Position numbers and translations under genes: made by a program | Notes under the pieces: model-generated | Seen by the model: the letters and a program-made list of their open reading frames with translations, nothing else | Told to the model about the DNA's origin: nothing | Databases searched by the model: none | Part shown: piece by piece, positions 1-64,000 of the stretch | Layout: each line of letters starts with the position of its first letter | Numbering within the stretch: the first letter of the stretch is position 1 | Origin: Roseobacter cerasinus | GTDB taxonomy: Bacteria; Pseudomonadota; Alphaproteobacteria; Rhodobacterales; Rhodobacteraceae | NCBI RefSeq assembly: GCF_009811755.1 | Contig: NZ_BLIV01000002.1 | Coordinates: forward strand, 427,001-491,000 | Direction: 5' to 3' | Length of the DNA: 64,000 bases

Positions 1-368
1 AGACCGTATCCAGCCTGAAGATGACACAAGGCTTCGACGTCGGTCTTGAGATGTCGGGCAATCAAGCCGCGCTGGACCAGATGGTCAAAGCGATGACCAT
101 GGGCGGGCGCATCGCGATGCTTGGTATTCCGCCGGGCAAGAGCCCGGTGGATTGGTCCCGCATTGTCTTCAAGGCGATCACGATCAAGGGCGTCTACGGG
201 CGGGAGATTTTCGAGACCTGGTATAAGATGATCGCCATGCTGCAGAACGGTCTGGATGTCAGCCGTGTGATCACGCACCGCTTCCCGGTGGACCAGTTTG
301 AGGCCGGGTTTGCTGCGATGACATCAGGTGAGTCCGGTAAGGTGGTGCTCGATTGGACGGGTGCCTAG
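1..368 (+). CDS. tdh: L-threonine 3-dehydrogenase, C-terminal part (5' end outside window)
   Basis: This is the C-terminal third of a zinc-dependent medium-chain dehydrogenase that oxidises L-threonine to 2-amino-3-ketobutyrate in the cytoplasm. The frame is already open at base 3 with no start codon in the window, so the gene is cut by the window edge. Visible family features are the Rossmann-side stretch [11 protein letters not shown], the loop [12 protein letters not shown], the segment [18 protein letters not shown] and the end [10 protein letters not shown], all typical of Tdh. It ends TAG at 366-368, 40 bp from the convergent metallophosphoesterase gene. The zinc-binding N-terminus cannot be checked here, so another threonine/sorbitol-type MDR is possible but less likely. 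Confidence 0.85.
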
Positions 369-408
369 CGCGCTGTGTCAGAGCGGCCCATTCTAAGCAT
401 TGCTAATT

Positions 409-1143
409 CTACTCCGCGCGTGGCATGGGCTGCCGTCCAGTCTCGGACAACAGCCAGGCGTCCTGGCCCTCGAAGACAGCCGCGTGCAGTGGGCGGAAAT
501 ACCCCGCGCCGCCGTCCAGGTTCACACGATTTCCCGCATGCTCGGGCCATTCCAGCGCGGTGTGCCCATGCACCACCAGCCGCCCGTGATCGGTCTGATC
601 GTCGATGAACCCTTGGCGGATCCAGATCAGATCTTCCTCGACCTGGTCTTCAAGCGCCACGCCGGGGCGAATGCCCGCGTGAACAAACACCAACGCGTCC
701 ATGACATGCATCAGTGGCAGTTGGTTCAGAAAATCGCGATGTGCCTGTGGCACGACTGCCCGGGCGGCGTCCAGAACAGGCTCCAACGGGTCCGTTTCGT
801 CAGCGGTGACGCCATAAGACGCCATGGTCTTGTCTCCGCCCAGCCTTGGGTTGAACCAATGCAGCTCAAAGCTTGTGGCGCTGTCGTAGACGGTCATGTC
901 GTCCAGAAACCGGCTCAGATAGCGGTCGTGATTGCCTTTTAGCGTGATCCAGTTGCGCCCCTGCTGCTGCGCGTCGACCAGAAACTGAATCACACCACAG
1001 CTATCCGGCCCGCGATCCACGTAGTCGCCCAGCAGAACGACCTGCGCATCCGGCCCGCCATCTGCTTCGATAAGGGACAGCACACGATGTAACTCGTCCA
1101 GCTGCCCATGCACATCGCCAATGGCGTAGATCGGATCGCTCAT
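409..1143 (-). CDS. Metallophosphoesterase (serine/threonine protein phosphatase-like)
   Basis: A calcineurin-like phosphoesterase of about 244 aa. All the metal-binding blocks are visible in order: GDVHG near the N-terminus, GDYVDRGPDS, GNHD, and later VFVHAGIRPG and VVHGHT. These bind the dinuclear metal centre of PPP-type phosphatases such as PrpA/PrpB and diadenosine tetraphosphatase-like enzymes. I chose the ATG at 1143 because GGAGGG lies just upstream and the protein then begins directly at the first strand (MSDPIYAIGDVHG); the frame continues 13 codons further upstream without a better site. The substrate cannot be assigned from sequence. It is convergent with tdh and separated from serA by 60 bp. 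Confidence 0.85.
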   Translation of the reverse strand: MSDPIYAIGDVHGQLDELHRVLSLIEADGGPDAQVVLLGDYVDRGPDSCGVIQFLVDAQQQGRNWITLKGNHDRYLSRFLDDMTVYDSATSFELHWFNPRLGGDKTMASYGVTADETDPLEPVLDAARAVVPQAHRDFLNQLPLMHVMDALVFVHAGIRPGVALEDQVEEDLIWIRQGFIDDQTDHGRLVVHGHTALEWPEHAGNRVNLDGGAGYFRPLHAAVFEGQDAWLLSETGRQPMPRAE

Positions 1144-1203
1144 CACACCCTCCAGCAAACGGTGCGCCCAGAAAGGCGACACCGGTCCGCTGATACAGGG
1201 ATG

Positions 1204-2799
1204 TCAGGCGACATCAAATGCCAAAGGCTTGATCTGGGTGAAAAAGCCCGTCTCAGCCAGCTTGGCGCGCGCTTCTGCTGGCACCGGCTCATCCACATAA
1301 AGGAGCGCAATCGCCTCACCGCCGGCTTCGGCTCGGCCCAGCGTGAAGTTCGCGATGTTCACACCGTTGTCGCCCATGGTTTGCCCAAGTGTGCCGATGA
1401 TGCCCGGCACGTCCTCATTGGTGGTGTAGAGCATATGCGCACCGATCTCGGCATCGATGTTGATGCCCTTGATCTGGATGAAGCGCGGCTTGCCGTCAGA
1501 GAAGACCGTGCCCGCCACCGACCGCTCGCGCTTGGCGGTGACCACGGTGACCTTGATGTAGCCGTCAAAGGCGCCCGACTTGTCCTGATTAGTAGTGGAG
1601 ATCTGGATGCCACGCTCCTTGGCGATCACCGGGGCGGAGACCATATTCACATCCGGGTTGGCTTTTTTCATGATGCCCGCGACAACGCCGCAGTTCAGCG
1701 CCTCAAGGTTCATGCCTGCGACCACCCCGTCGTAGAGAATGTTGATCGCCTGAATGGGCTCATCCGTCATCTGGCCGATAAAGCTTCCCAGATGGCCTGC
1801 GAGCTTGACCCAGGGGCCCATGACCTTGGCCTCTTCTGCCGTGACCGATGGCATGTTGAGCGCATTCTCGACGGCCCCGGTGAGCAGGTAGTTCGACATC
1901 TGCTCGGCCACCTGCAGGGCGACATTCTCCTGCGCTTCGGTTGTCGCCGCGCCCAGGTGCGGGGTGCAGACTACGTTGGGTAGGTGGAAGAGCGGGTTGT
2001 CGGTGGCCGGTTCCGTCTTGAAGACGTCGAAGGCAGCGCCCGCCACATGGCCTGATTTCAGCGCCTCGGCCAACGCCTCCTCGTCCACCAGACCGCCACG
2101 CGCGCAGTTGATGATGCGGACACCCTTCTTGGTCTTGGCGATGTTCTCCCGGCTGAGGATGTTCGCAGTCTGATCGGTAAAAGGCACGTGTAGAGTGATG
2201 AAATCCGCGCGGCCAAGCAGTGTGTCGAGGTCGACCTTCTCCACGCCCATCTTCTCGGCCTTTTCCTCACCGAGGAAGGGGTCATAGGCGAGCACCTTCA
2301 TTTTGAGCGCGCGGGCACGGTCGCAGACGATGCCGCCGATGTTGCCCGCGCCGATCACGCCCAGCGTCTTGCCGGTGAGCTCCACGCCCATGAACTTGGA
2401 TTTCTCCCACTTGCCGTCATGGGTCGAGGCGCTGGCCTCGGGGATCTGTCGCGCCACGGCGAACATCATCGCGATCGCGTGCTCGGCAGTGGTGATCATA
2501 TTGCCAAAGGGCGTGTTCATCACGATCACGCCCTTTTTCGAGGCGGCGTCCTTGTCGATATTGTCGGTGCCGATCCCGGCGCGGCCGATGACTTTCAGAG
2601 TGTCGGCTGCGGCGAGGATCTTCTCCGTCACCTTGGTGGCGGAGCGGATGGCGAGGCCATCGTAATCGCCTATGATCGCGGCAAGTTTCTCCTTGTCTTT
2701 GCCCACATCGGGCTGGAAGTCGACGTCAATGCCGCGGTCGCGGAAGATCTGCACGGCGGCATCGGAGAGCTTGTCGGAGATGAGAACTTTAGGGGCCAT
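1204..2799 (-). CDS. serA: D-3-phosphoglycerate dehydrogenase
   Basis: Catalyses the first step of serine biosynthesis, oxidising 3-phosphoglycerate to phosphohydroxypyruvate with NAD. At about 531 aa it has the long bacterial layout: split substrate domain, Rossmann domain with GAGNIGG, catalytic segments INCARGG and TPHLGAAT, an intervening ASB-type domain, and a C-terminal ACT-like domain (NEDVPGIIGTLGQTMGDNGVNIANFTLGR region) that usually senses serine. The ATG at 2799 is preceded by a purine-rich stretch and starts at the usual APKVLISDKL; the open frame runs 60 codons further but through intergenic sequence holding a palindrome. It lies downstream of serC on the same strand with 92 bp between, so the two are probably co-transcribed. 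Confidence 0.95.
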   Translation of the reverse strand: MAPKVLISDKLSDAAVQIFRDRGIDVDFQPDVGKDKEKLAAIIGDYDGLAIRSATKVTEKILAAADTLKVIGRAGIGTDNIDKDAASKKGVIVMNTPFGNMITTAEHAIAMMFAVARQIPEASASTHDGKWEKSKFMGVELTGKTLGVIGAGNIGGIVCDRARALKMKVLAYDPFLGEEKAEKMGVEKVDLDTLLGRADFITLHVPFTDQTANILSRENIAKTKKGVRIINCARGGLVDEEALAEALKSGHVAGAAFDVFKTEPATDNPLFHLPNVVCTPHLGAATTEAQENVALQVAEQMSNYLLTGAVENALNMPSVTAEEAKVMGPWVKLAGHLGSFIGQMTDEPIQAINILYDGVVAGMNLEALNCGVVAGIMKKANPDVNMVSAPVIAKERGIQISTTNQDKSGAFDGYIKVTVVTAKRERSVAGTVFSDGKPRFIQIKGINIDAEIGAHMLYTTNEDVPGIIGTLGQTMGDNGVNIANFTLGRAEAGGEAIALLYVDEPVPAEARAKLAETGFFTQIKPLAFDVA

Positions 2800-2841
2800 A
2801 TCGTTGGTCCTTGTGAGTGAGGGAGGAAGCGGTGGCCCAAG

Positions 2842-2873
2842 GCCCACCGTACCTGCCGGCAGGTAGGGTGGGC
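2842..2873. repeat. Inverted repeat in the serC-serA gap
   Basis: Two nested arms, GCCCACC (2842-2848) with GGTGGGC (2867-2873) and ACCTGCC (2851-2857) with GGCAGGT (2858-2864), make an almost continuous 14-bp-arm palindrome between the serC stop and the serA start. It lacks a following T run, so it looks more like an intercistronic attenuating or mRNA-stabilising hairpin, or a REP-type element, than a full terminator. Confidence 0.6.
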
Positions 2874-2891
2874 TTTCAGGCCACCCGTTGT

Positions 2892-4031
2892 TCAGGCGTT
2901 GAGTTCGGTCTCGAAGGCCCAGGCGAGCCAAGGCAGCATCGCCTTGATATCCGAGGTCTCGACAGTGGCGCCGCACCAAATGCGTAGCCCCGGGGGGGCG
3001 TCGCGATATGCGCCGACATCGAGCGCCACGCCTTCATCGGCCAGCCGTTTCGCGACAGCCTTGGCGAAGGCGGCACCGTCGGTGATGCGCGTATCGGTGA
3101 ACTTCAGACAGACTGAGGTGTTCGAGCGGGTCGCCGGGTCGCTGGCGAGAAAGTCGATCCAGTCATGCGCGTCGACGAACTCCGCGATGGCGGTGGTGTT
3201 TGCATCGGCCCGCGCCATAAGCCCTTGCAGTCCACCCACCGAGTCGGCCCAGTCGAGCGCCACCAGATAGTCTTCGACGCAGAGCATCGAGGGGGTGTTG
3301 ATCGTCTCGCCCCGGAAGATGCCCTCGATCAGCTTGCCGCCTTTGGTTAGCCGGAAGATCTTGGGCAGCGGCCAGGGCGGGGTGTAGCTTTCCAGCCGCC
3401 CCACGGCGCGCGGGCTCAGGATCAGCATGCCATGCGCCGCCTCACCGCCCAGCACTTTCTGCCAGCTATAGGTGGTCACATCGAGCTTGTCCCAGGGCAG
3501 GTCAACCGCAAAAGCCGCGGAGGTGGCATCGCAGAGCGTGAGGCCCGCGCGATCCGCCGGGATCACATCGCCAGAGCGCATGCGCACGCCGGAGGTGGTG
3601 CCATTCCACGTAAAGCAGACATCGTTGTCGTAGTTGAGCGCGGCCATATCAACGATCTTGCCGTAGTCCGCTGTGTGGACCGTGTGCTCGATCTTGAGCT
3701 GCTTGGCCACATCGGTGACCCAGCCCGCACCGAAGCTTTCCCAGGCAACCATCTCGGCGGGGCGCTCCCCCAGCATCGACCACATCGCCATCTCGAAGGC
3801 GCCGGTGTCGGAGGCGGGCACGATCCCGATGCGATAGTCTGCTGGAATACCAAGGATCTCGCGCGTACGCTCAATCGCAGCCAGCAGCTTGGCCTTGCCC
3901 TCGGCCGCGCGATGTGACCGGCCCAGCGGGGCATCCGCCAGTTTGGACAATTCAAATGTAGGGGGTTTGGCACAGGGGCCAGAAGAAAAACGCGGGTTCG
4001 CCGGCCGCGTTGCCGGTTGTTGAGTAGCCAT
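2892..4031 (-). CDS. serC: Phosphoserine aminotransferase
   Basis: PLP-dependent class V aminotransferase that converts phosphohydroxypyruvate to phosphoserine, the second serine-pathway step. The 379-aa protein begins [19 protein letters not shown] and shows the alphaproteobacterial SerC features [14 protein letters not shown], the PLP-side segment [17 protein letters not shown] and the lysine-containing [16 protein letters not shown]. The ATG at 4031 has GGAAGG about 9 nt upstream; the frame extends 28 codons further but without a ribosome site. It is divergent from serB, leaving 158 bp that contain a short hairpin just before the start. With serA downstream and serB divergent, the whole serine pathway is in one place. 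Confidence 0.95.
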
Positions 4032-4055
4032 CAATGCTATCCTTCCAGATATGCG

Positions 4056-4073
4056 CCCTTCGTTGGGGAAGGG
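4056..4073 (-). promoter_or_regulatory. Hairpin in the serC leader; candidate serC RNA motif
   Basis: On the minus strand CCCTTC-CCCAAC-GAAGGG (4073 down to 4056) forms a 6-bp stem with a 6-nt loop, ending about 25 nt before the serC ATG and ahead of its ribosome site. A structured RNA upstream of serC in Alphaproteobacteria, the serC motif, is known from comparative genomics. I can see the position and a stem but cannot test a match to the family model. Confidence 0.35.
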
Positions 4074-4189
4074 TGTCCCACGGGCGGGTCTATGGGGCTG
4101 CGGCCTCTGGTGCAACGGAAAAAACGGGGCTAGAACGGCGCCGCATCGCGTTTTTGCGACATCCTTTGCGCCAATCGGAAACTTTCCTC

Positions 4190-5068
4190 ATGTATATCGC
4201 CACGCTTCTCACTGCGCCTGCGGCGCGCACGCTTGATCCCGCGCTTGTGGAGGCGCTGCGCAATGCCTGGGGCGGCGGGGCGGTGCAATGGCTCTCGCCA
4301 GATGAGGCGGTGGAGTTTGAGATGCCGGAGGTGCCGGGGAACCGATGGGATGTCTGGGCGGAGCTGCAGGCGCAGGGTGTTGATCTGGTGGTGCAGCCCG
4401 CCGAAGGGCGCAGGAAAAAGATGCTGCTCGCGGATATGGACAGCACGATGATCAAGCAGGAATGCATCGACGAGCTGGCCGATGAAGCCGGTGTTGGCGA
4501 CCGGGTCAAGGATATCACGGCGCGGGCAATGAACGGTGAGCTGGACTTCGAAGGTGCGCTGCGCGCGCGCGTTGGTCTGCTCAAAGACCTGCCTGTGTCG
4601 ACCATCGCCAAAGTCTTGGACGAGCGCATCGCCTTCATGCCTGGCGGCAAGGTACTGTTGGCCACCATGAAGGCACAGGGAGCTCATGCAGCCCTTGTGT
4701 CTGGCGGGTTCACCGATTTCACTTCAGCCGTGGCGGCGGAACTTGGATTTGATGAAAACCGCGCCAATACGCTTTTGTCAGAGAACGGGCGCCTGACCGG
4801 TGAGGTGGGCCTGCCTATCCTGGGCAAGCAAGCGAAGGTGGATGCGTTGGTCGAGATCACCGGGCGGCTTGGCATTGATGAGGCGGATGTCATCGCAGTT
4901 GGTGACGGTGCGAATGATCTGGGAATGCTGCACCGCGCAGGTACGGGCGTGGCGCTACATGCAAAACCGACGGTGGCCGCGCAATGCGACGTGCGCATCA
5001 ATCACGGCGACCTGACGGCACTGCTGTATGTGCAGGGCTACGCCGCGTCCGAGTTCGTGACCAACTGA
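4190..5068 (+). CDS. serB: Phosphoserine phosphatase
   Basis: HAD-superfamily phosphatase of about 292 aa that makes L-serine from phosphoserine. The catalytic nucleophile motif DMDSTMIKQE (DxDxT/S), the motif II serine in ALVSGGFTDF, the lysine in LGKQAKVDAL and the motif III/IV segment VGDGANDLGML are all intact. An N-terminal extension of about 75 residues precedes the HAD domain, as in other proteobacterial SerB proteins. I chose the ATG at 4190 (MYIATLLTAP), which matches the family start; an upstream in-frame extension would run through the serC leader. The stop codon abuts that of the convergent asparaginase gene. Confidence 0.93.
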   Translation: MYIATLLTAPAARTLDPALVEALRNAWGGGAVQWLSPDEAVEFEMPEVPGNRWDVWAELQAQGVDLVVQPAEGRRKKMLLADMDSTMIKQECIDELADEAGVGDRVKDITARAMNGELDFEGALRARVGLLKDLPVSTIAKVLDERIAFMPGGKVLLATMKAQGAHAALVSGGFTDFTSAVAAELGFDENRANTLLSENGRLTGEVGLPILGKQAKVDALVEITGRLGIDEADVIAVGDGANDLGMLHRAGTGVALHAKPTVAAQCDVRINHGDLTALLYVQGYAASEFVTN

Positions 5069-6049
5069 TCAGATCCAACCCGCTGCGGGCCTGATCCAAC
5101 CGGTCTGCACCTTGCGCCGGTTCAGGATCGGCGCGTTCATGCGTTTCAAGGTTGCAGGGTGATCCGGCTCTAACACACCAAGTTTCACCAAAATGGCGGC
5201 CATGACACATTCGGAGGCACGCGTCGTGCCATCGGTGATCTTCAAGGCAACGCCGAGCTTTTGCTCGGGCAGGATCGCCGTAAAAAAGCCTTCTGCTCCG
5301 GTCTTGATGGCCACTTTTCCATCCATGGCGCGCATCAACTCGGTGCAGGCCCGCCCCTCACCAGCGACCAGATCGGGGTGCAGGCGCATCGCCTCATGCA
5401 GGCGGGCCTCTGGGCTGCCTGCGGGCGCCGCGGCGAAATGGGCCATGGCGCGGGCCATGCCGCGCAGGCTGCAGGCGAAGTTGGGCGCAGAGCAGCCATC
5501 GATCCCGAACCCGGGGGAGGTTTCGTCCGTCACCCTTTCAAAGGCCTCTAGAGCAGCTTCTTGGACCGGGTGATCAGGGTCAATGTACTCGGGCCCTGCG
5601 CCCAGATGACTGGTGAGCGTGAGAAAGCCGGTGTGCTTGCCGGAGCAATTGTTGTGCATCTGACAGGGGCTGCCGTGCCCCCGGATCAACGCTTCACGCG
5701 CCTCGCGGTTGTCGGGCATCTGTGGTCCGCAGCGCAGCGCATCGTCGTCCAGTTCAAGCGTTCTCAGCCAATCCGTCACCCGGTCGGTATGGATCGCGGC
5801 ACCGTTGTGTGAGGCACAGGCCAGCGCCAGATGCTCAGGCGTCAGCCCCGCAGCATCCGCAGCACCCGAGGTGATCAGCGGCAGCGCCTGGATCATCTTG
5901 GCCGAACTGCGCGGCAGCACCACGGCACCGGGGTCACCCCAGGCATGCACAATTGCACCTGACCCATCGCAGACGACCGCATGCCCCCTATGTGCGCTTT
6001 CCAGAAAATCGCCGCGCCAGATCTCGACCAACGGCACTGCTTGCGTCAT
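5069..6049 (-). CDS. Asparaginase II-type enzyme
   Basis: A 326-aa protein of the rhizobial-type L-asparaginase II family, which is unrelated to the classical bacterial asparaginases. Family landmarks are LVEIWRGDFLES at the start, the RSSAKMIQALPL segment, CASHNGAAIHT, the CQMHNNCSGKHTGFL cysteine-rich block and IDGCSAPNF. Members are expected to hydrolyse L-asparagine to aspartate and ammonia. The ATG at 6049 is preceded by GAGGG. Its TGA (5071-5069) sits back to back with serB's TGA in the hexamer TGATCA, so no terminator can lie between the two genes. The family call is strong, the substrate less so. Confidence 0.85.
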   Translation of the reverse strand: MTQAVPLVEIWRGDFLESAHRGHAVVCDGSGAIVHAWGDPGAVVLPRSSAKMIQALPLITSGAADAAGLTPEHLALACASHNGAAIHTDRVTDWLRTLELDDDALRCGPQMPDNREAREALIRGHGSPCQMHNNCSGKHTGFLTLTSHLGAGPEYIDPDHPVQEAALEAFERVTDETSPGFGIDGCSAPNFACSLRGMARAMAHFAAAPAGSPEARLHEAMRLHPDLVAGEGRACTELMRAMDGKVAIKTGAEGFFTAILPEQKLGVALKITDGTTRASECVMAAILVKLGVLEPDHPATLKRMNAPILNRRKVQTGWIRPAAGWI

Positions 6050-6224
6050 CTCTAACCCTCAAGAAAGTGGCAAAAACCTGCACATGGCCCGTTCCGGTCT
6101 CGCGGATTTTGCGCTACTGTGACACTTGTCGAGAAGAATAACGGGTCTTGCAAGAGAGTGCGCCGAAAAAGGCACGCCAGGCAGATCCCGAGATTGAGGT
6201 TAAGTACGGCTGGAGGCTGTAGAC

Positions 6225-6758
6225 ATGCGAATTTTCAATGGGTTTGCCGGTTTGGTTTCGGCACTGGTATTTGCCGCCGCAGGCGCACAGGCACAGGATC
6301 AAAGCAGCAGCAATCTGGTTGCGGAAAAGACCGACTGGGGCGTCTATGAAGACACCGACCCCAAGGAGTGCTGGGGTGTGTCTGTGCCCAAAGAGGTGGT
6401 GAACACGCGCGATGGCCGTGTTGTGGCAGCCAATCGAGGGCAGATCCTGCTGATGGTCTTTTTTCGACCCGGCGCCGGGGCCAATGCACAGGTCACCTTC
6501 ACGGGCGGGTATCCCTTTGCCAGCGATTCCAATGTGACCATCGATATCGGTGGATCTAAGTTTTCGCTCTTTACCGATGGCGAGTGGGCCTGGCCTGAAA
6601 ATACCGAGGAAGACGCCAAGATCGTGGCGGCGATGAAGCGCGGGGCCAATGCGGTTGTGACCGGAGTGTCGAGCCGAGGCACAACCACACAGGACACGTT
6701 CTCGCTGCTGGGGTTCACCGCTGCGGTGGAAGAGGCCGAGAAGCGCTGCGCCAGCTGA
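6225..6758 (+). CDS. IalB-like (invasion-associated locus B family) periplasmic protein
   Basis: A 177-aa secreted protein. Residues 1-23 form a Sec signal peptide (hydrophobic LVSALVFAAAGAQA, cleavage expected after AQA). The mature part resembles the IalB family: a WGVYEDTDPKECWGVS block, a central beta-rich region and a second cysteine near the C-terminus (KRCAS), so one disulphide is likely. GGAGG lies about 8 nt before the ATG. The family is widespread in Alphaproteobacteria; despite the name, a role in invasion should not be assumed, and its exact function is unknown. It is divergent from the asparaginase gene and followed 84 bp later by rlmN. Confidence 0.75.
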   Translation: MRIFNGFAGLVSALVFAAAGAQAQDQSSSNLVAEKTDWGVYEDTDPKECWGVSVPKEVVNTRDGRVVAANRGQILLMVFFRPGAGANAQVTFTGGYPFASDSNVTIDIGGSKFSLFTDGEWAWPENTEEDAKIVAAMKRGANAVVTGVSSRGTTTQDTFSLLGFTAAVEEAEKRCAS

Positions 6759-6842
6759 TCCGCTAACTCTTGTGGCGTTTTCCTTTTGATCCGGGCGCAA
6801 ACCTCTATATAGAGGCGCATCTTGGTCATGTCAGGAAAGCCC

Positions 6843-8027
6843 ATGTCTGCCACCGCGCCGATCACTCAGGATGTTCACACCATTCCGCGCAAGCTGCCGG
6901 AGGGGCCCGTCAACCTTGTGGGGTTGACCCGCGACGCCATGCGCGCCGCGCTGATCGAGGCGGGTGTGCCTGAGAAACAGTCGAAGATGCGCGTGGGTCA
7001 GATCTGGCAGTGGATCTACCAATGGGGTGTGCGCGACTTCGATGCGATGACCAACCTCGCCAAAACCTTCCGGGCGGACCTGAAAGAGCGGTTTGTCATC
7101 GAGATCCCCGAGGTCGTCTCGAAGCAGGTGAGCGAGGACGGAACGCGCAAGTATCTCGTGCGCATTGCAGGCGGGCATGAGGTCGAGGTTGTCTACATCC
7201 CCGAAGAGGGGCGCGGCACGCTTTGTGTGTCGTCGCAGGTGGGCTGCACGCTGACTTGTTCATTCTGCCACACTGGCACGCAGAAGCTGGTGCGCAACCT
7301 CACGGCGGCGGAGATCATTGGGCAGGTGATGATGGCCCGCGACGATCTGGGGGAATGGCCCGAGATCGGCGCACCGAAGGATGAGACGCGGCTTTTGTCG
7401 AACATCGTTCTGATGGGCATGGGCGAGCCGCTTTATAATTTCGAGAACGTGCGCGATGCGATGAAGATCGCGATGGACGCCGAAGGTATCCAGCTCAGCC
7501 GCCGCCGCATCACGCTCTCGACCTCCGGCGTGGTGCCGGAAATTGCGCGTACGGCGCAGGAAATCGGCTGTCAGCTCGCAATCAGCTTTCATGCGACCAC
7601 GGACGAGACCCGCGACAAGCTGGTGCCGATCAACAAGCGCTGGAATATTGCGGAACTGCTGGACGTCCTGCGCAGCTATCCAAAGGTCTCGAACTCCGAG
7701 CGCATTACCTTTGAATATGTGATGCTCGATGGTGTGAATGACACGGATGAGGACGCGCGGCGGCTAATCAAGTTGATCGACGGCATCCCGGCCAAAATCA
7801 ACCTGATCCCCTTCAACGAATGGCCCGGCGCACCATACAAGCGGTCGTCGAACAACCGTATCCGGGCCTTTGCGGATATCATCTACAAAGCCGGATATGC
7901 CTCGCCCATTCGCACGCCGCGCGGGGAGGACATCATGGCCGCCTGCGGGCAGCTGAAATCCGCGACCGAGCGGGCGCGCAAATCGCGCCGTCAGATCGAA
8001 GCAGACGCGGGGATCGCAGGCTCCTGA
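6843..8027 (+). CDS. rlmN: 23S rRNA (adenine-2503-C2)-methyltransferase / dual-specificity RlmN
   Basis: Radical-SAM enzyme that methylates C2 of A2503 in 23S rRNA, and in many bacteria A37 of some tRNAs. In the 394-aa protein the 4Fe-4S ligands form CxxxCxxC at C135, C139 and C142 ([12 protein letters not shown]). The SAM-binding GMGEPL block follows, and the C-terminal catalytic cysteine is in AACGQL. The ATG at 6843 has AGGAAAG at good spacing; an in-frame ATG at 6828 and a TTG at 6822 are less well placed. The next gene starts within its stop codon (TGATG), so they are translationally coupled. Confidence 0.93.
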
Positions 8028-8764
8028 TGCGCCGCCGGGATGCGCTGATTGTCGGCGGAGCCATTGCTGTGGCGGTGGCTATTCCCCAACTGCTGCAACG
8101 ACGAGTGCCGAACTTCGAATTTACCGAAATGGCCAATCTGCCGGGCTTTCGCCGCTTGCAACGTGGCGCGCTTTCCGGTGGGCCAGACATTTTCGCAGGT
8201 TTGGAGACCGAAGCAGAGGCTGCGGCATCAGCCCGCCTGCCGCGCGATCTGTGTCGCGCAATTTTTCCGGCGCCCGCCCCGTCCGGACATGTCCCGGTTG
8301 CGGTGTTCAGTGACTATTACTGCCCGTATTGCGCTATTCTCGATCAACGTTTGGCGGCCTTACAGCGGTCTGGAGCCGAGATATCGCTGATCTTTCACGA
8401 GCTGCCGCTGCTGGGTCCGCGCTCCGTCTGGGCGGCGCAGGTGGCGCTTGCGGCGGCACAGCAGGCGGATCACACGGCCGTTCATCTGGAGATGATGCAA
8501 CATGTCTTACGCCCCGGACGCGCAGGTTTGCGAGATCTGGCAGAGCGGCATGACCTCGATCTGGAGCGTCTGGCGAAAGGTGCCAACAGCGCGCAGGTCG
8601 TTGCTCAAGTGGAAGATGCGATGGCGCTGGGCCGCGCACTTGGCCTGCTTGGGACGCCCAGCCTGGCCGTTGGCCGGACACTTGTGGTTGGTGCCTTGTC
8701 CGAGGCTGAACTGAACCAGCTCATTGGCCTTGAGCGACAGCGCCAACCGCCGAGCTGCCTTTAG
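8027..8764 (+). CDS. DsbA-family thiol:disulphide oxidoreductase
   Basis: A 245-aa protein with an N-terminal membrane segment or signal anchor (residues about 6-22, LIVGGAIAVAVAIPQLL) and a thioredoxin-fold DsbA domain. The redox motif is CPYC at residues 99-102 (FSDYYCPYC), and the cis-proline loop is probably LGTPSLAV near residue 215. It should act in the periplasm as a disulphide oxidase or isomerase; its partner is unknown. The start codon overlaps the rlmN stop by 1 nt, so it depends on rlmN translation. Family-level assignment is firm, the exact Dsb class is not. Confidence 0.8.
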   Translation: MRRRDALIVGGAIAVAVAIPQLLQRRVPNFEFTEMANLPGFRRLQRGALSGGPDIFAGLETEAEAAASARLPRDLCRAIFPAPAPSGHVPVAVFSDYYCPYCAILDQRLAALQRSGAEISLIFHELPLLGPRSVWAAQVALAAAQQADHTAVHLEMMQHVLRPGRAGLRDLAERHDLDLERLAKGANSAQVVAQVEDAMALGRALGLLGTPSLAVGRTLVVGALSEAELNQLIGLERQRQPPSCL

Positions 8765-8795
8765 ATTCGTGACGGTTGGCATGATGTTAGATCGG

Positions 8796-9137
8796 TTAGT
8801 GGCGTCGGTTATGCGCCATGCCTTCCGCCATGCCCTGCATGAACGCGGCTGCGATGGGAGGCATGTCCTGCTCGCGCGGCGCGGGCCGAGTGTGTACGTC
8901 CCGTTTGGCTGGCTTGTGTCGCGACGGGCGTGCAATCACCATCAGCAACAGCCCAAGCCCCAGAAAACCCGCACCCATGATCGCGCAGGCTGTGATTGGG
9001 TCGGTCTGGGTGAGCAGGAACAGCAGGGCTGCGGCGCTCAGGAACCCGACGCCTGCCAGTCCCATCAGTGCACCGACGCCGCCCAGAGCGAACCTCTGAG
9101 CCGCGTCGCGCGCGGCGTGTTGTAGACGCGCCAGCAT
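8796..9137 (-). CDS. Small membrane protein, phage-holin-like family
   Basis: A 113-aa protein with two predicted membrane helices (about residues 17-41 and 50-69) and a basic cytoplasmic tail, resembling proteins annotated as the phage holin superfamily in Proteobacteria. In this context it is more likely an envelope protein than a phage lysis protein, because no phage genes are nearby. It starts 1 nt after the stop of the DUF883 gene (TGA-T-ATG), so the two are an operon. Function unknown. Confidence 0.6.
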   Translation of the reverse strand: MLARLQHAARDAAQRFALGGVGALMGLAGVGFLSAAALLFLLTQTDPITACAIMGAGFLGLGLLLMVIARPSRHKPAKRDVHTRPAPREQDMPPIAAAFMQGMAEGMAHNRRH

Positions 9138-9138
9138 A

Positions 9139-9495
9139 TCAGGACCGGCGCGTGGCCATCATGCCGACCAGAAAGCCAAGCCCGGCGGCAAGTCCGACGG
9201 CCAATGCAGGCTGCTGGCGCACGGTGTCCTCTGCTGTCCGATAGGCGGCTTCTGCATCGCTGCGCAGCTTCTCTCCGGTCTCCACGGCTTTGACCTGCGC
9301 GTGGTTGGCGGCATCTGTCGCGGAACTCTTGAACGCGGCGGCTGCGGTTGCAGCCTGCGTCTTGGCGTCTTGCGATTTGTTCTGCGCCAGCTCTGTCATC
9401 ATCGATGTGAGCGCCGCAATGTCGCCTTTGATCGTGTCGATCTGTGCTGCCACGTCCGATGTCTCAACTTTTCCGTTTGTGCGTGTCTGTGCCAT
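9139..9495 (-). CDS. DUF883 (ElaB/YqjD-like) membrane-anchored protein
   Basis: A 118-aa protein with a long alanine-rich amphipathic helical region (residues about 15-85, probably coiled coil) and a C-terminal membrane helix (ALAVGLAAGLGFLVGMM) followed by RRS. This is the layout of the DUF883/YqjD/ElaB family, of which E. coli members are ribosome-associated inner-membrane proteins. I chose the ATG at 9495 because AGGAG lies 6 nt upstream; an in-frame start 18 codons earlier lacks a site. It is the first gene of a two-gene unit with the holin-like protein. Confidence 0.75.
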   Translation of the reverse strand: MAQTRTNGKVETSDVAAQIDTIKGDIAALTSMMTELAQNKSQDAKTQAATAAAAFKSSATDAANHAQVKAVETGEKLRSDAEAAYRTAEDTVRQQPALAVGLAAGLGFLVGMMATRRS

Positions 9496-9641
9496 GTCGA
9501 TCTCCTGAATAAAAACGGGGTCCGAATGACCCCTGTTACCTCTGTTCATGAAGTCAACGCGGGACAGACGCCCATGGTTCCGCCCGTTTTTGGAAGACGC
9601 CCCCGGCGAACAGGTGATCAGGATGGGCCAGACCTCTCGCG

Positions 9642-10082
9642 CTACCCGATGGGAAGTTTGCCGCGTCGCTCCGGATAGGCAATCTTGATCATTACGTCCG
9701 CCAACCCATCATAGGCCCGCCCCCAAGCGGCGCAGGCCTGGTCGGCCTGGGGGCGTTCAAGCAGGATGGTCAGCATGTGCATGAGGGCAGCACGGACCTG
9801 TGCGTAATGCTGTTCCTCCACCCCATAGGCCAGGTGCCGCAAGGCCAGATCCTTGACCACAGGTTCCAGTGCTTCGGAGTTCTGGAGCTGCGAGACGACC
9901 AGGCCCAGCGTGCTCATCAGCTTCATGGCCTGTGCGCTCATATCGGTCAGGAACATGTTACGCGTGTCTGGCGCATGCTCGAACAACGTGTCGTAGAACA
10001 CGTCGCCTGCGTGCTGCAGATCAGAAGACAGCTGCATGTATGAGGCACGGATTGCGTCGATATCGTCTTGGCTCAGGTTCAT
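9642..10082 (-). CDS. Single-domain globin
   Basis: A 146-aa globin of the flavohaemoglobin/vitreoscilla type without a reductase domain. Visible haem contacts are a B-helix tyrosine (Y30), the CD phenylalanine in TRNMF (F44), an E-helix glutamine region (SAQAMKLM) and the proximal histidine H83 in LALRHLAYGV. It probably binds O2 or NO and may take part in detoxification or oxygen sensing. It stands alone between the DUF883 pair and the divergent RTX gene. Confidence 0.8.
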   Translation of the reverse strand: MNLSQDDIDAIRASYMQLSSDLQHAGDVFYDTLFEHAPDTRNMFLTDMSAQAMKLMSTLGLVVSQLQNSEALEPVVKDLALRHLAYGVEEQHYAQVRAALMHMLTILLERPQADQACAAWGRAYDGLADVMIKIAYPERRGKLPIG

Positions 10083-10230
10083 GAATACCTACCCCGTGGC
10101 CGCCAGCGTCCGCATGTCAGGCGATGGGCCCGTGGCGCGAAGACCCGTCGATCGCCGCTGCAAACCATAGAATTGCGGGTGTGCTGCAACAACCTGCATT
10201 GATGCAAAAGCCATATGCAGGAATGCATGA

Positions 10231-10247
10231 CCCTCTGCGGCAGAGGG
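10231..10247. promoter_or_regulatory. Operator-like palindrome in the globin-RTX intergenic region
   Basis: The 333 bp between the globin start and the RTX start hold no gene. They contain an 8-bp-arm palindrome around a single central G, CCCTCTGC-G-GCAGAGGG, plus several TGCAT repeats around 10196-10230. It could be a regulator site for either divergent gene. No known binding motif is recognised. Confidence 0.35.
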
Positions 10248-10415
10248 GTTGGTGAAGCCGTGTGCGAGGGGTCCTGCGCCGCTGCATGACCTGTGTGCAG
10301 CCCTGCGGGTTCTCAGGTGGCGCGTTGCCGGATAGCTGATTGAGACAGAGGCAGACGCCCTATTTCGGGTGCTCGCCCCGTGATCTTAAACGGTATTGCG
10401 CGAAGGAGTATCAGC

Positions 10416-12350
10416 GTGCCAGCCCCAGTCTCTTTTCATGGAACTCAGAACAACGACTATTACAACATTCACAACCTGCCGCCCTGGTTTGTCGGCCCCT
10501 GGAACGGGTGGATCTATGGCCACGGTGGGAATGATTTCTTCTACTATCACTTTGACCCGATGGAGGAGAGCCGCTTTGGCAACATCCATCACTATCACGG
10601 CGGGTCCGGGTCGGATCAGATCAGCTATACCTGGACCGAGCAGGACGTCAGCGTTGACCTCGAAAGCGGCATCGGTGCCATCCACGGGTTGAGCGTCACG
10701 ATTTACAGTCAGGAAACAGGTCAGCCGCATGTGGTGAATTATTCGGCTCAGGAGCGTTATTACTACATGGAGAATGTGGTTGGTGGCCTGGGCGATGACA
10801 CGCTTCTGGGCAATGACGACGCCAATTACATCTTTGGATTCGACGGTCATGATGAGATCGAAGGCCGGGATGGGGACGATACGCTCAACGGCGGCGTTGG
10901 CAACGATACGGTGCGTGGCGGCGATGGTGATGACACCGTCGACGGCGCGGCGGGCGACGACTCTCTGGTGGGCGGTCAAGACGATGACCTCGTTCGCGGT
11001 GGCAGCGGGGAAGACACGCTCTTTGGCAACGCCGACAACGATACGCTGATCGGGGGCGGCGAAGACGACAAGATGTATGGCGGCAGTGGAAACGACAGCC
11101 TCGAAGGTGGTTCAGGCGACGATCTGCTACGCGGCAACAGCGGCAACGACATGATGGAAGGCGGCTCCGGTGACGACAGGATCGAGGGTGGCACTGGTGT
11201 CGATACGGCCGTCTATGACACGGCGGGCAGCATCATCGTGCAGCTTCATGTCGGGGCCAGCAGCGGCGCACTTGGCAACGACACGCTGACCGACATCGAA
11301 AACGTCATGGTGGTTGGTTCGGGTGACGCCACGGTTGTCGGAGACAGCGGTGGGAACCTGCTTTTCATGGGCAGTGGTGACGACGATGTGCACGGCCTTG
11401 AAGGCGCGGATTCGATCTATGGCAACGGAGGGGATGACACCCTGCGCGGCTATAGCGAGGACGACTATATCCACGGCGGTCATGGCGATGATATTGGCCG
11501 GGGCGACTCCGGCGACGATACGATCCTCGGCAACGATGGAGAGGACTCGCTCTACGGTGACAGCGGTGATGATTTCATTCAGGGCGGTGATGACAACGAC
11601 TACATGGAGGGTGGCTCTGGCTGGGATACGCTGGAGGGTGGTAACGGCAATGACGGGATCGTCGGCGGCCAGGGTGCTGACGAGATCAACGGCGGCGAGG
11701 GTGACGACACGATCTTTGCCGGTGACTATGACGACGATATCTCAGGTGGCAACGGCAATGACTACATCGATGCAGGCAACGGTGCGGATGTGGCCAATGG
11801 CGGCAGTGGCCATGACAATATACTGGGCCGCGAGGGCGATGATAATCTCCGGGGCAGCTACGGCAACGACACGCTGAATGGTGGTGAAGGTGACGACACG
11901 CTGCTTGGCGGTCGCGGGAACGATGTCATGATCGGCGGCGAGGGCGTCAACGAGATGCGTGGCGGAAAAGGCCAGGACACCTTTGCCTGGGAGGCGGGTC
12001 CCACTGGCTTTGCCGATATCTTCGACTTCAGCCTGTCAAACGACCGGCTCGCCTTCGAAGATGGGTTCTTTGCGCAAGACCTCGGCCCGACAACCAGCTT
12101 GTCCGACATGGTTGTGGCCTGGGGGATCGGCACGGACACCTTCCTCGGCGCGCATACCGCTGACGAAGGGTTCCAGTGGATCGCACGCCTGCGCAACGTG
12201 GACGCGGACGACTTCATGGTGAAGGTCTACAATGAGACCATCCTTGAATTCGACGATGGGGAAGATGGCCCTCTGCCATGGTCGGATGGTTTGCCTGAGG
12301 GTGACGGCGGCATGGCAGCCATCGACTTGAGCGACAGCTTCCTGTTCTGA
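10416..12350 (+). CDS. RTX (haemolysin-type calcium-binding) repeat protein
   Basis: A 644-aa acidic protein built mostly of nonapeptide RTX repeats of the GGxGxDxLx type. One tract covers roughly residues 115-260, a spacer with a TAVYDTAGSIIVQL strand follows, and a second tract covers about 310-525. RTX repeats form calcium-filled beta rolls outside the cell. The last about 100 residues (FDFSLSNDRLAFEDGFF ... AIDLSDSFLF) resemble the C-terminal type I secretion signal. The N-terminal 90 residues are rich in H, Y and W and show no recognisable catalytic domain. I chose the GTG at 10416 because AAGGAG lies 9 nt upstream; an earlier in-frame GTG lacks a site. No ABC exporter is adjacent. A strong terminator follows. 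Confidence 0.8.
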   Translation: MPAPVSFHGTQNNDYYNIHNLPPWFVGPWNGWIYGHGGNDFFYYHFDPMEESRFGNIHHYHGGSGSDQISYTWTEQDVSVDLESGIGAIHGLSVTIYSQETGQPHVVNYSAQERYYYMENVVGGLGDDTLLGNDDANYIFGFDGHDEIEGRDGDDTLNGGVGNDTVRGGDGDDTVDGAAGDDSLVGGQDDDLVRGGSGEDTLFGNADNDTLIGGGEDDKMYGGSGNDSLEGGSGDDLLRGNSGNDMMEGGSGDDRIEGGTGVDTAVYDTAGSIIVQLHVGASSGALGNDTLTDIENVMVVGSGDATVVGDSGGNLLFMGSGDDDVHGLEGADSIYGNGGDDTLRGYSEDDYIHGGHGDDIGRGDSGDDTILGNDGEDSLYGDSGDDFIQGGDDNDYMEGGSGWDTLEGGNGNDGIVGGQGADEINGGEGDDTIFAGDYDDDISGGNGNDYIDAGNGADVANGGSGHDNILGREGDDNLRGSYGNDTLNGGEGDDTLLGGRGNDVMIGGEGVNEMRGGKGQDTFAWEAGPTGFADIFDFSLSNDRLAFEDGFFAQDLGPTTSLSDMVVAWGIGTDTFLGAHTADEGFQWIARLRNVDADDFMVKVYNETILEFDDGEDGPLPWSDGLPEGDGGMAAIDLSDSFLF

Positions 12351-12440
12351 CGTCCCTCCCGGAACATGGTTTGTTCAAGTCCCCAGGCAAACCGGTTGTT
12401 CCGGGACCGGTTGGACAGCAACGCCCCTGCATTCCAACCA

Positions 12441-12479
12441 AAAGCGCCGCGCCCTTCCCCGCGCGGCGCTTGCTTTTTT
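12441..12479 (+). terminator. Rho-independent terminator after the RTX gene
   Basis: GCGCCGCGC (12444-12452) pairs with GCGCGGCGC (12461-12469) around an 8-nt loop and is followed by TTGCTTTTTT. This is a textbook intrinsic terminator for the plus-strand RTX gene. It sits just before the 3' end of the convergent LysR gene. Confidence 0.9.
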
Positions 12480-12488
12480 GCCTTTCGA

Positions 12489-13385
12489 TCAGGATTGGAA
12501 GGTTTTGACCTCTCCATCGAGCCACTTCCTGAAGGTCTTGATCTTTGGCGAATTGCGGCGACTTTCGGGATAAGCCAGCCAGTATCCGCTGCCATCATCG
12601 CAGGTCAACTCAAACGGTTGGATCAGTAGACCCAGCTCAATTTCATCCTGAAAAAAATCCGGGGTCAGCATTGCGACACCATGACCAGCCACTGCCGCAT
12701 TGGCCTCGATCACCTGCGGGCCAAAGTTGTGTGTGCTGCCTTCGCTGAATTTTGTCTGTTTGATCCCCGCAGCCTCGAACCACAATTGCCACCACGGGTC
12801 GGCGTCCGCGAGAATTGGAAGCTTGCACAGATCTTCCGGTTTTGAGATGCCGCCCACCGATTGGGCCAAGGCCGGGCTCAGCATCGGAGTGAAGGCGGTG
12901 CTCATGATCTTATGCGCGGTCAACCCGGGCCAGTCACCTTTCCCGCCGCGAATGCCGATGTCGAATCCACTGGCGTTGAAATCCACCAGCGTTTCGCTCA
13001 CCTCGATGCGAACGGCGATATCGGGATTGGCCAGTTGGAACCGCCCCAACCGGCGCGCGAGAAAATTCGTCGCAAATGTCGGGATCACGCTGACGGCCAA
13101 AGTGCCTTGTGTTGTGCCCTTTGCCTCGGCATAGGCGTCCGCGATCATGTCGAGTGATGCGGTCATCCTGTCCGAGAACCGCGCGCCCACTTCCGTCACC
13201 TGAACCCCGCGCGGTTGCCGGTGGAACAGGGAGGCGCCGACGCGATCTTCCAGCACTTTGATCTGATAGCTGACTGCTGCCTGCGTCATGCCAAGCTCCG
13301 ACGCGGCGGCGGTGAAGTTTCCATAGCGCGCGGCCGCTTCAAAGACGCGAACAGCGGCCAATGGAGGGAGAGGAGATCGAGGCAT
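12489..13385 (-). CDS. LysR-family transcriptional regulator (GcvA-like)
   Basis: A 298-aa regulator with an N-terminal winged helix-turn-helix (residues 5-65; AAARYGNFTAAASELGMTQAAVSYQIKVLEDRVGASLF region) and a periplasmic-binding-like effector domain. The start MPRSPLPPLAAVRVFEAAARYGN is typical of the GcvA/AmpR-like subgroup. The likely autoregulated promoter lies in the short gap towards the divergent DUF1127 gene. Target genes and effector cannot be inferred. Confidence 0.88.
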   Translation of the reverse strand: MPRSPLPPLAAVRVFEAAARYGNFTAAASELGMTQAAVSYQIKVLEDRVGASLFHRQPRGVQVTEVGARFSDRMTASLDMIADAYAEAKGTTQGTLAVSVIPTFATNFLARRLGRFQLANPDIAVRIEVSETLVDFNASGFDIGIRGGKGDWPGLTAHKIMSTAFTPMLSPALAQSVGGISKPEDLCKLPILADADPWWQLWFEAAGIKQTKFSEGSTHNFGPQVIEANAAVAGHGVAMLTPDFFQDEIELGLLIQPFELTCDDGSGYWLAYPESRRNSPKIKTFRKWLDGEVKTFQS

Positions 13386-13493
13386 CCATAAAACTCACTT
13401 ATGTCTACGATCCCGGCTCTTGTTGGACGCAAGGCAGCGCCAGGCGCATATTCTTACAAGGAATCACAACCACCCAGGATCGAGGGTCATTCG

Positions 13494-13688
13494 ATGAGTA
13501 TATACCATAGTACGCTGAAAATGTTAAGTTTTCAAAATGCGATACGATCTCTTTGTAGTGGGTTTTCTAGGCGTGAAGGCAAAAAAACCCGCAGCCACCC
13601 CATACCTGATCATATCCGTCGAGACATTGGCTTGACTGATTGCTCTTCCCATCCTCCGAAGCGACCTTTTGGCCATCACTGGCTTTGA
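13494..13688 (+). CDS. DUF1127 small protein
   Basis: A 64-aa basic protein whose core HPIPDHIRRDIGLTD matches the DUF1127 signature (L.DHLLRDIGL type). Members in Alphaproteobacteria are small arginine-rich proteins; some affect phosphate, carbon or RNA regulation. The ATG at 13494 has a weak purine site (GAGGG about 12 nt upstream). It is divergent from the LysR gene, a common arrangement for DUF1127 genes. The C-terminal tail after IGLTD is longer than usual and might be extra read-through sequence. Confidence 0.55.
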   Translation: MSIYHSTLKMLSFQNAIRSLCSGFSRREGKKTRSHPIPDHIRRDIGLTDCSSHPPKRPFGHHWL

Positions 13689-14288
13689 TACCTCCGGTTT
13701 CTGCAAGCTTTTCGGGGTGTGCTCGAGCACAGTTTTCGCAGCAAAACCGTATCAAACACCGGCAGCATCACCGTTCGGGCGAAGCCTTCAGCCCTTTTTG
13801 TGCCCGTTTTGCCCGCGCCGAAGATCTTGCGTTGTCCAATGAGAATTGTGCCGCAATGCCCAGAAGACGTGGGATCGAGTTGCCATCTCAATGTGCGTAT
13901 CAGCCCATAGCGATACCCCGGACCCGCATTTGCGCACAGATTTTGGTTGACGCGCTTATCTGAGCGGCAAGTCGGGCGGCCCCTCGGAGGTCAATGTATT
14001 CAGCCTCTGATATCTCGGCCAGCGTGGCTTGGCGCGGCTGTCTCAGGAGACATTGGGCAGGCGCGTCGCTGCATAAGTCAGTGACAGACACCCGGCGTTG
14101 GCGCTTGATGGATGACCGCGAAATCAATCTATACTATTGAATAAATTGGAAAATACATTCCCGCCTGGGTGAGCGGGAGTTCAACTTATAACTCACGTCA
14201 AACACGTCGCCCTTCGGATGAAAAGCTCGTTTCATCTGTCTTCAAGACCGGGGTATAATCTTTGCTCAACAGGCAGCGGGTAGGTGAC
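13689..14288. other. Gene-poor stretch of about 600 bp
   Basis: I find no confident gene here. On the minus strand near 13767-13715 a frame reads CCRC, then FCCENCARAHPEK, which resembles the C-terminal half of small bacterial metallothioneins (YCCEACAEGHP type). A stop codon lies just upstream of it and no start fits, so it is at best a remnant. Bases 14120-14160 are AT-rich. A hairpin at 14159-14178 may end the idi transcript. Confidence 0.4.
14159..14178 (-). terminator. Possible terminator downstream of idi
   Basis: On the minus strand TCCCGC-TCACCCAG-GCGGGA is followed by ATGTATTTTCC. The stem is short (6 bp) and the T tract imperfect. It lies about 110 nt past the idi stop, where the ppaA-to-idi unit would end. 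Confidence 0.4.
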
Positions 14289-14825
14289 CTAGATGCCGGT
14301 TACGGCGCGCTCACCCAATATCTTGTCCCCGTGGTCCTGCAGGTAGATGCGCAGCCAGGGCGTAAACTTTTCCGGGGTCTGGTCGATCTTCTTGCGCAGC
14401 TGATCCAGCGACATCCACGCGGTGGCCATGACCTCATCCGGGTTGGGCGAGACCTTCAGATCCATTGGCGCCTCAGCGACAAAGACATCCACGACCTCAT
14501 GTTCGATCAAGCCGCCGCCCACCTCCGCGCGGTATTCAAGATGCCGCCGATACTCCAGATCAAGGCCGGTCACGCCAATCTCTTCCCGCAACCGCCGCGT
14601 GGCGCAGGCGATGGGCGTCTCATCCCATTCGGGATGCGTACAGCATGTGTTCGCCCAGAGGCCGGGGGTGTGATACTTGCACATTGCGCGCTGCTGCATC
14701 AGCACCGCGTCGCCCCGCACCACAAAGACCGAGACCGCCTTGTGGCGCAGGCCTTTCACATGCGCTTCGAGCTTTTCCACAGGTGTCAGCGTGCCGTCGA
14801 CCCAGGCCGGGATCATGATCGTCAT
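14289..14825 (-). CDS. idi: Isopentenyl-diphosphate delta-isomerase, type 1
   Basis: A 178-aa Nudix-fold enzyme interconverting IPP and DMAPP, the building blocks of carotenoids and of the bacteriochlorophyll tail. The active-site cysteine is in WANTCCTHP, and the Nudix-type RRLREEIG block follows. It corresponds in place and length to ORF176 of the Rhodobacter capsulatus cluster. Its ATG overlaps the bchP stop (ATGA), so it is translated with bchP. It is the last gene of the minus-strand regulator/bchG unit. Confidence 0.93.
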   Translation of the reverse strand: MTIMIPAWVDGTLTPVEKLEAHVKGLRHKAVSVFVVRGDAVLMQQRAMCKYHTPGLWANTCCTHPEWDETPIACATRRLREEIGVTGLDLEYRRHLEYRAEVGGGLIEHEVVDVFVAEAPMDLKVSPNPDEVMATAWMSLDQLRKKIDQTPEKFTPWLRIYLQDHGDKILGERAVTGI

Positions 14826-16000
14826 ACGCGTGTGGGTGCCACAAGACCGCTCAGATGCGCAAGATTCTTCAGGCCGATTTTCAGGTGGGCCATGGGGCGC
14901 GCGCGGACGAGTTTTTTGTTCATATAGGCCTCGAATGTGAGCCGCTGCACGTCGATGTCATGGCAGAGGGAGACAAACCGCTCCCGCCGCTCGTCACTGC
15001 GGTAATAGGCGTTCTGCATCGACCCAAGCACGCGAAACACCATCTTGTGCTCCTTCATGAAAAGGCTGCGCGCCAGCCGCAGATCTTTCACCCGGCCCGA
15101 GGCCAGCGTTGCGGCACAGGCTGTTGCCGCCACCCGACCGCCGACCATCGCATAGTAGATGCCTTCCCCGGACGAGGGTGCCACGACACCAGCGGCGTCT
15201 CCGGCCAGGATCACGTCTTTACCATTGTCCCATCGGTCCAAAGGCTTGAGCGGGATCGGAGCACCTTCCTTGCGCAGGGTCTCGCAGTCGCTCAGACCAG
15301 CCGCGTCCCGCAGGGCTGCTGTCGCCTGTTTGAGGTCGACCGATGACACTTCGGTGCCCATGCCCACGCTTGCGCTGTCGCCATGTGGGAAAATCCAGCC
15401 ATAGAAGTCGGGCGAGATGTCCCCATCATAGATCACATCACAGCGCACCGGGTCATAGACCTCGGATTTGCCCGGTGCCTTGATGATCTCGTGATAGGCC
15501 AGAACGTAGGGAATCTTATCGCCACCCGGCACCTCCGCTCGGCCGACCTTTGAGCGCGCGCCGTCTGCGCCGATGACCAGCCTGGTCTGCGCCCGGCGCT
15601 CTTCACCCGTGGCCTTTTCGCGGTAGACCACAAAGGTCGCGCCCTCTTCGCGTTCGATCCGAAGAAAGGTGCCGGTCAGCGCTGTGGCACCGGCTGCGGC
15701 AGCGCGGGCGCGCAGGAAGGGGTCAAAGTCCTTGCGGTCGACCATGCCGACAAAACCGTTCTCGATGGGGATGTCTACATGCCGCCCCGTGGGCGAGATC
15801 ATGCGCGCGGTGTTGACCTTGGCCACGAGCTGTTCATCGCGAATGTCAAAATCCTGCATCAGCCGGGGTGGAATGGCTCCGCCGCAGGGCTTGATCCGCC
15901 CGTCTCTGTCGAGCAGCGCGACCTTGTGCCCTGAGTTGACCAGATCCAGCGCGGCTGTTGCCCCCGAGGGGCCGCCGCCGACGACAAATACATCATACAT
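14822..16000 (-). CDS. bchP: Geranylgeranyl (bacterio)chlorophyll reductase
   Basis: A 392-aa FAD-dependent reductase that saturates three double bonds of the geranylgeranyl tail to give the phytyl tail of bacteriochlorophyll a. The N-terminal dinucleotide fold VVGGGPSGATAALDL, the CGGAIPPRL segment, the DGARSKVGR motif and the FAD-binding ILAGDAAGVVAPSSGEGI block are all present. It starts 3 bp after the stop of orf428 and overlaps idi by ATGA. It acts at the membrane together with BchG. Confidence 0.95.
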   Translation of the reverse strand: MYDVFVVGGGPSGATAALDLVNSGHKVALLDRDGRIKPCGGAIPPRLMQDFDIRDEQLVAKVNTARMISPTGRHVDIPIENGFVGMVDRKDFDPFLRARAAAAGATALTGTFLRIEREEGATFVVYREKATGEERRAQTRLVIGADGARSKVGRAEVPGGDKIPYVLAYHEIIKAPGKSEVYDPVRCDVIYDGDISPDFYGWIFPHGDSASVGMGTEVSSVDLKQATAALRDAAGLSDCETLRKEGAPIPLKPLDRWDNGKDVILAGDAAGVVAPSSGEGIYYAMVGGRVAATACAATLASGRVKDLRLARSLFMKEHKMVFRVLGSMQNAYYRSDERRERFVSLCHDIDVQRLTFEAYMNKKLVRARPMAHLKIGLKNLAHLSGLVAPTRV

Positions 16001-16003
16001 AGG

Positions 16004-17290
16004 TCATTCTCCCGGGACCAATGTTCGGTGTGGCACGCCAGGCCGGTCCATGACCCGCAATGCCATGAGCGCGGAGGCTACGAAAAGCCCCGCCTCGATC
16101 AAAAATACTGTGCCAAAGGCGGTCGCATCCTGCCCGACGCCCGCGCGCATCACGTCGACGAGTGCCGCGCCTGTCAGGCCACCAAAGCCCGCAGCCATCG
16201 CCTGTGCCGCGCCCCAGAGCCCCATGCGCGTGCCCTCGCGCGCCTGCCGACCTTGCCCGGCCAGCGCCATCATCGAGCCGATGGCCGCCACCGCAAAGAC
16301 GCCGTTGAAAACACCCAGCCCGACGACGGCGGGTACCAGCAACCCGCCCATCCCGGTCTGGCCCAGCAGCGTCAGCGCGGCGAGCATGGCGGCTGACCCC
16401 AGGCATCCGCCCATCACCCAGGCGCGCAGGCTGCCCAGTTTGAAACCGGTGCACATGATCCCGACCACCACCATGCCAATGAAGACGCCCCCGTTCTGCG
16501 CAGCCGACAGTGAGGTGGATTGCCCGGGTGTGAAGTTGAAGACCAGCCCGGCGTAGGGTTCAAGGATCAACTCCTGCATGAAATAGGCGGTCATTGAGAG
16601 GAATACGAAGAAGGTGAAATTGCGCGCCTTGCGTTCCGCCCAAATCTCGGCCAGCCCTTCGCGGAAGGGCATCGGCGTGGCCTCCGGGGCGGCCTGCACG
16701 CGCGCCTCGATACCCCAAACCGCGAAGCAGGTCAGCAGGAACGCGCCGCCAGTCACGCAGGCGACGATGCGCAGCAACAGGCCGGTGGAATAGGGATCAA
16801 GCTGCGCGCCAACGACGCCCGCCGTGATCGCGATGCCTGCAATCATCATCAGCCAGGTGATGGTCGCCGCTGCGGCCCGGCGCGCGGGCGCTGTGGCGGT
16901 TGCCAGCAGGGCCAGCAGAGAGGTGCCCGATGCACCTACACCCAGACCAATCAGCGCATAGGCGGCCACTGAAATGGCCAACCCCGCGCCAAACCGGGTC
17001 TCCAGAACGACAACCCCATATGCCGCCAGCATCGCCCCCGCGGCCAGCGCCGCCATGCCCAGAATGATCCAGCGTGTCCGGTTGCCGCCGGTGTCCGACA
17101 GAAACCCCCAGTTCGGGCGGGTGATCTGAATGCCATAGTGCAGCGCCACGAGCAGCCCAGGCAGTACGGCCGGCAGGGCCAGCTCCACCACCATCAGCCG
17201 GTTGAGCGTCGAGGTCGTCAGCACCACAATCGCGCCCAGGCACATCTGCACGAGGCCAAGGCGGAAAATGGCGAGCCAACTCAGCGTCAT
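16004..17290 (-). CDS. PucC-family major facilitator, orf428-type
   Basis: A 428-aa membrane protein with about 12 transmembrane helices of the BCD/PucC subgroup of the major facilitator superfamily. Family signs are LNRLMVVELALPAVLPGLLVALHY near the N-terminus and the MQELILEPYAG segment. Its length and position between bchG and bchP match ORF428 of Rhodobacter capsulatus. PucC relatives help assemble light-harvesting complexes and may deliver (bacterio)chlorophyll; the specific role of orf428 is not settled. The ATG at 17290 overlaps the bchG stop (ATGA); the frame runs 75 codons further upstream inside bchG and is spurious there. Confidence 0.88.
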   Translation of the reverse strand: MTLSWLAIFRLGLVQMCLGAIVVLTTSTLNRLMVVELALPAVLPGLLVALHYGIQITRPNWGFLSDTGGNRTRWIILGMAALAAGAMLAAYGVVVLETRFGAGLAISVAAYALIGLGVGASGTSLLALLATATAPARRAAAATITWLMMIAGIAITAGVVGAQLDPYSTGLLLRIVACVTGGAFLLTCFAVWGIEARVQAAPEATPMPFREGLAEIWAERKARNFTFFVFLSMTAYFMQELILEPYAGLVFNFTPGQSTSLSAAQNGGVFIGMVVVGIMCTGFKLGSLRAWVMGGCLGSAAMLAALTLLGQTGMGGLLVPAVVGLGVFNGVFAVAAIGSMMALAGQGRQAREGTRMGLWGAAQAMAAGFGGLTGAALVDVMRAGVGQDATAFGTVFLIEAGLFVASALMALRVMDRPGVPHRTLVPGE

Positions 17291-18186
17291 GTGAGCCCCC
17301 GCACCGCGAAGGCCGTGATCATCATACCGGTGACATAGAGCAAGACGCCGGTGCCGTTGTACCAGGGCGCCTTGGCCTTCGGATCTTTGAACATCACGGT
17401 CATGGCCCAGAACTGTGCGCCAAGGACCGCGGCGACGCCAAACGCATGCACCGGCTTCTCCCAGAGAAACAACAGCGCCAACACAACCACCTGCGGCAGT
17501 GCCATCACAGTGCAAGCGACCTTGGCTGCGCGCGCGGGGCCAAGGGTTACGGGCAGGGAGTTCACTCCGGTCTGCCGGTCGCCCTCCAGCGCCTTGAAAT
17601 CGTTCAATGTCATGATCCCATGCGCGCCAATGCCATAGAGCAGCGCGACGGTGATCACATAGACCGACGGCGCGCCTGCGCTGAGGATGGCAGCGCCGGT
17701 GAACCAGGGCAGCGTCTCATAGCTGAGCCCCACGAGGCCCGGCCCCCAGACGCCGGAGCGTTTCATCCGCACCGGTTCGGCGGAATAGGCCCAAGCCGCC
17801 AACACGCCCAGAACGGTTGCGCCAAAGCCCCAGGGCCCGAACTGCCAACCGACAATCAGTGATAGGACCGACATGGCCAGTGCGATCCACAACCCCCAAC
17901 GGCCCGGAATACGACCCGAAGGGATCGGGCGGTCCGGCTCATTGATCGCGTCCACGTGGCGGTCGCACCAGTCGTTCGCCGCCTGGCTCATGCCGCAAAC
18001 GATCGGCCCGGCCAGAATCACGCCGAGGATCACCAGCCACCACTGACCCGCAGGCCAGACGCCCGAAGACACCACGCCGCAGAGATAGGCCCACATCGGC
18101 GGGAACCACGTGATCGGCTTGATCAGACGAAGCGTGGCGGCGGGGTCAGGAAAACGGCGCGACTGTATGACCTGAGTGACAGACAT
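17287..18186 (-). CDS. bchG: Bacteriochlorophyll synthase (chlorophyll synthetase)
   Basis: A 299-aa polyprenyltransferase of the UbiA superfamily with about 9 membrane helices. It esterifies bacteriochlorophyllide a with geranylgeranyl diphosphate. The two aspartate-rich motifs are visible: NDWCDRHVDAINEPDRPIPSGR and NDFKALEGDR. The start MSVTQVIQSRRFPDPAATLRLIKP fits the family. No Shine-Dalgarno sequence precedes the ATG; a PpsR operator instead lies 2 nt upstream. It is 49 bp downstream of ppsR and overlaps orf428 by ATGA. Confidence 0.95.
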   Translation of the reverse strand: MSVTQVIQSRRFPDPAATLRLIKPITWFPPMWAYLCGVVSSGVWPAGQWWLVILGVILAGPIVCGMSQAANDWCDRHVDAINEPDRPIPSGRIPGRWGLWIALAMSVLSLIVGWQFGPWGFGATVLGVLAAWAYSAEPVRMKRSGVWGPGLVGLSYETLPWFTGAAILSAGAPSVYVITVALLYGIGAHGIMTLNDFKALEGDRQTGVNSLPVTLGPARAAKVACTVMALPQVVVLALLFLWEKPVHAFGVAAVLGAQFWAMTVMFKDPKAKAPWYNGTGVLLYVTGMMITAFAVRGLT

Positions 18187-18187
18187 G

Positions 18188-18205
18188 TGTCAACTATGAC
18201 TGACA
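18188..18205. promoter_or_regulatory. PpsR/CrtJ operator at the bchG start
   Basis: TGTCAACTATGACTGACA matches TGT-N12-ACA with TGTCA and TGACA arms. It occupies the 49-bp ppsR-bchG gap and ends 2 nt before the bchG ATG, leaving no room for a normal promoter and ribosome site downstream of it. Confidence 0.8.
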
Positions 18206-18235
18206 GGTCGAGTCGGTGCAAGAGGACAGACCGTC

Positions 18236-19657
18236 TCAGCCGTTCCTGCTGAGCAACCCGTATTTGCGCAGTTTCACGTAGAGGCTTTGACGCGAGAGGC
18301 CGAGTATTTCTGCCGCCGCCACGCGGTTGTTGCCGGTCAATTCCACGGCCGTCTCGATACACATTTTTTCGACCACATCCGTTGTCTCTGCCACGATGTC
18401 CTTGAGCGATGCGGAGCCCACAAGATCCATCACGTTGCGCGATGGCTCTGCTTGCATCTGCGGCGCTGCGCCGCCATGCGGACGCGTGGCTTCCATATGG
18501 CTGACATCCCGAAAAATGCAGCCGATCAGCTGCGTGTGCTGATCGTCCAACTGGGTGGCCGATATCTCGACCGACAGGCGGGCGCCCAGGTCGTTGGTCA
18601 TCTTGGTTGCGTAGGTGCGCATCTGGCCGGATCGCTGCGGCGGGTCTGTCAGCATGCCAAGGTCGATCTGGCCCCGGCCCAGAAAATCCGACAGGCTTCG
18701 CCCGACCACATCAGTCAAATGGGCCGCGCCAACGAGGTCGAGAAAGCTCTCATTCACCGAGGTGATGACACCTTTGCCGGTCATGAAGAGCATCGCATCG
18801 CTGCTTGTGCGGAACAGCGCCAGTGTCTGATTGGCGGCTGTGTCAGCGGAGGTCGCGGCAACCTCCTCCGCCGTGATCCGGCACAGCAGGATCCGTTGCC
18901 CGCCAGCCCGGAAAATCACCGGATGTACCAGGATAGAGCGCCCGGTCTTGCGCGATTTGAGGGTGACCTTGCCACCTTCTTCCGCCAGCGTCGCGTTCAT
19001 CAGGCTTTCGGTCAGCTCAACCGTTGAGCGATCTGCGAAATGATGCGCAAAGGCGCTGCCCTTCAGCGCATCGATCTTCACCCCCAGCAGGGCTGAGGCC
19101 GCTTCATTGGCGTCATCCACACGCCCGGACTGTACGGCGACAAAAATGATGGCTTCAGCGGTGCTGCTCAGCAAAACCCGGAACCGCGCATCGAACTCGC
19201 GCCGCGCTTCATAGCCCTGCTCCAGCGCGATCTGGGCCTGCACCAGCTGTTGCTGAGTCTCGGCGATCGGGCGCAGGTCACGCCCCAGCAGCAGGGCGGC
19301 GTTCTCCTGCCCGAACCTGTGGAATGTATAGCGCACCGGATACTGCCAGACGGCATTGTCGCTGTGATTGAGCTCCAGCGGCTTGCCGGGCACATCCCCC
19401 TGCAGATAGGCCGCATGGGCTGCCTCGAATTTGGGCGCGGTCTCGCGGGTCAGGAACTGAACAACGGGGCGGCCTTCCCAATGTTTGAGGTTGCCAAAGG
19501 ATTCTGAATGTTTGTTCAGCACCACCGACAGGATTGTACCCTCGGCAGACACCACAAGCGCAATGTCCGAAGCCGCTCCGATAATGCTGCTCAGAAACTC
19601 CGGCTCAATCAGCGGAACAGCGCCGCTGCTCCAGAATGTACTGCCACCGGTTGTCAT
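18236..19657 (-). CDS. ppsR: Photosynthesis repressor PpsR/CrtJ
   Basis: A 473-aa aerobic repressor of photosynthesis genes. The order is an N-terminal domain (1-130), a glutamine-containing linker helix (about 133-150), two PAS domains (about 155-270 and 275-395) and a FIS-type helix-turn-helix (about 430-470; NNRVAAAEILGLSRQSLYVKLRKYGLL region). C259, in PAS1, and C433, next to the DNA-binding helices, lie close to the positions of redox cysteines 251 and 424 of the Rhodobacter sphaeroides protein. Its ATG overlaps the ppaA stop (ATGA). Nine candidate operators lie in this window, including one in front of ppaA, so autoregulation is likely. Confidence 0.95.
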   Translation of the reverse strand: MTTGGSTFWSSGAVPLIEPEFLSSIIGAASDIALVVSAEGTILSVVLNKHSESFGNLKHWEGRPVVQFLTRETAPKFEAAHAAYLQGDVPGKPLELNHSDNAVWQYPVRYTFHRFGQENAALLLGRDLRPIAETQQQLVQAQIALEQGYEARREFDARFRVLLSSTAEAIIFVAVQSGRVDDANEAASALLGVKIDALKGSAFAHHFADRSTVELTESLMNATLAEEGGKVTLKSRKTGRSILVHPVIFRAGGQRILLCRITAEEVAATSADTAANQTLALFRTSSDAMLFMTGKGVITSVNESFLDLVGAAHLTDVVGRSLSDFLGRGQIDLGMLTDPPQRSGQMRTYATKMTNDLGARLSVEISATQLDDQHTQLIGCIFRDVSHMEATRPHGGAAPQMQAEPSRNVMDLVGSASLKDIVAETTDVVEKMCIETAVELTGNNRVAAAEILGLSRQSLYVKLRKYGLLSRNG

Positions 19658-20442
19658 CTAGGTGTCGGCACTTTGCCGGAATTGGAGCAGAAGGCTATGG
19701 CTTCCTTTACACTTTTGGTCACCACGTCTACGCCCGTTCTTTCCTGCAAGTCCGCTATGTCACCATCCGCCAAAACAGCACCACCCAGCGCAATTACGGG
19801 GTCTGAGATCGGCGCCATTCGAAGGGTTTGCACTGTCTCGGCGACAGTTTCAAGACTTTCGAGCCTCGCGCAAGAGATCAGTACAAGATCGGGGATATCT
19901 TCCAACAGTCGTGCGCTGAGTGCACCAAAGGTTTCGTCGAAGGATACAGAGACCTCACAGCCCATCCGCCGCATCTGCGCCGCAGCCACGCTGACGCCCA
20001 GAAAATGCTGCTCATTATGCGGCAGGATCGCCAGCACCCGCAACCGGCTGTCGTCCGGCGTCAGATCAAGCCGGATCCGCCCGGTGGCCTCGCTCAACAA
20101 AGCCTGCAGCCGCAGCGCCCCCACCGTCACATCCGCAAAGCTTATGTCATCATCAACCCAGGCCTCACCCAGACGGCAGGACGCCTGCGGAATGTAGAGG
20201 TCAATGATCTCATCCAGGCCAAGGCGGTGGCCGCGCAACTCATCCAGCATCAATTCGGCGTCAAACGCTCCGCGCACGAGGATGGCTCGAAACAGGTGGT
20301 CCAGGACAAACAGCCGCGCGCCGTCCTTGTTTCCGGCCTGGCGGTCCCGCAGAACGGAGATGACTTGTGAGGCAAGCGCACCAACCTCCTCCGGCCGATT
20401 TTGCGGAGATCCACGTGTCTGGAAATGATCATCGTGCGACAT
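19654..20442 (-). CDS. ppaA: PpaA/AerR, corrinoid-binding antirepressor
   Basis: A 262-aa regulator of the B12-binding-domain family that modulates PpsR/CrtJ. An N-terminal helical region with LGEAWVDDDISFADVTVG (residues 91-108) precedes the Rossmann-like cobalamin domain. The segment LPHNEQHFLG (140-149) holds two histidines that may ligate cobalamin, followed by ISCARLESLE and a GGAVL glycine motif. It is the promoter-proximal gene of the ppaA-ppsR-bchG-orf428-bchP-idi unit and is coupled to ppsR by ATGA. It is divergent from bchF across a 305-bp region with two PpsR operators. Whether it is the long or short AerR form cannot be decided here. Confidence 0.9.
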   Translation of the reverse strand: MSHDDHFQTRGSPQNRPEEVGALASQVISVLRDRQAGNKDGARLFVLDHLFRAILVRGAFDAELMLDELRGHRLGLDEIIDLYIPQASCRLGEAWVDDDISFADVTVGALRLQALLSEATGRIRLDLTPDDSRLRVLAILPHNEQHFLGVSVAAAQMRRMGCEVSVSFDETFGALSARLLEDIPDLVLISCARLESLETVAETVQTLRMAPISDPVIALGGAVLADGDIADLQERTGVDVVTKSVKEAIAFCSNSGKVPTPR

Positions 20443-20531
20443 GGTATCACCCTTGCGACCTCCGTCTGTCGCGAAATCGAGCTCCGCAGGGAGTCGCTGA
20501 ATGGCGTAAGCCTCGACCTTGTTATGTGTAA

Positions 20532-20549
20532 TGTCAAATCAAATTGACA
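20532..20549. promoter_or_regulatory. PpsR/CrtJ operator, ppaA side of the ppaA-bchF region
   Basis: TGTCAAATCAAATTGACA is a perfect TGTCA...TGACA palindrome with TGT-N12-ACA spacing, 90 bp upstream of the ppaA start. It suggests that ppaA and ppsR are under PpsR control. Confidence 0.85.
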
Positions 20550-20672
20550 TTCATTCCATAATGGGCTGGCAGCTGTTTCGGTCTGATCGGTCGAATTTAC
20601 AGGTTTTTCCACAGCTTCCGACAGATCTGAAGATTTCCGATAAATACAAATGTCAACTCAGGTAGTCACCAG

Positions 20673-20690
20673 TGTAAGTTTGAGTTGACA
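20673..20690. promoter_or_regulatory. PpsR/CrtJ operator overlapping a bchF -35-like element
   Basis: TGTAAGTTTGAGTTGACA has TGT-N12-ACA spacing. Its right arm contains TTGACA (20685-20690), a good -35 hexamer for a plus-strand promoter 60 bp upstream of bchF. A lone half-site TGTCA lies at 20651-20655. Confidence 0.82.
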
Positions 20691-20747
20691 CTTTTCTTTC
20701 AAAGCAGCTACCGTTGATGACAGACGTCGGGAGAGGTCATTCACGAG

Positions 20748-22543
<1,796 letters not shown>

Positions 22544-22567
22544 CCCTTCATTGTTCTAAAAATATGC
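22544..22567 (-). repeat. Dispersed intergenic repeat, copy between bchN and bchB
   Basis: Read on the minus strand this is GCATATTTTTAGAACAATGA followed by AGGG. It matches the copy at 27741-27763 in all but one position, on the opposite strand. It starts directly after the bchN stop. Confidence 0.7.
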
Positions 22568-22583
22568 AAATCGGACGTGGCCC

Positions 22584-24140
22584 ATGAAGCTCACCGTCTG
22601 GACATATGAGGGCCCGCCCCATGTGGGCGCCATGCGCGTCGCCACCGGCATGACCGGCCTGCATTATGTGCTGCACGCGCCGCAAGGCGACACCTACGCC
22701 GATCTTCTCTTCACGATGATCGAGCGGCGCAACCATCGCCCGCCGGTCACCTATACGACCTTCCAGGCCCGCGATTTGGGCTCGGACACGGCCGATCTCT
22801 TCAAAACCTCACTACGGGACGCCTACAATCGCTTCCAACCCGAAGCGCTCATCGTCGGGGCCTCCTGCACCGCCGAGCTTATCCAGGACGATCCGGGCGG
22901 CATGTCCGAGACCATGGATATTCCCGTGCCCGTGATCCCGCTGGAGCTGCCGAGCTATCAGCGTAAGGAGAACTTCGGCGCGGATGAGACCTTCTTCCAG
23001 ATCGTGCGCGCGCTGGCCAAGCCGATGGAGCGTACGGCCCAGATCACCTGCAACCTGATCGGGCCGACCGCGCTTGGGTTTCGCCACCGCGATGACATCA
23101 CGGAAGTGACCTCGCTGCTCAGCGACATGGGGGTGAGCGTGAATGTGGTGGCCCCGATGACCGCAAGTCCTTCCGACATCGCGCGCATGGGCGCGGCTCA
23201 TTTCAACGTGCTGATGTACCCCGAAACGGCGGAGAGTGCCGCCCGCTGGATGCAGCGCGAGCTGGGCCAGCCTTACACGAAAACCGTGCCCATCGGTGTC
23301 GGCGCCACCCGCGATTTCGTGGCCGAAGTGACGCAGATCACCGGGCGCGATCCCTATCTGGACGACAGCCGGTTGCGTCTGCCCTGGTACTCCAAGTCCG
23401 TCGACAGCACCTATCTCACCGGCAAACGCGTCTTCCTTTTCGGCGATGGCACCCATGTGGCCGCCGCGGCCCGCATCGCGCGGGACGAGATGGGCTTCGA
23501 GGTTGTGGGCCTGGGCTGCTACAACCGCGAAATGGCGCGGCCCCTCCGGACGCTGGCCAAGGACTATGGCCTCGAGGCGCTGATCACCGACGACTATCTC
23601 GAAGTCGAGCGGGTGATCGAGACGCTCCAGCCCGAGATGATCCTCGGCACGCAGATGGAACGGCACATCGGCAAGCGCCTTGGCATCCCCTGCGCGGTGA
23701 TTTCCGCCCCGGTGCATGTGCAGGATTTCCCGGCGCGGTATTCGCCGCAGATGGGCATCGAAGGCGCAAATGTGATTTTCGATACCTGGGTGCACCCGCT
23801 GGTCATGGGGCTGGAAGAGCACCTGCTGCACATGTTCCGGGACGATTTCGAGTTCCACGATGCGGCGGGCCCCTCGCACCACGGTGGCCGTGCGGTGAGG
23901 CCGGACGTGGCAGGGGGGCCAGCCCCTGCGGCTGCGCCGCCCCCCCGGGATATTTCTGGCCAGAAGAAGCCGGGCGCGGAGGTGATCTGGCTGGCGGATG
24001 CGGAACGGGAGCTGAAGAAAATCCCGTTCTTTGTGCGCGGCAAGGCGCGGCGCAATACGGAGGTCTTTGCGACGGAACGCGGGGTGTCCGAGATCAGCGT
24101 CGATACGCTTTACGAGGCGAAGGCCCATTATGCGCGATGA
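22584..24140 (+). CDS. bchB: Light-independent protochlorophyllide reductase subunit B
   Basis: A 518-aa partner of BchN. D36 (QGDTYADL), the unusual aspartate ligand of the NB cluster, and C95 (VGASCTAEL) are present. D274 in SVDSTYLTG matches the proposed catalytic acid. The catalytic part ends near residue 430. A proline/alanine-rich linker (about 436-466) then joins the C-terminal PCP-reductase domain (about 467-515), which binds nucleotide-free BchL and substrate. The linker is encoded by a copy of a repeat found elsewhere only in intergenic DNA. The gene overlaps bchH by 11 nt. Confidence 0.95.
23912..23969 (+). repeat. Dispersed repeat translated within bchB
   Basis: A GC-rich self-complementary part (GGGGGGCCAGCCCC ... 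GCCGCCCCCC) is followed by GATATTTCTGGCCAGAAGAA at 23949-23968. The latter 20 bases recur exactly at 52782-52801 in the bchY-bchZ gap. Here it is in frame and encodes the linker [19 protein letters not shown]. Confidence 0.8.
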
Positions 24141-27100
24141 GCGGGGCATAAACGGGCGCCTGCCCGGCTACCGCGTTGTGATCCTGACGCTGGACAGCCA
24201 TGCGGCGGGCCCGGCGATGCGCGCCATGGAGCGGCTGGGCCGGGACTATCCGGGCCTGTCTCTTTCCGTGCATGCGGCGGCGGAGTGGGGCGAGACCCCG
24301 GGCGCTTTTGAAGCGGCCAGGGAGGCCGTGGAGACCGGCGACATCATCATCGCCAACCTGCTGTTCCTCGAAGAACATATCTCGCGCATCTTGCCCAGCC
24401 TGCAGGCCCGGCGCGACCAGTGTGACGCCATGGTTGGGGTGATTGCCGACGCGGCCATCGTGAAGCTGACGCGCATGGGTGCGCTGGACATGATGGCGCC
24501 GCAGTCGGGCACCATGAAGTTGATGAAGCGGCTGCGGGGGTCGTCGAAACCGTCGAGTTCATCGGGCGCGCAGAAGATGGCGTTGCTGCGCCGTTTGCCC
24601 AAGATCCTGAAATATATCCCGGGCAAGAGCCAGGATTTGCGCGCCTGGTTTCTGACCATGCAGTATTGGCTTGGTGGTTCGGACGACAATGTCGAGGCGA
24701 TGGTGCGGTTTCTGGTGAACCGCTACGCCACCAACACCGGTTGGGTTGCGGCACCGGACGCGGCTGCGCCGATCGAATACCCTGACACGGGCCTTTATCA
24801 CCCCGATCTGCCCGGGCGGATCACAACGGACGCGACACGCGCGCCCGGCCCCGTGAAGCCCAAGATGACCGTGGGTCTTTTGATGATGCGTTCCTACGTG
24901 CTGTCGTCGGATACGGCGCATTATGACGCCGTCATTCGGGCCTTTGAGGCGCGAGGCATCAAGGTTTTGGCGGGTTTTGCTGGCGGGCTTGATGGGCGCC
25001 CGGCCATCGATGGCTACTTTCGTGACGGGACGGAGGTGAAGATCGACGCGCTGGTGTCGCTGACCGGGTTTTCGCTGGTTGGGGGCCCTGCGTACAACGA
25101 CAATGATGCGGCGGTTGAGGTTCTGCAGCAGCTTGACGTGCCCTATATCGCGGCGCATCCGTTGGAGTTCCAGACGCTGGATCAATGGTCGGCTTCGGCG
25201 CAGGGTCTGGGACCGATTGAGACCACCATGCTGATCGCCTTGCCGGAGCTGGACGGGGCGACGACCCCCACGGTCTTTGCAGGCCGGCATGGCGATGGTG
25301 GGTGTCGCGGCTGCGCGCGAGGCTGCGTGAGCGGGGAACAGGGCAAGTCCATGGCGCCCTGCCCGGAGCGGATCGAGGCGCTTGTTGCGCGGACCGAGCG
25401 GCAGGCGCGGCTGCGCCAGTCGGAGGCGTTTGAGCGGACCGTGGGCATTGTGCTCTTTGGGTTCCCACCCAATGCCGGGGCAGCGGGAACAGCGGCCTAT
25501 TTGAGCGTTTTTGAAAGCCTTTTCAATGCGTTGAGCCGGATGAAGGCCGATGGCTATGACGTCGCGGTGCCTGAGACGGTTGAGGACCTGCGGGCGGCTG
25601 TCTTGCAGGGGACAGCGCAGCAATACGGTCAGGAAGCGAATGTTGCCGCTCATGTGAACGCGGATGAGATTGTGGCCAGCACGCCTTGGCTGAGCGAGAT
25701 CGAAACGCAGTGGGGGCCGGCGCCGGGCCGCGTGCAGTCCGATGGGCGCGGTGTGTTTGTGCTGGGCGCGCAGTTCGGCAAGGTCTTTGTCGGGCTGCAA
25801 CCGAGCTTCGGCTATGAAGGCGACCCGATGCGTTTGCTCTTTGAGCGCGGCTTTGCGCCAACGCATGCGTTCACGGCCTTCTATCTGTGGCTCAAAAATA
25901 CGCTGAAGGCGGATGTGCTTTTGCATTTCGGGATGCATGGGGCGTTGGAGTTCATGCCGGGCAAGCAGGCCGGACCCTGCGCCACAGATTGGCCCGACCG
26001 GCTGATCGGCGATATGCCGAATGTCTATCTTTATGCCGCCAACAACCCGTCCGAGGCGACACTGGCCAAACGGCGCAGCAATGCGGTGACGGTCAGCCAT
26101 CTGACGCCACCGCTCGCGACCGCTGGGCTTTATAAGGGGTTGGCAGAGCTGAAGGACAGCCTGACGCGCTGGCGGGGGAGTGACCCTGCGGCCCCCGAGC
26201 GCGCCGAGTTGGAAGTGCTGATTGCGGAGCAAGCCGCGGCGGTCGATATGGGCGGTATTCCGGCGGAGAGCTTGTGGATCAAGCTGCTGGAGACCGAGGA
26301 CGCGCTGATCCCCGAGGGTCTGCACGTGGTGGGTCAGCCGCTGAGTGATGCGGAGCGCGCGGAGTACCTGCGTATTTTGCCGGATCTGGATGACGAAACA
26401 CGGGCGCGCGTGGATCACCTGTTGCAGCAGGAGACCGAGCTTGATGCGCTGATGGCCGCGCTTGCGGGGCGTTTCACGGCACCGGTGGCGGGAGGAGATC
26501 TGATCCGGTCACCAGAAATCCTGCCGACGGGGCGCAACATCCATGCTTTTGATCCGTTTCGGATGCCTACCGCCTTTGCCTGTCAGGATGGCGCAAAACA
26601 GGCACAGCTTCTGTTGGACACCCATGCGACTTTGCCGCGCACGGTCGCGCTGGTGCTCTGGGGCAGCGACAACATCAAATCCGATGGCGGGCCCATAGCG
26701 CAGGCGCTGGCGCTGATGGGCTGCACCCCGCGTTTTGACAGTTTCGGGCGTATTTCGGGCGCCGATCTGGTCTCGCTGGAGGAGTTGGGCCGCCCGCGCA
26801 TTGATGTGATCATGACGCTCTCGGGCATCTTCCGAGATCTGTTGCCGTTGCAAACGCGGATGCTGGCCGAAGCCGCGCTGAAATGCGCCACCGCTGACGA
26901 GCCGCTGGCGCAGAACTACATCCGCGCCCATGCGCTGGCCTATGCCGAGAAAACCGGCTGCGCGATGGAAGAGGCAGCGCTGCGCGTCTTCTCCAATGCC
27001 GCAGGGGCTTATGGCTCGAACGTGAACGGGCTGGTGGACAGTTCTGCCTTTGGCGATGAAGACGAGTTGGCCGACGCCTATGAGGCGCGCAAGAGCTTTG

Positions 27101-27702
27101 CCTATGGCACCGATGGGAAAGCAGCGGCGAATGCGGCGCTGTTGCAAGCGACGCTGGCAGAAGTGGATGTGGCCTATCAGAACCTCGAATCCGTCGAGTT
27201 GGGCGTCACCACGGTAGATCATTACTTCGACACGCTGGGTGGCATTGCCCGTGCGGTGAAACGCGCGAAAGGGTCCGAGGCCGCTGTCTATATCGGGGAT
27301 CAGACCCGAGGGGCGGGCAAGGTGCGCACGCTGAAGGATCAGGTGGCGCTGGAGACGCGCGCGCGCAGTCTGAACCCGAAATTCTTTGAGGGGCTGTTGA
27401 AGCACGGCCCCGAAGGTGTGCGCCAGATTGAGGCGCATGTGACCAATACGCTGGGCTGGTCGGCCACCACCGGACAGGTGGATGATTGGGTCTATCAGCG
27501 GATTTCCGAGACCTTCGTGTTGGACCCGGAGATGCGCCAGCGTCTGGCCGATTTGAACCCCACTGCCTCCAGCCGCATGGCGAACCGGCTGTTGGAGGCC
27601 AACGACCGCAACTACTGGTCCCCCGATGCTGACACGCTGGCTGCCTTGCAGGATGCCGCCGATGCGCTTGAGGATCAGCTCGAAGGGATTGCAGCGCAAT
27701 GA
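24130..27702 (+). CDS. bchH: Magnesium chelatase subunit H
   Basis: The 1190-aa porphyrin-binding catalytic subunit of Mg chelatase (CobN/BchH family), which inserts Mg2+ into protoporphyrin IX with BchI and BchD. It begins at the N-terminal domain ([20 protein letters not shown]) and ends QLEGIAAQ, covering the full family length. A cysteine-rich loop [17 protein letters not shown] occurs near residue 395. I chose the ATG at 24130 because it gives the family start [13 protein letters not shown] and overlaps bchB by 11 nt; the frame extends upstream only inside bchB. Several long minus-strand frames across it are shadows. Confidence 0.95.
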
Positions 27703-27730
27703 GCAAAGCGATGCGTCCAGTGCTGCTGTG

Positions 27731-27763
27731 CCTCCGGCGGGCATATTTTTGGAACAATGAAGG
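27731..27763 (+). repeat. Dispersed intergenic repeat, copy between bchH and bchL
   Basis: CCTCCGGCGGG precedes CATATTTTTGGAACAATGAA (27742-27761). The same AT-rich core occurs inverted at 22544-22567. It lies in the 91-bp bchH-bchL gap, ahead of the bchL ribosome site GAAAGGA. Confidence 0.75.
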
Positions 27764-27781
27764 CGCGCGCGCCCTCTTTGA

Positions 27782-28692
<911 letters not shown>

Positions 28693-28693
<1 letters not shown>

Positions 28694-29403
28694 TGCCGGA
28701 ACTGGCCTCTTCCACCGCCCCGCAGGGCTATGACGCGACAAGGGCGCGTGTCGAAACCTATTTCGATAAAACTGCGACCCGCACGTGGGAGCGGCTGACC
28801 TCGGATGCGCCGGTGTCCAAGATCCGCGAGACGGTGCGGCAGGGGCGGGACCGGATGCGCGCGCTGTTGCTCAGCCGTCTGCCTGCGGATCTCAGCGGTC
28901 AGCGCGTTTTGGATGCGGGTTGCGGAACAGGTCAGATGAGCGCCGAGCTTGCCGCGCGCGGGGCGGAGGTTTTGGGCGTGGATGTCTCGCCGCAGCTCAT
29001 CGACATTGCCCATGTGCGCCTGCCCGAACAGTACCGCAAGCAGGTGCGGTTTGCCTCTGGCGACATGCTCAGCGCGGATCATGGGCCGTTTGATCATGTG
29101 ATCGCGATGGACAGCCTGATCTATTACACGGCGGCTGATATCGGTCGTGCGCTGAACGCATTGGAACAGCGCACGCGGGGCACGATTGTCTTCACCGTGG
29201 CGCCGCGCACACGCCTGCTGATGGCGATGTGGTACGCGGGCAAGCTCTTCCCGCGCTCTGACCGCAGCCCCGTGATGGTGCCGCATGCGCATCAACCGCT
29301 GGCACAGGCCGCGCGGGCTGAGGGCGTCAGCGGCCTGATCCGCCCGGTGGAGCGTGTGACCTCCGGGTTCTACATCTCTCAGGCGATGGAGGTGCGGCCG
29401 TGA
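28693..29403 (+). CDS. bchM: Magnesium-protoporphyrin IX O-methyltransferase
   Basis: A 236-aa SAM-dependent methyltransferase that methylates the C13 propionate of Mg-protoporphyrin IX, the substrate of the AcsF cyclase. The SAM motif I is VLDAGCGTGQMSAELAARG (about residues 75-93). SGDMLS and AMDSLIYY follow. The ATG at 28693 overlaps the bchL stop by 1 nt, and its own TGA is overlapped by the lhaA GTG start. Confidence 0.94.
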
Positions 29404-30830
29404 CCTCTCGCCTGCAGAGTCTCTCGATCCGGGCCATGCCCTTCGCTGATGCGGCGAGCCCCGATCTGCCGATGGGCCAGCTGTTGCGGCTGTCGCTGTT
29501 TCAGGTGTCGGTGGGTATGGCGGCTGTGTTGCTCTTGGGCACGCTGAACCGGGTGATGATCGTCGAGCTGGGCGTGCCCGCGATGATCGTCGCTGTGATG
29601 ATTGCGCTGCCGGTGCTGATCGCACCCTTCCGGGCGCTCCTGGGCTTCCGCTCGGACACGCATAAGTCGGCCATTGGCTGGAAGCGGGTGCCCTATATCT
29701 GGTTCGGCTCGCTCTGGCAGTTTGGCGGGCTGGCGGTGATGCCCTTTGCGCTGCTGGTGCTGGGCGGAGACGTGGTGCATGACATTCCCTTCGCGGGCGA
29801 GGTCCTTGCCGCGCTGGCCTTCCTGATGACCGGTTTGGGCATGCATATGACCCAGACGGCGGGGCTGGCGCTGGCCTCGGATCGTGCGACGGATGAGACG
29901 CGGCCTCGGGTCGTGGCTCTGCTCTACGTGATGTTCCTCGTTGGCATGGGGATTTCAGCGGTGATCATGGGCGTGCTGCTCACTGATTTCACCGCGCTGA
30001 AGCTGATCCGCGTGGTGCAGGGGGCTGCCGTGGTCGGCATCCTGCTGAACCTGATCGCGCTTTGGAAACAGGAATCCGTGCGCCCGATGAGCCGCGAGGA
30101 GCGCGCGCAGCCGCGCCCGGCCTTCTCTGACGCGTGGCGCGATTTCATGGACGGTGGCCGCGCTGGTCGCCTGCTGGTCTGCGTCTTTGTCGGCACCATG
30201 GCCTTCAACATGCAGGACGTGCTGCTGGAGCCCTACGGCGGTGAAATTCTCGGCCTCTCGGTCGCGGCGACGACACTGCTGACCGCGCTCTGGGCCGCAG
30301 GGGCGCTGGCAGGCCTTGCGCTGGCTGGCGCGCGGCTCGCCAAGGGCTCCAACCCCTATCGTCTGGCGGGCGCTGGCATTGTCGCTGGTATCTGGGCTTT
30401 CTCGCTGGTGATTTTTGCCGCGCCCATGCAGTCAAATGTCCTCTTCTACGCAGGGGCGGCCATCATCGGCTTTGGTGGCGGGCTCTTCGCTGTTGCCACA
30501 CTGACCGCCGCGATGACCATGCCTGCCACCGGTACCGCTGGCCGGGGTCTGGCGCTGGGTGCCTGGGGCGCGGCGCAGGCTACGGCCGCAGGGCTCTCCA
30601 TCGCCATCGGTGGCGGCCTGCGCGACTGGGTCGGCCATGCCGCCGTGTCTGGCCAGCTGGGCGAGGCGCTGCAAAGCCCTGCCACCGGATACTCCTTTGT
30701 TTACCACACCGAGATTGGCTTGCTTTTCGTCACTCTCGTGATCCTGGGACCGCTCGTGCGCCAAAGCGGTTCCCTCACCCCGCAGGATGTTGGCAAACGC
30801 CCCATGGGCCTTGCCGATTTCCCAACATGA
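29400..30830 (+). CDS. lhaA: LhaA, PucC-family light-harvesting 1 assembly protein
   Basis: A 476-aa membrane protein of the BCD/PucC major facilitator subgroup with about 12 helices, at the lhaA (F1696/orf477) position directly before puhA. Signs are LGTLNRVMIVELGVPAMIV, the GFRSDTHKSAIGWKRVPYIW loop and MQDVLLEPYGGEILGL. LhaA is needed for efficient LH1 assembly in Rhodobacter. The start is GTG at 29400, overlapping the bchM stop. It is a paralogue of orf428 at 16004-17290. Confidence 0.92.
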   Translation: MTSRLQSLSIRAMPFADAASPDLPMGQLLRLSLFQVSVGMAAVLLLGTLNRVMIVELGVPAMIVAVMIALPVLIAPFRALLGFRSDTHKSAIGWKRVPYIWFGSLWQFGGLAVMPFALLVLGGDVVHDIPFAGEVLAALAFLMTGLGMHMTQTAGLALASDRATDETRPRVVALLYVMFLVGMGISAVIMGVLLTDFTALKLIRVVQGAAVVGILLNLIALWKQESVRPMSREERAQPRPAFSDAWRDFMDGGRAGRLLVCVFVGTMAFNMQDVLLEPYGGEILGLSVAATTLLTALWAAGALAGLALAGARLAKGSNPYRLAGAGIVAGIWAFSLVIFAAPMQSNVLFYAGAAIIGFGGGLFAVATLTAAMTMPATGTAGRGLALGAWGAAQATAAGLSIAIGGGLRDWVGHAAVSGQLGEALQSPATGYSFVYHTEIGLLFVTLVILGPLVRQSGSLTPQDVGKRPMGLADFPT

Positions 30831-30852
30831 CCCCGACTGAGAGGGAAACGAC

Positions 30853-31620
30853 ATGACAGAAACATTCTTTGGCGAAGTCGATCTGGCGAGTGTCGCCTTA
30901 TGGCTATTTTACATTTTCTTCGCAGCGCTGGTGATCTGGATCCAGCGCGAGAACATGCGCGAGGGCTATCCGTTGGAGGACGATGAGGGCAACCCCTCGT
31001 CCAACTCCGGCATGTGGCCGCTGCCCGAAGACAAGACGTTCAAGCTGCCCCATGGCCGCGGCGATGTGACTGTGCCGAGCGGTCAGACACCGGAGCGCGC
31101 CGACATTCCGATGAAGCGCGTGGGCCCCGGCAACGGGTATCCGCTGGAGCCCACGGGCGACCCGATGCTCGATGGTGTTGGCCCGGCCTCCTGGGCCCCG
31201 CGCCGCGATGTGCCGGAGCTGGACGGCCACGGGCATCCGAAGATCGTGCCGATGTCCGCCGCTGAGGGCTTCAGCGTTGCCGCAGGCCGTGACCCGCGTG
31301 GTCTGCCCGTGGTGGCGGGAGACGGCGAGATCGTGGGCAAGATCGTCGACATGTGGATCGACGAGCCGGAACAGCTGGTCCGCTATCTGGAACTGGAGCT
31401 GGATGCCAAATGGGGCTCGGGCAACCGCCTCTTGCCGATGACCTTCGCGCGCATCCGCTCCGACCGGGTGAGCGTGCACGCGCTTTACGGCAAGCACTTC
31501 GGCACCGTGCCCACCATCGCCAGCCCGCGTCAGGTGACGCTGCTCGAAGAGGATAAAATCTCGGGCTACTACGGTGGCGGCAAGCTCTATGCAGGCACCC
31601 GCGCCGAACCGAAGATCTGA
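30853..31620 (+). CDS. puhA: Photosynthetic reaction centre subunit H
   Basis: A 255-aa H subunit. The short periplasmic start and single membrane helix (residues about 10-31, VALWLFYIFFAALVIWI) are followed by RENMREGYPLED and a cytoplasmic PRC-barrel domain (GEIVGKIVDMWIDEPEQLVRYLELEL region). It caps the L-M core and shapes proton entry to the QB site. GAGAGGGAAA lies upstream of the ATG. It follows lhaA after 22 bp. Confidence 0.96.
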   Translation: MTETFFGEVDLASVALWLFYIFFAALVIWIQRENMREGYPLEDDEGNPSSNSGMWPLPEDKTFKLPHGRGDVTVPSGQTPERADIPMKRVGPGNGYPLEPTGDPMLDGVGPASWAPRRDVPELDGHGHPKIVPMSAAEGFSVAAGRDPRGLPVVAGDGEIVGKIVDMWIDEPEQLVRYLELELDAKWGSGNRLLPMTFARIRSDRVSVHALYGKHFGTVPTIASPRQVTLLEEDKISGYYGGGKLYAGTRAEPKI

Positions 31621-31682
31621 CCCCCGCACGGGGCGGTCCGCTGCCCTGAGCCTTATCCGCAACCGAAATGGAGATACTCGCC

Positions 31683-32315
31683 ATGTCCCATGATGATTTT
31701 GAGATCGAGCCCGTTGAGGGGCTTCCCGAAAAGCCGCCTGAGGGTGAGCAGATCCTCTGGCAGGGCCGTCCCGACTGGTGGCGCCTGAGCATCGAGGCGC
31801 TGAGCCTGAAGTGGGTTGCCGGGTATTTTCTGCTGCTGGCCGCATGGCAGTTCATCTCGGTTGTAGACCTGATGCCGTTGGGCCGCGCCATTGGCGCTGC
31901 GGTGCCGTTCTTGTTGCTGGGGCTGGTGGTCTGCGGGCTGCTGATCGCAGTGGCCTATGTGCAGGCGCGGGCCACCATGTACACGGTGACCGATGCGCGG
32001 GTTGTGATGCGGATCGGGGCCGCGCTGACCGTCACGCTCAACCTGCCCTATACGCAGGTGGGCAATGCCATGCTCGACCTGCGCAAGGGCGGCACCGGTA
32101 CCATCGCGCTGGAGACGCTGGGCGAGACGCGTCTGAGCTATCTGGTCTGCTGGCCGCACATCCGGCCCTGGCATATGCGTCAGGCCCAGCCCGCGTTGCG
32201 TTGCATTCCCGAGGCGGAACGGGTGGCACATCTGTTGGCTGAGGCTGCGCAAGCGCGCGTGTCCGTGCCCAAGGTGACCCGTGACTTGCCCGCCCGCGCC
32301 GTGGCAGCGGAGTAG
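31683..32315 (+). CDS. puhB: Photosynthetic complex assembly protein PuhB
   Basis: A 210-aa membrane protein with a PH-like domain and about three hydrophobic helices (GYFLLLAAWQFISVV, AAVPFLLLGLVVCGLLIAVAYV). PuhB helps assemble the reaction centre. Of two in-frame ATGs I chose 31683 (MSHDDFEIEPVEGLPE): GGAGA lies 9 nt before it and the start matches the family. The 62-bp gap after puhA holds nothing else recognisable. Confidence 0.9.
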   Translation: MSHDDFEIEPVEGLPEKPPEGEQILWQGRPDWWRLSIEALSLKWVAGYFLLLAAWQFISVVDLMPLGRAIGAAVPFLLLGLVVCGLLIAVAYVQARATMYTVTDARVVMRIGAALTVTLNLPYTQVGNAMLDLRKGGTGTIALETLGETRLSYLVCWPHIRPWHMRQAQPALRCIPEAERVAHLLAEAAQARVSVPKVTRDLPARAVAAE

Positions 32316-32319
32316 GCCC

Positions 32320-32793
32320 ATGAGCACCCAGACCCACCCCCGCATTCACGCCAAACCCGAAGAGATGATCCCGCGTATAATGGTGCGGGCGATGTTCGGA
32401 TTGGTTGGTCTCGTGTTGATCCTCGTGACGCTCGCGACGCTCACCGACCGGCCCGTGCAGCACACGCCCCCCGTCGCTCCGGTGATCGCGGAACGGGCGA
32501 TCATCCTGACCGGTGATGCCTCGGGCGCTGCGCGTGTCTTTGACACCAATGGTGTGCTGATCGCTGATTTCCCGTCTGACAAGGGCGGCTTTGTCGCCGG
32601 TGTCGAACGTGTCCTGGCCCGCACCCGCGGGCTGCAGGGCGTCGACCCGATGACACCCGTTCTTTTGCAATTGCGCGAGGGCAACCGCCTCTCGCTGCAT
32701 GACCCCGCCACCGGATGGTCTGCCGAGCTTATGGGCTTTGGCGCATCCAATTCCCGCATCTTCGCCAGATTGCTGGACCAACCCAGATCTTAG
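32320..32793 (+). CDS. puhC: Photosynthetic complex assembly protein PuhC
   Basis: A 157-aa protein with one N-terminal membrane helix (about residues 22-40, MFGLVGLVLILVTLATL) and a soluble domain (GFVAGVERVLARTR, LHDPATGWSAELMGFG). It fits the alphaproteobacterial PuhC family, required for normal LH1-RC levels. I start at the ATG 32320, 5 nt after the puhB stop; an earlier in-frame start lies inside puhB. It is 14 bp from the next gene. Confidence 0.88.
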   Translation: MSTQTHPRIHAKPEEMIPRIMVRAMFGLVGLVLILVTLATLTDRPVQHTPPVAPVIAERAIILTGDASGAARVFDTNGVLIADFPSDKGGFVAGVERVLARTRGLQGVDPMTPVLLQLREGNRLSLHDPATGWSAELMGFGASNSRIFARLLDQPRS

Positions 32794-32807
32794 GAGGAAG
32801 CCTTCTC

Positions 32808-33104
32808 ATGGGACTACTGACGAAAGACTTTGAACGTGCCCCCTGCACGGTCGAGATCAGCCACAAGTTCGAAAGCCTGCACGCGCATGTGCGCTTCAAC
32901 AACGGCGCCGTGATCTACCCCGGCGACGAGGTGAAGGTGCACGGGCCCGAGATCATGGCCCCCTTCGGCGAGATCGTGACCGAGGACCGCGAGGCCACGA
33001 TCATCCGCGCCAGCAAGCTCGAACAGCTGTGGACCCGCCTGACGGGTGATTTCGAGGTCATGGAGCTCTGTGAATTTTCCTTCTCCGAGGAGGTCACGCT
33101 ATGA
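32808..33104 (+). CDS. Conserved small PGC protein of unknown function between puhC and acsF
   Basis: A 98-aa soluble, mildly acidic protein with no membrane helix, signal peptide or cysteine pair. TAGGAGGAAG lies before the ATG at 32808 (MGLLTKDFERAPCTVEI), and the stop overlaps acsF by ATGA, so it is a real, well-translated gene. Beta-rich segments such as VEISHKFESLHAHVRF and VIYPGDEVKVHGPEIMAPFGE suggest a small beta-barrel. It occupies the place where Rhodobacter has a short orf before acsF. Tight coupling suggests a role with the cyclase, but I cannot assign one. Confidence 0.8.
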   Translation: MGLLTKDFERAPCTVEISHKFESLHAHVRFNNGAVIYPGDEVKVHGPEIMAPFGEIVTEDREATIIRASKLEQLWTRLTGDFEVMELCEFSFSEEVTL

Positions 33105-34216
33105 ACGCCCCACTGAAACACACCGCCGATGCCACCACTGTGGAGGAAGGCCTCGCTATCCAGGAAGAGCAGGCGAAGTTCGACAGCAAGGCCGCCACCG
33201 AGGTCGCCATGCGTAACACGCTGCTGACCCCGCGCTTCTACACCACCGATTTCGATGAGTTGGACGCCATCGACGTCTCGGGCGTGCGCGAGGATTGGGA
33301 CCAGCTGATCGACCAGATGGTCTCCGACCCCAACAAGGGCCACTTCAAGAAGAACGAAGACTGGGACTATGTGGATTGGGACAACATGGAGCCGCAGCTG
33401 AAGAAGGAGTTCATCGACTTCCTGATCAGCTCTTGCACGGCGGAGTTCTCGGGCTGCGTGCTCTACAAAGAGATGAAACGGCGCGGCGCCAACAAGGACA
33501 TCACCCAGCTTTTCCAGCTCATGGCGCGGGACGAGGCGCGGCACGCCGGCTTCATCAACGATGCGTTGCGCGAGGCGGGCGTGGCGGTGAACCTCGGGTT
33601 CCTGACGCAGAAGAAGAAGTATACCTACTTCCGGCCCAAGTTCATCTACTACGCCACCTATCTCTCCGAGAAGATCGGCTATGCGCGCTACATCACGATC
33701 TTCCGGCATCTGGAGGCGCATCCCGAGCATCGCTTCCACCCGATCTTCAAGTGGTTCGAGGAGTGGTGCAACGACGAGTTCAGCCATGGTGAGGCTTTTG
33801 CCCTGCTGATGAAGACCGACCCCAAGCTGACCAGTGGCTTCAATGTCTATTGGATCAAGTTCTTCCTCACCGCCGTTTATGCGACGATGTATGTGCGTGA
33901 CCACCAGCGCCCGGCGTTCCACGAGGCACTTGGCGTTGATCCCGACTGGTACGCGCATGAGGTTTTCACCAAAACCTCAAAGCTTTCCGAGCAGATCTTC
34001 CCCATCACGCTGGATATTGACCATCCGCGGTGGCAGCCGACGCTGGAGAAGCTGCAGAAAGCAAATGCGGATCTGGCGGAGGCGACGGAGAAGGGCCAGT
34101 TTTTTGCCAAGATCGGTGCCCAGGCGCGGGCGGCATTGGCCTTTGTCTCGCTGATCACGATCCCGGCGAAGTCACATAAGGTGCCGGCCTCGACCCGGTT
34201 GGAGCCGGTCTATTGA
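33101..34216 (+). CDS. acsF: Mg-protoporphyrin IX monomethyl ester (oxidative) cyclase, aerobic
   Basis: A 371-aa diiron enzyme that forms ring E using O2. The diiron ligands are visible in the two ferritin-like half-motifs: CTAEFSGC ... RDEARHAGF and EEWCNDEFSHGEAF. The anaerobic alternative bchE is absent from this window, so bacteriochlorophyll synthesis here is probably tied to oxygen, as in aerobic anoxygenic phototrophs. The ATG overlaps the stop of the 98-aa gene (ATGA). A palindrome occurs in the 148-bp gap after it. Confidence 0.95.
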   Translation: MNAPLKHTADATTVEEGLAIQEEQAKFDSKAATEVAMRNTLLTPRFYTTDFDELDAIDVSGVREDWDQLIDQMVSDPNKGHFKKNEDWDYVDWDNMEPQLKKEFIDFLISSCTAEFSGCVLYKEMKRRGANKDITQLFQLMARDEARHAGFINDALREAGVAVNLGFLTQKKKYTYFRPKFIYYATYLSEKIGYARYITIFRHLEAHPEHRFHPIFKWFEEWCNDEFSHGEAFALLMKTDPKLTSGFNVYWIKFFLTAVYATMYVRDHQRPAFHEALGVDPDWYAHEVFTKTSKLSEQIFPITLDIDHPRWQPTLEKLQKANADLAEATEKGQFFAKIGAQARAALAFVSLITIPAKSHKVPASTRLEPVY

Positions 34217-34299
34217 GCCAAGCCCCGGGCATAACCTCTGGCGTATCCGCAAGGGGGCGCGGGCGCTTGGGCCATCGAGGCCCTGCGCGCCCGTGGCTG

Positions 34300-34317
34300 T
34301 CGATTGCAAGCAATCGA
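34300..34317. repeat. Perfect inverted repeat in the acsF-puhE gap
   Basis: TCGATTGC-AA-GCAATCGA, with further pairing possible between the flanking GGCT and AGCC. It sits midway in the 148 bp between acsF and puhE. No T run follows, so it is not a classical terminator. It may be an mRNA-stabilising hairpin or a protein-binding site. Confidence 0.6.
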
Positions 34318-34364
34318 AGCCCTGGCGCCCGGTCTCACCGGGTGGGCAGACAGGAGCGTCGCTG

Positions 34365-35207
34365 GTGAGTGTCTGGACCCCCGCTCTTTTTGCGCTCTTC
34401 CTCTGGTGGTTTTCCACCGGGGCGATCCTTTGGGTGGTGAAGTCTGCAGACCGGAGCGGTTTGACGGCGCGCAAGAGGGCGGTGATCTGGGGTCTGCCGT
34501 TTCTTGGGTTTGGGTGTCTGGGGTTTTGGTTGTCGCTGCAGGATAGCTCTGTGTTTGGAGCCTATCTGGGGTTTGTCGCAGCGCTTGCGATTTGGGGGTG
34601 GATCGAACTGGCCTTCCTCACAGGGATCATTACCGGGCCCAACCACCATGAGTTGCCCAAGGGCATTGCGGAGTGGGAGCGGTTCATTCGAGCCTGGGGC
34701 ACGTTGGCCTATCACGAGATGCTGCTGGTTGCGACGCTGATTGCCATGGTGCTGATCGATTGGAATCTGGGGGCTGAAAACAAATTCGCGACCTGGACTT
34801 TTGCGGTGCTCTTCTTTGCCCGGCTCTCCGCCAAGCTGAACCTGTTTTTCGGTGTGCCCAAGATCAATATCGATTTCTTACCGCAGGCGCTCGCACATCT
34901 GCCCAGCCACTTTCGTCACCGTGTGATGAACTGGTTTTTCCCGGTGTCGATCACGGCGCTGACCTTTGCCGCTGCCTGCTGGCTCGAACGGCTCTATGCG
35001 GCGGAAACGGCTGGGGCTGTGACAGGCTTCGCCTTGCTGACAGCGATCACGGTTCTGGCGCTCTTTGAGCACTGGATGATGGTGCTGCCCATTCCGGACG
35101 AACGGCTCTGGCGTTGGATGATACCGACAGACACACCGAAGCCACACCAAACCAAAAACGACGTACTACCGACAGCTAAAATCAAGGGGGGACATCATGG
35201 ACTTTGA
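34365..35207 (+). CDS. puhE: Photosynthetic complex assembly protein PuhE
   Basis: A 280-aa integral membrane protein with about seven helices, of the alphaproteobacterial PuhE family, which modulates bacteriochlorophyll production. Typical segments are [40 protein letters not shown] and [14 protein letters not shown] chose the GTG at 34365 because GGAG lies 8 nt upstream and it gives the family length; an in-frame GTG at 34293 has no site and would cover the palindrome. It overlaps hemA by 11 nt. Confidence 0.88.
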
Positions 35208-36411
35208 TGCACTGTTCCAGGCGCAGCTCGACGAGCTCAAGAACGATGGCAACTACCGCATCTTTGCGGAACTGGAGCGCAAGGCGGGGTCGTTTCCGAC
35301 CGCGAAGTGCCACGATGAGGACAGTCCCGAGGAAGTGACCGTCTGGTGTTCAAACGACTACCTGGGCATGGGGCAGCATCCGTCCGTGATCAACGCCATG
35401 AAAGAGGCGATCGACAATTGCGGCGCAGGCGCGGGCGGCACGCGTAACATCTCGGGCACGAACCACAACCACAAGCTGCTCGAAGCAGAACTGGCCGACC
35501 TGCACCGCAAGGAACAAGCGCTGCTCTTCACTTCGGGCTATGTGTCGAACTGGGCGGCACTTAGCACGCTGGGCGCGCGCATCCCCGACTGTGTGATCCT
35601 GTCGGATGAGCTGAACCATGCCTCGATGATCGAAGGCATCCGGCATTCCCGTGCGAACAAGGTGCTTTGGCGCCACAACGACCCCGAAGACCTCGACCGC
35701 AAACTGGCCGCCCTGCCCGCCAATGCACCCAAGATCGTCGCGTTTGAGAGCGTCTATTCCATGGACGGCGACATCTGCCCGATGCAGGAGATCGTTGAGG
35801 TCGCCGAGAAACATGGTGCCATGACCTACCTTGATGAGGTGCATGCGGTGGGTCTTTATGGTCCGCGCGGCGGTGGCATTTCCGAGCAGGAGGGGCTGCA
35901 GGACCGCATTACGCTGATCGAAGGCACCCTAGGCAAAGCTTATGGGGTTGTGGGCGGCTATATCACCGGGTCTGAGGCGCTTTGTGATTTCATCCGGTCC
36001 TTTGCATCTGGCTTTATCTTCACGACCGCCCTGCCGCCTGCGGTTGCGGCGGCGGCGCAAACCTCGATCCGGCACCTCAAGCAATCCGATCAGGAGCGGA
36101 TCTTGCAACGCGAACGTGTCGCCTATCTGCGCAAACGGCTCGACCAGGAAGGCATCCCGCATCTGGAGAACCCCAGCCATATTATCCCCGTGATGATCAA
36201 GGACCCGGTCAAATGCCGGATGATCGCGGACTACCTGATGCAGCAATACGGGATCTATGTGCAGCCGATCAACTATCCAACGGTCCCCAAGGGCACGGAG
36301 CGGCTGCGGTTCACGCCGTCGCCGTTGCACAGCGCGGATGATATCGAGAAGTTGGTGCTGGCGTTGAAAGAGCTTTGGAAACAATGCGCAATATCTCACG
36401 CAGTGGCCTGA
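35197..36411 (+). CDS. hemA: 5-Aminolevulinate synthase
   Basis: A 404-aa PLP enzyme condensing glycine and succinyl-CoA to ALA (Shemin pathway), the entry to haem and bacteriochlorophyll. Clear landmarks are [34 protein letters not shown] and the PLP lysine in [21 protein letters not shown] lies before the ATG. The 11-nt overlap with puhE places it in the puh transcript, so ALA supply follows photosynthesis gene expression. A second ALA synthase elsewhere in the genome is possible. Confidence 0.96.
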
Positions 36412-36484
36412 CCACGCGACATTGTGACTGTTGACTCTGGCTGTGATCTTCTACGTTGTGCACCCAGCAACCAAGGAGATTACG

Positions 36485-36910
36485 ATGACACGTACCTTTG
36501 CAGCCATCATCGCGCTCAGCGTCGCGGCGCCCGCATTTGCAGACGGCCACTCCGCTGGCGATGCCGCAGCAGGTGAGAAGGCTTTCAGCAAGTGTAAATC
36601 CTGCCACATGATCGTGGCCGACGATGGCACGGAAATCGTCAAAGGCGGCAAAACAGGCCCCAACCTCTACGGTGTGATCGGCCGCCAGGCCGGGACGGCA
36701 GACTTCCGCTATGGCGATGATCTGGTTGCCGCTGGCGAGGCAGGTCTGGTCTGGGACGAAGCGACCCTGGCGGAGTACACTGCGGACCCGCGCGCTTTCC
36801 TGCGGACCTATCTGGACGATTCCAAAGCCAAATCCCGCATGGCTTTCAAACTGAAGAAGGGTGGCGAGGATGTGGCGGCCTATCTGGCGTCTGTCGGCCC
36901 GCAAAGCTGA
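36485..36910 (+). CDS. cycA: Cytochrome c2 / periplasmic class I cytochrome c
   Basis: A 141-aa secreted cytochrome. Residues 1-19 are a signal peptide (cleavage after AFA), the haem site is CKSCH at 37-41, and the likely axial methionine is in KAKSRMAFKLKK near residue 115. The insertion-containing fold (ADDGTEIVKGGKTGPNLYGVIGR) is typical of bacterial c2. It should carry electrons from the bc1 complex to PufC and the reaction centre. AAGGAG precedes the ATG at 36485; the earlier in-frame start is not supported. A bidirectional terminator follows. Confidence 0.93.
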   Translation: MTRTFAAIIALSVAAPAFADGHSAGDAAAGEKAFSKCKSCHMIVADDGTEIVKGGKTGPNLYGVIGRQAGTADFRYGDDLVAAGEAGLVWDEATLAEYTADPRAFLRTYLDDSKAKSRMAFKLKKGGEDVAAYLASVGPQS

Positions 36911-36926
36911 TCAACACATCTTTTGA

Positions 36927-36965
36927 GAAAGGCCACCGGTTCGTTTGGAGCGGTGGTCTTTCTTA
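36927..36965. terminator. Bidirectional terminator between cycA and bchO
   Basis: GAAAGGCCACCG (36927-36938) pairs with CGGTGGTCTTTC (36951-36962) with one G-T pair, and TTATTT follows on the plus strand. The arms begin with A and end with T runs, so it can serve both cycA (plus) and bchO (minus), whose stop it touches. Confidence 0.85.
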
Positions 36966-37835
36966 TTTGTCCTGCGTGTGCAAGAAGCGACTGATCTCGG
37001 TGGCCATCCGGTCCGGCGCCTCTTCATGAACCAGATGTCCATAGCCTTCCAGTTCGACGACCTCGGCATTTTTCAGGCGCGGCGCCGCAGCCCGTGCCAC
37101 CCGGGGCGGAACTGTCCGGTCTTCGGTGCCGATGACAAAGAGCGTTCGCGTCGCTATCTCGGGCAATGATTTCAGCAGGCCGTCCAGCGACCATTGCGAC
37201 ATCATCAACAGGGTGCCGTCCACATGATCGCGGTTTGCCACGAGGCGCTGGTAAAGGCGCAGCCCCTCTTTGTCTAACTCCGAACCGGTGCCCCGGATCA
37301 GGGATTGTACGCGTGCCGGGGTTGAAGAGGTGGCCGAAAACAGGCTGGCGGTAAAGGGAACAGCTGCAAGCATCTTGGCAATGGCTGGGAAGAGCACGCC
37401 CGCAAGCCCGTCAAATGTGTCCAGCGCGGGGTTGATCCCTATCACGTCCGGTGCTTGCCCCTGCGGGTCCGTCAGCGTTTGCGACAGGCGCAGCGCCAGG
37501 GCGCTGCCCGCCGAATGCCCAATGATCGCCGTGGGTGCCCAGCCTTCCTGTTGGCAGAGCGCGGTGATGTCCTGCACCATTGGCTCCAGCCCACAGCGGT
37601 GCCGCGCGCCAAGCTGCGTGAACCCCTGGCCGGGCAGGTCCAGCGCGACAATGCGGAACTGCGGGCACAGCGCGGTGATCAGGCCTCGAAAGGAATGTGT
37701 GCTGCCGCCTGCACCGTGCAACATCAACACCAGCGGCCCTTCGCCAACCTCCTGCACATGCCATCGGTGCGGGGCGCACAAGATCTGGCGCGAGGCGGAG
37801 ACATGTGGCCAATCGGAGGGCGGGGGCCAGCGCAC
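36963..37835 (-). CDS. bchO: BchO, alpha/beta hydrolase of the Mg-chelatase operon
   Basis: A 290-aa alpha/beta-fold hydrolase. The oxyanion-side HGAGGSTHSF, the nucleophile elbow GHSAGSAL, the acid in GTEDRTVPP and the histidine in GYGHLVHEEAP make a complete triad. BchO occurs only in phototroph clusters, always with bchI-bchD, and its role is still unclear, probably linked to Mg chelation or pigment handling. It is the last gene of crtA-bchI-bchD-bchO, 4 bp after bchD. Confidence 0.92.
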   Translation of the reverse strand: MRWPPPSDWPHVSASRQILCAPHRWHVQEVGEGPLVLMLHGAGGSTHSFRGLITALCPQFRIVALDLPGQGFTQLGARHRCGLEPMVQDITALCQQEGWAPTAIIGHSAGSALALRLSQTLTDPQGQAPDVIGINPALDTFDGLAGVLFPAIAKMLAAVPFTASLFSATSSTPARVQSLIRGTGSELDKEGLRLYQRLVANRDHVDGTLLMMSQWSLDGLLKSLPEIATRTLFVIGTEDRTVPPRVARAAAPRLKNAEVVELEGYGHLVHEEAPDRMATEISRFLHTQDK

Positions 37836-37839
37836 GGGT

Positions 37840-39492
37840 TCAGCTGTCGAGCGCGGCGCTGACCGCCGTTGTCAGCCTCTGCGCATCCGCGCGTGGCAGC
37901 GCAAGGTAGGTCCCGCCCATGCATGCCGCGAGGTCGCGCAGCCCGGTGTGAGGCCGAGTGCCAGTGTCGATCAGCAAGCTGTGCAACCCTTGCGTCTGAA
38001 TAAGCCGTGCCACTTGTTTTGCATCCTGCCCGGCGCGGCTGCGATCACCCTCACCATCCAGTGCGATGTTGGCGCGCCCGTCGGTCAGGACAATCAGCGA
38101 AGGCGTCAGCCCCTTGGCGCGGTTTTGCAGCGCCAGCAGGCTGGCCGCCTGCAGCCCGGCAGCGAGCGGCGTGCCGCCGCCTCCCGGCAATGTTGCAAGG
38201 CGTCTTTTCGTCTGAACCAAAGACCGCGTCGGCGGCAGCAGAATATCCGCGCCCGTCCCGCGAAAGGCGATCAGCGCCACGTGATCCCGGGCGGCATAGG
38301 CTTGCGCGAGCAGCAGTTCCACCGCGCCCTTCGCCTCGTTCAGCCGCGCAAGTGCGGCGGAGCCGGAGGCATCCACCGCAAAAACCAACAGCCGGTCTGA
38401 ATGGTCCTGATAGCGTTTGACGCGAATGTCTGACGGGCGGATCAACAGCCGGTCAGCCATCTGCTGTTGCTGACGGCGCAGGGGTTGCCAGGGGGCCGCC
38501 GCGCGCAGGGTCGCCACCAGATCAATCCGGGCGCGCCCGTCCAGCCGCCCGGGGCGTGGCGACAGCGGACGGCCGCGCCGGTTGCCGACCCGTTTCTGCC
38601 CTGCCCCGGTTCCCGCGCGGCTCGCCCCGGCGCCAGACTGGCCAAGGCCAGCCAAGACATCGGCGGGCAGCAGGGCCTTGACCGCGTCAACGATCATGTC
38701 GCCTTCGGGAAGGCTCAGGCCGTCGCCAGTCGCGTCCTGTTGCTCCTCCTGCGGGGGAGGCTCCGGCGTGTCCGCTGGCGGTTCGGTTTCGTCGGGGACT
38801 TTCGTGGCGCGGTGCGGGTAGACAAGGCGCGCTGCGACTTCGAGGTCCATGCGGTCGACTGCAGTGCGACCGTTCACTGCCGCGTGCACCCGGGCCGCTC
38901 GCAGGGCCAGAAGCGGCGCGCGCAAGCTGGCAATGCCGAACTGCGCCGCGATCACGGTCAGGGTTTGCGCATCCTCCAGCGTGGCGCTGACCTGGCCGGG
39001 ATCGCATGTGTCTGCTCCGGCGTTGTCGGCGGACCAACCCTCAGGCCGTCGTCCCTCGGGCGAGATGTAAAACGGAAGGCGATCTGCGAGTGCGGCTGGC
39101 ACACATTCATCCGGCTCTGCGCCTTCATCCAGTGCGATCAGGCAGTGACCAAACTCCCGGTCAAGCTGATGTGCAAGCTTCGCAGCCAGCTCGGTCTCGC
39201 AGCGTTCCGCCATTGTGAGCAGTGCCATGCAGGGCGCATCAAAGAGACCAGGGCGCTGTGCCAGCCGCCCGGTCGAGAGGGTTGCTGTCAAATCCAGCCC
39301 ACCCAAAAGCTGGTCGTCTGAAATGCCTGGGTGGATCTTGCGCAGGGGCAGCGGAGCCATACCCGCCAGGACAGCATCGCGGTCCGGCCCGGCGCGCATC
39401 CGGATCACCGCGCCACCAAGATAGTCCGGAGCCGCGCGCAATAGACTGAGACAGGTGGCCGTCAGCGCCCAGCTGTCCGCATCTCGGCTCAC
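37840..39492 (-). CDS. bchD: Magnesium chelatase subunit D
   Basis: A 550-aa AAA+-related subunit that bridges BchI and BchH. The N-terminal AAA part is degenerate, without a Walker A lysine. An acidic, proline-rich linker (about 231-260: DETEPPADTPEPPPQEE) and a basic stretch follow. The C-terminal von Willebrand A domain carries the MIDAS motif DASGS (374-378). The start is GTG at 39492, overlapping the bchI stop (GTGA). Confidence 0.94.
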   Translation of the reverse strand: MSRDADSWALTATCLSLLRAAPDYLGGAVIRMRAGPDRDAVLAGMAPLPLRKIHPGISDDQLLGGLDLTATLSTGRLAQRPGLFDAPCMALLTMAERCETELAAKLAHQLDREFGHCLIALDEGAEPDECVPAALADRLPFYISPEGRRPEGWSADNAGADTCDPGQVSATLEDAQTLTVIAAQFGIASLRAPLLALRAARVHAAVNGRTAVDRMDLEVAARLVYPHRATKVPDETEPPADTPEPPPQEEQQDATGDGLSLPEGDMIVDAVKALLPADVLAGLGQSGAGASRAGTGAGQKRVGNRRGRPLSPRPGRLDGRARIDLVATLRAAAPWQPLRRQQQQMADRLLIRPSDIRVKRYQDHSDRLLVFAVDASGSAALARLNEAKGAVELLLAQAYAARDHVALIAFRGTGADILLPPTRSLVQTKRRLATLPGGGGTPLAAGLQAASLLALQNRAKGLTPSLIVLTDGRANIALDGEGDRSRAGQDAKQVARLIQTQGLHSLLIDTGTRPHTGLRDLAACMGGTYLALPRADAQRLTTAVSAALDS

Positions 39493-40493
39493 ACCAGGAT
39501 CTCCTCCACCACGCGCCCGACCCGTGTGGCGGAGCCAGCCTCGTCCAGCGGGTCGCGCCGCAGCCTGTGCGACAGGGCAGAGGGCGCGATGGCCTTGAGG
39601 TGGTCGCGGTGCACCTTGCGCTTGCCCTCATAGGCCGCCAGGGCGCGCGCGGCGCGCAGCAAGGTCAGCTCCCCGCGCAGCCCGTCGGAGCCCAGGGCGA
39701 TGCACAGCGTCGCGCAGTCCTCCAGAATGCTGTCGGGCGTTGCGATTTTCGGCAGCCGTTTACGAGCTTTCAGAATGGCCTCGCGCACGGTGGCATCTTC
39801 CGCGCCGTAGTGCGCCATAAAGGTGGCGTGATCGTTTTCAAATGCATCGCGGCGCTTGATGACCTCGACCCGCTTGGCCACCTCGCCAGGTGATCTGACA
39901 TCCACAGACAAACCAAAGCGGTCCAGCAGCTGCGGGCGCAGCTCCCCCTCCTCCGGGTTGCCGGAGCCGACCAGCACAAAGCGGGCCGCGTGGCGGATCG
40001 AGAGGCCCTCGCGCTCCACCACATTCTCGCCCGATTGCGCCACGTCGAGCAGCAGATCGACGATGTGATCCTCCAGCAGGTTGACCTCATCGATATAGAG
40101 ATAGCCGCGATTAGCCCGCGCCAGCAGCCCGGGTTCAAAGGCCTTTTCGCCGCGTGTGAGCGCGCGTTCGATGTCCAGCGCGCCGACCACCCGGTCTTCG
40201 GTCGCGCCCAGTGGCAGATCGATCACCGGGGTGGGGCGGGAGATGATCTTTTTCGACCCCAGTTCGGCCCAGTCGGGGCAATCGGCGGTTTTTGCGGCGT
40301 TGACAGGGCAGCTTTCCACCGCCCGGATCGGGGGGAGCAGGGCGGCAAGTGCCCGCACCGCCGTCGATTTGCCTGTGCCCCGGTCACCAAAGACCAAAAC
40401 GCCGCCGATGCCCGGGTCGATGGCCGTCAGGACCATCGCGCATTTCATGTCATCCTGTCCGACGATGGCGGAGAAGGGGAACGGTGCGGTCAT
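39489..40493 (-). CDS. bchI: Magnesium chelatase subunit I
   Basis: A 334-aa AAA+ ATPase of Mg chelatase. Walker A is GDRGTGKST (36-44), Walker B YLYIDEVNLL, and a sensor arginine lies in LLDRFGLSVDV. I start at the ATG 40493 (MTAPFPFSAIVGQDDMK), which overlaps the crtA stop by ATGA; the longer open frame is inside crtA. It is expressed with crtA and bchD. Confidence 0.95.
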   Translation of the reverse strand: MTAPFPFSAIVGQDDMKCAMVLTAIDPGIGGVLVFGDRGTGKSTAVRALAALLPPIRAVESCPVNAAKTADCPDWAELGSKKIISRPTPVIDLPLGATEDRVVGALDIERALTRGEKAFEPGLLARANRGYLYIDEVNLLEDHIVDLLLDVAQSGENVVEREGLSIRHAARFVLVGSGNPEEGELRPQLLDRFGLSVDVRSPGEVAKRVEVIKRRDAFENDHATFMAHYGAEDATVREAILKARKRLPKIATPDSILEDCATLCIALGSDGLRGELTLLRAARALAAYEGKRKVHRDHLKAIAPSALSHRLRRDPLDEAGSATRVGRVVEEILV

Positions 40494-41206
40494 GCTGCGG
40501 TCTCCAGAGCGCACAACGGGCTTGCGCCGTTCCAGGACCCACGGTCGCCCAGAATATCGAAGCGGGCATAAAGCTCTTCCGAGAACCATTTGCCGTCGCG
40601 CACGGCGCGGATGGCCGCGGCATGAGGGCCGTTTGTGCGGGCGAAGGCCGCCATCGTCTCCGGGTCGGGCCAGATGGAAAAGGTGATCTGATGCAGCAAG
40701 GGCACTTCTCCGATCCCGATTTTGAAGGCAACGTTCGGGTCGTCACCGACCATGCGGCTGATATCCGGTACCCGGCGCCAGAATTTCAGCGCGGCGGCGG
40801 GTTTTATGGTGGCACGGGTCAGGGCAGCCACCGGTTTGCCGGGGGCGGCTGCGCCGGGCTGAAACGGGGCCTGCCCCGACCAGGCGCCGCGCACGGATGT
40901 CGTGCGCAGGAACAGCGTCCAGCACTCGCTGGCTTGGGACCGGTAGCGTCTGAAAACATCGGTCGTGGCGAGGCGATGAACGGCAGTGTCCTGATCTGGC
41001 CAGCAGGCGAGAATCGCATAGACCCCGGTGTTGGGGATCGGTGTGAAGCCCTCCCCCGTCCCTGATCCGCAGAGCTTCCAGAACCCGATATCCGGCACGC
41101 GCGACATCGCACGCCGCGCCAGACCCATCATGGCAAAGGCCCATATGCGGGACGACGGTTGAGAGAACCGAAAGAAGCTTAAAGATACGACGGGTGTGTC
41201 GGTCAT
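40490..41206 (-). CDS. crtA: Spheroidene monooxygenase
   Basis: A 238-aa enzyme that oxygenates spheroidene to spheroidenone in the presence of O2. Typical segments are VVSLSFFRF at the start, MGLARRAM, the GTGEGFTPIPNTGVYAILACW block and ALTRATIKP. I chose the ATG at 41206; a TTG at 41233 would start inside the PpsR operator. It heads the crtA-bchI-bchD-bchO unit. Two PpsR operators lie between it and crtI. Confidence 0.92.
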   Translation of the reverse strand: MTDTPVVSLSFFRFSQPSSRIWAFAMMGLARRAMSRVPDIGFWKLCGSGTGEGFTPIPNTGVYAILACWPDQDTAVHRLATTDVFRRYRSQASECWTLFLRTTSVRGAWSGQAPFQPGAAAPGKPVAALTRATIKPAAALKFWRRVPDISRMVGDDPNVAFKIGIGEVPLLHQITFSIWPDPETMAAFARTNGPHAAAIRAVRDGKWFSEELYARFDILGDRGSWNGASPLCALETAA

Positions 41207-41227
41207 TGCGCGCTGTATTCCGCCAAG

Positions 41228-41245
41228 TGTCAACTAAGTCTGACA
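41228..41245. promoter_or_regulatory. PpsR/CrtJ operator, crtA side
   Basis: TGTCAACTAAGTCTGACA with TGT-N12-ACA spacing, 21 bp upstream of the crtA start. It pairs with a second site 47 bp away in the crtA-crtI region, as in the classical Rhodobacter arrangement. Confidence 0.85.
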
Positions 41246-41274
41246 CGCTGTATTCAAAATTGGAAGATCACAAT

Positions 41275-41292
41275 TGTAAAGTAAAGTGGACA
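41275..41292. promoter_or_regulatory. PpsR/CrtJ operator, crtI side
   Basis: TGTAAAGTAAAGTGGACA keeps TGT-N12-ACA. The left arm is weaker (TGTAA) and the right arm is GGACA. It ends 19 bp before the crtI ATG. Confidence 0.75.
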
Positions 41293-41295
41293 CAT

Positions 41296-41310
41296 CTACT
41301 GTACCAGTAG
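41296..41310 (+). promoter_or_regulatory. Small hairpin abutting the crtI start codon
   Basis: CTACTG-TAC-CAGTAG is a perfect 6-bp inverted repeat with a 3-nt loop, ending 1 nt before the crtI ATG. It occupies the normal Shine-Dalgarno position, and no good ribosome site is visible. Confidence 0.5.
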
Positions 41311-41311
41311 A

Positions 41312-42856
41312 ATGACACGCGTAGACCCCAACGAATCCGCCCACGCGGCCCAAGGCGGGCGCAACAGGGCCATCGTGATCGGTGCCGGCCTGGGCGGGCT
41401 GGCAGCGGCCATGCGGCTGGGGGCCAAGGGCTACCGCGTCACGGTGATCGACCGGCTCGACGTGCCAGGCGGGCGTGGCTCTGCGATTTGGCAGGATGGT
41501 CACCGCTTTGATCTCGGCCCGACAATTGTGACCGTTCCGCAGCTCTACCGCGAACTTTTTGCGGTTTGCGGGCGCGATTTTGACGACGCGGTTACCCTGA
41601 AATCGCTGGACCCGTTTTACGAGATTCGCTGGCCGGACGGCACCAGGTTCACCGCGCAGCAAGACACAGGCCGCCTGCGAGCCGAAGTGGCGCGGCTTGC
41701 GCCCGGCGACCTGGCCGGGTTCGACAAGTTTCTGGAAGACAGTGCTGCCCGCTATTGGTTCGGGTTCGAAGACCTGGGCCGCCGCTCGATGCATCAGCTT
41801 TGGGAGCTGATCAAAGTGCTGCCCACCTTCGCCAGTCTGCGGGCGGATCGGTCGGTCTATGCGCACGCGGCCCGGCGGGTGAAGGACGAAAAGCTGCGCA
41901 TGGCGCTGAGCTTTCATCCGCTTTTTATCGGCGGTGATCCGTTGCACGTGACGTCAATGTACATCCTTGTGGCCTACCTCGAAAAGGAATTTGGGGTGCA
42001 CTATGCCATGGGCGGCTTGGCGCATATGGCGCGTGCCATGGCGGATGTGATTGAGGATCAGGGCGGCACGCTGCTGATGGAGACGGAGGTCGATGAGATC
42101 GTTGTCCGCGACGGATCTGTCACCGGTGTTCGGCTGGCCACGGGTTTGGAGATGGGGGCCGATATCGTCGTCTCCAATGCCGATTCGGGCCATACCTACA
42201 CCAACCTGCTGAGAAACCACAGGAAACGGCGCTGGACCAAGAAGCGACTGACGCGCACGCGATATTCCATGAGCCTCTTCGTTTGGTACTTCGGCACGAA
42301 GGGCACCGCGCAGGGGTGGCCGGATGTGGGGCACCATACGATCCTGAATGGTCCCCGATACGCTGGTCTGCTGCGCGACATCTTCATCAAGGGCAAGCTC
42401 TGCGACGACATGAGCCTCTATGTGCATCGTCCCTCGGTGACCGACCCGTCGGTGGCGCCTGAGGGCGACGACAGCTTCTATGTGCTCAGCCCGGTGCCGC
42501 ATCTGGGCCACGACAACGGCGTCGACTGGTCCGAGGAAGAACCACGCTACAAGGCGAAGATGTTGAAGATGCTGGAGGAGCAGCTGCTGCCCGGATTGGG
42601 TGAGAAGATCAGCACTGAAGTGGTGTTCACGCCCGAGACCTTCCGCGACCGCTACCTCAGCCCGCTGGGCGCCGGGTTCTCCATCGAGCCGCGCATTCTG
42701 CAAAGCGCGTGGTTCCGCCCGCATAACATCTCAGAAGAGGCCAAGGGGCTGTATCTCGTCGGGGCGGGCACCCATCCGGGTGCGGGTGTGCCGGGTGTGA
42801 TCTCAACCGCCGAAGTCCTCAGCACGCTGGTGCCGGATGCGCAGGTGGCGCGATGA
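41312..42856 (+). CDS. crtI: Phytoene desaturase (neurosporene-forming)
   Basis: A 514-aa FAD-dependent desaturase. The dinucleotide fold AIVIGAGLGGLAAAMRLGAKG (from residue 20), the PGGRGSAIWQDGHRFDLGPTIV region and the C-terminal LYLVGAGTHPGAGVPGVI are the CrtI family blocks. In the spheroidene pathway it makes neurosporene by three desaturations. It starts at 41312 without a clear ribosome site and overlaps crtB by ATGA. Confidence 0.95.
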   Translation: MTRVDPNESAHAAQGGRNRAIVIGAGLGGLAAAMRLGAKGYRVTVIDRLDVPGGRGSAIWQDGHRFDLGPTIVTVPQLYRELFAVCGRDFDDAVTLKSLDPFYEIRWPDGTRFTAQQDTGRLRAEVARLAPGDLAGFDKFLEDSAARYWFGFEDLGRRSMHQLWELIKVLPTFASLRADRSVYAHAARRVKDEKLRMALSFHPLFIGGDPLHVTSMYILVAYLEKEFGVHYAMGGLAHMARAMADVIEDQGGTLLMETEVDEIVVRDGSVTGVRLATGLEMGADIVVSNADSGHTYTNLLRNHRKRRWTKKRLTRTRYSMSLFVWYFGTKGTAQGWPDVGHHTILNGPRYAGLLRDIFIKGKLCDDMSLYVHRPSVTDPSVAPEGDDSFYVLSPVPHLGHDNGVDWSEEEPRYKAKMLKMLEEQLLPGLGEKISTEVVFTPETFRDRYLSPLGAGFSIEPRILQSAWFRPHNISEEAKGLYLVGAGTHPGAGVPGVISTAEVLSTLVPDAQVAR

Positions 42857-43890
42857 TCGCGCCCTCAGATCTGGAGCACTGCCGCGAGGCGATCCGGCAT
42901 GGGTCGCTGTCGTTCCATGCCGCCTCCAAGGTCCTGCCTGCGCGGGTGCGTGACCCGTCACTGGCGCTCTATGCGTTTTGCCGTCTGGCCGATGATGAGG
43001 TGGACCTGAAGGCTGAGAAGATCGAGGCCGTGTTGCGGTTGCGAGACCGGCTTGACGATGTCTATGCGGGCAAGCCCAGAGACGCAGCGCCCGACCGGGC
43101 CTTTGCCGCCCTTGTCGAAGATTTCGAGATGCCGCGCGCGCTGCCGGATGCGCTGTTGGAAGGCTTGGCCTGGGATGCGGATGGGCGGCGGTATGCAACC
43201 CTGTCGGACGTTCGGGGCTACTCCGCCCGCGTGGCCTCCGCCGTGGGGGCTATGATGTGCGTGCTGATGGGGGTGCGCGATGCCGACGCACTGGCACGTG
43301 CGTGCGATCTTGGCGTCGCCATGCAGTTGACCAACATCGCGCGGGATGTTGGCGAAGACGCGCTGGAGAAGCGCATCTACCTGCCCACCGATTGGCTGCA
43401 GGAGGCCGGGATCGAACCGGAGCAGTTTCTGGCGGATCCGAAGCCCACCAAGGCCGTGCGCATGATGGTCAAACGTCTGGTGATGGAAGCGAACCGCCTC
43501 TACATGCGGTCGGAGGCCGGGATCAGCGCGTTGCCGCGTCGGTGCCGCCCGGGCATCTATGCGGCGCGGTTCATCTATGCGGGGATCGGCGGGCAACTGA
43601 CGGCCATGGGGTACGATTCGATCTCGGCACGCGCGCGGACGAGCAAGCTGCAAAAGCTGGGCTGGCTTGGGCAATCGATGATGCTGGCCGCCACAAGCAC
43701 GGTTATGCCGCAGTCTCCGGTGCTCTATGCGCAGCCTTTGGAGGAAGTGGCCTTCCTTGTCACGGCGACGGCGCGCGGGCAGGCCAAAGTGTCGCGCAGC
43801 GATACGCTGATCTCGGTGCTGACGGCCTTGGAGCAACGGCGTCATGAACAGCGCGCGCGCTTGACCACGCCACGGCGGGGTCTAACCTAG
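42853..43890 (+). CDS. crtB: Phytoene synthase
   Basis: A 345-aa trans-isoprenyl diphosphate synthase that joins two GGPP molecules to phytoene. The two aspartate motifs are LADDEVD (near residue 46) and NIARDVGED (near residue 160). RIYLPTDWL follows. It is coupled to crtI by ATGA and followed by tspO after 4 bp. Confidence 0.95.
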   Translation: MIAPSDLEHCREAIRHGSLSFHAASKVLPARVRDPSLALYAFCRLADDEVDLKAEKIEAVLRLRDRLDDVYAGKPRDAAPDRAFAALVEDFEMPRALPDALLEGLAWDADGRRYATLSDVRGYSARVASAVGAMMCVLMGVRDADALARACDLGVAMQLTNIARDVGEDALEKRIYLPTDWLQEAGIEPEQFLADPKPTKAVRMMVKRLVMEANRLYMRSEAGISALPRRCRPGIYAARFIYAGIGGQLTAMGYDSISARARTSKLQKLGWLGQSMMLAATSTVMPQSPVLYAQPLEEVAFLVTATARGQAKVSRSDTLISVLTALEQRRHEQRARLTTPRRGLT

Positions 43891-43894
43891 CAGT

Positions 43895-44377
43895 ATGTTT
43901 TGGCTTTTGTTCTGCATCTTCTTTGCAGCCTGTCTCGGCGCGGGCGTGACCGGTGGGCTCTTCGCCCCGGGGCCGTGGTATCGCGCCTTGACCAAGCCCT
44001 GGTTCACGCCGCCCGACTGGGTGTTCCCGGTGACCTGGATGGTGCTTTACATCTGCATCGCCGTGGCCGGCGCCCGCATTGCCATGCTGCAGGGCAACGG
44101 CGTCGCGATGGCGTTCTGGGCCTTGCAGATTGCGCTGAACGGGCTGTGGACCCCGGTCTTCTTTGGGCTGAAAAACATCCGTTTGGGGATGGCCGTGGTC
44201 TCCGTGCTCTGGCTGTCGGTGCTCAGCGGCCTGCTGGCGATGTGGCAGATTGATGTGATCTCCGGTCTGCTCTTTGTGCCTTACCTGATCTGGGTGAGCA
44301 TCGCGGCAGCGCTGAATGCGGGCGTCTGGCGGCTGAACCCCGACGTGGCGCGGAACCCGCCGCCCGCGCCCTCCTGA
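43895..44377 (+). CDS. tspO: TspO/MBR (CrtK) tryptophan-rich sensory protein
   Basis: A 160-aa membrane protein with five predicted helices and the family motif region WYRALTKPWFTPPDWVFPVTW, plus NGLWTPVFFGL. TspO binds porphyrins and in Rhodobacter represses photosynthesis genes in response to oxygen. Its place after crtB (formerly crtK) is conserved. It is convergent with crtC, with 3 bp between their stops. Confidence 0.93.
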   Translation: MFWLLFCIFFAACLGAGVTGGLFAPGPWYRALTKPWFTPPDWVFPVTWMVLYICIAVAGARIAMLQGNGVAMAFWALQIALNGLWTPVFFGLKNIRLGMAVVSVLWLSVLSGLLAMWQIDVISGLLFVPYLIWVSIAAALNAGVWRLNPDVARNPPPAPS

Positions 44378-44380
44378 TCG

Positions 44381-45400
44381 TCAGCCGAAACTCCAGCTGC
44401 GGCGGCGGGGCACGCGCACGGCCAGCATCGGTTTCAGGAAGGGGCTGCGAAAGCGCCGGAGATCCAGGGCCTCATGCACGCCGGTGACCTTTGCGCCGTC
44501 CAGCTGCGTCTCAACGGCAGCGCGGGTGTAGAAAGGGGCATCGAGCATGGCCAGCGTCTGGCGCGGCTTGAACCCGGCATCGGCCCGCGTTTCGCGCTTG
44601 ACCGCCCAGAGGCTGCGGCCCAGCCGCGCCTTCGGGGGCAGGGCGGTGGCCTGGGCCTCACCGGTCGCACCAAAGCGGACAGCAGTGGCCAGCTCAGAGC
44701 CATCGCGCCGTGTCGCATCGTAAAAGCAGGTCGCGCCAGAGCCTGTGGGGAAGCGTCCCCAGGTCCAATAGCTGAAATCCTCTTCCAGCGCGCGCGTGCC
44801 GAAGTTGGCGTCGAAATAGCCTTCGCCCTGCCACTGCCAGCCGGGGCGGTCGATATCGACCTCAATGCGCGCGCGGGGGGCAAAGGGGCGCCAGATATGG
44901 GCGCTGTCTTCTGTCAACGGCAATTCAACCTGGGTCAGCGCCGAAGGGATCACGCGGATTTGCCCGCGTATGCGATTGATCAGCGGCGGGCTTGAGATCT
45001 CGTTGATGTCGATCACCAGCTGATCCCTGTCCCAGCGCATCATTGAGGGGCCGACCTCGAATCGCGATGCCGTCTGCCGCAGGGCCGAGGCGCCCCGATC
45101 CGTCATGGTAAAGCGCCCGCCGGGTCCGTAGGTCGCGACGTTGATGCAGACGTGGTTCTGCGGGTTGCGACGGCCCGACCAGCGGTACCAGGGCGAGAAA
45201 ACCGAGCCTATGAAGCCGATCACCGACACCGCGCGGGTGCCGCACGCGCTCAGGCCGTCGACATACCACCACGCATAGCCGTTTGGGCCGACATGGATGT
45301 CGAAGTTTGGCCGCTCAAGATCGCCTCGGCCGCGTGCCGGGCGGAGAGGGTCGCCATCGGCACGCCCGCCCCCGGATGCGTCCCGCCGCCCGCCAGCCAT
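44381..45400 (-). CDS. crtC: Hydroxyneurosporene (acyclic carotenoid 1,2-) hydratase
   Basis: A 339-aa enzyme that hydrates neurosporene to the 1-hydroxy product in spheroidene synthesis. Core family segments are GYAWWYVDG, SVIGFIGSVFSPWYRWSGR, NHVCINVATYGPGG and YFDANFGTRALEEDFSYWTWGR. The only good in-frame start before GYAWWY is the ATG at 45400 with AAGGGA upstream; this makes a 151-bp overlap with crtD. The first about 38 residues are low-complexity (Gly, Arg, Asp) and lie entirely in that overlap, so a shorter protein from an internal GTG cannot be excluded. Confidence 0.9.
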   Translation of the reverse strand: MAGGRRDASGGGRADGDPLRPARGRGDLERPNFDIHVGPNGYAWWYVDGLSACGTRAVSVIGFIGSVFSPWYRWSGRRNPQNHVCINVATYGPGGRFTMTDRGASALRQTASRFEVGPSMMRWDRDQLVIDINEISSPPLINRIRGQIRVIPSALTQVELPLTEDSAHIWRPFAPRARIEVDIDRPGWQWQGEGYFDANFGTRALEEDFSYWTWGRFPTGSGATCFYDATRRDGSELATAVRFGATGEAQATALPPKARLGRSLWAVKRETRADAGFKPRQTLAMLDAPFYTRAAVETQLDGAKVTGVHEALDLRRFRSPFLKPMLAVRVPRRRSWSFG

Positions 45401-46800
45401 AGTCCCTTTACCGCTGTCTGCGCCGTTGGGCGCTTCAGCGCGGCGGTCAGCCCGTGCGGGGTTTGCCCGTAGAGCGCGCCGAGCGTCTGCGGAAACATCT
45501 CGGCGAAGCGTTGTGGTGTCGTGATCGTCGCCGTTGTGGGTGTCGGGGACATAGTCACGCCCATGTCCGCCATCCTCTGCATGATCTGATGATGCCATAT
45601 GTCCAAATCCCTTGGAGGGGTAAAAGTTGAAGTTGCCGGGGCGTTTGAGATGATCTCGAACCGCTCGACGGCCGGAGGCGCGCGCCCCTGGCCGCGATCT
45701 TCGGCACAGAGGTAGAGGGTTGGGTCTTTGGGGATGCGTCCGGCGGCCAGATCGTCGAATTCCGACTGCAGATCATCCCCGAAAAAGACGTTGTGATGCG
45801 CCAGTGGCACGCCCGAGGGCGTCGCCGCAAAGCTGTGCACCCGGGCCGAGAAAGAGCGGGGCAGGCGCGTGGTTTGCGGCGCGATACCGCTGACGTCGGC
45901 ACCAAGGCTGCCGGCGGCCAGCGCACGTGGATCGCCCGCATAGACGATGGTCTCGGCCTGCAGGTAAGCGCCGTCTTCGGTCATCACGCCGGTCGCCCGG
46001 CCCTGTCTGACCGTGATGTCCGCGACATGGGTTTGCGTCAGCACGTCCACGCCGCGCGCCAGCGCCAGTTTGGTCAGCGCATCGGTCAGCCGGTGCATGC
46101 CGCCGTCGACAACCCAAACCCCCGCTGCTTCTGCCTGCCAGATCAGGGACAGCAGCGCCGGGCTGAGATGGGGTGCGCCGCCCACATAGGTGGCATAGCG
46201 CCCAAAAAGCTGTGCGAGGCGGCGGTCGCTGAACTGGCGTTTGAGCATTTGCGCCAATGTCGACAGCGGGGCCATGGCCGGAATGAGGTCAGGCTGGCGC
46301 AGAACATGCGGCACAAGCTGCCCCATGCGCGGACGCGGCGCCTGCATCACCGGTGCGTCAAACGCCTGAAACAGCCGGGTCGTGCGCTGGTGGAAGCGTC
46401 GGAATTGATCCGCCGCCGTAGGGCCTGCGAAGTCGGCAATCGCCGCCGCACTTTTGTCAGCATCCGCGTAGAGATCCAAGCAGCTGCCATCGGACCAGAA
46501 ATGCCGGGCCAGCACCTCCTGCCGGATCAGCGTCACGTGATCATCCAGCCGTTCGCCCGCCGTGGCAAAGAGGTCGTCAAACACATGTCGCAGTGTCAGC
46601 ACCGTGGGGCCTGCATCCACCGGCCCGGCCTGGCTAGGCACGGTTCGGATCTTGCCGCCGGTATGGGTGTGTCGCTCCACCAGGGTCACGCGCAGGCCGC
46701 CAACCGCCAGCCGCAGCGCCGTTGCAAGCCCTGCGATGCCCGCGCCAATGACAATCGCCTTGGGTTGGGTGCGCTGCGGAAGGAGGGATTTCGCTGCCAT
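45250..46800 (-). CDS. crtD: Methoxyneurosporene dehydrogenase (1-hydroxycarotenoid 3,4-desaturase)
   Basis: A 516-aa CrtI-family FAD enzyme that introduces the 3,4 double bond in the spheroidene pathway. It has AIVIGAGIAGLATALRLAVGG at the N-terminus and LWLAGGGTHPGAGVPMATLS near the C-terminus. I start at the ATG 46800; the frame continues 20 codons up into the PpsR operators, so that part is unlikely to be translated. It is divergent from crtE and overlaps crtC by 151 bp. Confidence 0.93.
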   Translation of the reverse strand: MAAKSLLPQRTQPKAIVIGAGIAGLATALRLAVGGLRVTLVERHTHTGGKIRTVPSQAGPVDAGPTVLTLRHVFDDLFATAGERLDDHVTLIRQEVLARHFWSDGSCLDLYADADKSAAAIADFAGPTAADQFRRFHQRTTRLFQAFDAPVMQAPRPRMGQLVPHVLRQPDLIPAMAPLSTLAQMLKRQFSDRRLAQLFGRYATYVGGAPHLSPALLSLIWQAEAAGVWVVDGGMHRLTDALTKLALARGVDVLTQTHVADITVRQGRATGVMTEDGAYLQAETIVYAGDPRALAAGSLGADVSGIAPQTTRLPRSFSARVHSFAATPSGVPLAHHNVFFGDDLQSEFDDLAAGRIPKDPTLYLCAEDRGQGRAPPAVERFEIISNAPATSTFTPPRDLDIWHHQIMQRMADMGVTMSPTPTTATITTPQRFAEMFPQTLGALYGQTPHGLTAALKRPTAQTAVKGLWLAGGGTHPGAGVPMATLSARHAAEAILSGQTSTSMSAQTAMRGGMSTA

Positions 46801-46828
46801 ATGCAATTGTTGACTCGTCGCCGCAAAC

Positions 46829-46846
46829 TGTCCAGTATGATTTACA
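46829..46846. promoter_or_regulatory. PpsR/CrtJ operator, crtD side
   Basis: TGTCCAGTATGATTTACA with TGT-N12-ACA spacing, 28 bp upstream of the crtD ATG. It is less symmetric than the others and lies 24 bp from the next site. Confidence 0.7.
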
Positions 46847-46852
46847 CTTTTG

Positions 46853-46870
46853 TGTCCCATTTGAGTGACA
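46853..46870. promoter_or_regulatory. PpsR/CrtJ operator, crtE side
   Basis: TGTCCCATTTGAGTGACA with TGT-N12-ACA spacing, ending 23 bp before the crtE ATG. The centre is 24 bp from the crtD-side site, about two helical turns, which suits cooperative tetramer binding. Confidence 0.8.
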
Positions 46871-46893
46871 CTTTGCCGAAGAAAGGGCGCCGT

Positions 46894-47778
46894 ATGAGTA
46901 TGAGCACGCGCATCGAGGGGGCGATTTCTTCAGCAGTCGCAGTTGGACAGGGCCGAGGTGCGGTACCGGCCCGCCTGGCCTCTGCGCTGGACTATGCGAC
47001 CGCGCCGGGCGGGGCAAGGATCCGGCCAACGATTCTCATGTCGGTGGCGCTGGCCTGCGGCGATGATCACCCCGCCCTGTCGGACGCAGCCGCTTCGGCG
47101 TTGGAGATGATCCACTGCGCCAGCCTCGTGCACGATGATCTGCCCTGTTTTGACGACGCAGCGACCCGCCGGGGCAAGCCTTCGGTTCACAAGGCCTACT
47201 CGGAACCGCTGGCCGTGCTGACGGGAGACAGCCTGATCGTATTGGCCTTCGAAACACTGGCGCGGCAGTCGCATTATGCGCCGGATCGGGTGGCGCAGCT
47301 GATCATGACGCTGGCGCAACGCACGGGAATGCCGGGCGGCATCTGCGCCGGGCAGGGCTGGGAGAGTGAGGCCGAAGTGGATCTCTCCGCCTACCATCAG
47401 GCGAAAACAGGTGCTTTGTTCATCGCTGCGACCCAGATGGGGGCCACTGCGGCGGGGCAGGATGCCGAGCCGTGGTTCGAACTTGGCGCCCGGATTGGCG
47501 AAGCGTTTCAGGTGGCCGACGATCTGCGCGATGCGCTTTACGACGCGGAGACGCTGGGCAAGCCGGTTGGGCAGGATGATCTGCACGGGCGGCCCAACGC
47601 TGTGTCGCTATTAGGGGTGCAGGGCGCAATCTCCCGGCTGAAAGACATACTCAGCGGCGCGATTTCCTCTATCCCGTCCTGCCCCGGCGAGGCGCAGCTG
47701 GCCGAGATGGTGCGCACCTATGCCGAACGTCTGACCCCGGTTGCACCCAATGCTGCGGTGCGGCCCAGCAATGTCTGA
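46894..47778 (+). CDS. crtE: Geranylgeranyl diphosphate synthase
   Basis: A 294-aa trans-prenyltransferase supplying GGPP to CrtB and BchG/BchP. The first aspartate-rich motif is HDDLPCFDD and the second VADDLRD; GGKxxRP-type binding is in GGARIRPTI. The frame stays open about 1.1 kb upstream, antisense to crtD, but the real start is the ATG at 46894 after the PpsR sites (a second ATG at 46900 is possible). It overlaps crtF by 8 nt. Confidence 0.93.
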   Translation: MSMSTRIEGAISSAVAVGQGRGAVPARLASALDYATAPGGARIRPTILMSVALACGDDHPALSDAAASALEMIHCASLVHDDLPCFDDAATRRGKPSVHKAYSEPLAVLTGDSLIVLAFETLARQSHYAPDRVAQLIMTLAQRTGMPGGICAGQGWESEAEVDLSAYHQAKTGALFIAATQMGATAAGQDAEPWFELGARIGEAFQVADDLRDALYDAETLGKPVGQDDLHGRPNAVSLLGVQGAISRLKDILSGAISSIPSCPGEAQLAEMVRTYAERLTPVAPNAAVRPSNV

Positions 47779-48895
47779 CACCGTTGGTGATCTGCCGGGA
47801 TGGCGCGGTGGTTGGCTCAACCGGCTGGTCGCGCGGCCTGGATTTCAGAGCTGGGCGAGCGGTTTTCCCCTGACGCGCGCGCAGGCCCGGCGGGACGGGG
47901 CCGAGATCTTTGATTTGGTGCAGGGGTTTGTTCAAAGCCAGGTGCTGATGGCGCTGGTCGAGCTGGATATCTTCCGGCGGCTGCGTGCAGGTCCAATGAC
48001 TGCTGAGGCGCTGGGTGCCGCGACTGCTATACCCGCCGTGCGCATGCAGGTGTTGCTGCAGGCGGGGGCCGCGCTGCGGTTGCTGAAACGCGGACGGGGC
48101 GGGCGCTATCGTCTGGCGCGCAAGGGCGCTGCGCTGATGGGGGTTCCCGGTCTGGAGGCCATGATCCGCCACCATAAGGCGTTCTATGCTGATCTGGCTG
48201 ATCCCGTTGCGCTGCTGCGTGATCCGCAGGACACCGCGCTTGCGGGGTTCTGGCCTTATGTCTACGGGGCCGCCGGTGCGGTCGATCCGACCACTGCCGA
48301 GACCTACTCCGATCTGATGGCGCAAAGCCAGCGTCTGGTGTCCGAGGATACGCTGCGCATGGTTTCCCTGAAAGGGGTCACCCGCCTGCTTGATGTGGGC
48401 GGTGGCACCGGCGCTTTTCTGGAAGCGGCGGGTGCTGCGACGCCGGGGCTTGAATTGATGCTCTTTGATCTGCCGCAGGTCGCCCCACAGGCGCTGGACC
48501 GTTTTGCCAGGGCAGGGCTGACCGCGCGGGCAACCATCCACCCCGGCTCGTTCCGCGATCAGCCTTTGCCGATGGGCGCGGATGCGATCTCGCTGATCCG
48601 GGTGCTCTATGATCATTCCGACGATATCGTGCGCGATCTTCTTGCGCAGGCCTATGCCACGCTGCCGCCTGGCGGCCACCTGATCATCTCAGAGCCGATG
48701 AGTGGCGGGGCTGTGCCGGACCGGGCCGGAGACGTCTACTTTGCCTTCTATACGTTGGCCATGCAGACCGGCAAAGCGCGGTCGGCGGCCGAGATTTCCG
48801 AGCTGTGTCAGGATGCGGGCTTTGCCGATCTGCGCTGCCCCCGCCCGCGCCGACCGTATGTAACGCAGGTCGTCACGGCACGAAAGCCCGTGTGA
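47771..48895 (+). CDS. crtF: Hydroxyneurosporene O-methyltransferase
   Basis: A 374-aa SAM-dependent methyltransferase that methylates the tertiary hydroxyl of spheroidene precursors. It has an N-terminal winged-helix dimerisation domain and a C-terminal SAM domain with LLDVGGGTGAFLEAA. LFDLPQVAPQA and SLIRVLYDHSDD follow. The ATG at 47771 overlaps crtE by 8 nt; the open frame 10 codons earlier is inside crtE. Confidence 0.92.
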   Translation: MSDTVGDLPGWRGGWLNRLVARPGFQSWASGFPLTRAQARRDGAEIFDLVQGFVQSQVLMALVELDIFRRLRAGPMTAEALGAATAIPAVRMQVLLQAGAALRLLKRGRGGRYRLARKGAALMGVPGLEAMIRHHKAFYADLADPVALLRDPQDTALAGFWPYVYGAAGAVDPTTAETYSDLMAQSQRLVSEDTLRMVSLKGVTRLLDVGGGTGAFLEAAGAATPGLELMLFDLPQVAPQALDRFARAGLTARATIHPGSFRDQPLPMGADAISLIRVLYDHSDDIVRDLLAQAYATLPPGGHLIISEPMSGGAVPDRAGDVYFAFYTLAMQTGKARSAAEISELCQDAGFADLRCPRPRRPYVTQVVTARKPV

Positions 48896-48907
48896 CCCCG
48901 ATTAAAG

Positions 48908-48925
48908 TGTCTAAGTTAGTTGACA
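48908..48925. promoter_or_regulatory. PpsR/CrtJ operator 1 of bchC
   Basis: TGTCTAAGTTAGTTGACA with TGT-N12-ACA spacing and TTGACA in its right arm (48920-48925). It lies in the 126-bp crtF-bchC gap. Confidence 0.82.
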
Positions 48926-48933
48926 CACATTAA

Positions 48934-48951
48934 TGTAAGTTTAAACTGACA
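48934..48951. promoter_or_regulatory. PpsR/CrtJ operator 2 of bchC
   Basis: TGTAAGTTTAAACTGACA with TGT-N12-ACA spacing. Its start is 26 bp from the start of operator 1. Paired sites upstream of bchC are the best-studied CrtJ target in Rhodobacter capsulatus. Confidence 0.83.
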
Positions 48952-49021
48952 ACACAACACATGCTGTGCAGTGAGTCTTTGGCGCTAGATCAAAGCGGCT
49001 GTGCACGCCGAGGAGAGTGAA

Positions 49022-49963
49022 TTGGACACCACAGCCGTTCTTCTAGAAGGTCCGCGTGATCTGAAGGTCGACACCCTGGCGCTGAAAGCGCCGGAGGCTG
49101 AGGATCTGGTGGTCGATATCACTCATTCCGGCATCTCCACCGGCACGGAAAAGCTCTTCTGGTCAGGCGAGATGCCACCTTTTCCCGGCATGGGGTACCC
49201 GCTTGTTCCGGGCTATGAGGCGGTTGGCGAAGTGGTTGAGGCGACGCCTTCCACCGGCTACAGGCCCGGTGATCATGTCTTTGTGCCGGGTGCCAATTGC
49301 TATGAGGGGGCCTTTGGTCTCTTTGGTGGTGCGACGGCACGGTTGGTCACATCACCCGACCGTGTGACGCGAATCGACCCGGGCCTTGGTGCGCAAGGGG
49401 CTTTGCTCGCGCTGGCAGCCACGGCGCGGCACACGATGGCCGGTTTGAACAAATCCGTGCCCGATCTGATTGTGGGCCACGGCGTTCTGGGCCGTTTGCT
49501 GGCGCGGTTGACGATTGCCGCAGGCGCACCGGCGCCGACGGTCTGGGAGATTGATCCCGCACGCCGCGGTGGGGCCGAGGGTTATCCTGTGATCGCACCC
49601 GACGACGACCCGCGCCGCGACTATACTTCCGCCTATGACGCCTCGGGCAGCATGGATGTGCTGAACGATCTTGTGGGCCGGATCGCCAAGGGGGGCGAGA
49701 TCGTTCTGGCCGGGTTCTACACCGAGCCTGTGCAGTTTGATTTCCCGGCGGCTTTCATGAAGGAGGCACGGTTCCGCGTTGCAGCGGAATGGACCCATGA
49801 TGATCTGGCAGCCACCCGCGCTCTCGTCGAAAGCGGAACGCTCAGCCTGGGTGGGTTGATCACCCATGCCGTTCCGGCCGCGCAGGCCCCCGATGCCTAT
49901 ACGCGCGCATTCACGGACGCGGCGTGTCTGAAGATGATCCTCAACTGGAGGGATGCGGCGTGA
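49022..49963 (+). CDS. bchC: 3-hydroxyethyl bacteriochlorophyllide a dehydrogenase
   Basis: A 313-aa medium-chain dehydrogenase that oxidises the C3 hydroxyethyl group to acetyl, the last step to bacteriochlorophyllide a. Typical blocks are [39 protein letters not shown] and [16 protein letters not shown] chose a TTG start at 49022: AGGAGAG lies 6 nt upstream and the product then begins [14 protein letters not shown] as in the family. The alternative GTG at 49001 has no site. It overlaps bchX by GTGA. Confidence 0.9.
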
Positions 49964-50991
49964 AAGACGGTATTGAAGAGAAGCGCCCGGCTGAGAGTGA
50001 CGCGCCGAACCTAAAAGAGTTCGACCAGCGCCTGCGCGCTGAGGCCGCTGAGCCGACGCTGGAGGTGCCGCAGTCTGAACCGACGTCCAAGACACAGATC
50101 ATTGCGATCTATGGCAAGGGCGGGATCGGCAAGTCTTTCACCCTCGCCAACCTCAGCCACATGATGGCGGAACAGGGCAAGCGGGTGCTGTTGATCGGCT
50201 GCGATCCCAAGTCTGATACGACGTCGCTTCTGTTCGGCGGCAAGGCCTGCCCGACGATCATCGACACCTCGACCCGCAAGAAACTGGCGGGAGAAGAGGT
50301 CAAGATCGGCGATGTCTGCTTCAAGCGCGGCGGTGTTTTTGCCATGGAGCTGGGTGGCCCCGAAGTGGGTCGTGGCTGTGGCGGGCGTGGCATCATCCAT
50401 GGGTTCGAATTGCTTGAGAAGCTTGGGTTCCATGACTGGGACTTTGACTATGTGCTGCTCGACTTTCTGGGCGACGTCGTCTGCGGCGGCTTCGGCCTGC
50501 CGATTGCGCGGGACATGGCGCAGAAGGTGATCCTGGTCGCGTCGAACGATCTGCAGTCGCTTTACGTGGCCAACAACGTTTGCTCGGCGGTGGAGTATTT
50601 CCGCAAGCTCGGTGGCAACGTGGGTGTGGCCGGTCTGGTGATCAACAAAGACGATGGCACTGGCGAGGCGGCGGCCTTTGCGGACGCGGTGGATATTCCG
50701 ATCCTCGCGGCGATCCCGCAGGATGATGACTTGCGCAAGAAATCGGCCAACTATCAGATCGTCGGAACGAAAGAGAGCCAGTGGGGCGGCCTCTTTGCTG
50801 AACTAGGCTTGAACGTGGCCGAGGCCCCGCCGATGCGCCCCGCGCCGTTGGATCAGGACGGCTTGCTGGGGCTGTTCGATGCCTCCGAGACCGGCGGCGA
50901 CGTGGTGCTGGAACCTGCGAGTGATGCGGATATGCGCGGCAAGAATTCCGCGCCTAGGCCCTCGTTGGAGGTGGTCTATGACAACGCGTGA
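49960..50991 (+). CDS. bchX: Chlorophyllide a reductase iron protein subunit X
   Basis: A 343-aa NifH-like ATPase that donates electrons to BchY-BchZ for ring B reduction. The P-loop is GKGGIGKSF (52-60), and the cluster cysteines are C140 (GRGCGGR) and C175 (DVVCGGF). The GTG at 49960 has GGAGGG upstream and overlaps the bchC stop; the longer frame lies inside bchC. Its last 14 nt overlap a small 57-codon frame before bchY. Confidence 0.95.
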
Positions 50992-51147
50992 CCGGGTTCG
51001 GGCAAGTCAGGACACCATGGCGCGGGCGATCTGGCACAGCCAGCAGTCGACGACACTTTTTGAATCGAGCCAAGAGACAATTTCCCAGTCCATTCGCCTG
51101 ATGGAGATGATGCGCGGTCTGCTACCTAACGTTGGCTGGTCCCTCGA

Positions 51148-51151
<4 letters not shown>
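50978..51151 (+). CDS. 57-aa small protein coupled between bchX and bchY, unknown
   Basis: A 57-codon frame in the bchX-bchY junction. GGAG lies 7 nt before its ATG. It overlaps the bchX end by 14 nt, and its TGA overlaps the bchY ATG (ATGA). The product starts [20 protein letters not shown], has no cysteine or membrane helix, and is predicted helical (ESSQETISQSIRLMEMMRG looks amphipathic). It matches nothing I recognise. It fills a gap that would otherwise be about 156 bp in an operon with almost no gaps, which argues that it is real. It could be a chlorophyllide reductase accessory protein or merely a translation coupler. Confidence 0.65.
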
Positions 51152-54537
<3,386 letters not shown>

Positions 54538-54651
54538 CACCGTTTTCGCAACATGGAGGCACCGTGCCCGGTTGCGACCTGAATTCTCGGCTTGTGTGCG
54601 CCTGTCGAGGTCAAGAGCTGTACGCCTTTTGCGAGGTGGACAGAGCCCCGA

Positions 54652-54684
54652 GGGGGGAAACCCCCAAAGGACCCCGCCGCGGGG
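54652..54684 (+). promoter_or_regulatory. Leader hairpins upstream of pufB
   Basis: Two neighbouring stems: GGGGG-GAAA-CCCCC (54652-54665), with a GNRA-type tetraloop on pure GC, and CCCCG-CCG-CGGGG (54672-54684). They lie in the pufQ-pufB gap, 36 nt before the pufB ATG. Stable 5' hairpins of this kind protect the pufBA segment from decay in relatives. Confidence 0.7.
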
Positions 54685-54720
54685 AGCGCGGCGTCAGCAT
54701 AACGTTCCGGAGGAATCTTT

Positions 54721-54867
54721 ATGGCTGATAACCACCTGTCTTTTACAGGTCTAACTGACGAGCAGGCGCAAGAATTGCATGCTGTCTATATGAGCGGGCT
54801 CTGGCTGTTTTCAGCAGTTGCCGTGGTCGCTCATCTGGCAACATTCATCTGGCGTCCGTGGTTCTAG
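54721..54867 (+). CDS. pufB: Light-harvesting 1 beta polypeptide
   Basis: A 48-aa LH1 beta chain. It begins [20 protein letters not shown], and H38 ([14 protein letters not shown]) ligates the B875 bacteriochlorophyll. One membrane helix covers about residues 24-44. GGAGGAA lies 7 nt before the ATG, a strong site in keeping with the high expression of antenna genes. pufA follows after 11 bp. Confidence 0.97.
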
Positions 54868-54878
54868 AGGAGTCGGAT

Positions 54879-55037
54879 ATGGCAAAGTTCTACAAGATCT
54901 GGCTCATCTTCGACCCGCGTCGTGTGTTTGTGGCACAGGGCGTGTTCCTCTTCCTGCTGGCAGCGATGATTCACCTCGTCCTGCTGAGCACGGATCACTT
55001 CAACTGGTTCGAACTGGCGGCGCAATCCGCCCAGTAA
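54879..55037 (+). CDS. pufA: Light-harvesting 1 alpha polypeptide
   Basis: A 52-aa LH1 alpha chain: [20 protein letters not shown] at the N-terminus, the bacteriochlorophyll ligand H32 in [11 protein letters not shown], and the short tail [12 protein letters not shown]. One membrane helix covers about residues 16-37. GAGGAGT precedes the ATG. It pairs with PufB in the LH1 ring; no pufX gene is present to open the ring. Confidence 0.97.
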
Positions 55038-55094
55038 GGGATCTGGCCGGGCAAGGGCCAACCCGCACCGGTGCCGGAGTGACACCCAAGAATA

Positions 55095-55131
55095 GCTGCG
55101 GGCGGCCAAATGTGCGCCATCCGCCCGCAGC
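55095..55131 (+). promoter_or_regulatory. pufA-pufL intercistronic stem-loop (mRNA stabiliser)
   Basis: GCTGCGGGCGG (55095-55105) pairs perfectly with CCGCCCGCAGC (55121-55131) around a 15-nt loop. No T run follows. This corresponds to the known intercistronic hairpins that protect pufBA mRNA from 3' decay, giving more antenna than reaction-centre protein. Confidence 0.85.
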
Positions 55132-55152
55132 AAACCCAAGGATTTAACGACG

Positions 55153-55169
55153 GCCTCCGCCTTGGAGGC
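55153..55169 (+). promoter_or_regulatory. Second intercistronic hairpin before pufL
   Basis: GCCTCC-GCCTT-GGAGGC, followed by a further GC-rich palindromic stretch GGGCCAAGGGGCCC (55175-55188). Together with the larger upstream stem it fills the 196-bp pufA-pufL gap. Confidence 0.65.
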
Positions 55170-55233
55170 AGGCAGGGCCAAGGGGCCCCGCCCGCCCGGG
55201 ACTGGCGCGCCGCACATACGCGGAGAATAGAAG

Positions 55234-56082
55234 ATGGCATTGCTCAGCTTCGAAAGAAAATATCGCGTCCGCGGAGGGACGCTGATCGGGGGCGATCTGT
55301 TCGACTTCTGGGTGGGGCCATTCTATGTGGGCTTCTTCGGAGTGACGACGGCCTTCTTCGCCCTTCTGGGGACGATCCTGATTTTCTGGGGTGCAAGCCA
55401 GCAGGGCACGTTTAACCCCTGGCTGATCAATATCGCGCCGCCGGACCTGAGCTATGGGCTTGGGCTTGCGCCGCTGCTTGAAGGCGGATTGTGGCAGATC
55501 ATCACGATCTGCGCGACGGGCGCTTTCGTTTCCTGGGCGCTGCGCGAGGTGGAGATCTGCCGCAAGCTTGGCATGGGCTATCACGTGCCCTTCGGATTCA
55601 TGGCGGCCGTGATCGCCTATATGACGCTGGTGATCTTCCGCCCGCTGCTGATGGGCGCCTGGGGGCATGGGTTCCCTTACGGGATCTTCAGCCACCTCGA
55701 TTGGGTCAGCAACACCGGCTACGCCTATCTGCACTTCCATTACAACCCGGCGCATATGCTGGCGGTGACGCTGTTCTTCACCACCACGCTGGCGCTGGCG
55801 CTGCATGGCGGGTTGATCCTCTCGGCCTGTAACCCCGAGAAGGGCGAAGAGGCCAAGACACCTGATCATGAAGACACCTTCTTCCGCGATTTCATCGGCT
55901 ATTCGGTCGGCACGCTGGGAATTCACCGGGTGGGCTATCTGCTGGCGATCAACGCGGGTCTCTGGTCCGCCGTCTGTATCATCATCTCTGGTCCGGTCTG
56001 GACCGCCGGTTGGCCCGAATGGTGGAACTGGTGGCTTGATCTGCCGATCTGGGGTGAGCCCATCGCCGTGGGAGGGATGTGA
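55234..56082 (+). CDS. pufL: Photosynthetic reaction centre L subunit
   Basis: A 282-aa five-helix protein. Conserved histidines are H154 and H174 (FSHLDW, NPAHM), which contact accessory and special-pair bacteriochlorophyll, and H191 and H231 (ALHGG, GIHRVG), which bind the non-haem iron. The C-terminus [17 protein letters not shown] is complete. GGAGAA lies before the ATG. It overlaps the start region of pufM. Confidence 0.97.
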
Positions 56083-56084
56083 TC

Positions 56085-57080
56085 ATGTGGCTTCCTGAAT
56101 ATCAGAACATCTTCACGCAGGTGCAAGTCCAGGGCAAACCCGAATGGGGCATGGACGACCAAGGCAACAACATGATGGAAGAACGCGCGGGCAAGCCGTT
56201 CTTCAGCACCCTCGTCGGCCTCTTCGGCAATGCGCAGGTCGGCCCCTACTATGTGGGCTGGACGACGCTGGTGGCCTTTGCCACGGGCATCGCCTGGTTC
56301 GTGATCGTGGGCTTCAACATGCTGGCGCAGGTCGGCTATTCGATCCCGCAGTTCATCCGGCAGCTGTTCTGGCTGGCCCTTGAGCCGCCCTCGCCGGAAT
56401 ACGGGCTGTCGATGCCGCCGCTGGACGAAGGGGGCTGGTACATCATCGCCAGCTTCTTCCTGCTGGTCTCGGTCATGTGCTGGCTCTTGCGGGCCTATCT
56501 GCTGGCGCAGCAGCACAAGATGGGCAAGCACATCTTCTGGGGCTTTGCTGCCGCCGTTTGGCTGTTCCTCGTGTTGGGTCTCTTCCGCCCGGTCCTGATG
56601 GGCTCGTGGTCGGAGGCGGTGCCTTACGGTATCTTCCCACACCTCGATTGGACCACCGCGTTCTCGATCCGCTACGGCAACCTCTACTACAACCCGTTCC
56701 ACTGCCTGAGCATCGTGTTCCTCTATGGCTCTGTGCTGCTCTTCTGCATGCACGGCGGCACCATCCTGGCGGTCACCCGCTATGGTGGCGACCGGGAGCT
56801 GGAGCAGATCTATGATCGCGGGACAGCCACGGAACGCGCCGCTCTCTTCTGGCGCTGGACCATGGGGTTCAACGCCACGATGGAGGGCATTCACCGCTGG
56901 GCCTGGTGGTTCGCGGTGCTGACACCCATCACTGGCGGCATCGGCATCCTGCTCACCGGTACAGTCGTGGACAACTGGTTCATCTGGGCGCAGGAGCACA
57001 ACTTCGCGCCGATGTATGACGGCTCCTACGGATATGCCGACTACGGCTCCTACGAAGCCTTTATCGGACAGGAGGACTGA
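56085..57080 (+). CDS. pufM: Photosynthetic reaction centre M subunit
   Basis: A 331-aa five-helix protein. H186 (FPHLDW) and H206 (NPFHCLS) ligate bacteriochlorophyll, H223 (CMHGG) and the later GIHRWAWW histidine bind the iron. I chose the ATG at 56085 ([10 protein letters not shown]), with GGAGGG 9 nt upstream; a GTG at 56079 overlaps the pufL stop but is too close to that site. The C-terminal tail after [11 protein letters not shown] is about 20 residues longer than in Rhodobacter, typical of clusters with pufC. Confidence 0.97.
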
Positions 57081-57082
57081 TC

Positions 57083-58198
57083 ATGCTGCCCAAGTGGTTT
57101 GACAAATGGAATCAGGACAACCCGACCAATGTCTTTGGTCCGGCGATCCTGATCGGGGCGGTGGGTGGCGCTGTCTTTGCCGCGATCATGATCATCAGCT
57201 TTGGCAACCCGGCGCAGACGGCCTCGCTCCAGACGGGGCCGCGCGGCACGGGCATGTCGGTGCCGGAGTTCAACGTGGTGCGCACGGCGCCTGACCCGAC
57301 GATCGAGGCCTACTATACCGAAGAGCCCTACGTGCCCGAAGGCGGTGAGGATCTGGCCAAGGACATCTATGAGAATGTCCAAGTGCTGGGCGATCTGACT
57401 GAGGACAACTTCAACCGCGTGATGACGGCCATGACCCAGTGGGTCAGTCCGGAGCAAGGCTGTGCCTACTGCCACGGCGACGTGGATCTGGAGGAATACG
57501 GCAGTGATGACCTTTACACCAAGGTCGTCGCGCGCCGCATGATCCAGATGACCCAGAACATCAATGAGAACTGGGAAGGCCACGTGAACGCGGTCGAGGA
57601 GATCGGTGTGAACTGCTACACCTGTCACCGGGGCGAAAACGTGCCTTCGGAAATCTGGTTCAACATCACCCCGGTGAATGAGGCCGCAGGCGGATGGGCG
57701 AGCGTGCAGAACCGCGCAACCTCGATCAGCCAGTCGACCTCTCTGCCGTCCAACGCTTTGGAGGTGTATCTCACCGACTATGAAGCAGTGAATGTGCATG
57801 ATCTGGAAAGCCGTGTGGAGGGCATTCCGAACGATGAGGAGGTCGCCTCGATCCAGAAGACCGAGATGACCTATTCGCTGATGAACTACTTCGCCAACAG
57901 CCTCGGGGTGAACTGTGTCTTCTGCCACAACTCGCGCGCTTTCTACGACCCCGAACAGCACACGCCGCAATGGGCGACAGCGCTGCTGGGCCGGCAGATG
58001 GTGATCGAGATGAACCAGGAGTATCTGATCCCGCTGGAGACGGAGTACCCGCCCGAGCGCCTTGGCCCGATCTATGCCGATGCGCCGAAAGCGGCCTGCA
58101 AGACCTGTCACAAGGGTTATCAGCGCCCGTTGCAGGGGATGAACGTAATCGCCGACTGGCCCGAGCTCGCGACGACCGAGGCGCCGGTTTACGAATAG
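57083..58198 (+). CDS. pufC: Reaction-centre tetraheme cytochrome c subunit
   Basis: A 371-aa periplasmic cytochrome that re-reduces the special pair. Four haem motifs are present: CAYCH (127-131), CYTCH (178-182), CVFCH (278-282) and CKTCH (339-343). Instead of a lipoprotein signal with a lipobox cysteine, the N-terminus has an uncleaved-looking helix (residues 18-40, VFGPAILIGAVGGAVFAAIMIIS), so it is probably membrane-anchored. It follows pufM after 2 bp and takes the place of pufX. Confidence 0.96.
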   Translation: MLPKWFDKWNQDNPTNVFGPAILIGAVGGAVFAAIMIISFGNPAQTASLQTGPRGTGMSVPEFNVVRTAPDPTIEAYYTEEPYVPEGGEDLAKDIYENVQVLGDLTEDNFNRVMTAMTQWVSPEQGCAYCHGDVDLEEYGSDDLYTKVVARRMIQMTQNINENWEGHVNAVEEIGVNCYTCHRGENVPSEIWFNITPVNEAAGGWASVQNRATSISQSTSLPSNALEVYLTDYEAVNVHDLESRVEGIPNDEEVASIQKTEMTYSLMNYFANSLGVNCVFCHNSRAFYDPEQHTPQWATALLGRQMVIEMNQEYLIPLETEYPPERLGPIYADAPKAACKTCHKGYQRPLQGMNVIADWPELATTEAPVYE

Positions 58199-58416
58199 GC
58201 GCGGGCGGCCCTCGCGCCGCCCCGCCTCGCCTGGCACGGACCCTTGGCTTCCTGGGTTCGGGCACGGGGTCTCAACACCCCGGTTCCCTTCCTGTTGGCT
58301 ACAGGACCCTGGCGTCGCACTCGGGTCATCCCGGTTGCGGCGCCTTTTCTTTTCCAGGGGCGGCGCCCCGGCTTTGGCAAGAGCTGGCCGCCCCGTGACA
58401 AACGGAGACGTGCGCC
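58199..58416 (+). other. pufC-dxs intergenic region with GC-rich dyads
   Basis: The 218 bp hold no gene. Dyads include GGGCGGC...GCCGCCC (58203-58223) just after pufC and GGGGTCTCAACACCCC (58266-58281). The pyrimidine-rich run CGCCTTTTCTTTTCC occurs around 58340. One of these may partly terminate puf transcription, but none has a convincing T tail. GGAG precedes the dxs start. Confidence 0.5.
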
Positions 58417-60345
58417 ATGACCAAACCCGACACACCGACACTCGACCAGGTGGCAGGCCCAGCAGACCTGCGGCACATGTCCGACCGTGATCTCGGTCGG
58501 GTCGCGACTGAGCTGCGCAGCGAGGTAGTGGCCGCCGTCAGCCAGACTGGCGGGCATCTTGGGTCGTCGCTTGGTGTGGTCGAGCTGACAGTCGCCATCC
58601 ATGCGGTCTTCGACACGCCACGCGATAAGCTGATCTGGGATGTGGGGCACCAGTGCTATCCGCATAAGATCCTGACCGGACGGCGCGACCGGATGCATAC
58701 CCTGCGGCAGGGCGGGGGGCTCAGCGGTTTCACCAAGCGGTCGGAATCTGAGTTTGACCCTTTTGGGGCTGCGCACTCCAGCACGTCGATCTCGGCGGCG
58801 CTTGGTTTCACGGTGGGGCGCGACATGGGCCAGCCCACGGGCGATGCGATTGCGGTGATCGGGGATGGCTCGATCAGCGCGGGCATGGCCTATGAGGCGA
58901 TGAACAATGCCGGAAGTGAAGGGCGGCGGCTCTTCGTGATCCTGAACGACAATGAAATGTCTATTGCCCCGCCGGTGGGGGCGATGTCCTCCTATCTCTC
59001 CGGGCTGTCCGACCTGACGCGGAAGGGGCCGTTCGGAGGGCTGATGGCGATGGCCGAGGGGATGGAGCAACTGGCGCCCAAGCCGGTGCGTGAAGGCGCG
59101 CGGCGCGCGCGCGAGATGGTGACCGGGCTGGAAAGCAAGGGTACCTTCTTCGAGGAGCTGGGCTTTGACTATATCGGGCCGATTGATGGGCACGACATGG
59201 GCCAGCTGCTGAGCGTGCTGCGCGCGGCTAAGACGCGGGCGACGGGGCCGGTGCTGATCCACTGCTGCACGGTGAAGGGCAAGGGCTATGCGCCCGCCGA
59301 AGGCTCCGCCGACAAGTACCACGGGGTGGCCAAGTTTGACGTGGACACCGGGGTTCAGGCCAAAGCGAAGGCGAACGCGCCGTCCTACACCGGCGTCTTC
59401 GGTGATGCCCTGACCGAGGCGGCGTCGCGCGATCCGAGCATTGTCGCCGTGACAGCCGCGATGCCGAGCGGAACGGGTGTGGACCGGATGGCCAAGCGCT
59501 TCCCGGCGCGCGTGTTCGACGTGGGCATCGCAGAGCAGCATGGGGTCACCTTTGCCGCCGGGATGGCGGCGAGCGGGCTCAAGCCTTTCTGCGCGATCTA
59601 CTCGACCTTCCTGCAGCGCGGCTATGACCAGGTGGTGCATGACGTGGCCTTGCAAGGCCTGCCAGTGCGCTTCGCCATCGACCGCGCGGGGCTGGTGGGC
59701 GCCGACGGGGCGACGCACGCCGGTGCCTTCGACATTGGCTATCTTGGCGCGCTGCCGGGCATGGTGGTAATGGCTGCCGCTGATGAAGCTGAGCTGGTGC
59801 ATATGGTGGAAACTGCCGCCGCGCATGACAGCGGGCCAATTGCCTTCCGCTATCCGCGCGGCAACGGCACCGGTGTGACGCTGCCCGAGCGTGGTGAGGT
59901 GCTGGAGATTGGCAAAGGCCGGATGATCCGCGAGGGCACAGGCGATGTGGCGCTTTTGTCGCTGGGCACGCATCTGAGCGAATGCGAGGCGGCGGCGACG
60001 ATGCTGGAAGCTGAAGGGATCAGCGCCACAATTGCGGATGCGCGCTTTGCCAAGCCGCTGGATCTGGACCTGATCGGGCAGTTGGCGCTGACCCACACCG
60101 CCCTGTTCACTGTGGAGCAGGGCGCGCAGGGCGGCTTTGGTGCCATGGTTCTGCAGGCGATGGCGGGCGAAGGGATGCTCGATCACGGATGCCGGGTGCG
60201 CACGCTCTGCCTGCCGGACCGGTTCATCGATCAGGCGGCCCTTGCCGAGATGTATCGTGATGCAGGCGTCGACGCCGAAGGTATTGTACAGACCGTATTG
60301 GCCGCCCTGCAGCAGGACCGCAAGGTAGTGACGCTGCACAGCTAG
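58417..60345 (+). CDS. dxs: 1-Deoxy-D-xylulose-5-phosphate synthase
   Basis: A 642-aa TPP enzyme that makes DXP from pyruvate and glyceraldehyde 3-phosphate, the first step of the MEP isoprenoid pathway. The TPP motif [16 protein letters not shown], the early [17 protein letters not shown] block and the C-terminal domain segments [12 protein letters not shown] and [15 protein letters not shown] are all intact. The position downstream of the puf operon, on the same strand, is known from other phototrophic Rhodobacteraceae and links precursor supply to pigment demand. A second dxs may exist elsewhere in the genome. Confidence 0.95.
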
Positions 60346-60350
60346 GCGCG

Positions 60351-61139
60351 CTAAAGGCTTCGAATGAAGCTTCGCAAGTGGTCTGCCACCTGATCCGGTG
60401 CGTCCCAGTGGGGGGCGTGCCCGCAGCCCTCAAGTATCGTCACGGGCATCTCCGCCAGGGCGTTCCGTGCCTCCGTCAGGGGGGTCAACAGGTCGTTCTC
60501 GCCCAGTAGGGCCTGCAGCGGGACCTCGGGGCGGGATTGGAACAGCGTCGGGTCCGCGCTGGCAACGGCGGCTATTTGATGGGCCATGGCGTCTGCTGAT
60601 TGGGCGTAAGGATAGGCCAGCGATTGTGCGATAGCCGCATCGATAGCGCCGGGCATTTGATAGGTAGCAGGCGTGAAGATCCACGGCAGAAAGAGGCGCA
60701 GCCAGCTGTCCGGAGACGCGTCGGAGCGGCGAACGGCGAGCAGCGCCTGAAACAGGGCCGCATTGCGCGCCGGGTGCAGCGGAGCGGAGGCCATCATGAT
60801 GCAACCGGCCAATCGCTCCGGGGCGAGTGACGCCATCGCCCATGCGATGTAGCCACCGAGCGAGTGGCCGAGCACATGAGCAGTCTCGTGACCGAGGTGA
60901 TCCAGCAACGCCAGCGCGTCCTCCGCCCAGATTTGTGGGGAAGCGGGCGCGTCCCAGGGGGTTGTGCGCCCGGTGGTGCGATTATCCGGGCAGATCAGGG
61001 TGAAATCGCCGCTCAGATGTGGGATGAGGGGCGCCCAACTGGCGCTGTCCGACATCATGCCTGCGATCAGGATCAGGGGTGGGCCGCTGCCCGTGATCTC
61101 GTAGTGCAGGGTGGCCCCCGGGCGTGCGAGTTCAGGCAT
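60351..61139 (-). CDS. Alpha/beta hydrolase
   Basis: A 262-aa hydrolase with a full triad: the nucleophile elbow GHSLGGYIA, an acidic residue in LLGENDLLTP and the histidine in GCGHAPHWDAP. The oxyanion region LILIAGMMSDSASW and CPDNRTTGRT recall esterase/3-oxoadipate enol-lactonase relatives. I start at the ATG 61139, which overlaps the upstream peptidase gene by 8 nt. It is convergent with dxs. The substrate is unknown. Confidence 0.8.
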   Translation of the reverse strand: MPELARPGATLHYEITGSGPPLILIAGMMSDSASWAPLIPHLSGDFTLICPDNRTTGRTTPWDAPASPQIWAEDALALLDHLGHETAHVLGHSLGGYIAWAMASLAPERLAGCIMMASAPLHPARNAALFQALLAVRRSDASPDSWLRLFLPWIFTPATYQMPGAIDAAIAQSLAYPYAQSADAMAHQIAAVASADPTLFQSRPEVPLQALLGENDLLTPLTEARNALAEMPVTILEGCGHAPHWDAPDQVADHLRSFIRSL

Positions 61140-62133
61140 TGAGATCTTTCCAGCAAGGCAAGAGATCACCGGGTGCGGGCATCGCCTCATAGACTGCGCG
61201 GGCAATCGCGCGGCTGAGGCAGAGCGACGCGGCATGGCCAATCAGACTTATGTCTTGCGTAGGTGTGGTTTGGGCCGATTTGCCGGTGGAGAGGGCAAAG
61301 ACCAGATCTCCGTCACCGGGCGTATGGGCGGGAACGCAGGCCCGGGCGATGCCGTCATGCGCGGCCACGGCCACGCGGTGGCATTGCGGTTTGGTCAGGT
61401 GTGCGTTCGTGGCGACCACAGCGATGGTTGTATTGGCGCGGTCGAAGAAGGCGGCGTGTTTGCGGCTGGTGAGGTCGCGCCCCAGGCCGCTCGCCGGGTC
61501 CGGGCCGAGGCCGCCAAACTCGCCATCGATCTCGAAGGGGGCTGCGTAGAAATACCGGTCTCCCGGGGTGGTCACGGCCCCGAGCGGATTGGCTGCGGCC
61601 AGCGCGCCGACGGTAGTGCCGTCTGGCAGGCGCAGCGAAGCCGAGCCGAGGCCGCCTTTCAGCATTGCGGTGAGCGCGCCAGTGCCCGCGCCTGCAGTGC
61701 CGAACACGAAGTCCTCAGAAGCGGTCTCAAACGCGGTGCGGCCAAGCGCAGGGTAGGGGTTTTGGTGCCACTCTTTGTCGCCGCCGTTCAGCAGATCGAA
61801 CAGGATGGCGGCTGGCACGATGGGCACGCGGGCCCTGCCCACGGGGTAGCCGCGCCCCGTAGCGCGCAGGGCGTCCACTACGCCAGAGGCGGCCTCCAGC
61901 CCGAAGGCGGATCCGCCTGACAGCACCAGTGCGTCGATCTCGCTGACGGATTTGTCGGGCGCGAGCAGATCGGTCTCGCGGGTGCCAGGCGCACCGCCCA
62001 TGACATGAGCTGAGGCGGTGAAGGGCTGATCAGCGGTGACGACCGTGCAGCCGGATTTCAGGCTGTGATCTTCGGCATTGCCCACGCGCAGGCCGGGCAC
62101 ATCGGTGATGAGATTGCGGGGGCCGGGGATCAT
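61132..62133 (-). CDS. P1-family (DmpA/L-aminopeptidase-like) peptidase
   Basis: A 333-aa protein of the peptidase S58/P1 family, made as a proenzyme that cleaves itself before a serine or threonine. Typical segments are NLITDVPGLRVGNAED, GGAPGTRETDLL, LVLSGGSAFGLEAASGV and GTAGAGTGALTAMLKGGLGSAS. I chose the ATG at 62133 (MIPGPRNLITDVPG), the usual start; the frame extends 38 codons upstream through intergenic sequence. Physiological substrate unknown. Confidence 0.85.
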   Translation of the reverse strand: MIPGPRNLITDVPGLRVGNAEDHSLKSGCTVVTADQPFTASAHVMGGAPGTRETDLLAPDKSVSEIDALVLSGGSAFGLEAASGVVDALRATGRGYPVGRARVPIVPAAILFDLLNGGDKEWHQNPYPALGRTAFETASEDFVFGTAGAGTGALTAMLKGGLGSASLRLPDGTTVGALAAANPLGAVTTPGDRYFYAAPFEIDGEFGGLGPDPASGLGRDLTSRKHAAFFDRANTTIAVVATNAHLTKPQCHRVAVAAHDGIARACVPAHTPGDGDLVFALSTGKSAQTTPTQDISLIGHAASLCLSRAIARAVYEAMPAPGDLLPCWKDLNA

Positions 62134-62179
62134 GTGCAGTTGTTTAAAGGCACGCCCTGCGGGCGCATTCCATGTTTGA

Positions 62180-62205
62180 TTTGAGTATTTTTGGAAGGGT
62201 GAAAC
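62180..62205 (+). repeat. Possible diverged copy of the dispersed repeat
   Basis: TTTGAGTATTTTTGGAAGGGTGAAAC shares GTATTTTTGGAA and a GAA-rich tail with the core seen at 27742-27763. It lies just past the cupin gene. The match is partial. Confidence 0.4.
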
Positions 62206-62209
62206 ATCA

Positions 62210-62560
62210 TCAGATGCGTGGTTTGGGGGCTGCGGTGGTGGCGTCACCGGTGTTGGGTTCGCCTTTGGGCTCGATCAACAGCACTTTGCATTCCTGATCG
62301 GCGCGGGGGCGGTGGGTGACGCCCTTTGGCACCACAAAAAGCTCACCGGTTTGGACCGGGTGGGAGGTGTCTTCGAGGTCCATGATCATCTCGCCGTCGA
62401 GCACCAGAAAGAAATCATCGGTGTCCTCATGCAGATGGAAGGGGAATTCATCCTGAAAGCGGACAACCATCACTTCGTTGTCGTTGTAGTCGGCCACCAC
62501 ATGTGGATCCCAGTGGCTGGTGAACTGGTCGAGCTTTTCGGCCAGGTTGATGGGTTTCAT
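62210..62560 (-). CDS. Small cupin-domain protein
   Basis: A 116-aa single-domain cupin with the metal-binding motif 1 EFPFHLHEDTDDFFLVLDGEM and motif 2 GELFVVPKGVTHRPRA. Such small cupins bind a metal and act as isomerases, dioxygenases or sensors; no substrate can be given. GGAGGG lies 8 nt before the ATG, and that ATG overlaps the SDR stop (ATGA), so they form an operon. Confidence 0.8.
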   Translation of the reverse strand: MKPINLAEKLDQFTSHWDPHVVADYNDNEVMVVRFQDEFPFHLHEDTDDFFLVLDGEMIMDLEDTSHPVQTGELFVVPKGVTHRPRADQECKVLLIEPKGEPNTGDATTAAPKPRI

Positions 62561-63303
62561 ATGCACCGCCCTCCGTCGACTTCCATGGCTACGCCGGTGA
62601 TCATGGAAGCCTCATCCGAGCACAGAAAGCAAGCCGCGTTGCCAAGATCCTGCGGGGTCGAGAAACGGCCCAGCGGGATGGTGGCGAGGAATTTGGCGCG
62701 CATTTCGGGGGTGTCTTCGCCCATGAAGGATTTGAGCAGCGGGGTTTCGCCCGCCACAGGGTTCAGGGCATTGACCCGCACGCCGCTTGGCGCAAGCTCC
62801 ACGGCCATCGCCTTGGTTGCCGTGATCATCCAGCCCTTGGAGGCGTTGTACCAATTGAGACGTGGACGTGGCGAGACACCGGCGGTGGAGGCGATATTGA
62901 GGATCGCGCCGACCTTCCGGGTTTTCATGTTGGGCACAAAGGCGCGGGCGGTCAGATAGACGGATTTGGCGTTGACTGCGAGCACGCGGTCAAAGTCTTG
63001 TTCGCTGACCTCCTCCAGAGGGGTGGGCAGATGTGTAACGCCTGCATTGTTCACCAGGATATCCACGTGCCCCCAGGCGTCCAGCGCCGCGCGGGCCATG
63101 GCGTTGACCGAGGGGCCATCCGCGACATCGACCTCCTGCGCCATCGCGTGATCGCCCATCTGATCTGAAAGCTCCTGGGCGGCGCTCTTGTTGATATCCG
63201 CGATCATCACCCGGGCCCCTTCGGAGGTGAACTTGCGCACGATCCCCGCACCAAAGCCGGAGGCCCCGCCGGTGACGATGGCTGTCTTTCCTGTCAGTCG
63301 CAT
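62557..63303 (-). CDS. Short-chain dehydrogenase/reductase
   Basis: A 248-aa classical SDR. The cofactor motif TGGASGFGAGI, NNAG, the catalytic serine in NIASTAG, and YNASK are all visible. D38 after the second strand (IADIN) favours NAD(H). It resembles 3-oxoacyl-ACP-reductase/glucose-dehydrogenase-like members. It is coupled to the cupin gene, suggesting a shared small-molecule pathway. Confidence 0.85.
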   Translation of the reverse strand: MRLTGKTAIVTGGASGFGAGIVRKFTSEGARVMIADINKSAAQELSDQMGDHAMAQEVDVADGPSVNAMARAALDAWGHVDILVNNAGVTHLPTPLEEVSEQDFDRVLAVNAKSVYLTARAFVPNMKTRKVGAILNIASTAGVSPRPRLNWYNASKGWMITATKAMAVELAPSGVRVNALNPVAGETPLLKSFMGEDTPEMRAKFLATIPLGRFSTPQDLGNAACFLCSDEASMITGVAMEVDGGRCI

Positions 63304-63390
63304 GGTGTTCTCCCTGTCTTATGTCCTGAGCATACCGCAAATTGCGCGGCAGCGTGGGCTTTGTGAGAGGGACAGGCGGATTATGCGCTC

Positions 63391-63888
63391 TCAAAGATCG
63401 CAGGTCAGGACCCAACGGTTGTGGCCATCGCTGTCGGGAGTAGCAAGCGCATAGCGATGCGGCAGGAAGCCCTGCTGGATCCAGAAGTGCATGGCGCGGG
63501 GATTGGCCTCCAGCACTGACAATTTGAGGGAGGCGACGGCTTGGGCGGTGGCATGCTCTTTGATCAGGCCAACCGTGGCAGTCCCGATCCCGCGCCCTCG
63601 AAAGGCGGGGTCGAGCAACACCAGACCGATCCACCAGTCGTTGGGGAATTCATAGCCGCGGGCAATGCAGACAATGCCCGCCATGGCGGGCCCCTCCATG
63701 ACCGCAAAGTGCAGCAAATCATCCGTTGTCAGCCCTGGAGGAGCGGCGGTGAAGAAGCTGTCGACAAAGTCGTGTGTGGGCGCATGGCCAATCTCCAACG
63801 TCACGTAGTCGGTGGCTCGTAGGGTCAGGTTGAACACATCGCTTGCGTGTTCGGTTTGCGTGATGGGAGAGAGCTTCAGACCGGGCAT
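63391..63888 (-). CDS. GNAT-family N-acetyltransferase
   Basis: A 165-aa acetyltransferase. The acetyl-CoA motif A is LVLLDPAFRGRGIGTATVGLI (Q/RxxGxG/A present as RGRGIG), followed by LSVLEANPRAMHFWIQQGF, typical of GNAT motif B. Its substrate is unknown. It lies 87 bp upstream of the SDR gene on the same strand. Confidence 0.82.
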   Translation of the reverse strand: MPGLKLSPITQTEHASDVFNLTLRATDYVTLEIGHAPTHDFVDSFFTAAPPGLTTDDLLHFAVMEGPAMAGIVCIARGYEFPNDWWIGLVLLDPAFRGRGIGTATVGLIKEHATAQAVASLKLSVLEANPRAMHFWIQQGFLPHRYALATPDSDGHNRWVLTCDL

Positions 63889-63936
63889 GTGGCTGCCCTC
63901 CGTCGGCAGACGCCGTCGGGTGCAGTCGGGTGGGGG

Positions 63937-64000
63937 TCAGATCCGGTCTCCATCAAGGGGCTGCATCCTCAGATCGGGCAGCTTTGGCACCGCCGCAATA
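63937..64000 (-). CDS. C-terminal end of an unidentified gene cut by the window edge
   Basis: On the minus strand the frame is open from the window edge to a TGA at 63939-63937 and reads ...AAVPKLPDLRMQPLDGDRI. About 20 codons are too few to name a family. The proline and leucine spacing suggests a real coding tail, but chance is possible. Confidence 0.3.
   Translation of the reverse strand, partial: IAAVPKLPDLRMQPLDGDRI

Follow-up and report, generated by a model that had tools for sequence, protein, structure and literature searches.

Genes and overlaps at the bchX-bchY junction

The window, a stretch of 64,000 nt from Roseobacter cerasinus, carries bchX and bchY with a 57-codon open reading frame (ORF) between them. 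The gene bchN was found in the same window at 21317, and thus the junction is part of a larger photosynthesis gene cluster. The features of the junction, all on the forward (+) strand, are listed below.

49960..50991, +: bchX, encoding the iron protein of chlorophyllide a oxidoreductase (TIGR02016 over cut-off; GTG start read from the sequence)
50967..50971, +: GGAGG ribosome-binding site within the bchX codons for L-E-V, 6 bases 5' of the ATG
50978..50991, +: 14-nt overlap of the ORF start with the end of bchX (bchX stop at 50991)
50978..51151, +: group C small-protein gene, 57 aa, ATG to TGA
50984..51121, +: codons 3-48, predicted single continuous helix (AlphaFold2)
51122..51148, +: codons 49-57, low-confidence loose tail (AlphaFold2)
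51148..51151, +: ATGA overlap of the ORF end with the bchY start (bchY ATG at 51148)
51148..52719, +: bchY, encoding the catalytic subunit of chlorophyllide a oxidoreductase (TIGR02015 over cut-off)

The ORF starts with the ATG at 50978 and stops with the TGA at 51149-51151. The first-pass annotation had reported this frame with its Shine-Dalgarno-like sequence, its length and its overlaps on both sides, and all of these were confirmed; without the ORF, bchX and bchY would be separated by 156 nt (50992-51147). Its description of an operon in which most neighbours overlap holds for bchC and bchX, which share 4 nt (GTGA at 49960-49963), and not for bchY and bchZ, which are 100 nt apart (52720-52819). 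In Novosphingobium, bchY and bchZ overlap by 4 nt.

Two kinds of repeat were observed in the window. One copy of the dispersed repeat CCCGGGATATTTCTGGCC lies between bchY and bchZ at 52777-52794 and another one at 23944-23961; the genome possesses four exact copies, and none of the reversed control. Peptides resembling this repeat were recognized by eye within the small ORFs of two other junctions (L039, L227) and also in the BchY extensions of L112 and L186. A perfect 9-bp inverted repeat with an SD-like core, TGGAGGTGA/TCACCTCCA, is located just within bchY at 51185-51209.

Small ORFs at the bchX-bchY junctions of Rhodobacteraceae

The gene bchX was detected in 17 of the 19 genomes of the genus (two were without it) and in 119 of 295 genomes of the family. 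A total of 210 loci with both genes gave 180 distinct junctions from Rhodobacteraceae in the broad GTDB sense. They were assembled from the named loci of the GTDB collection (best 80 of 557), one-per-genus samples and the genus of the window, and do not constitute a random sample. L031, L038 and L140, where no bchY was found, and ten loci without the genes were left out ahead of the count of 210; L256, also without bchY, was left out as well. An ORF was called coupled if it had an ATG at -14, -11 or -8 relative to the end of bchX, at least 18 codons, and an NTGA overlap with an in-frame bchY start.

A single, doubly coupled ORF is present in 87 of the 180 distinct junctions. Its ATG is at -14 in 61 cases, at -8 in 25 and at -11 in one, and it ends with ATGA (63), GTGA (21) or TTGA (3). 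No coupled ORF was found in 72 junctions, in which a candidate bchY start lies no more than 30 nt from, or inside, the end of bchX. The remaining 21 were classified as other. Eleven of these carry an ORF of one of the sequence groups described below: the second, bchY-adjacent ORF makes the overlap in seven (L004, L006, L045, L090, L135, L210, L216), and a group A or B ORF has no exact overlap with bchY in four (L052, L065, L129, L173). An odd junction with a very long tree branch, L174 (genome G250), is possibly due to an assembly or frame problem.

The pattern exceeds chance: in 84 of the 105 distinct junctions without a candidate bchY start within 30 nt of bchX, an ATG at -14, -11 or -8 opens a frame that continues to an NTGA overlap with bchY. 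Since frames as short as this remain open in 44% of shuffles on average, in a test conditional on openness, the open frame alone is weak evidence; the weight of evidence comes from the double coupling and from the codon models. Outside the family, none of 25 records (24 genomes and one Novosphingobium plasmid) has a coupled ATG ORF at -14, -11 or -8. Their candidate bchY starts lie between -26 and +48 nt, and one GTG frame among them is apparently fortuitous.

Within Roseobacter, the full-length ORF (57-59 codons) is present in 16 of 17 distinct junctions. In the other one (L210, genome G014) the ORF has 29 codons instead of 57 and keeps a GTGA link to bchY; here the coupling outlasted the body of the protein, which is evidence that the coupling itself matters. 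These observations agree with the first-pass proposal of a genuine, apparently undescribed gene that is coupled on both sides and whose frame is kept in related genomes. The use of the same slot across the family by several kinds of ORF goes beyond what the window alone could show.

A few of these ORFs have database entries. The R. litoralis gene RLO149_RS23885 (WP_158308178.1) on plasmid pRLO149_94 is at the same place as the window ORF, has 57 codons with the 14-nt and 4-nt overlaps, and belongs to group C; its automatic name, 'hypothetical protein', comes without any function statement. Unnamed entries exist at the same place in R. ponti, Tateyamaria omphalii and Sulfitobacter sp. S190. Thalassococcus sp. 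S3 possesses a coupled 37-codon ORF at the junction, yet no gene is annotated there. A tblastn search of the 57 residues against plasmids gave no match, and the plasmid copies were reached via BchX instead.

The start signal of the ORF resides in the bchX tail, as the final codons L-E-V-[VI]-Y-D are able to spell GGAGGTG. Compared with the counts expected from each gene's own codon use, GGAGG is in excess at junctions with a -14 ORF (32 of 61, 19.7 expected), at tandem or other junctions with a -14 or -11 start (9 of 14, 4.2 expected) and where bchY starts at -8 (6 of 7, 2.2 expected). It was found in 3 of 42 junctions, against 12.9 expected, where bchY starts elsewhere. The -8 ORFs (7 of 25, 8.7 expected) and the junctions whose bchY has its own start at -14 or -11 (5 of 23, 6.4 expected) show no enrichment. 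The GGAGG signal is therefore real for the -14 ORFs and not uniform. In Novosphingobium it is bchY itself that starts at -14, and the small ORFs thus seem to have adopted a start site that serves bchY in other organisms.

Profile searches sorted the slot ORFs into at least three groups, A, B and C, with the window ORF in C. Group A has the pattern M-F/L/C-D-L-x-x-L...L-D/E-x-A-L and is 28 aa long in R. sphaeroides; its residues 1-3 are set by the end of bchX, so only residues from 4 on count. Group B is recognized by A-R-P-D/E-Q-I-x-R-L-L-x-D-I, in which Q, L and D are invariant in 25 sequences. The label C was also given to two Tateyamaria ORFs outside the genus (L029, L043). Fifteen coupled ORFs fit no group, and ten junctions could not be labelled. 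Since the profile models were trained on the small set to which they were applied, the E-values of group assignment are not independent. The window has C alone, and B is followed by C in tandem in four Roseobacter genomes (L004, L006, L210, L216), including the one whose BchX is nearest to that of the window (L004, genome G012; 95%). Other two-ORF junctions have another ORF followed by A (L045, L090, L065) or by B (L135).

Matches of group B in the 295 family genomes below E 1e-10 number 15, and all 15 are beside bchX; 14 of them were in the model-building set, and the independent one, from G215, has an ORF with the same overlaps. Six more, with E from 2e-4 to 0.008, look like chance. Group C was found in 198 family genomes only at this junction, in the window's genome; two weak extra matches (E 0.004-0.008), one with internal stops, look like chance as well. 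For group A, the R. sphaeroides member was searched genome-wide within one genus. On a FastTree phylogeny of BchX and BchY with 178 rows (L073 and L141 left out), in which 49 of 174 inner branches are weak, presence and absence of the ORF changed at least 33 times when the 10 unlabelled rows were left out. With six labels, and tandems counted under their first group, the fewest changes were 52. Judged from this tree, the turnover of the slot is high, though the number of changes is rough.

An origin of the ORF from a split or duplicated BchY N-terminus is not supported, as BchY keeps an N-terminus of its own ahead of the conserved core, 62 residues long in the window and 40-94 in the class where bchY starts close to bchX. 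Long frames that match the group profiles, judged collectively, looked like upstream extensions of the frames of the small ORFs themselves.

Selection and predicted structure of the small proteins

Selection was estimated with a one-ratio codon model, in which the null of omega 1 allows any non-stop change. The group C set was chosen by location only and comprised 16 sequences and 54 columns outside the overlaps; the short ORF of L210 was left out. With a free neutral rate, omega is 0.27 (2dlnL 118 against omega 1), and it rises to 0.73 (2dlnL 35) with the neutral rate tied to bchX and bchY. In twelve data sets simulated at omega 1, the estimates of omega ranged over 0.76-1.43 and 2dlnL reached no more than 10.3, with three of the twelve above 3.84; the test is somewhat liberal, yet the simulations remain far from 118. 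Neither a loss of the frame in related genomes nor a dN/dS near 1 with frameshifts was seen, either of which the first-pass annotation would have counted against the gene, although with the tied neutral rate omega is no lower than 0.73.

Omega is 0.12 in codons 6-17 and 0.27 in codons 18-45. The rest gave 0.56, which is not significant (2dlnL 2.3). Measurable purifying selection thus covers codons 6 to about 45, and from about codon 46 omega is indistinguishable from 1. For comparison, omega of bchX and bchY is 0.026 and 0.038. The only two C pairs close enough for direct counts are rich in replacements: one has 6 synonymous and 4 replacement codons, the other 8 and 13, respectively. The C protein is constrained and fast-evolving, and its amino acid sequence is under weak to moderate selection.

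The other groups are likewise below 1. Group B (25 sequences) gave omega 0.16-0.30 with 2dlnL of at least 160. For group A, omega was 0.37-0.40 in the set chosen by similarity, 0.42-0.48 (2dlnL 20-100) in a set of 25 without L174, L199, L202 and L207, which is no strict clade, and 0.44-0.49 (2dlnL 15-75) in 20 basal rows without L174. The test on a strict clade, in which the ORF occurs at every one of the 14 junctions, gave 0.40-0.43 (2dlnL 15-62 over 16 codons). Choosing members by similarity, as in the profile-based groups A and B, lowers omega, and a fairer test is provided by the strict A clade and by the C set, which was chosen by location only.

These results bear on two alternatives. 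If the ORF arose by chance or is decaying, or if it is an RNA element rather than a protein that is conserved, the low conservation of the protein would be accounted for (the 16 sequences share 3 invariant positions out of 57), and open frames of such shortness are common in GC-rich DNA. Length and both overlaps are nevertheless kept across the genus, omega is below 1, and the codon-position GC pattern is like that of bchY. As for RNA, we found no Rfam family at threshold (one match, E 0.99), no consensus pairs in 12 sequences, and a fold z-score of -0.12, and the RNA element thus has no support; we regard this whole alternative as very improbable. The ORF is a real small-protein gene.

The main rival is a pure translation coupler, an ORF kept open only to bring ribosomes to bchY over inserted DNA, whose peptide would be inert. 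The ORF overlaps both of its neighbours, as a coupler would, and the NTGA link to bchY occurs in every group, with 87 single ORFs and 7 that come second. The link is also kept by the 29 codons of L210 and by the shortest coupled ORFs, of only 18 codons (L037, L050, L059). The ORFs of L039 and L227 are coupled too, although inspection by eye suggests that they run through a dispersed intergenic repeat. An inert peptide should display omega 1, and this was not found for A, B or C, except that the C-terminal part of C does not differ significantly from it. The difference between 118 and the simulated maximum, and the invariant Q, L and D of group B, argue against it as well. Moreover, at 72 of the 180 junctions bchY has its start near bchX without an ORF between them, so a coupler ORF would be needed only if DNA was inserted. 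We consider this rival rather unlikely.

AlphaFold2, with an alignment of 16 rows, modelled the window protein with mean pLDDT 89 and pTM 0.57. Hydrophobicity has a period of 104 degrees (reached in 0 of 2000 permutations) and conservation one of 102 degrees (p 0.03). The window protein is thus predicted to be one long amphipathic helix. One modelled B member displays short helices at lower confidence (72.8), and group A looks helix-like, as read from its sequence pattern.

The window protein has no match in Pfam to E 10, in NCBIfam to E 1, or among PDB sequences to E 10, and these searches revealed no homology to BchX, BchY or BchZ that would make it a structural subunit. The library scans covered groups B and C, with the NCBIfam scan of C made for the window protein. 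In Pfam, no family was matched by more than one of the 16 C members (best E 0.067) or more than two of the 25 B members (best E 0.007), and in NCBIfam none by more than three B members (best E 0.005). PDB profile searches gave best E-values of 0.12 and 0.31, and no chain matched C in Foldseek, where a single helix is uninformative for fold comparison. In the PDB, BchY is closest to chains of protochlorophyllide reductase (best E 3e-8), so no docking argument can be drawn from a solved structure.

The protein might also act elsewhere, for example on a regulator, on photosystem assembly or on tetrapyrrole flow, and merely share the expression of the operon. A free-standing helix can bind many partners, and the link to the reductase is one that we infer. 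Against such a role stand the strong B matches solely at bchX-bchY (15 of 15), the restriction of C to the same place in the 198 family genomes, and the placement of the gene between, and coupled to, the genes for two subunits of the same enzyme; we regard it as distinctly unlikely.

Possible roles of the slot proteins

Our preferred explanation, held tentatively at somewhat less than an even chance, is that the slot proteins, that of the window included, are small helical helpers of chlorophyllide a oxidoreductase whose synthesis keeps pace with that of the subunits. Ribosomes ending bchX would start the ORF from the GGAGG in the last bchX codons, an architecture that is observed, and those ending the ORF would start bchY at the common ATGA, so that the product would be made in step with BchX and BchY. 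The product would bind BchX or BchYZ and aid assembly, stability or control, and would not be needed for catalysis as such. A counter-point is that a single helix such as the predicted one could bind anything. In other Rhodobacteraceae the slot holds small proteins of groups A and B, also helix-like, and it has thus been filled, emptied and refilled repeatedly. A family-wide need for the ORF was not observed, as it is absent from 72 of 180 junctions.

The first-pass annotation had offered both an accessory factor and a translation coupler, and the data suggest both. We think that both roles are real in part, with the coupling as the constant and the protein as an evolving cargo. Its further proposal, protection of the enzyme from oxygen in an aerobe, is not supported as a specific role and was dropped as the lead, because presence of the ORF does not track the aerobic lifestyle, judged from organisms that could be named. 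Group A occurs in R. sphaeroides and its genus, which are facultative phototrophs, and the 72 junctions without the ORF include records of Roseibacterium (L034, L089, L092), whose members are aerobic phototrophs.

Genome G085 was recognized as R. sphaeroides by its BchN, with 204 of 204 residues identical to PDB 8vqh_A, and its PufL, with 282 residues without difference to 4in5_L, chains which we take to come from this species. Its junction, MLDLDTLARLDQALRQIAARQKRKGAGR, holds an A-type ORF of 28 codons that starts 8 nt within bchX and ends with ATGA at bchY. A 28-codon A-type ORF with an ATGA end was found in all five species of the genus searched. R. capsulatus was not placed (best BchN match 74%).

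For a 'minimum set' of 18 genes for bacteriochlorophyll a in E. coli, R. sphaeroides bchCXYZ was amplified as one fragment, according to the available part of the report (PMC10443036). Provided that the strain matches G085, the E. coli set therefore probably included the A-type ORF without listing it. Purified BchX and BchYZ from R. capsulatus and Blastochloris viridis are described, in the text available, as active in vitro without a small protein (PMC4432870). In Dinoroseobacter shibae, bchX and bchY have consecutive locus tags in the photosynthesis cluster list as excerpted (PMC6052148), and transposon mutants of bchX, bchY and bchZ are without pigment, with nothing named between these genes in the accessible sections (PMC10890935). 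The ORF is not mentioned in the available part of PMC6739100. No description of it was found in the accessible literature on these genes, the enzyme, small proteins or coupling, a coverage largely outside subscription papers.

The pathway is committed to bacteriochlorophyll by chlorophyllide a oxidoreductase, an enzyme so far treated as made up of BchX, BchY and BchZ. It is possible, though still doubtful, that the enzyme of Rhodobacteraceae has an overlooked, fast-turning micro-subunit slot, into which small helical proteins of different origins were placed one after another, to be produced along with the subunits and to act upon the enzyme; the 18-gene E. coli set would then hold an unlisted 19th ORF. 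A slot for small proteins is present in this operon also in R. sphaeroides and was probably carried unnoticed into a reconstituted pathway. The junction is a clear case of one operon position refilled many times by different small genes with the overlaps unchanged.

Known small proteins and ORFs offer some comparisons. Accessory proteins of nitrogenase-like or photosynthetic complexes, such as CowN and PufX, are small and lineage-restricted like the window protein, and are not known to be related to it in sequence. PufX spans the membrane; unlike it, the window protein has no obvious membrane span, and its partner is inferred. The gene for PufX is part of the operon of the complex that PufX serves (available part of PMC6052148). 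Minigene or coupler ORFs that tune downstream translation, as presented in the accessible text of PMC8708949, are short ORFs that influence the next gene, as the window ORF could; unlike them, the latter has an amino acid sequence under selection and is coupled on both sides.

Cysteine motifs recur among the slot proteins, although the window protein has no Cys. A CxxC near the N-terminus was observed in group B (L053, L055, L135, L147, L184, L202), and a Cys-Pro near the C-terminus in long A members (L060, L068, L107, L123, L129, L163, L175, L188, L197, L198). By their sequence, these motifs could serve in metal or heme binding.
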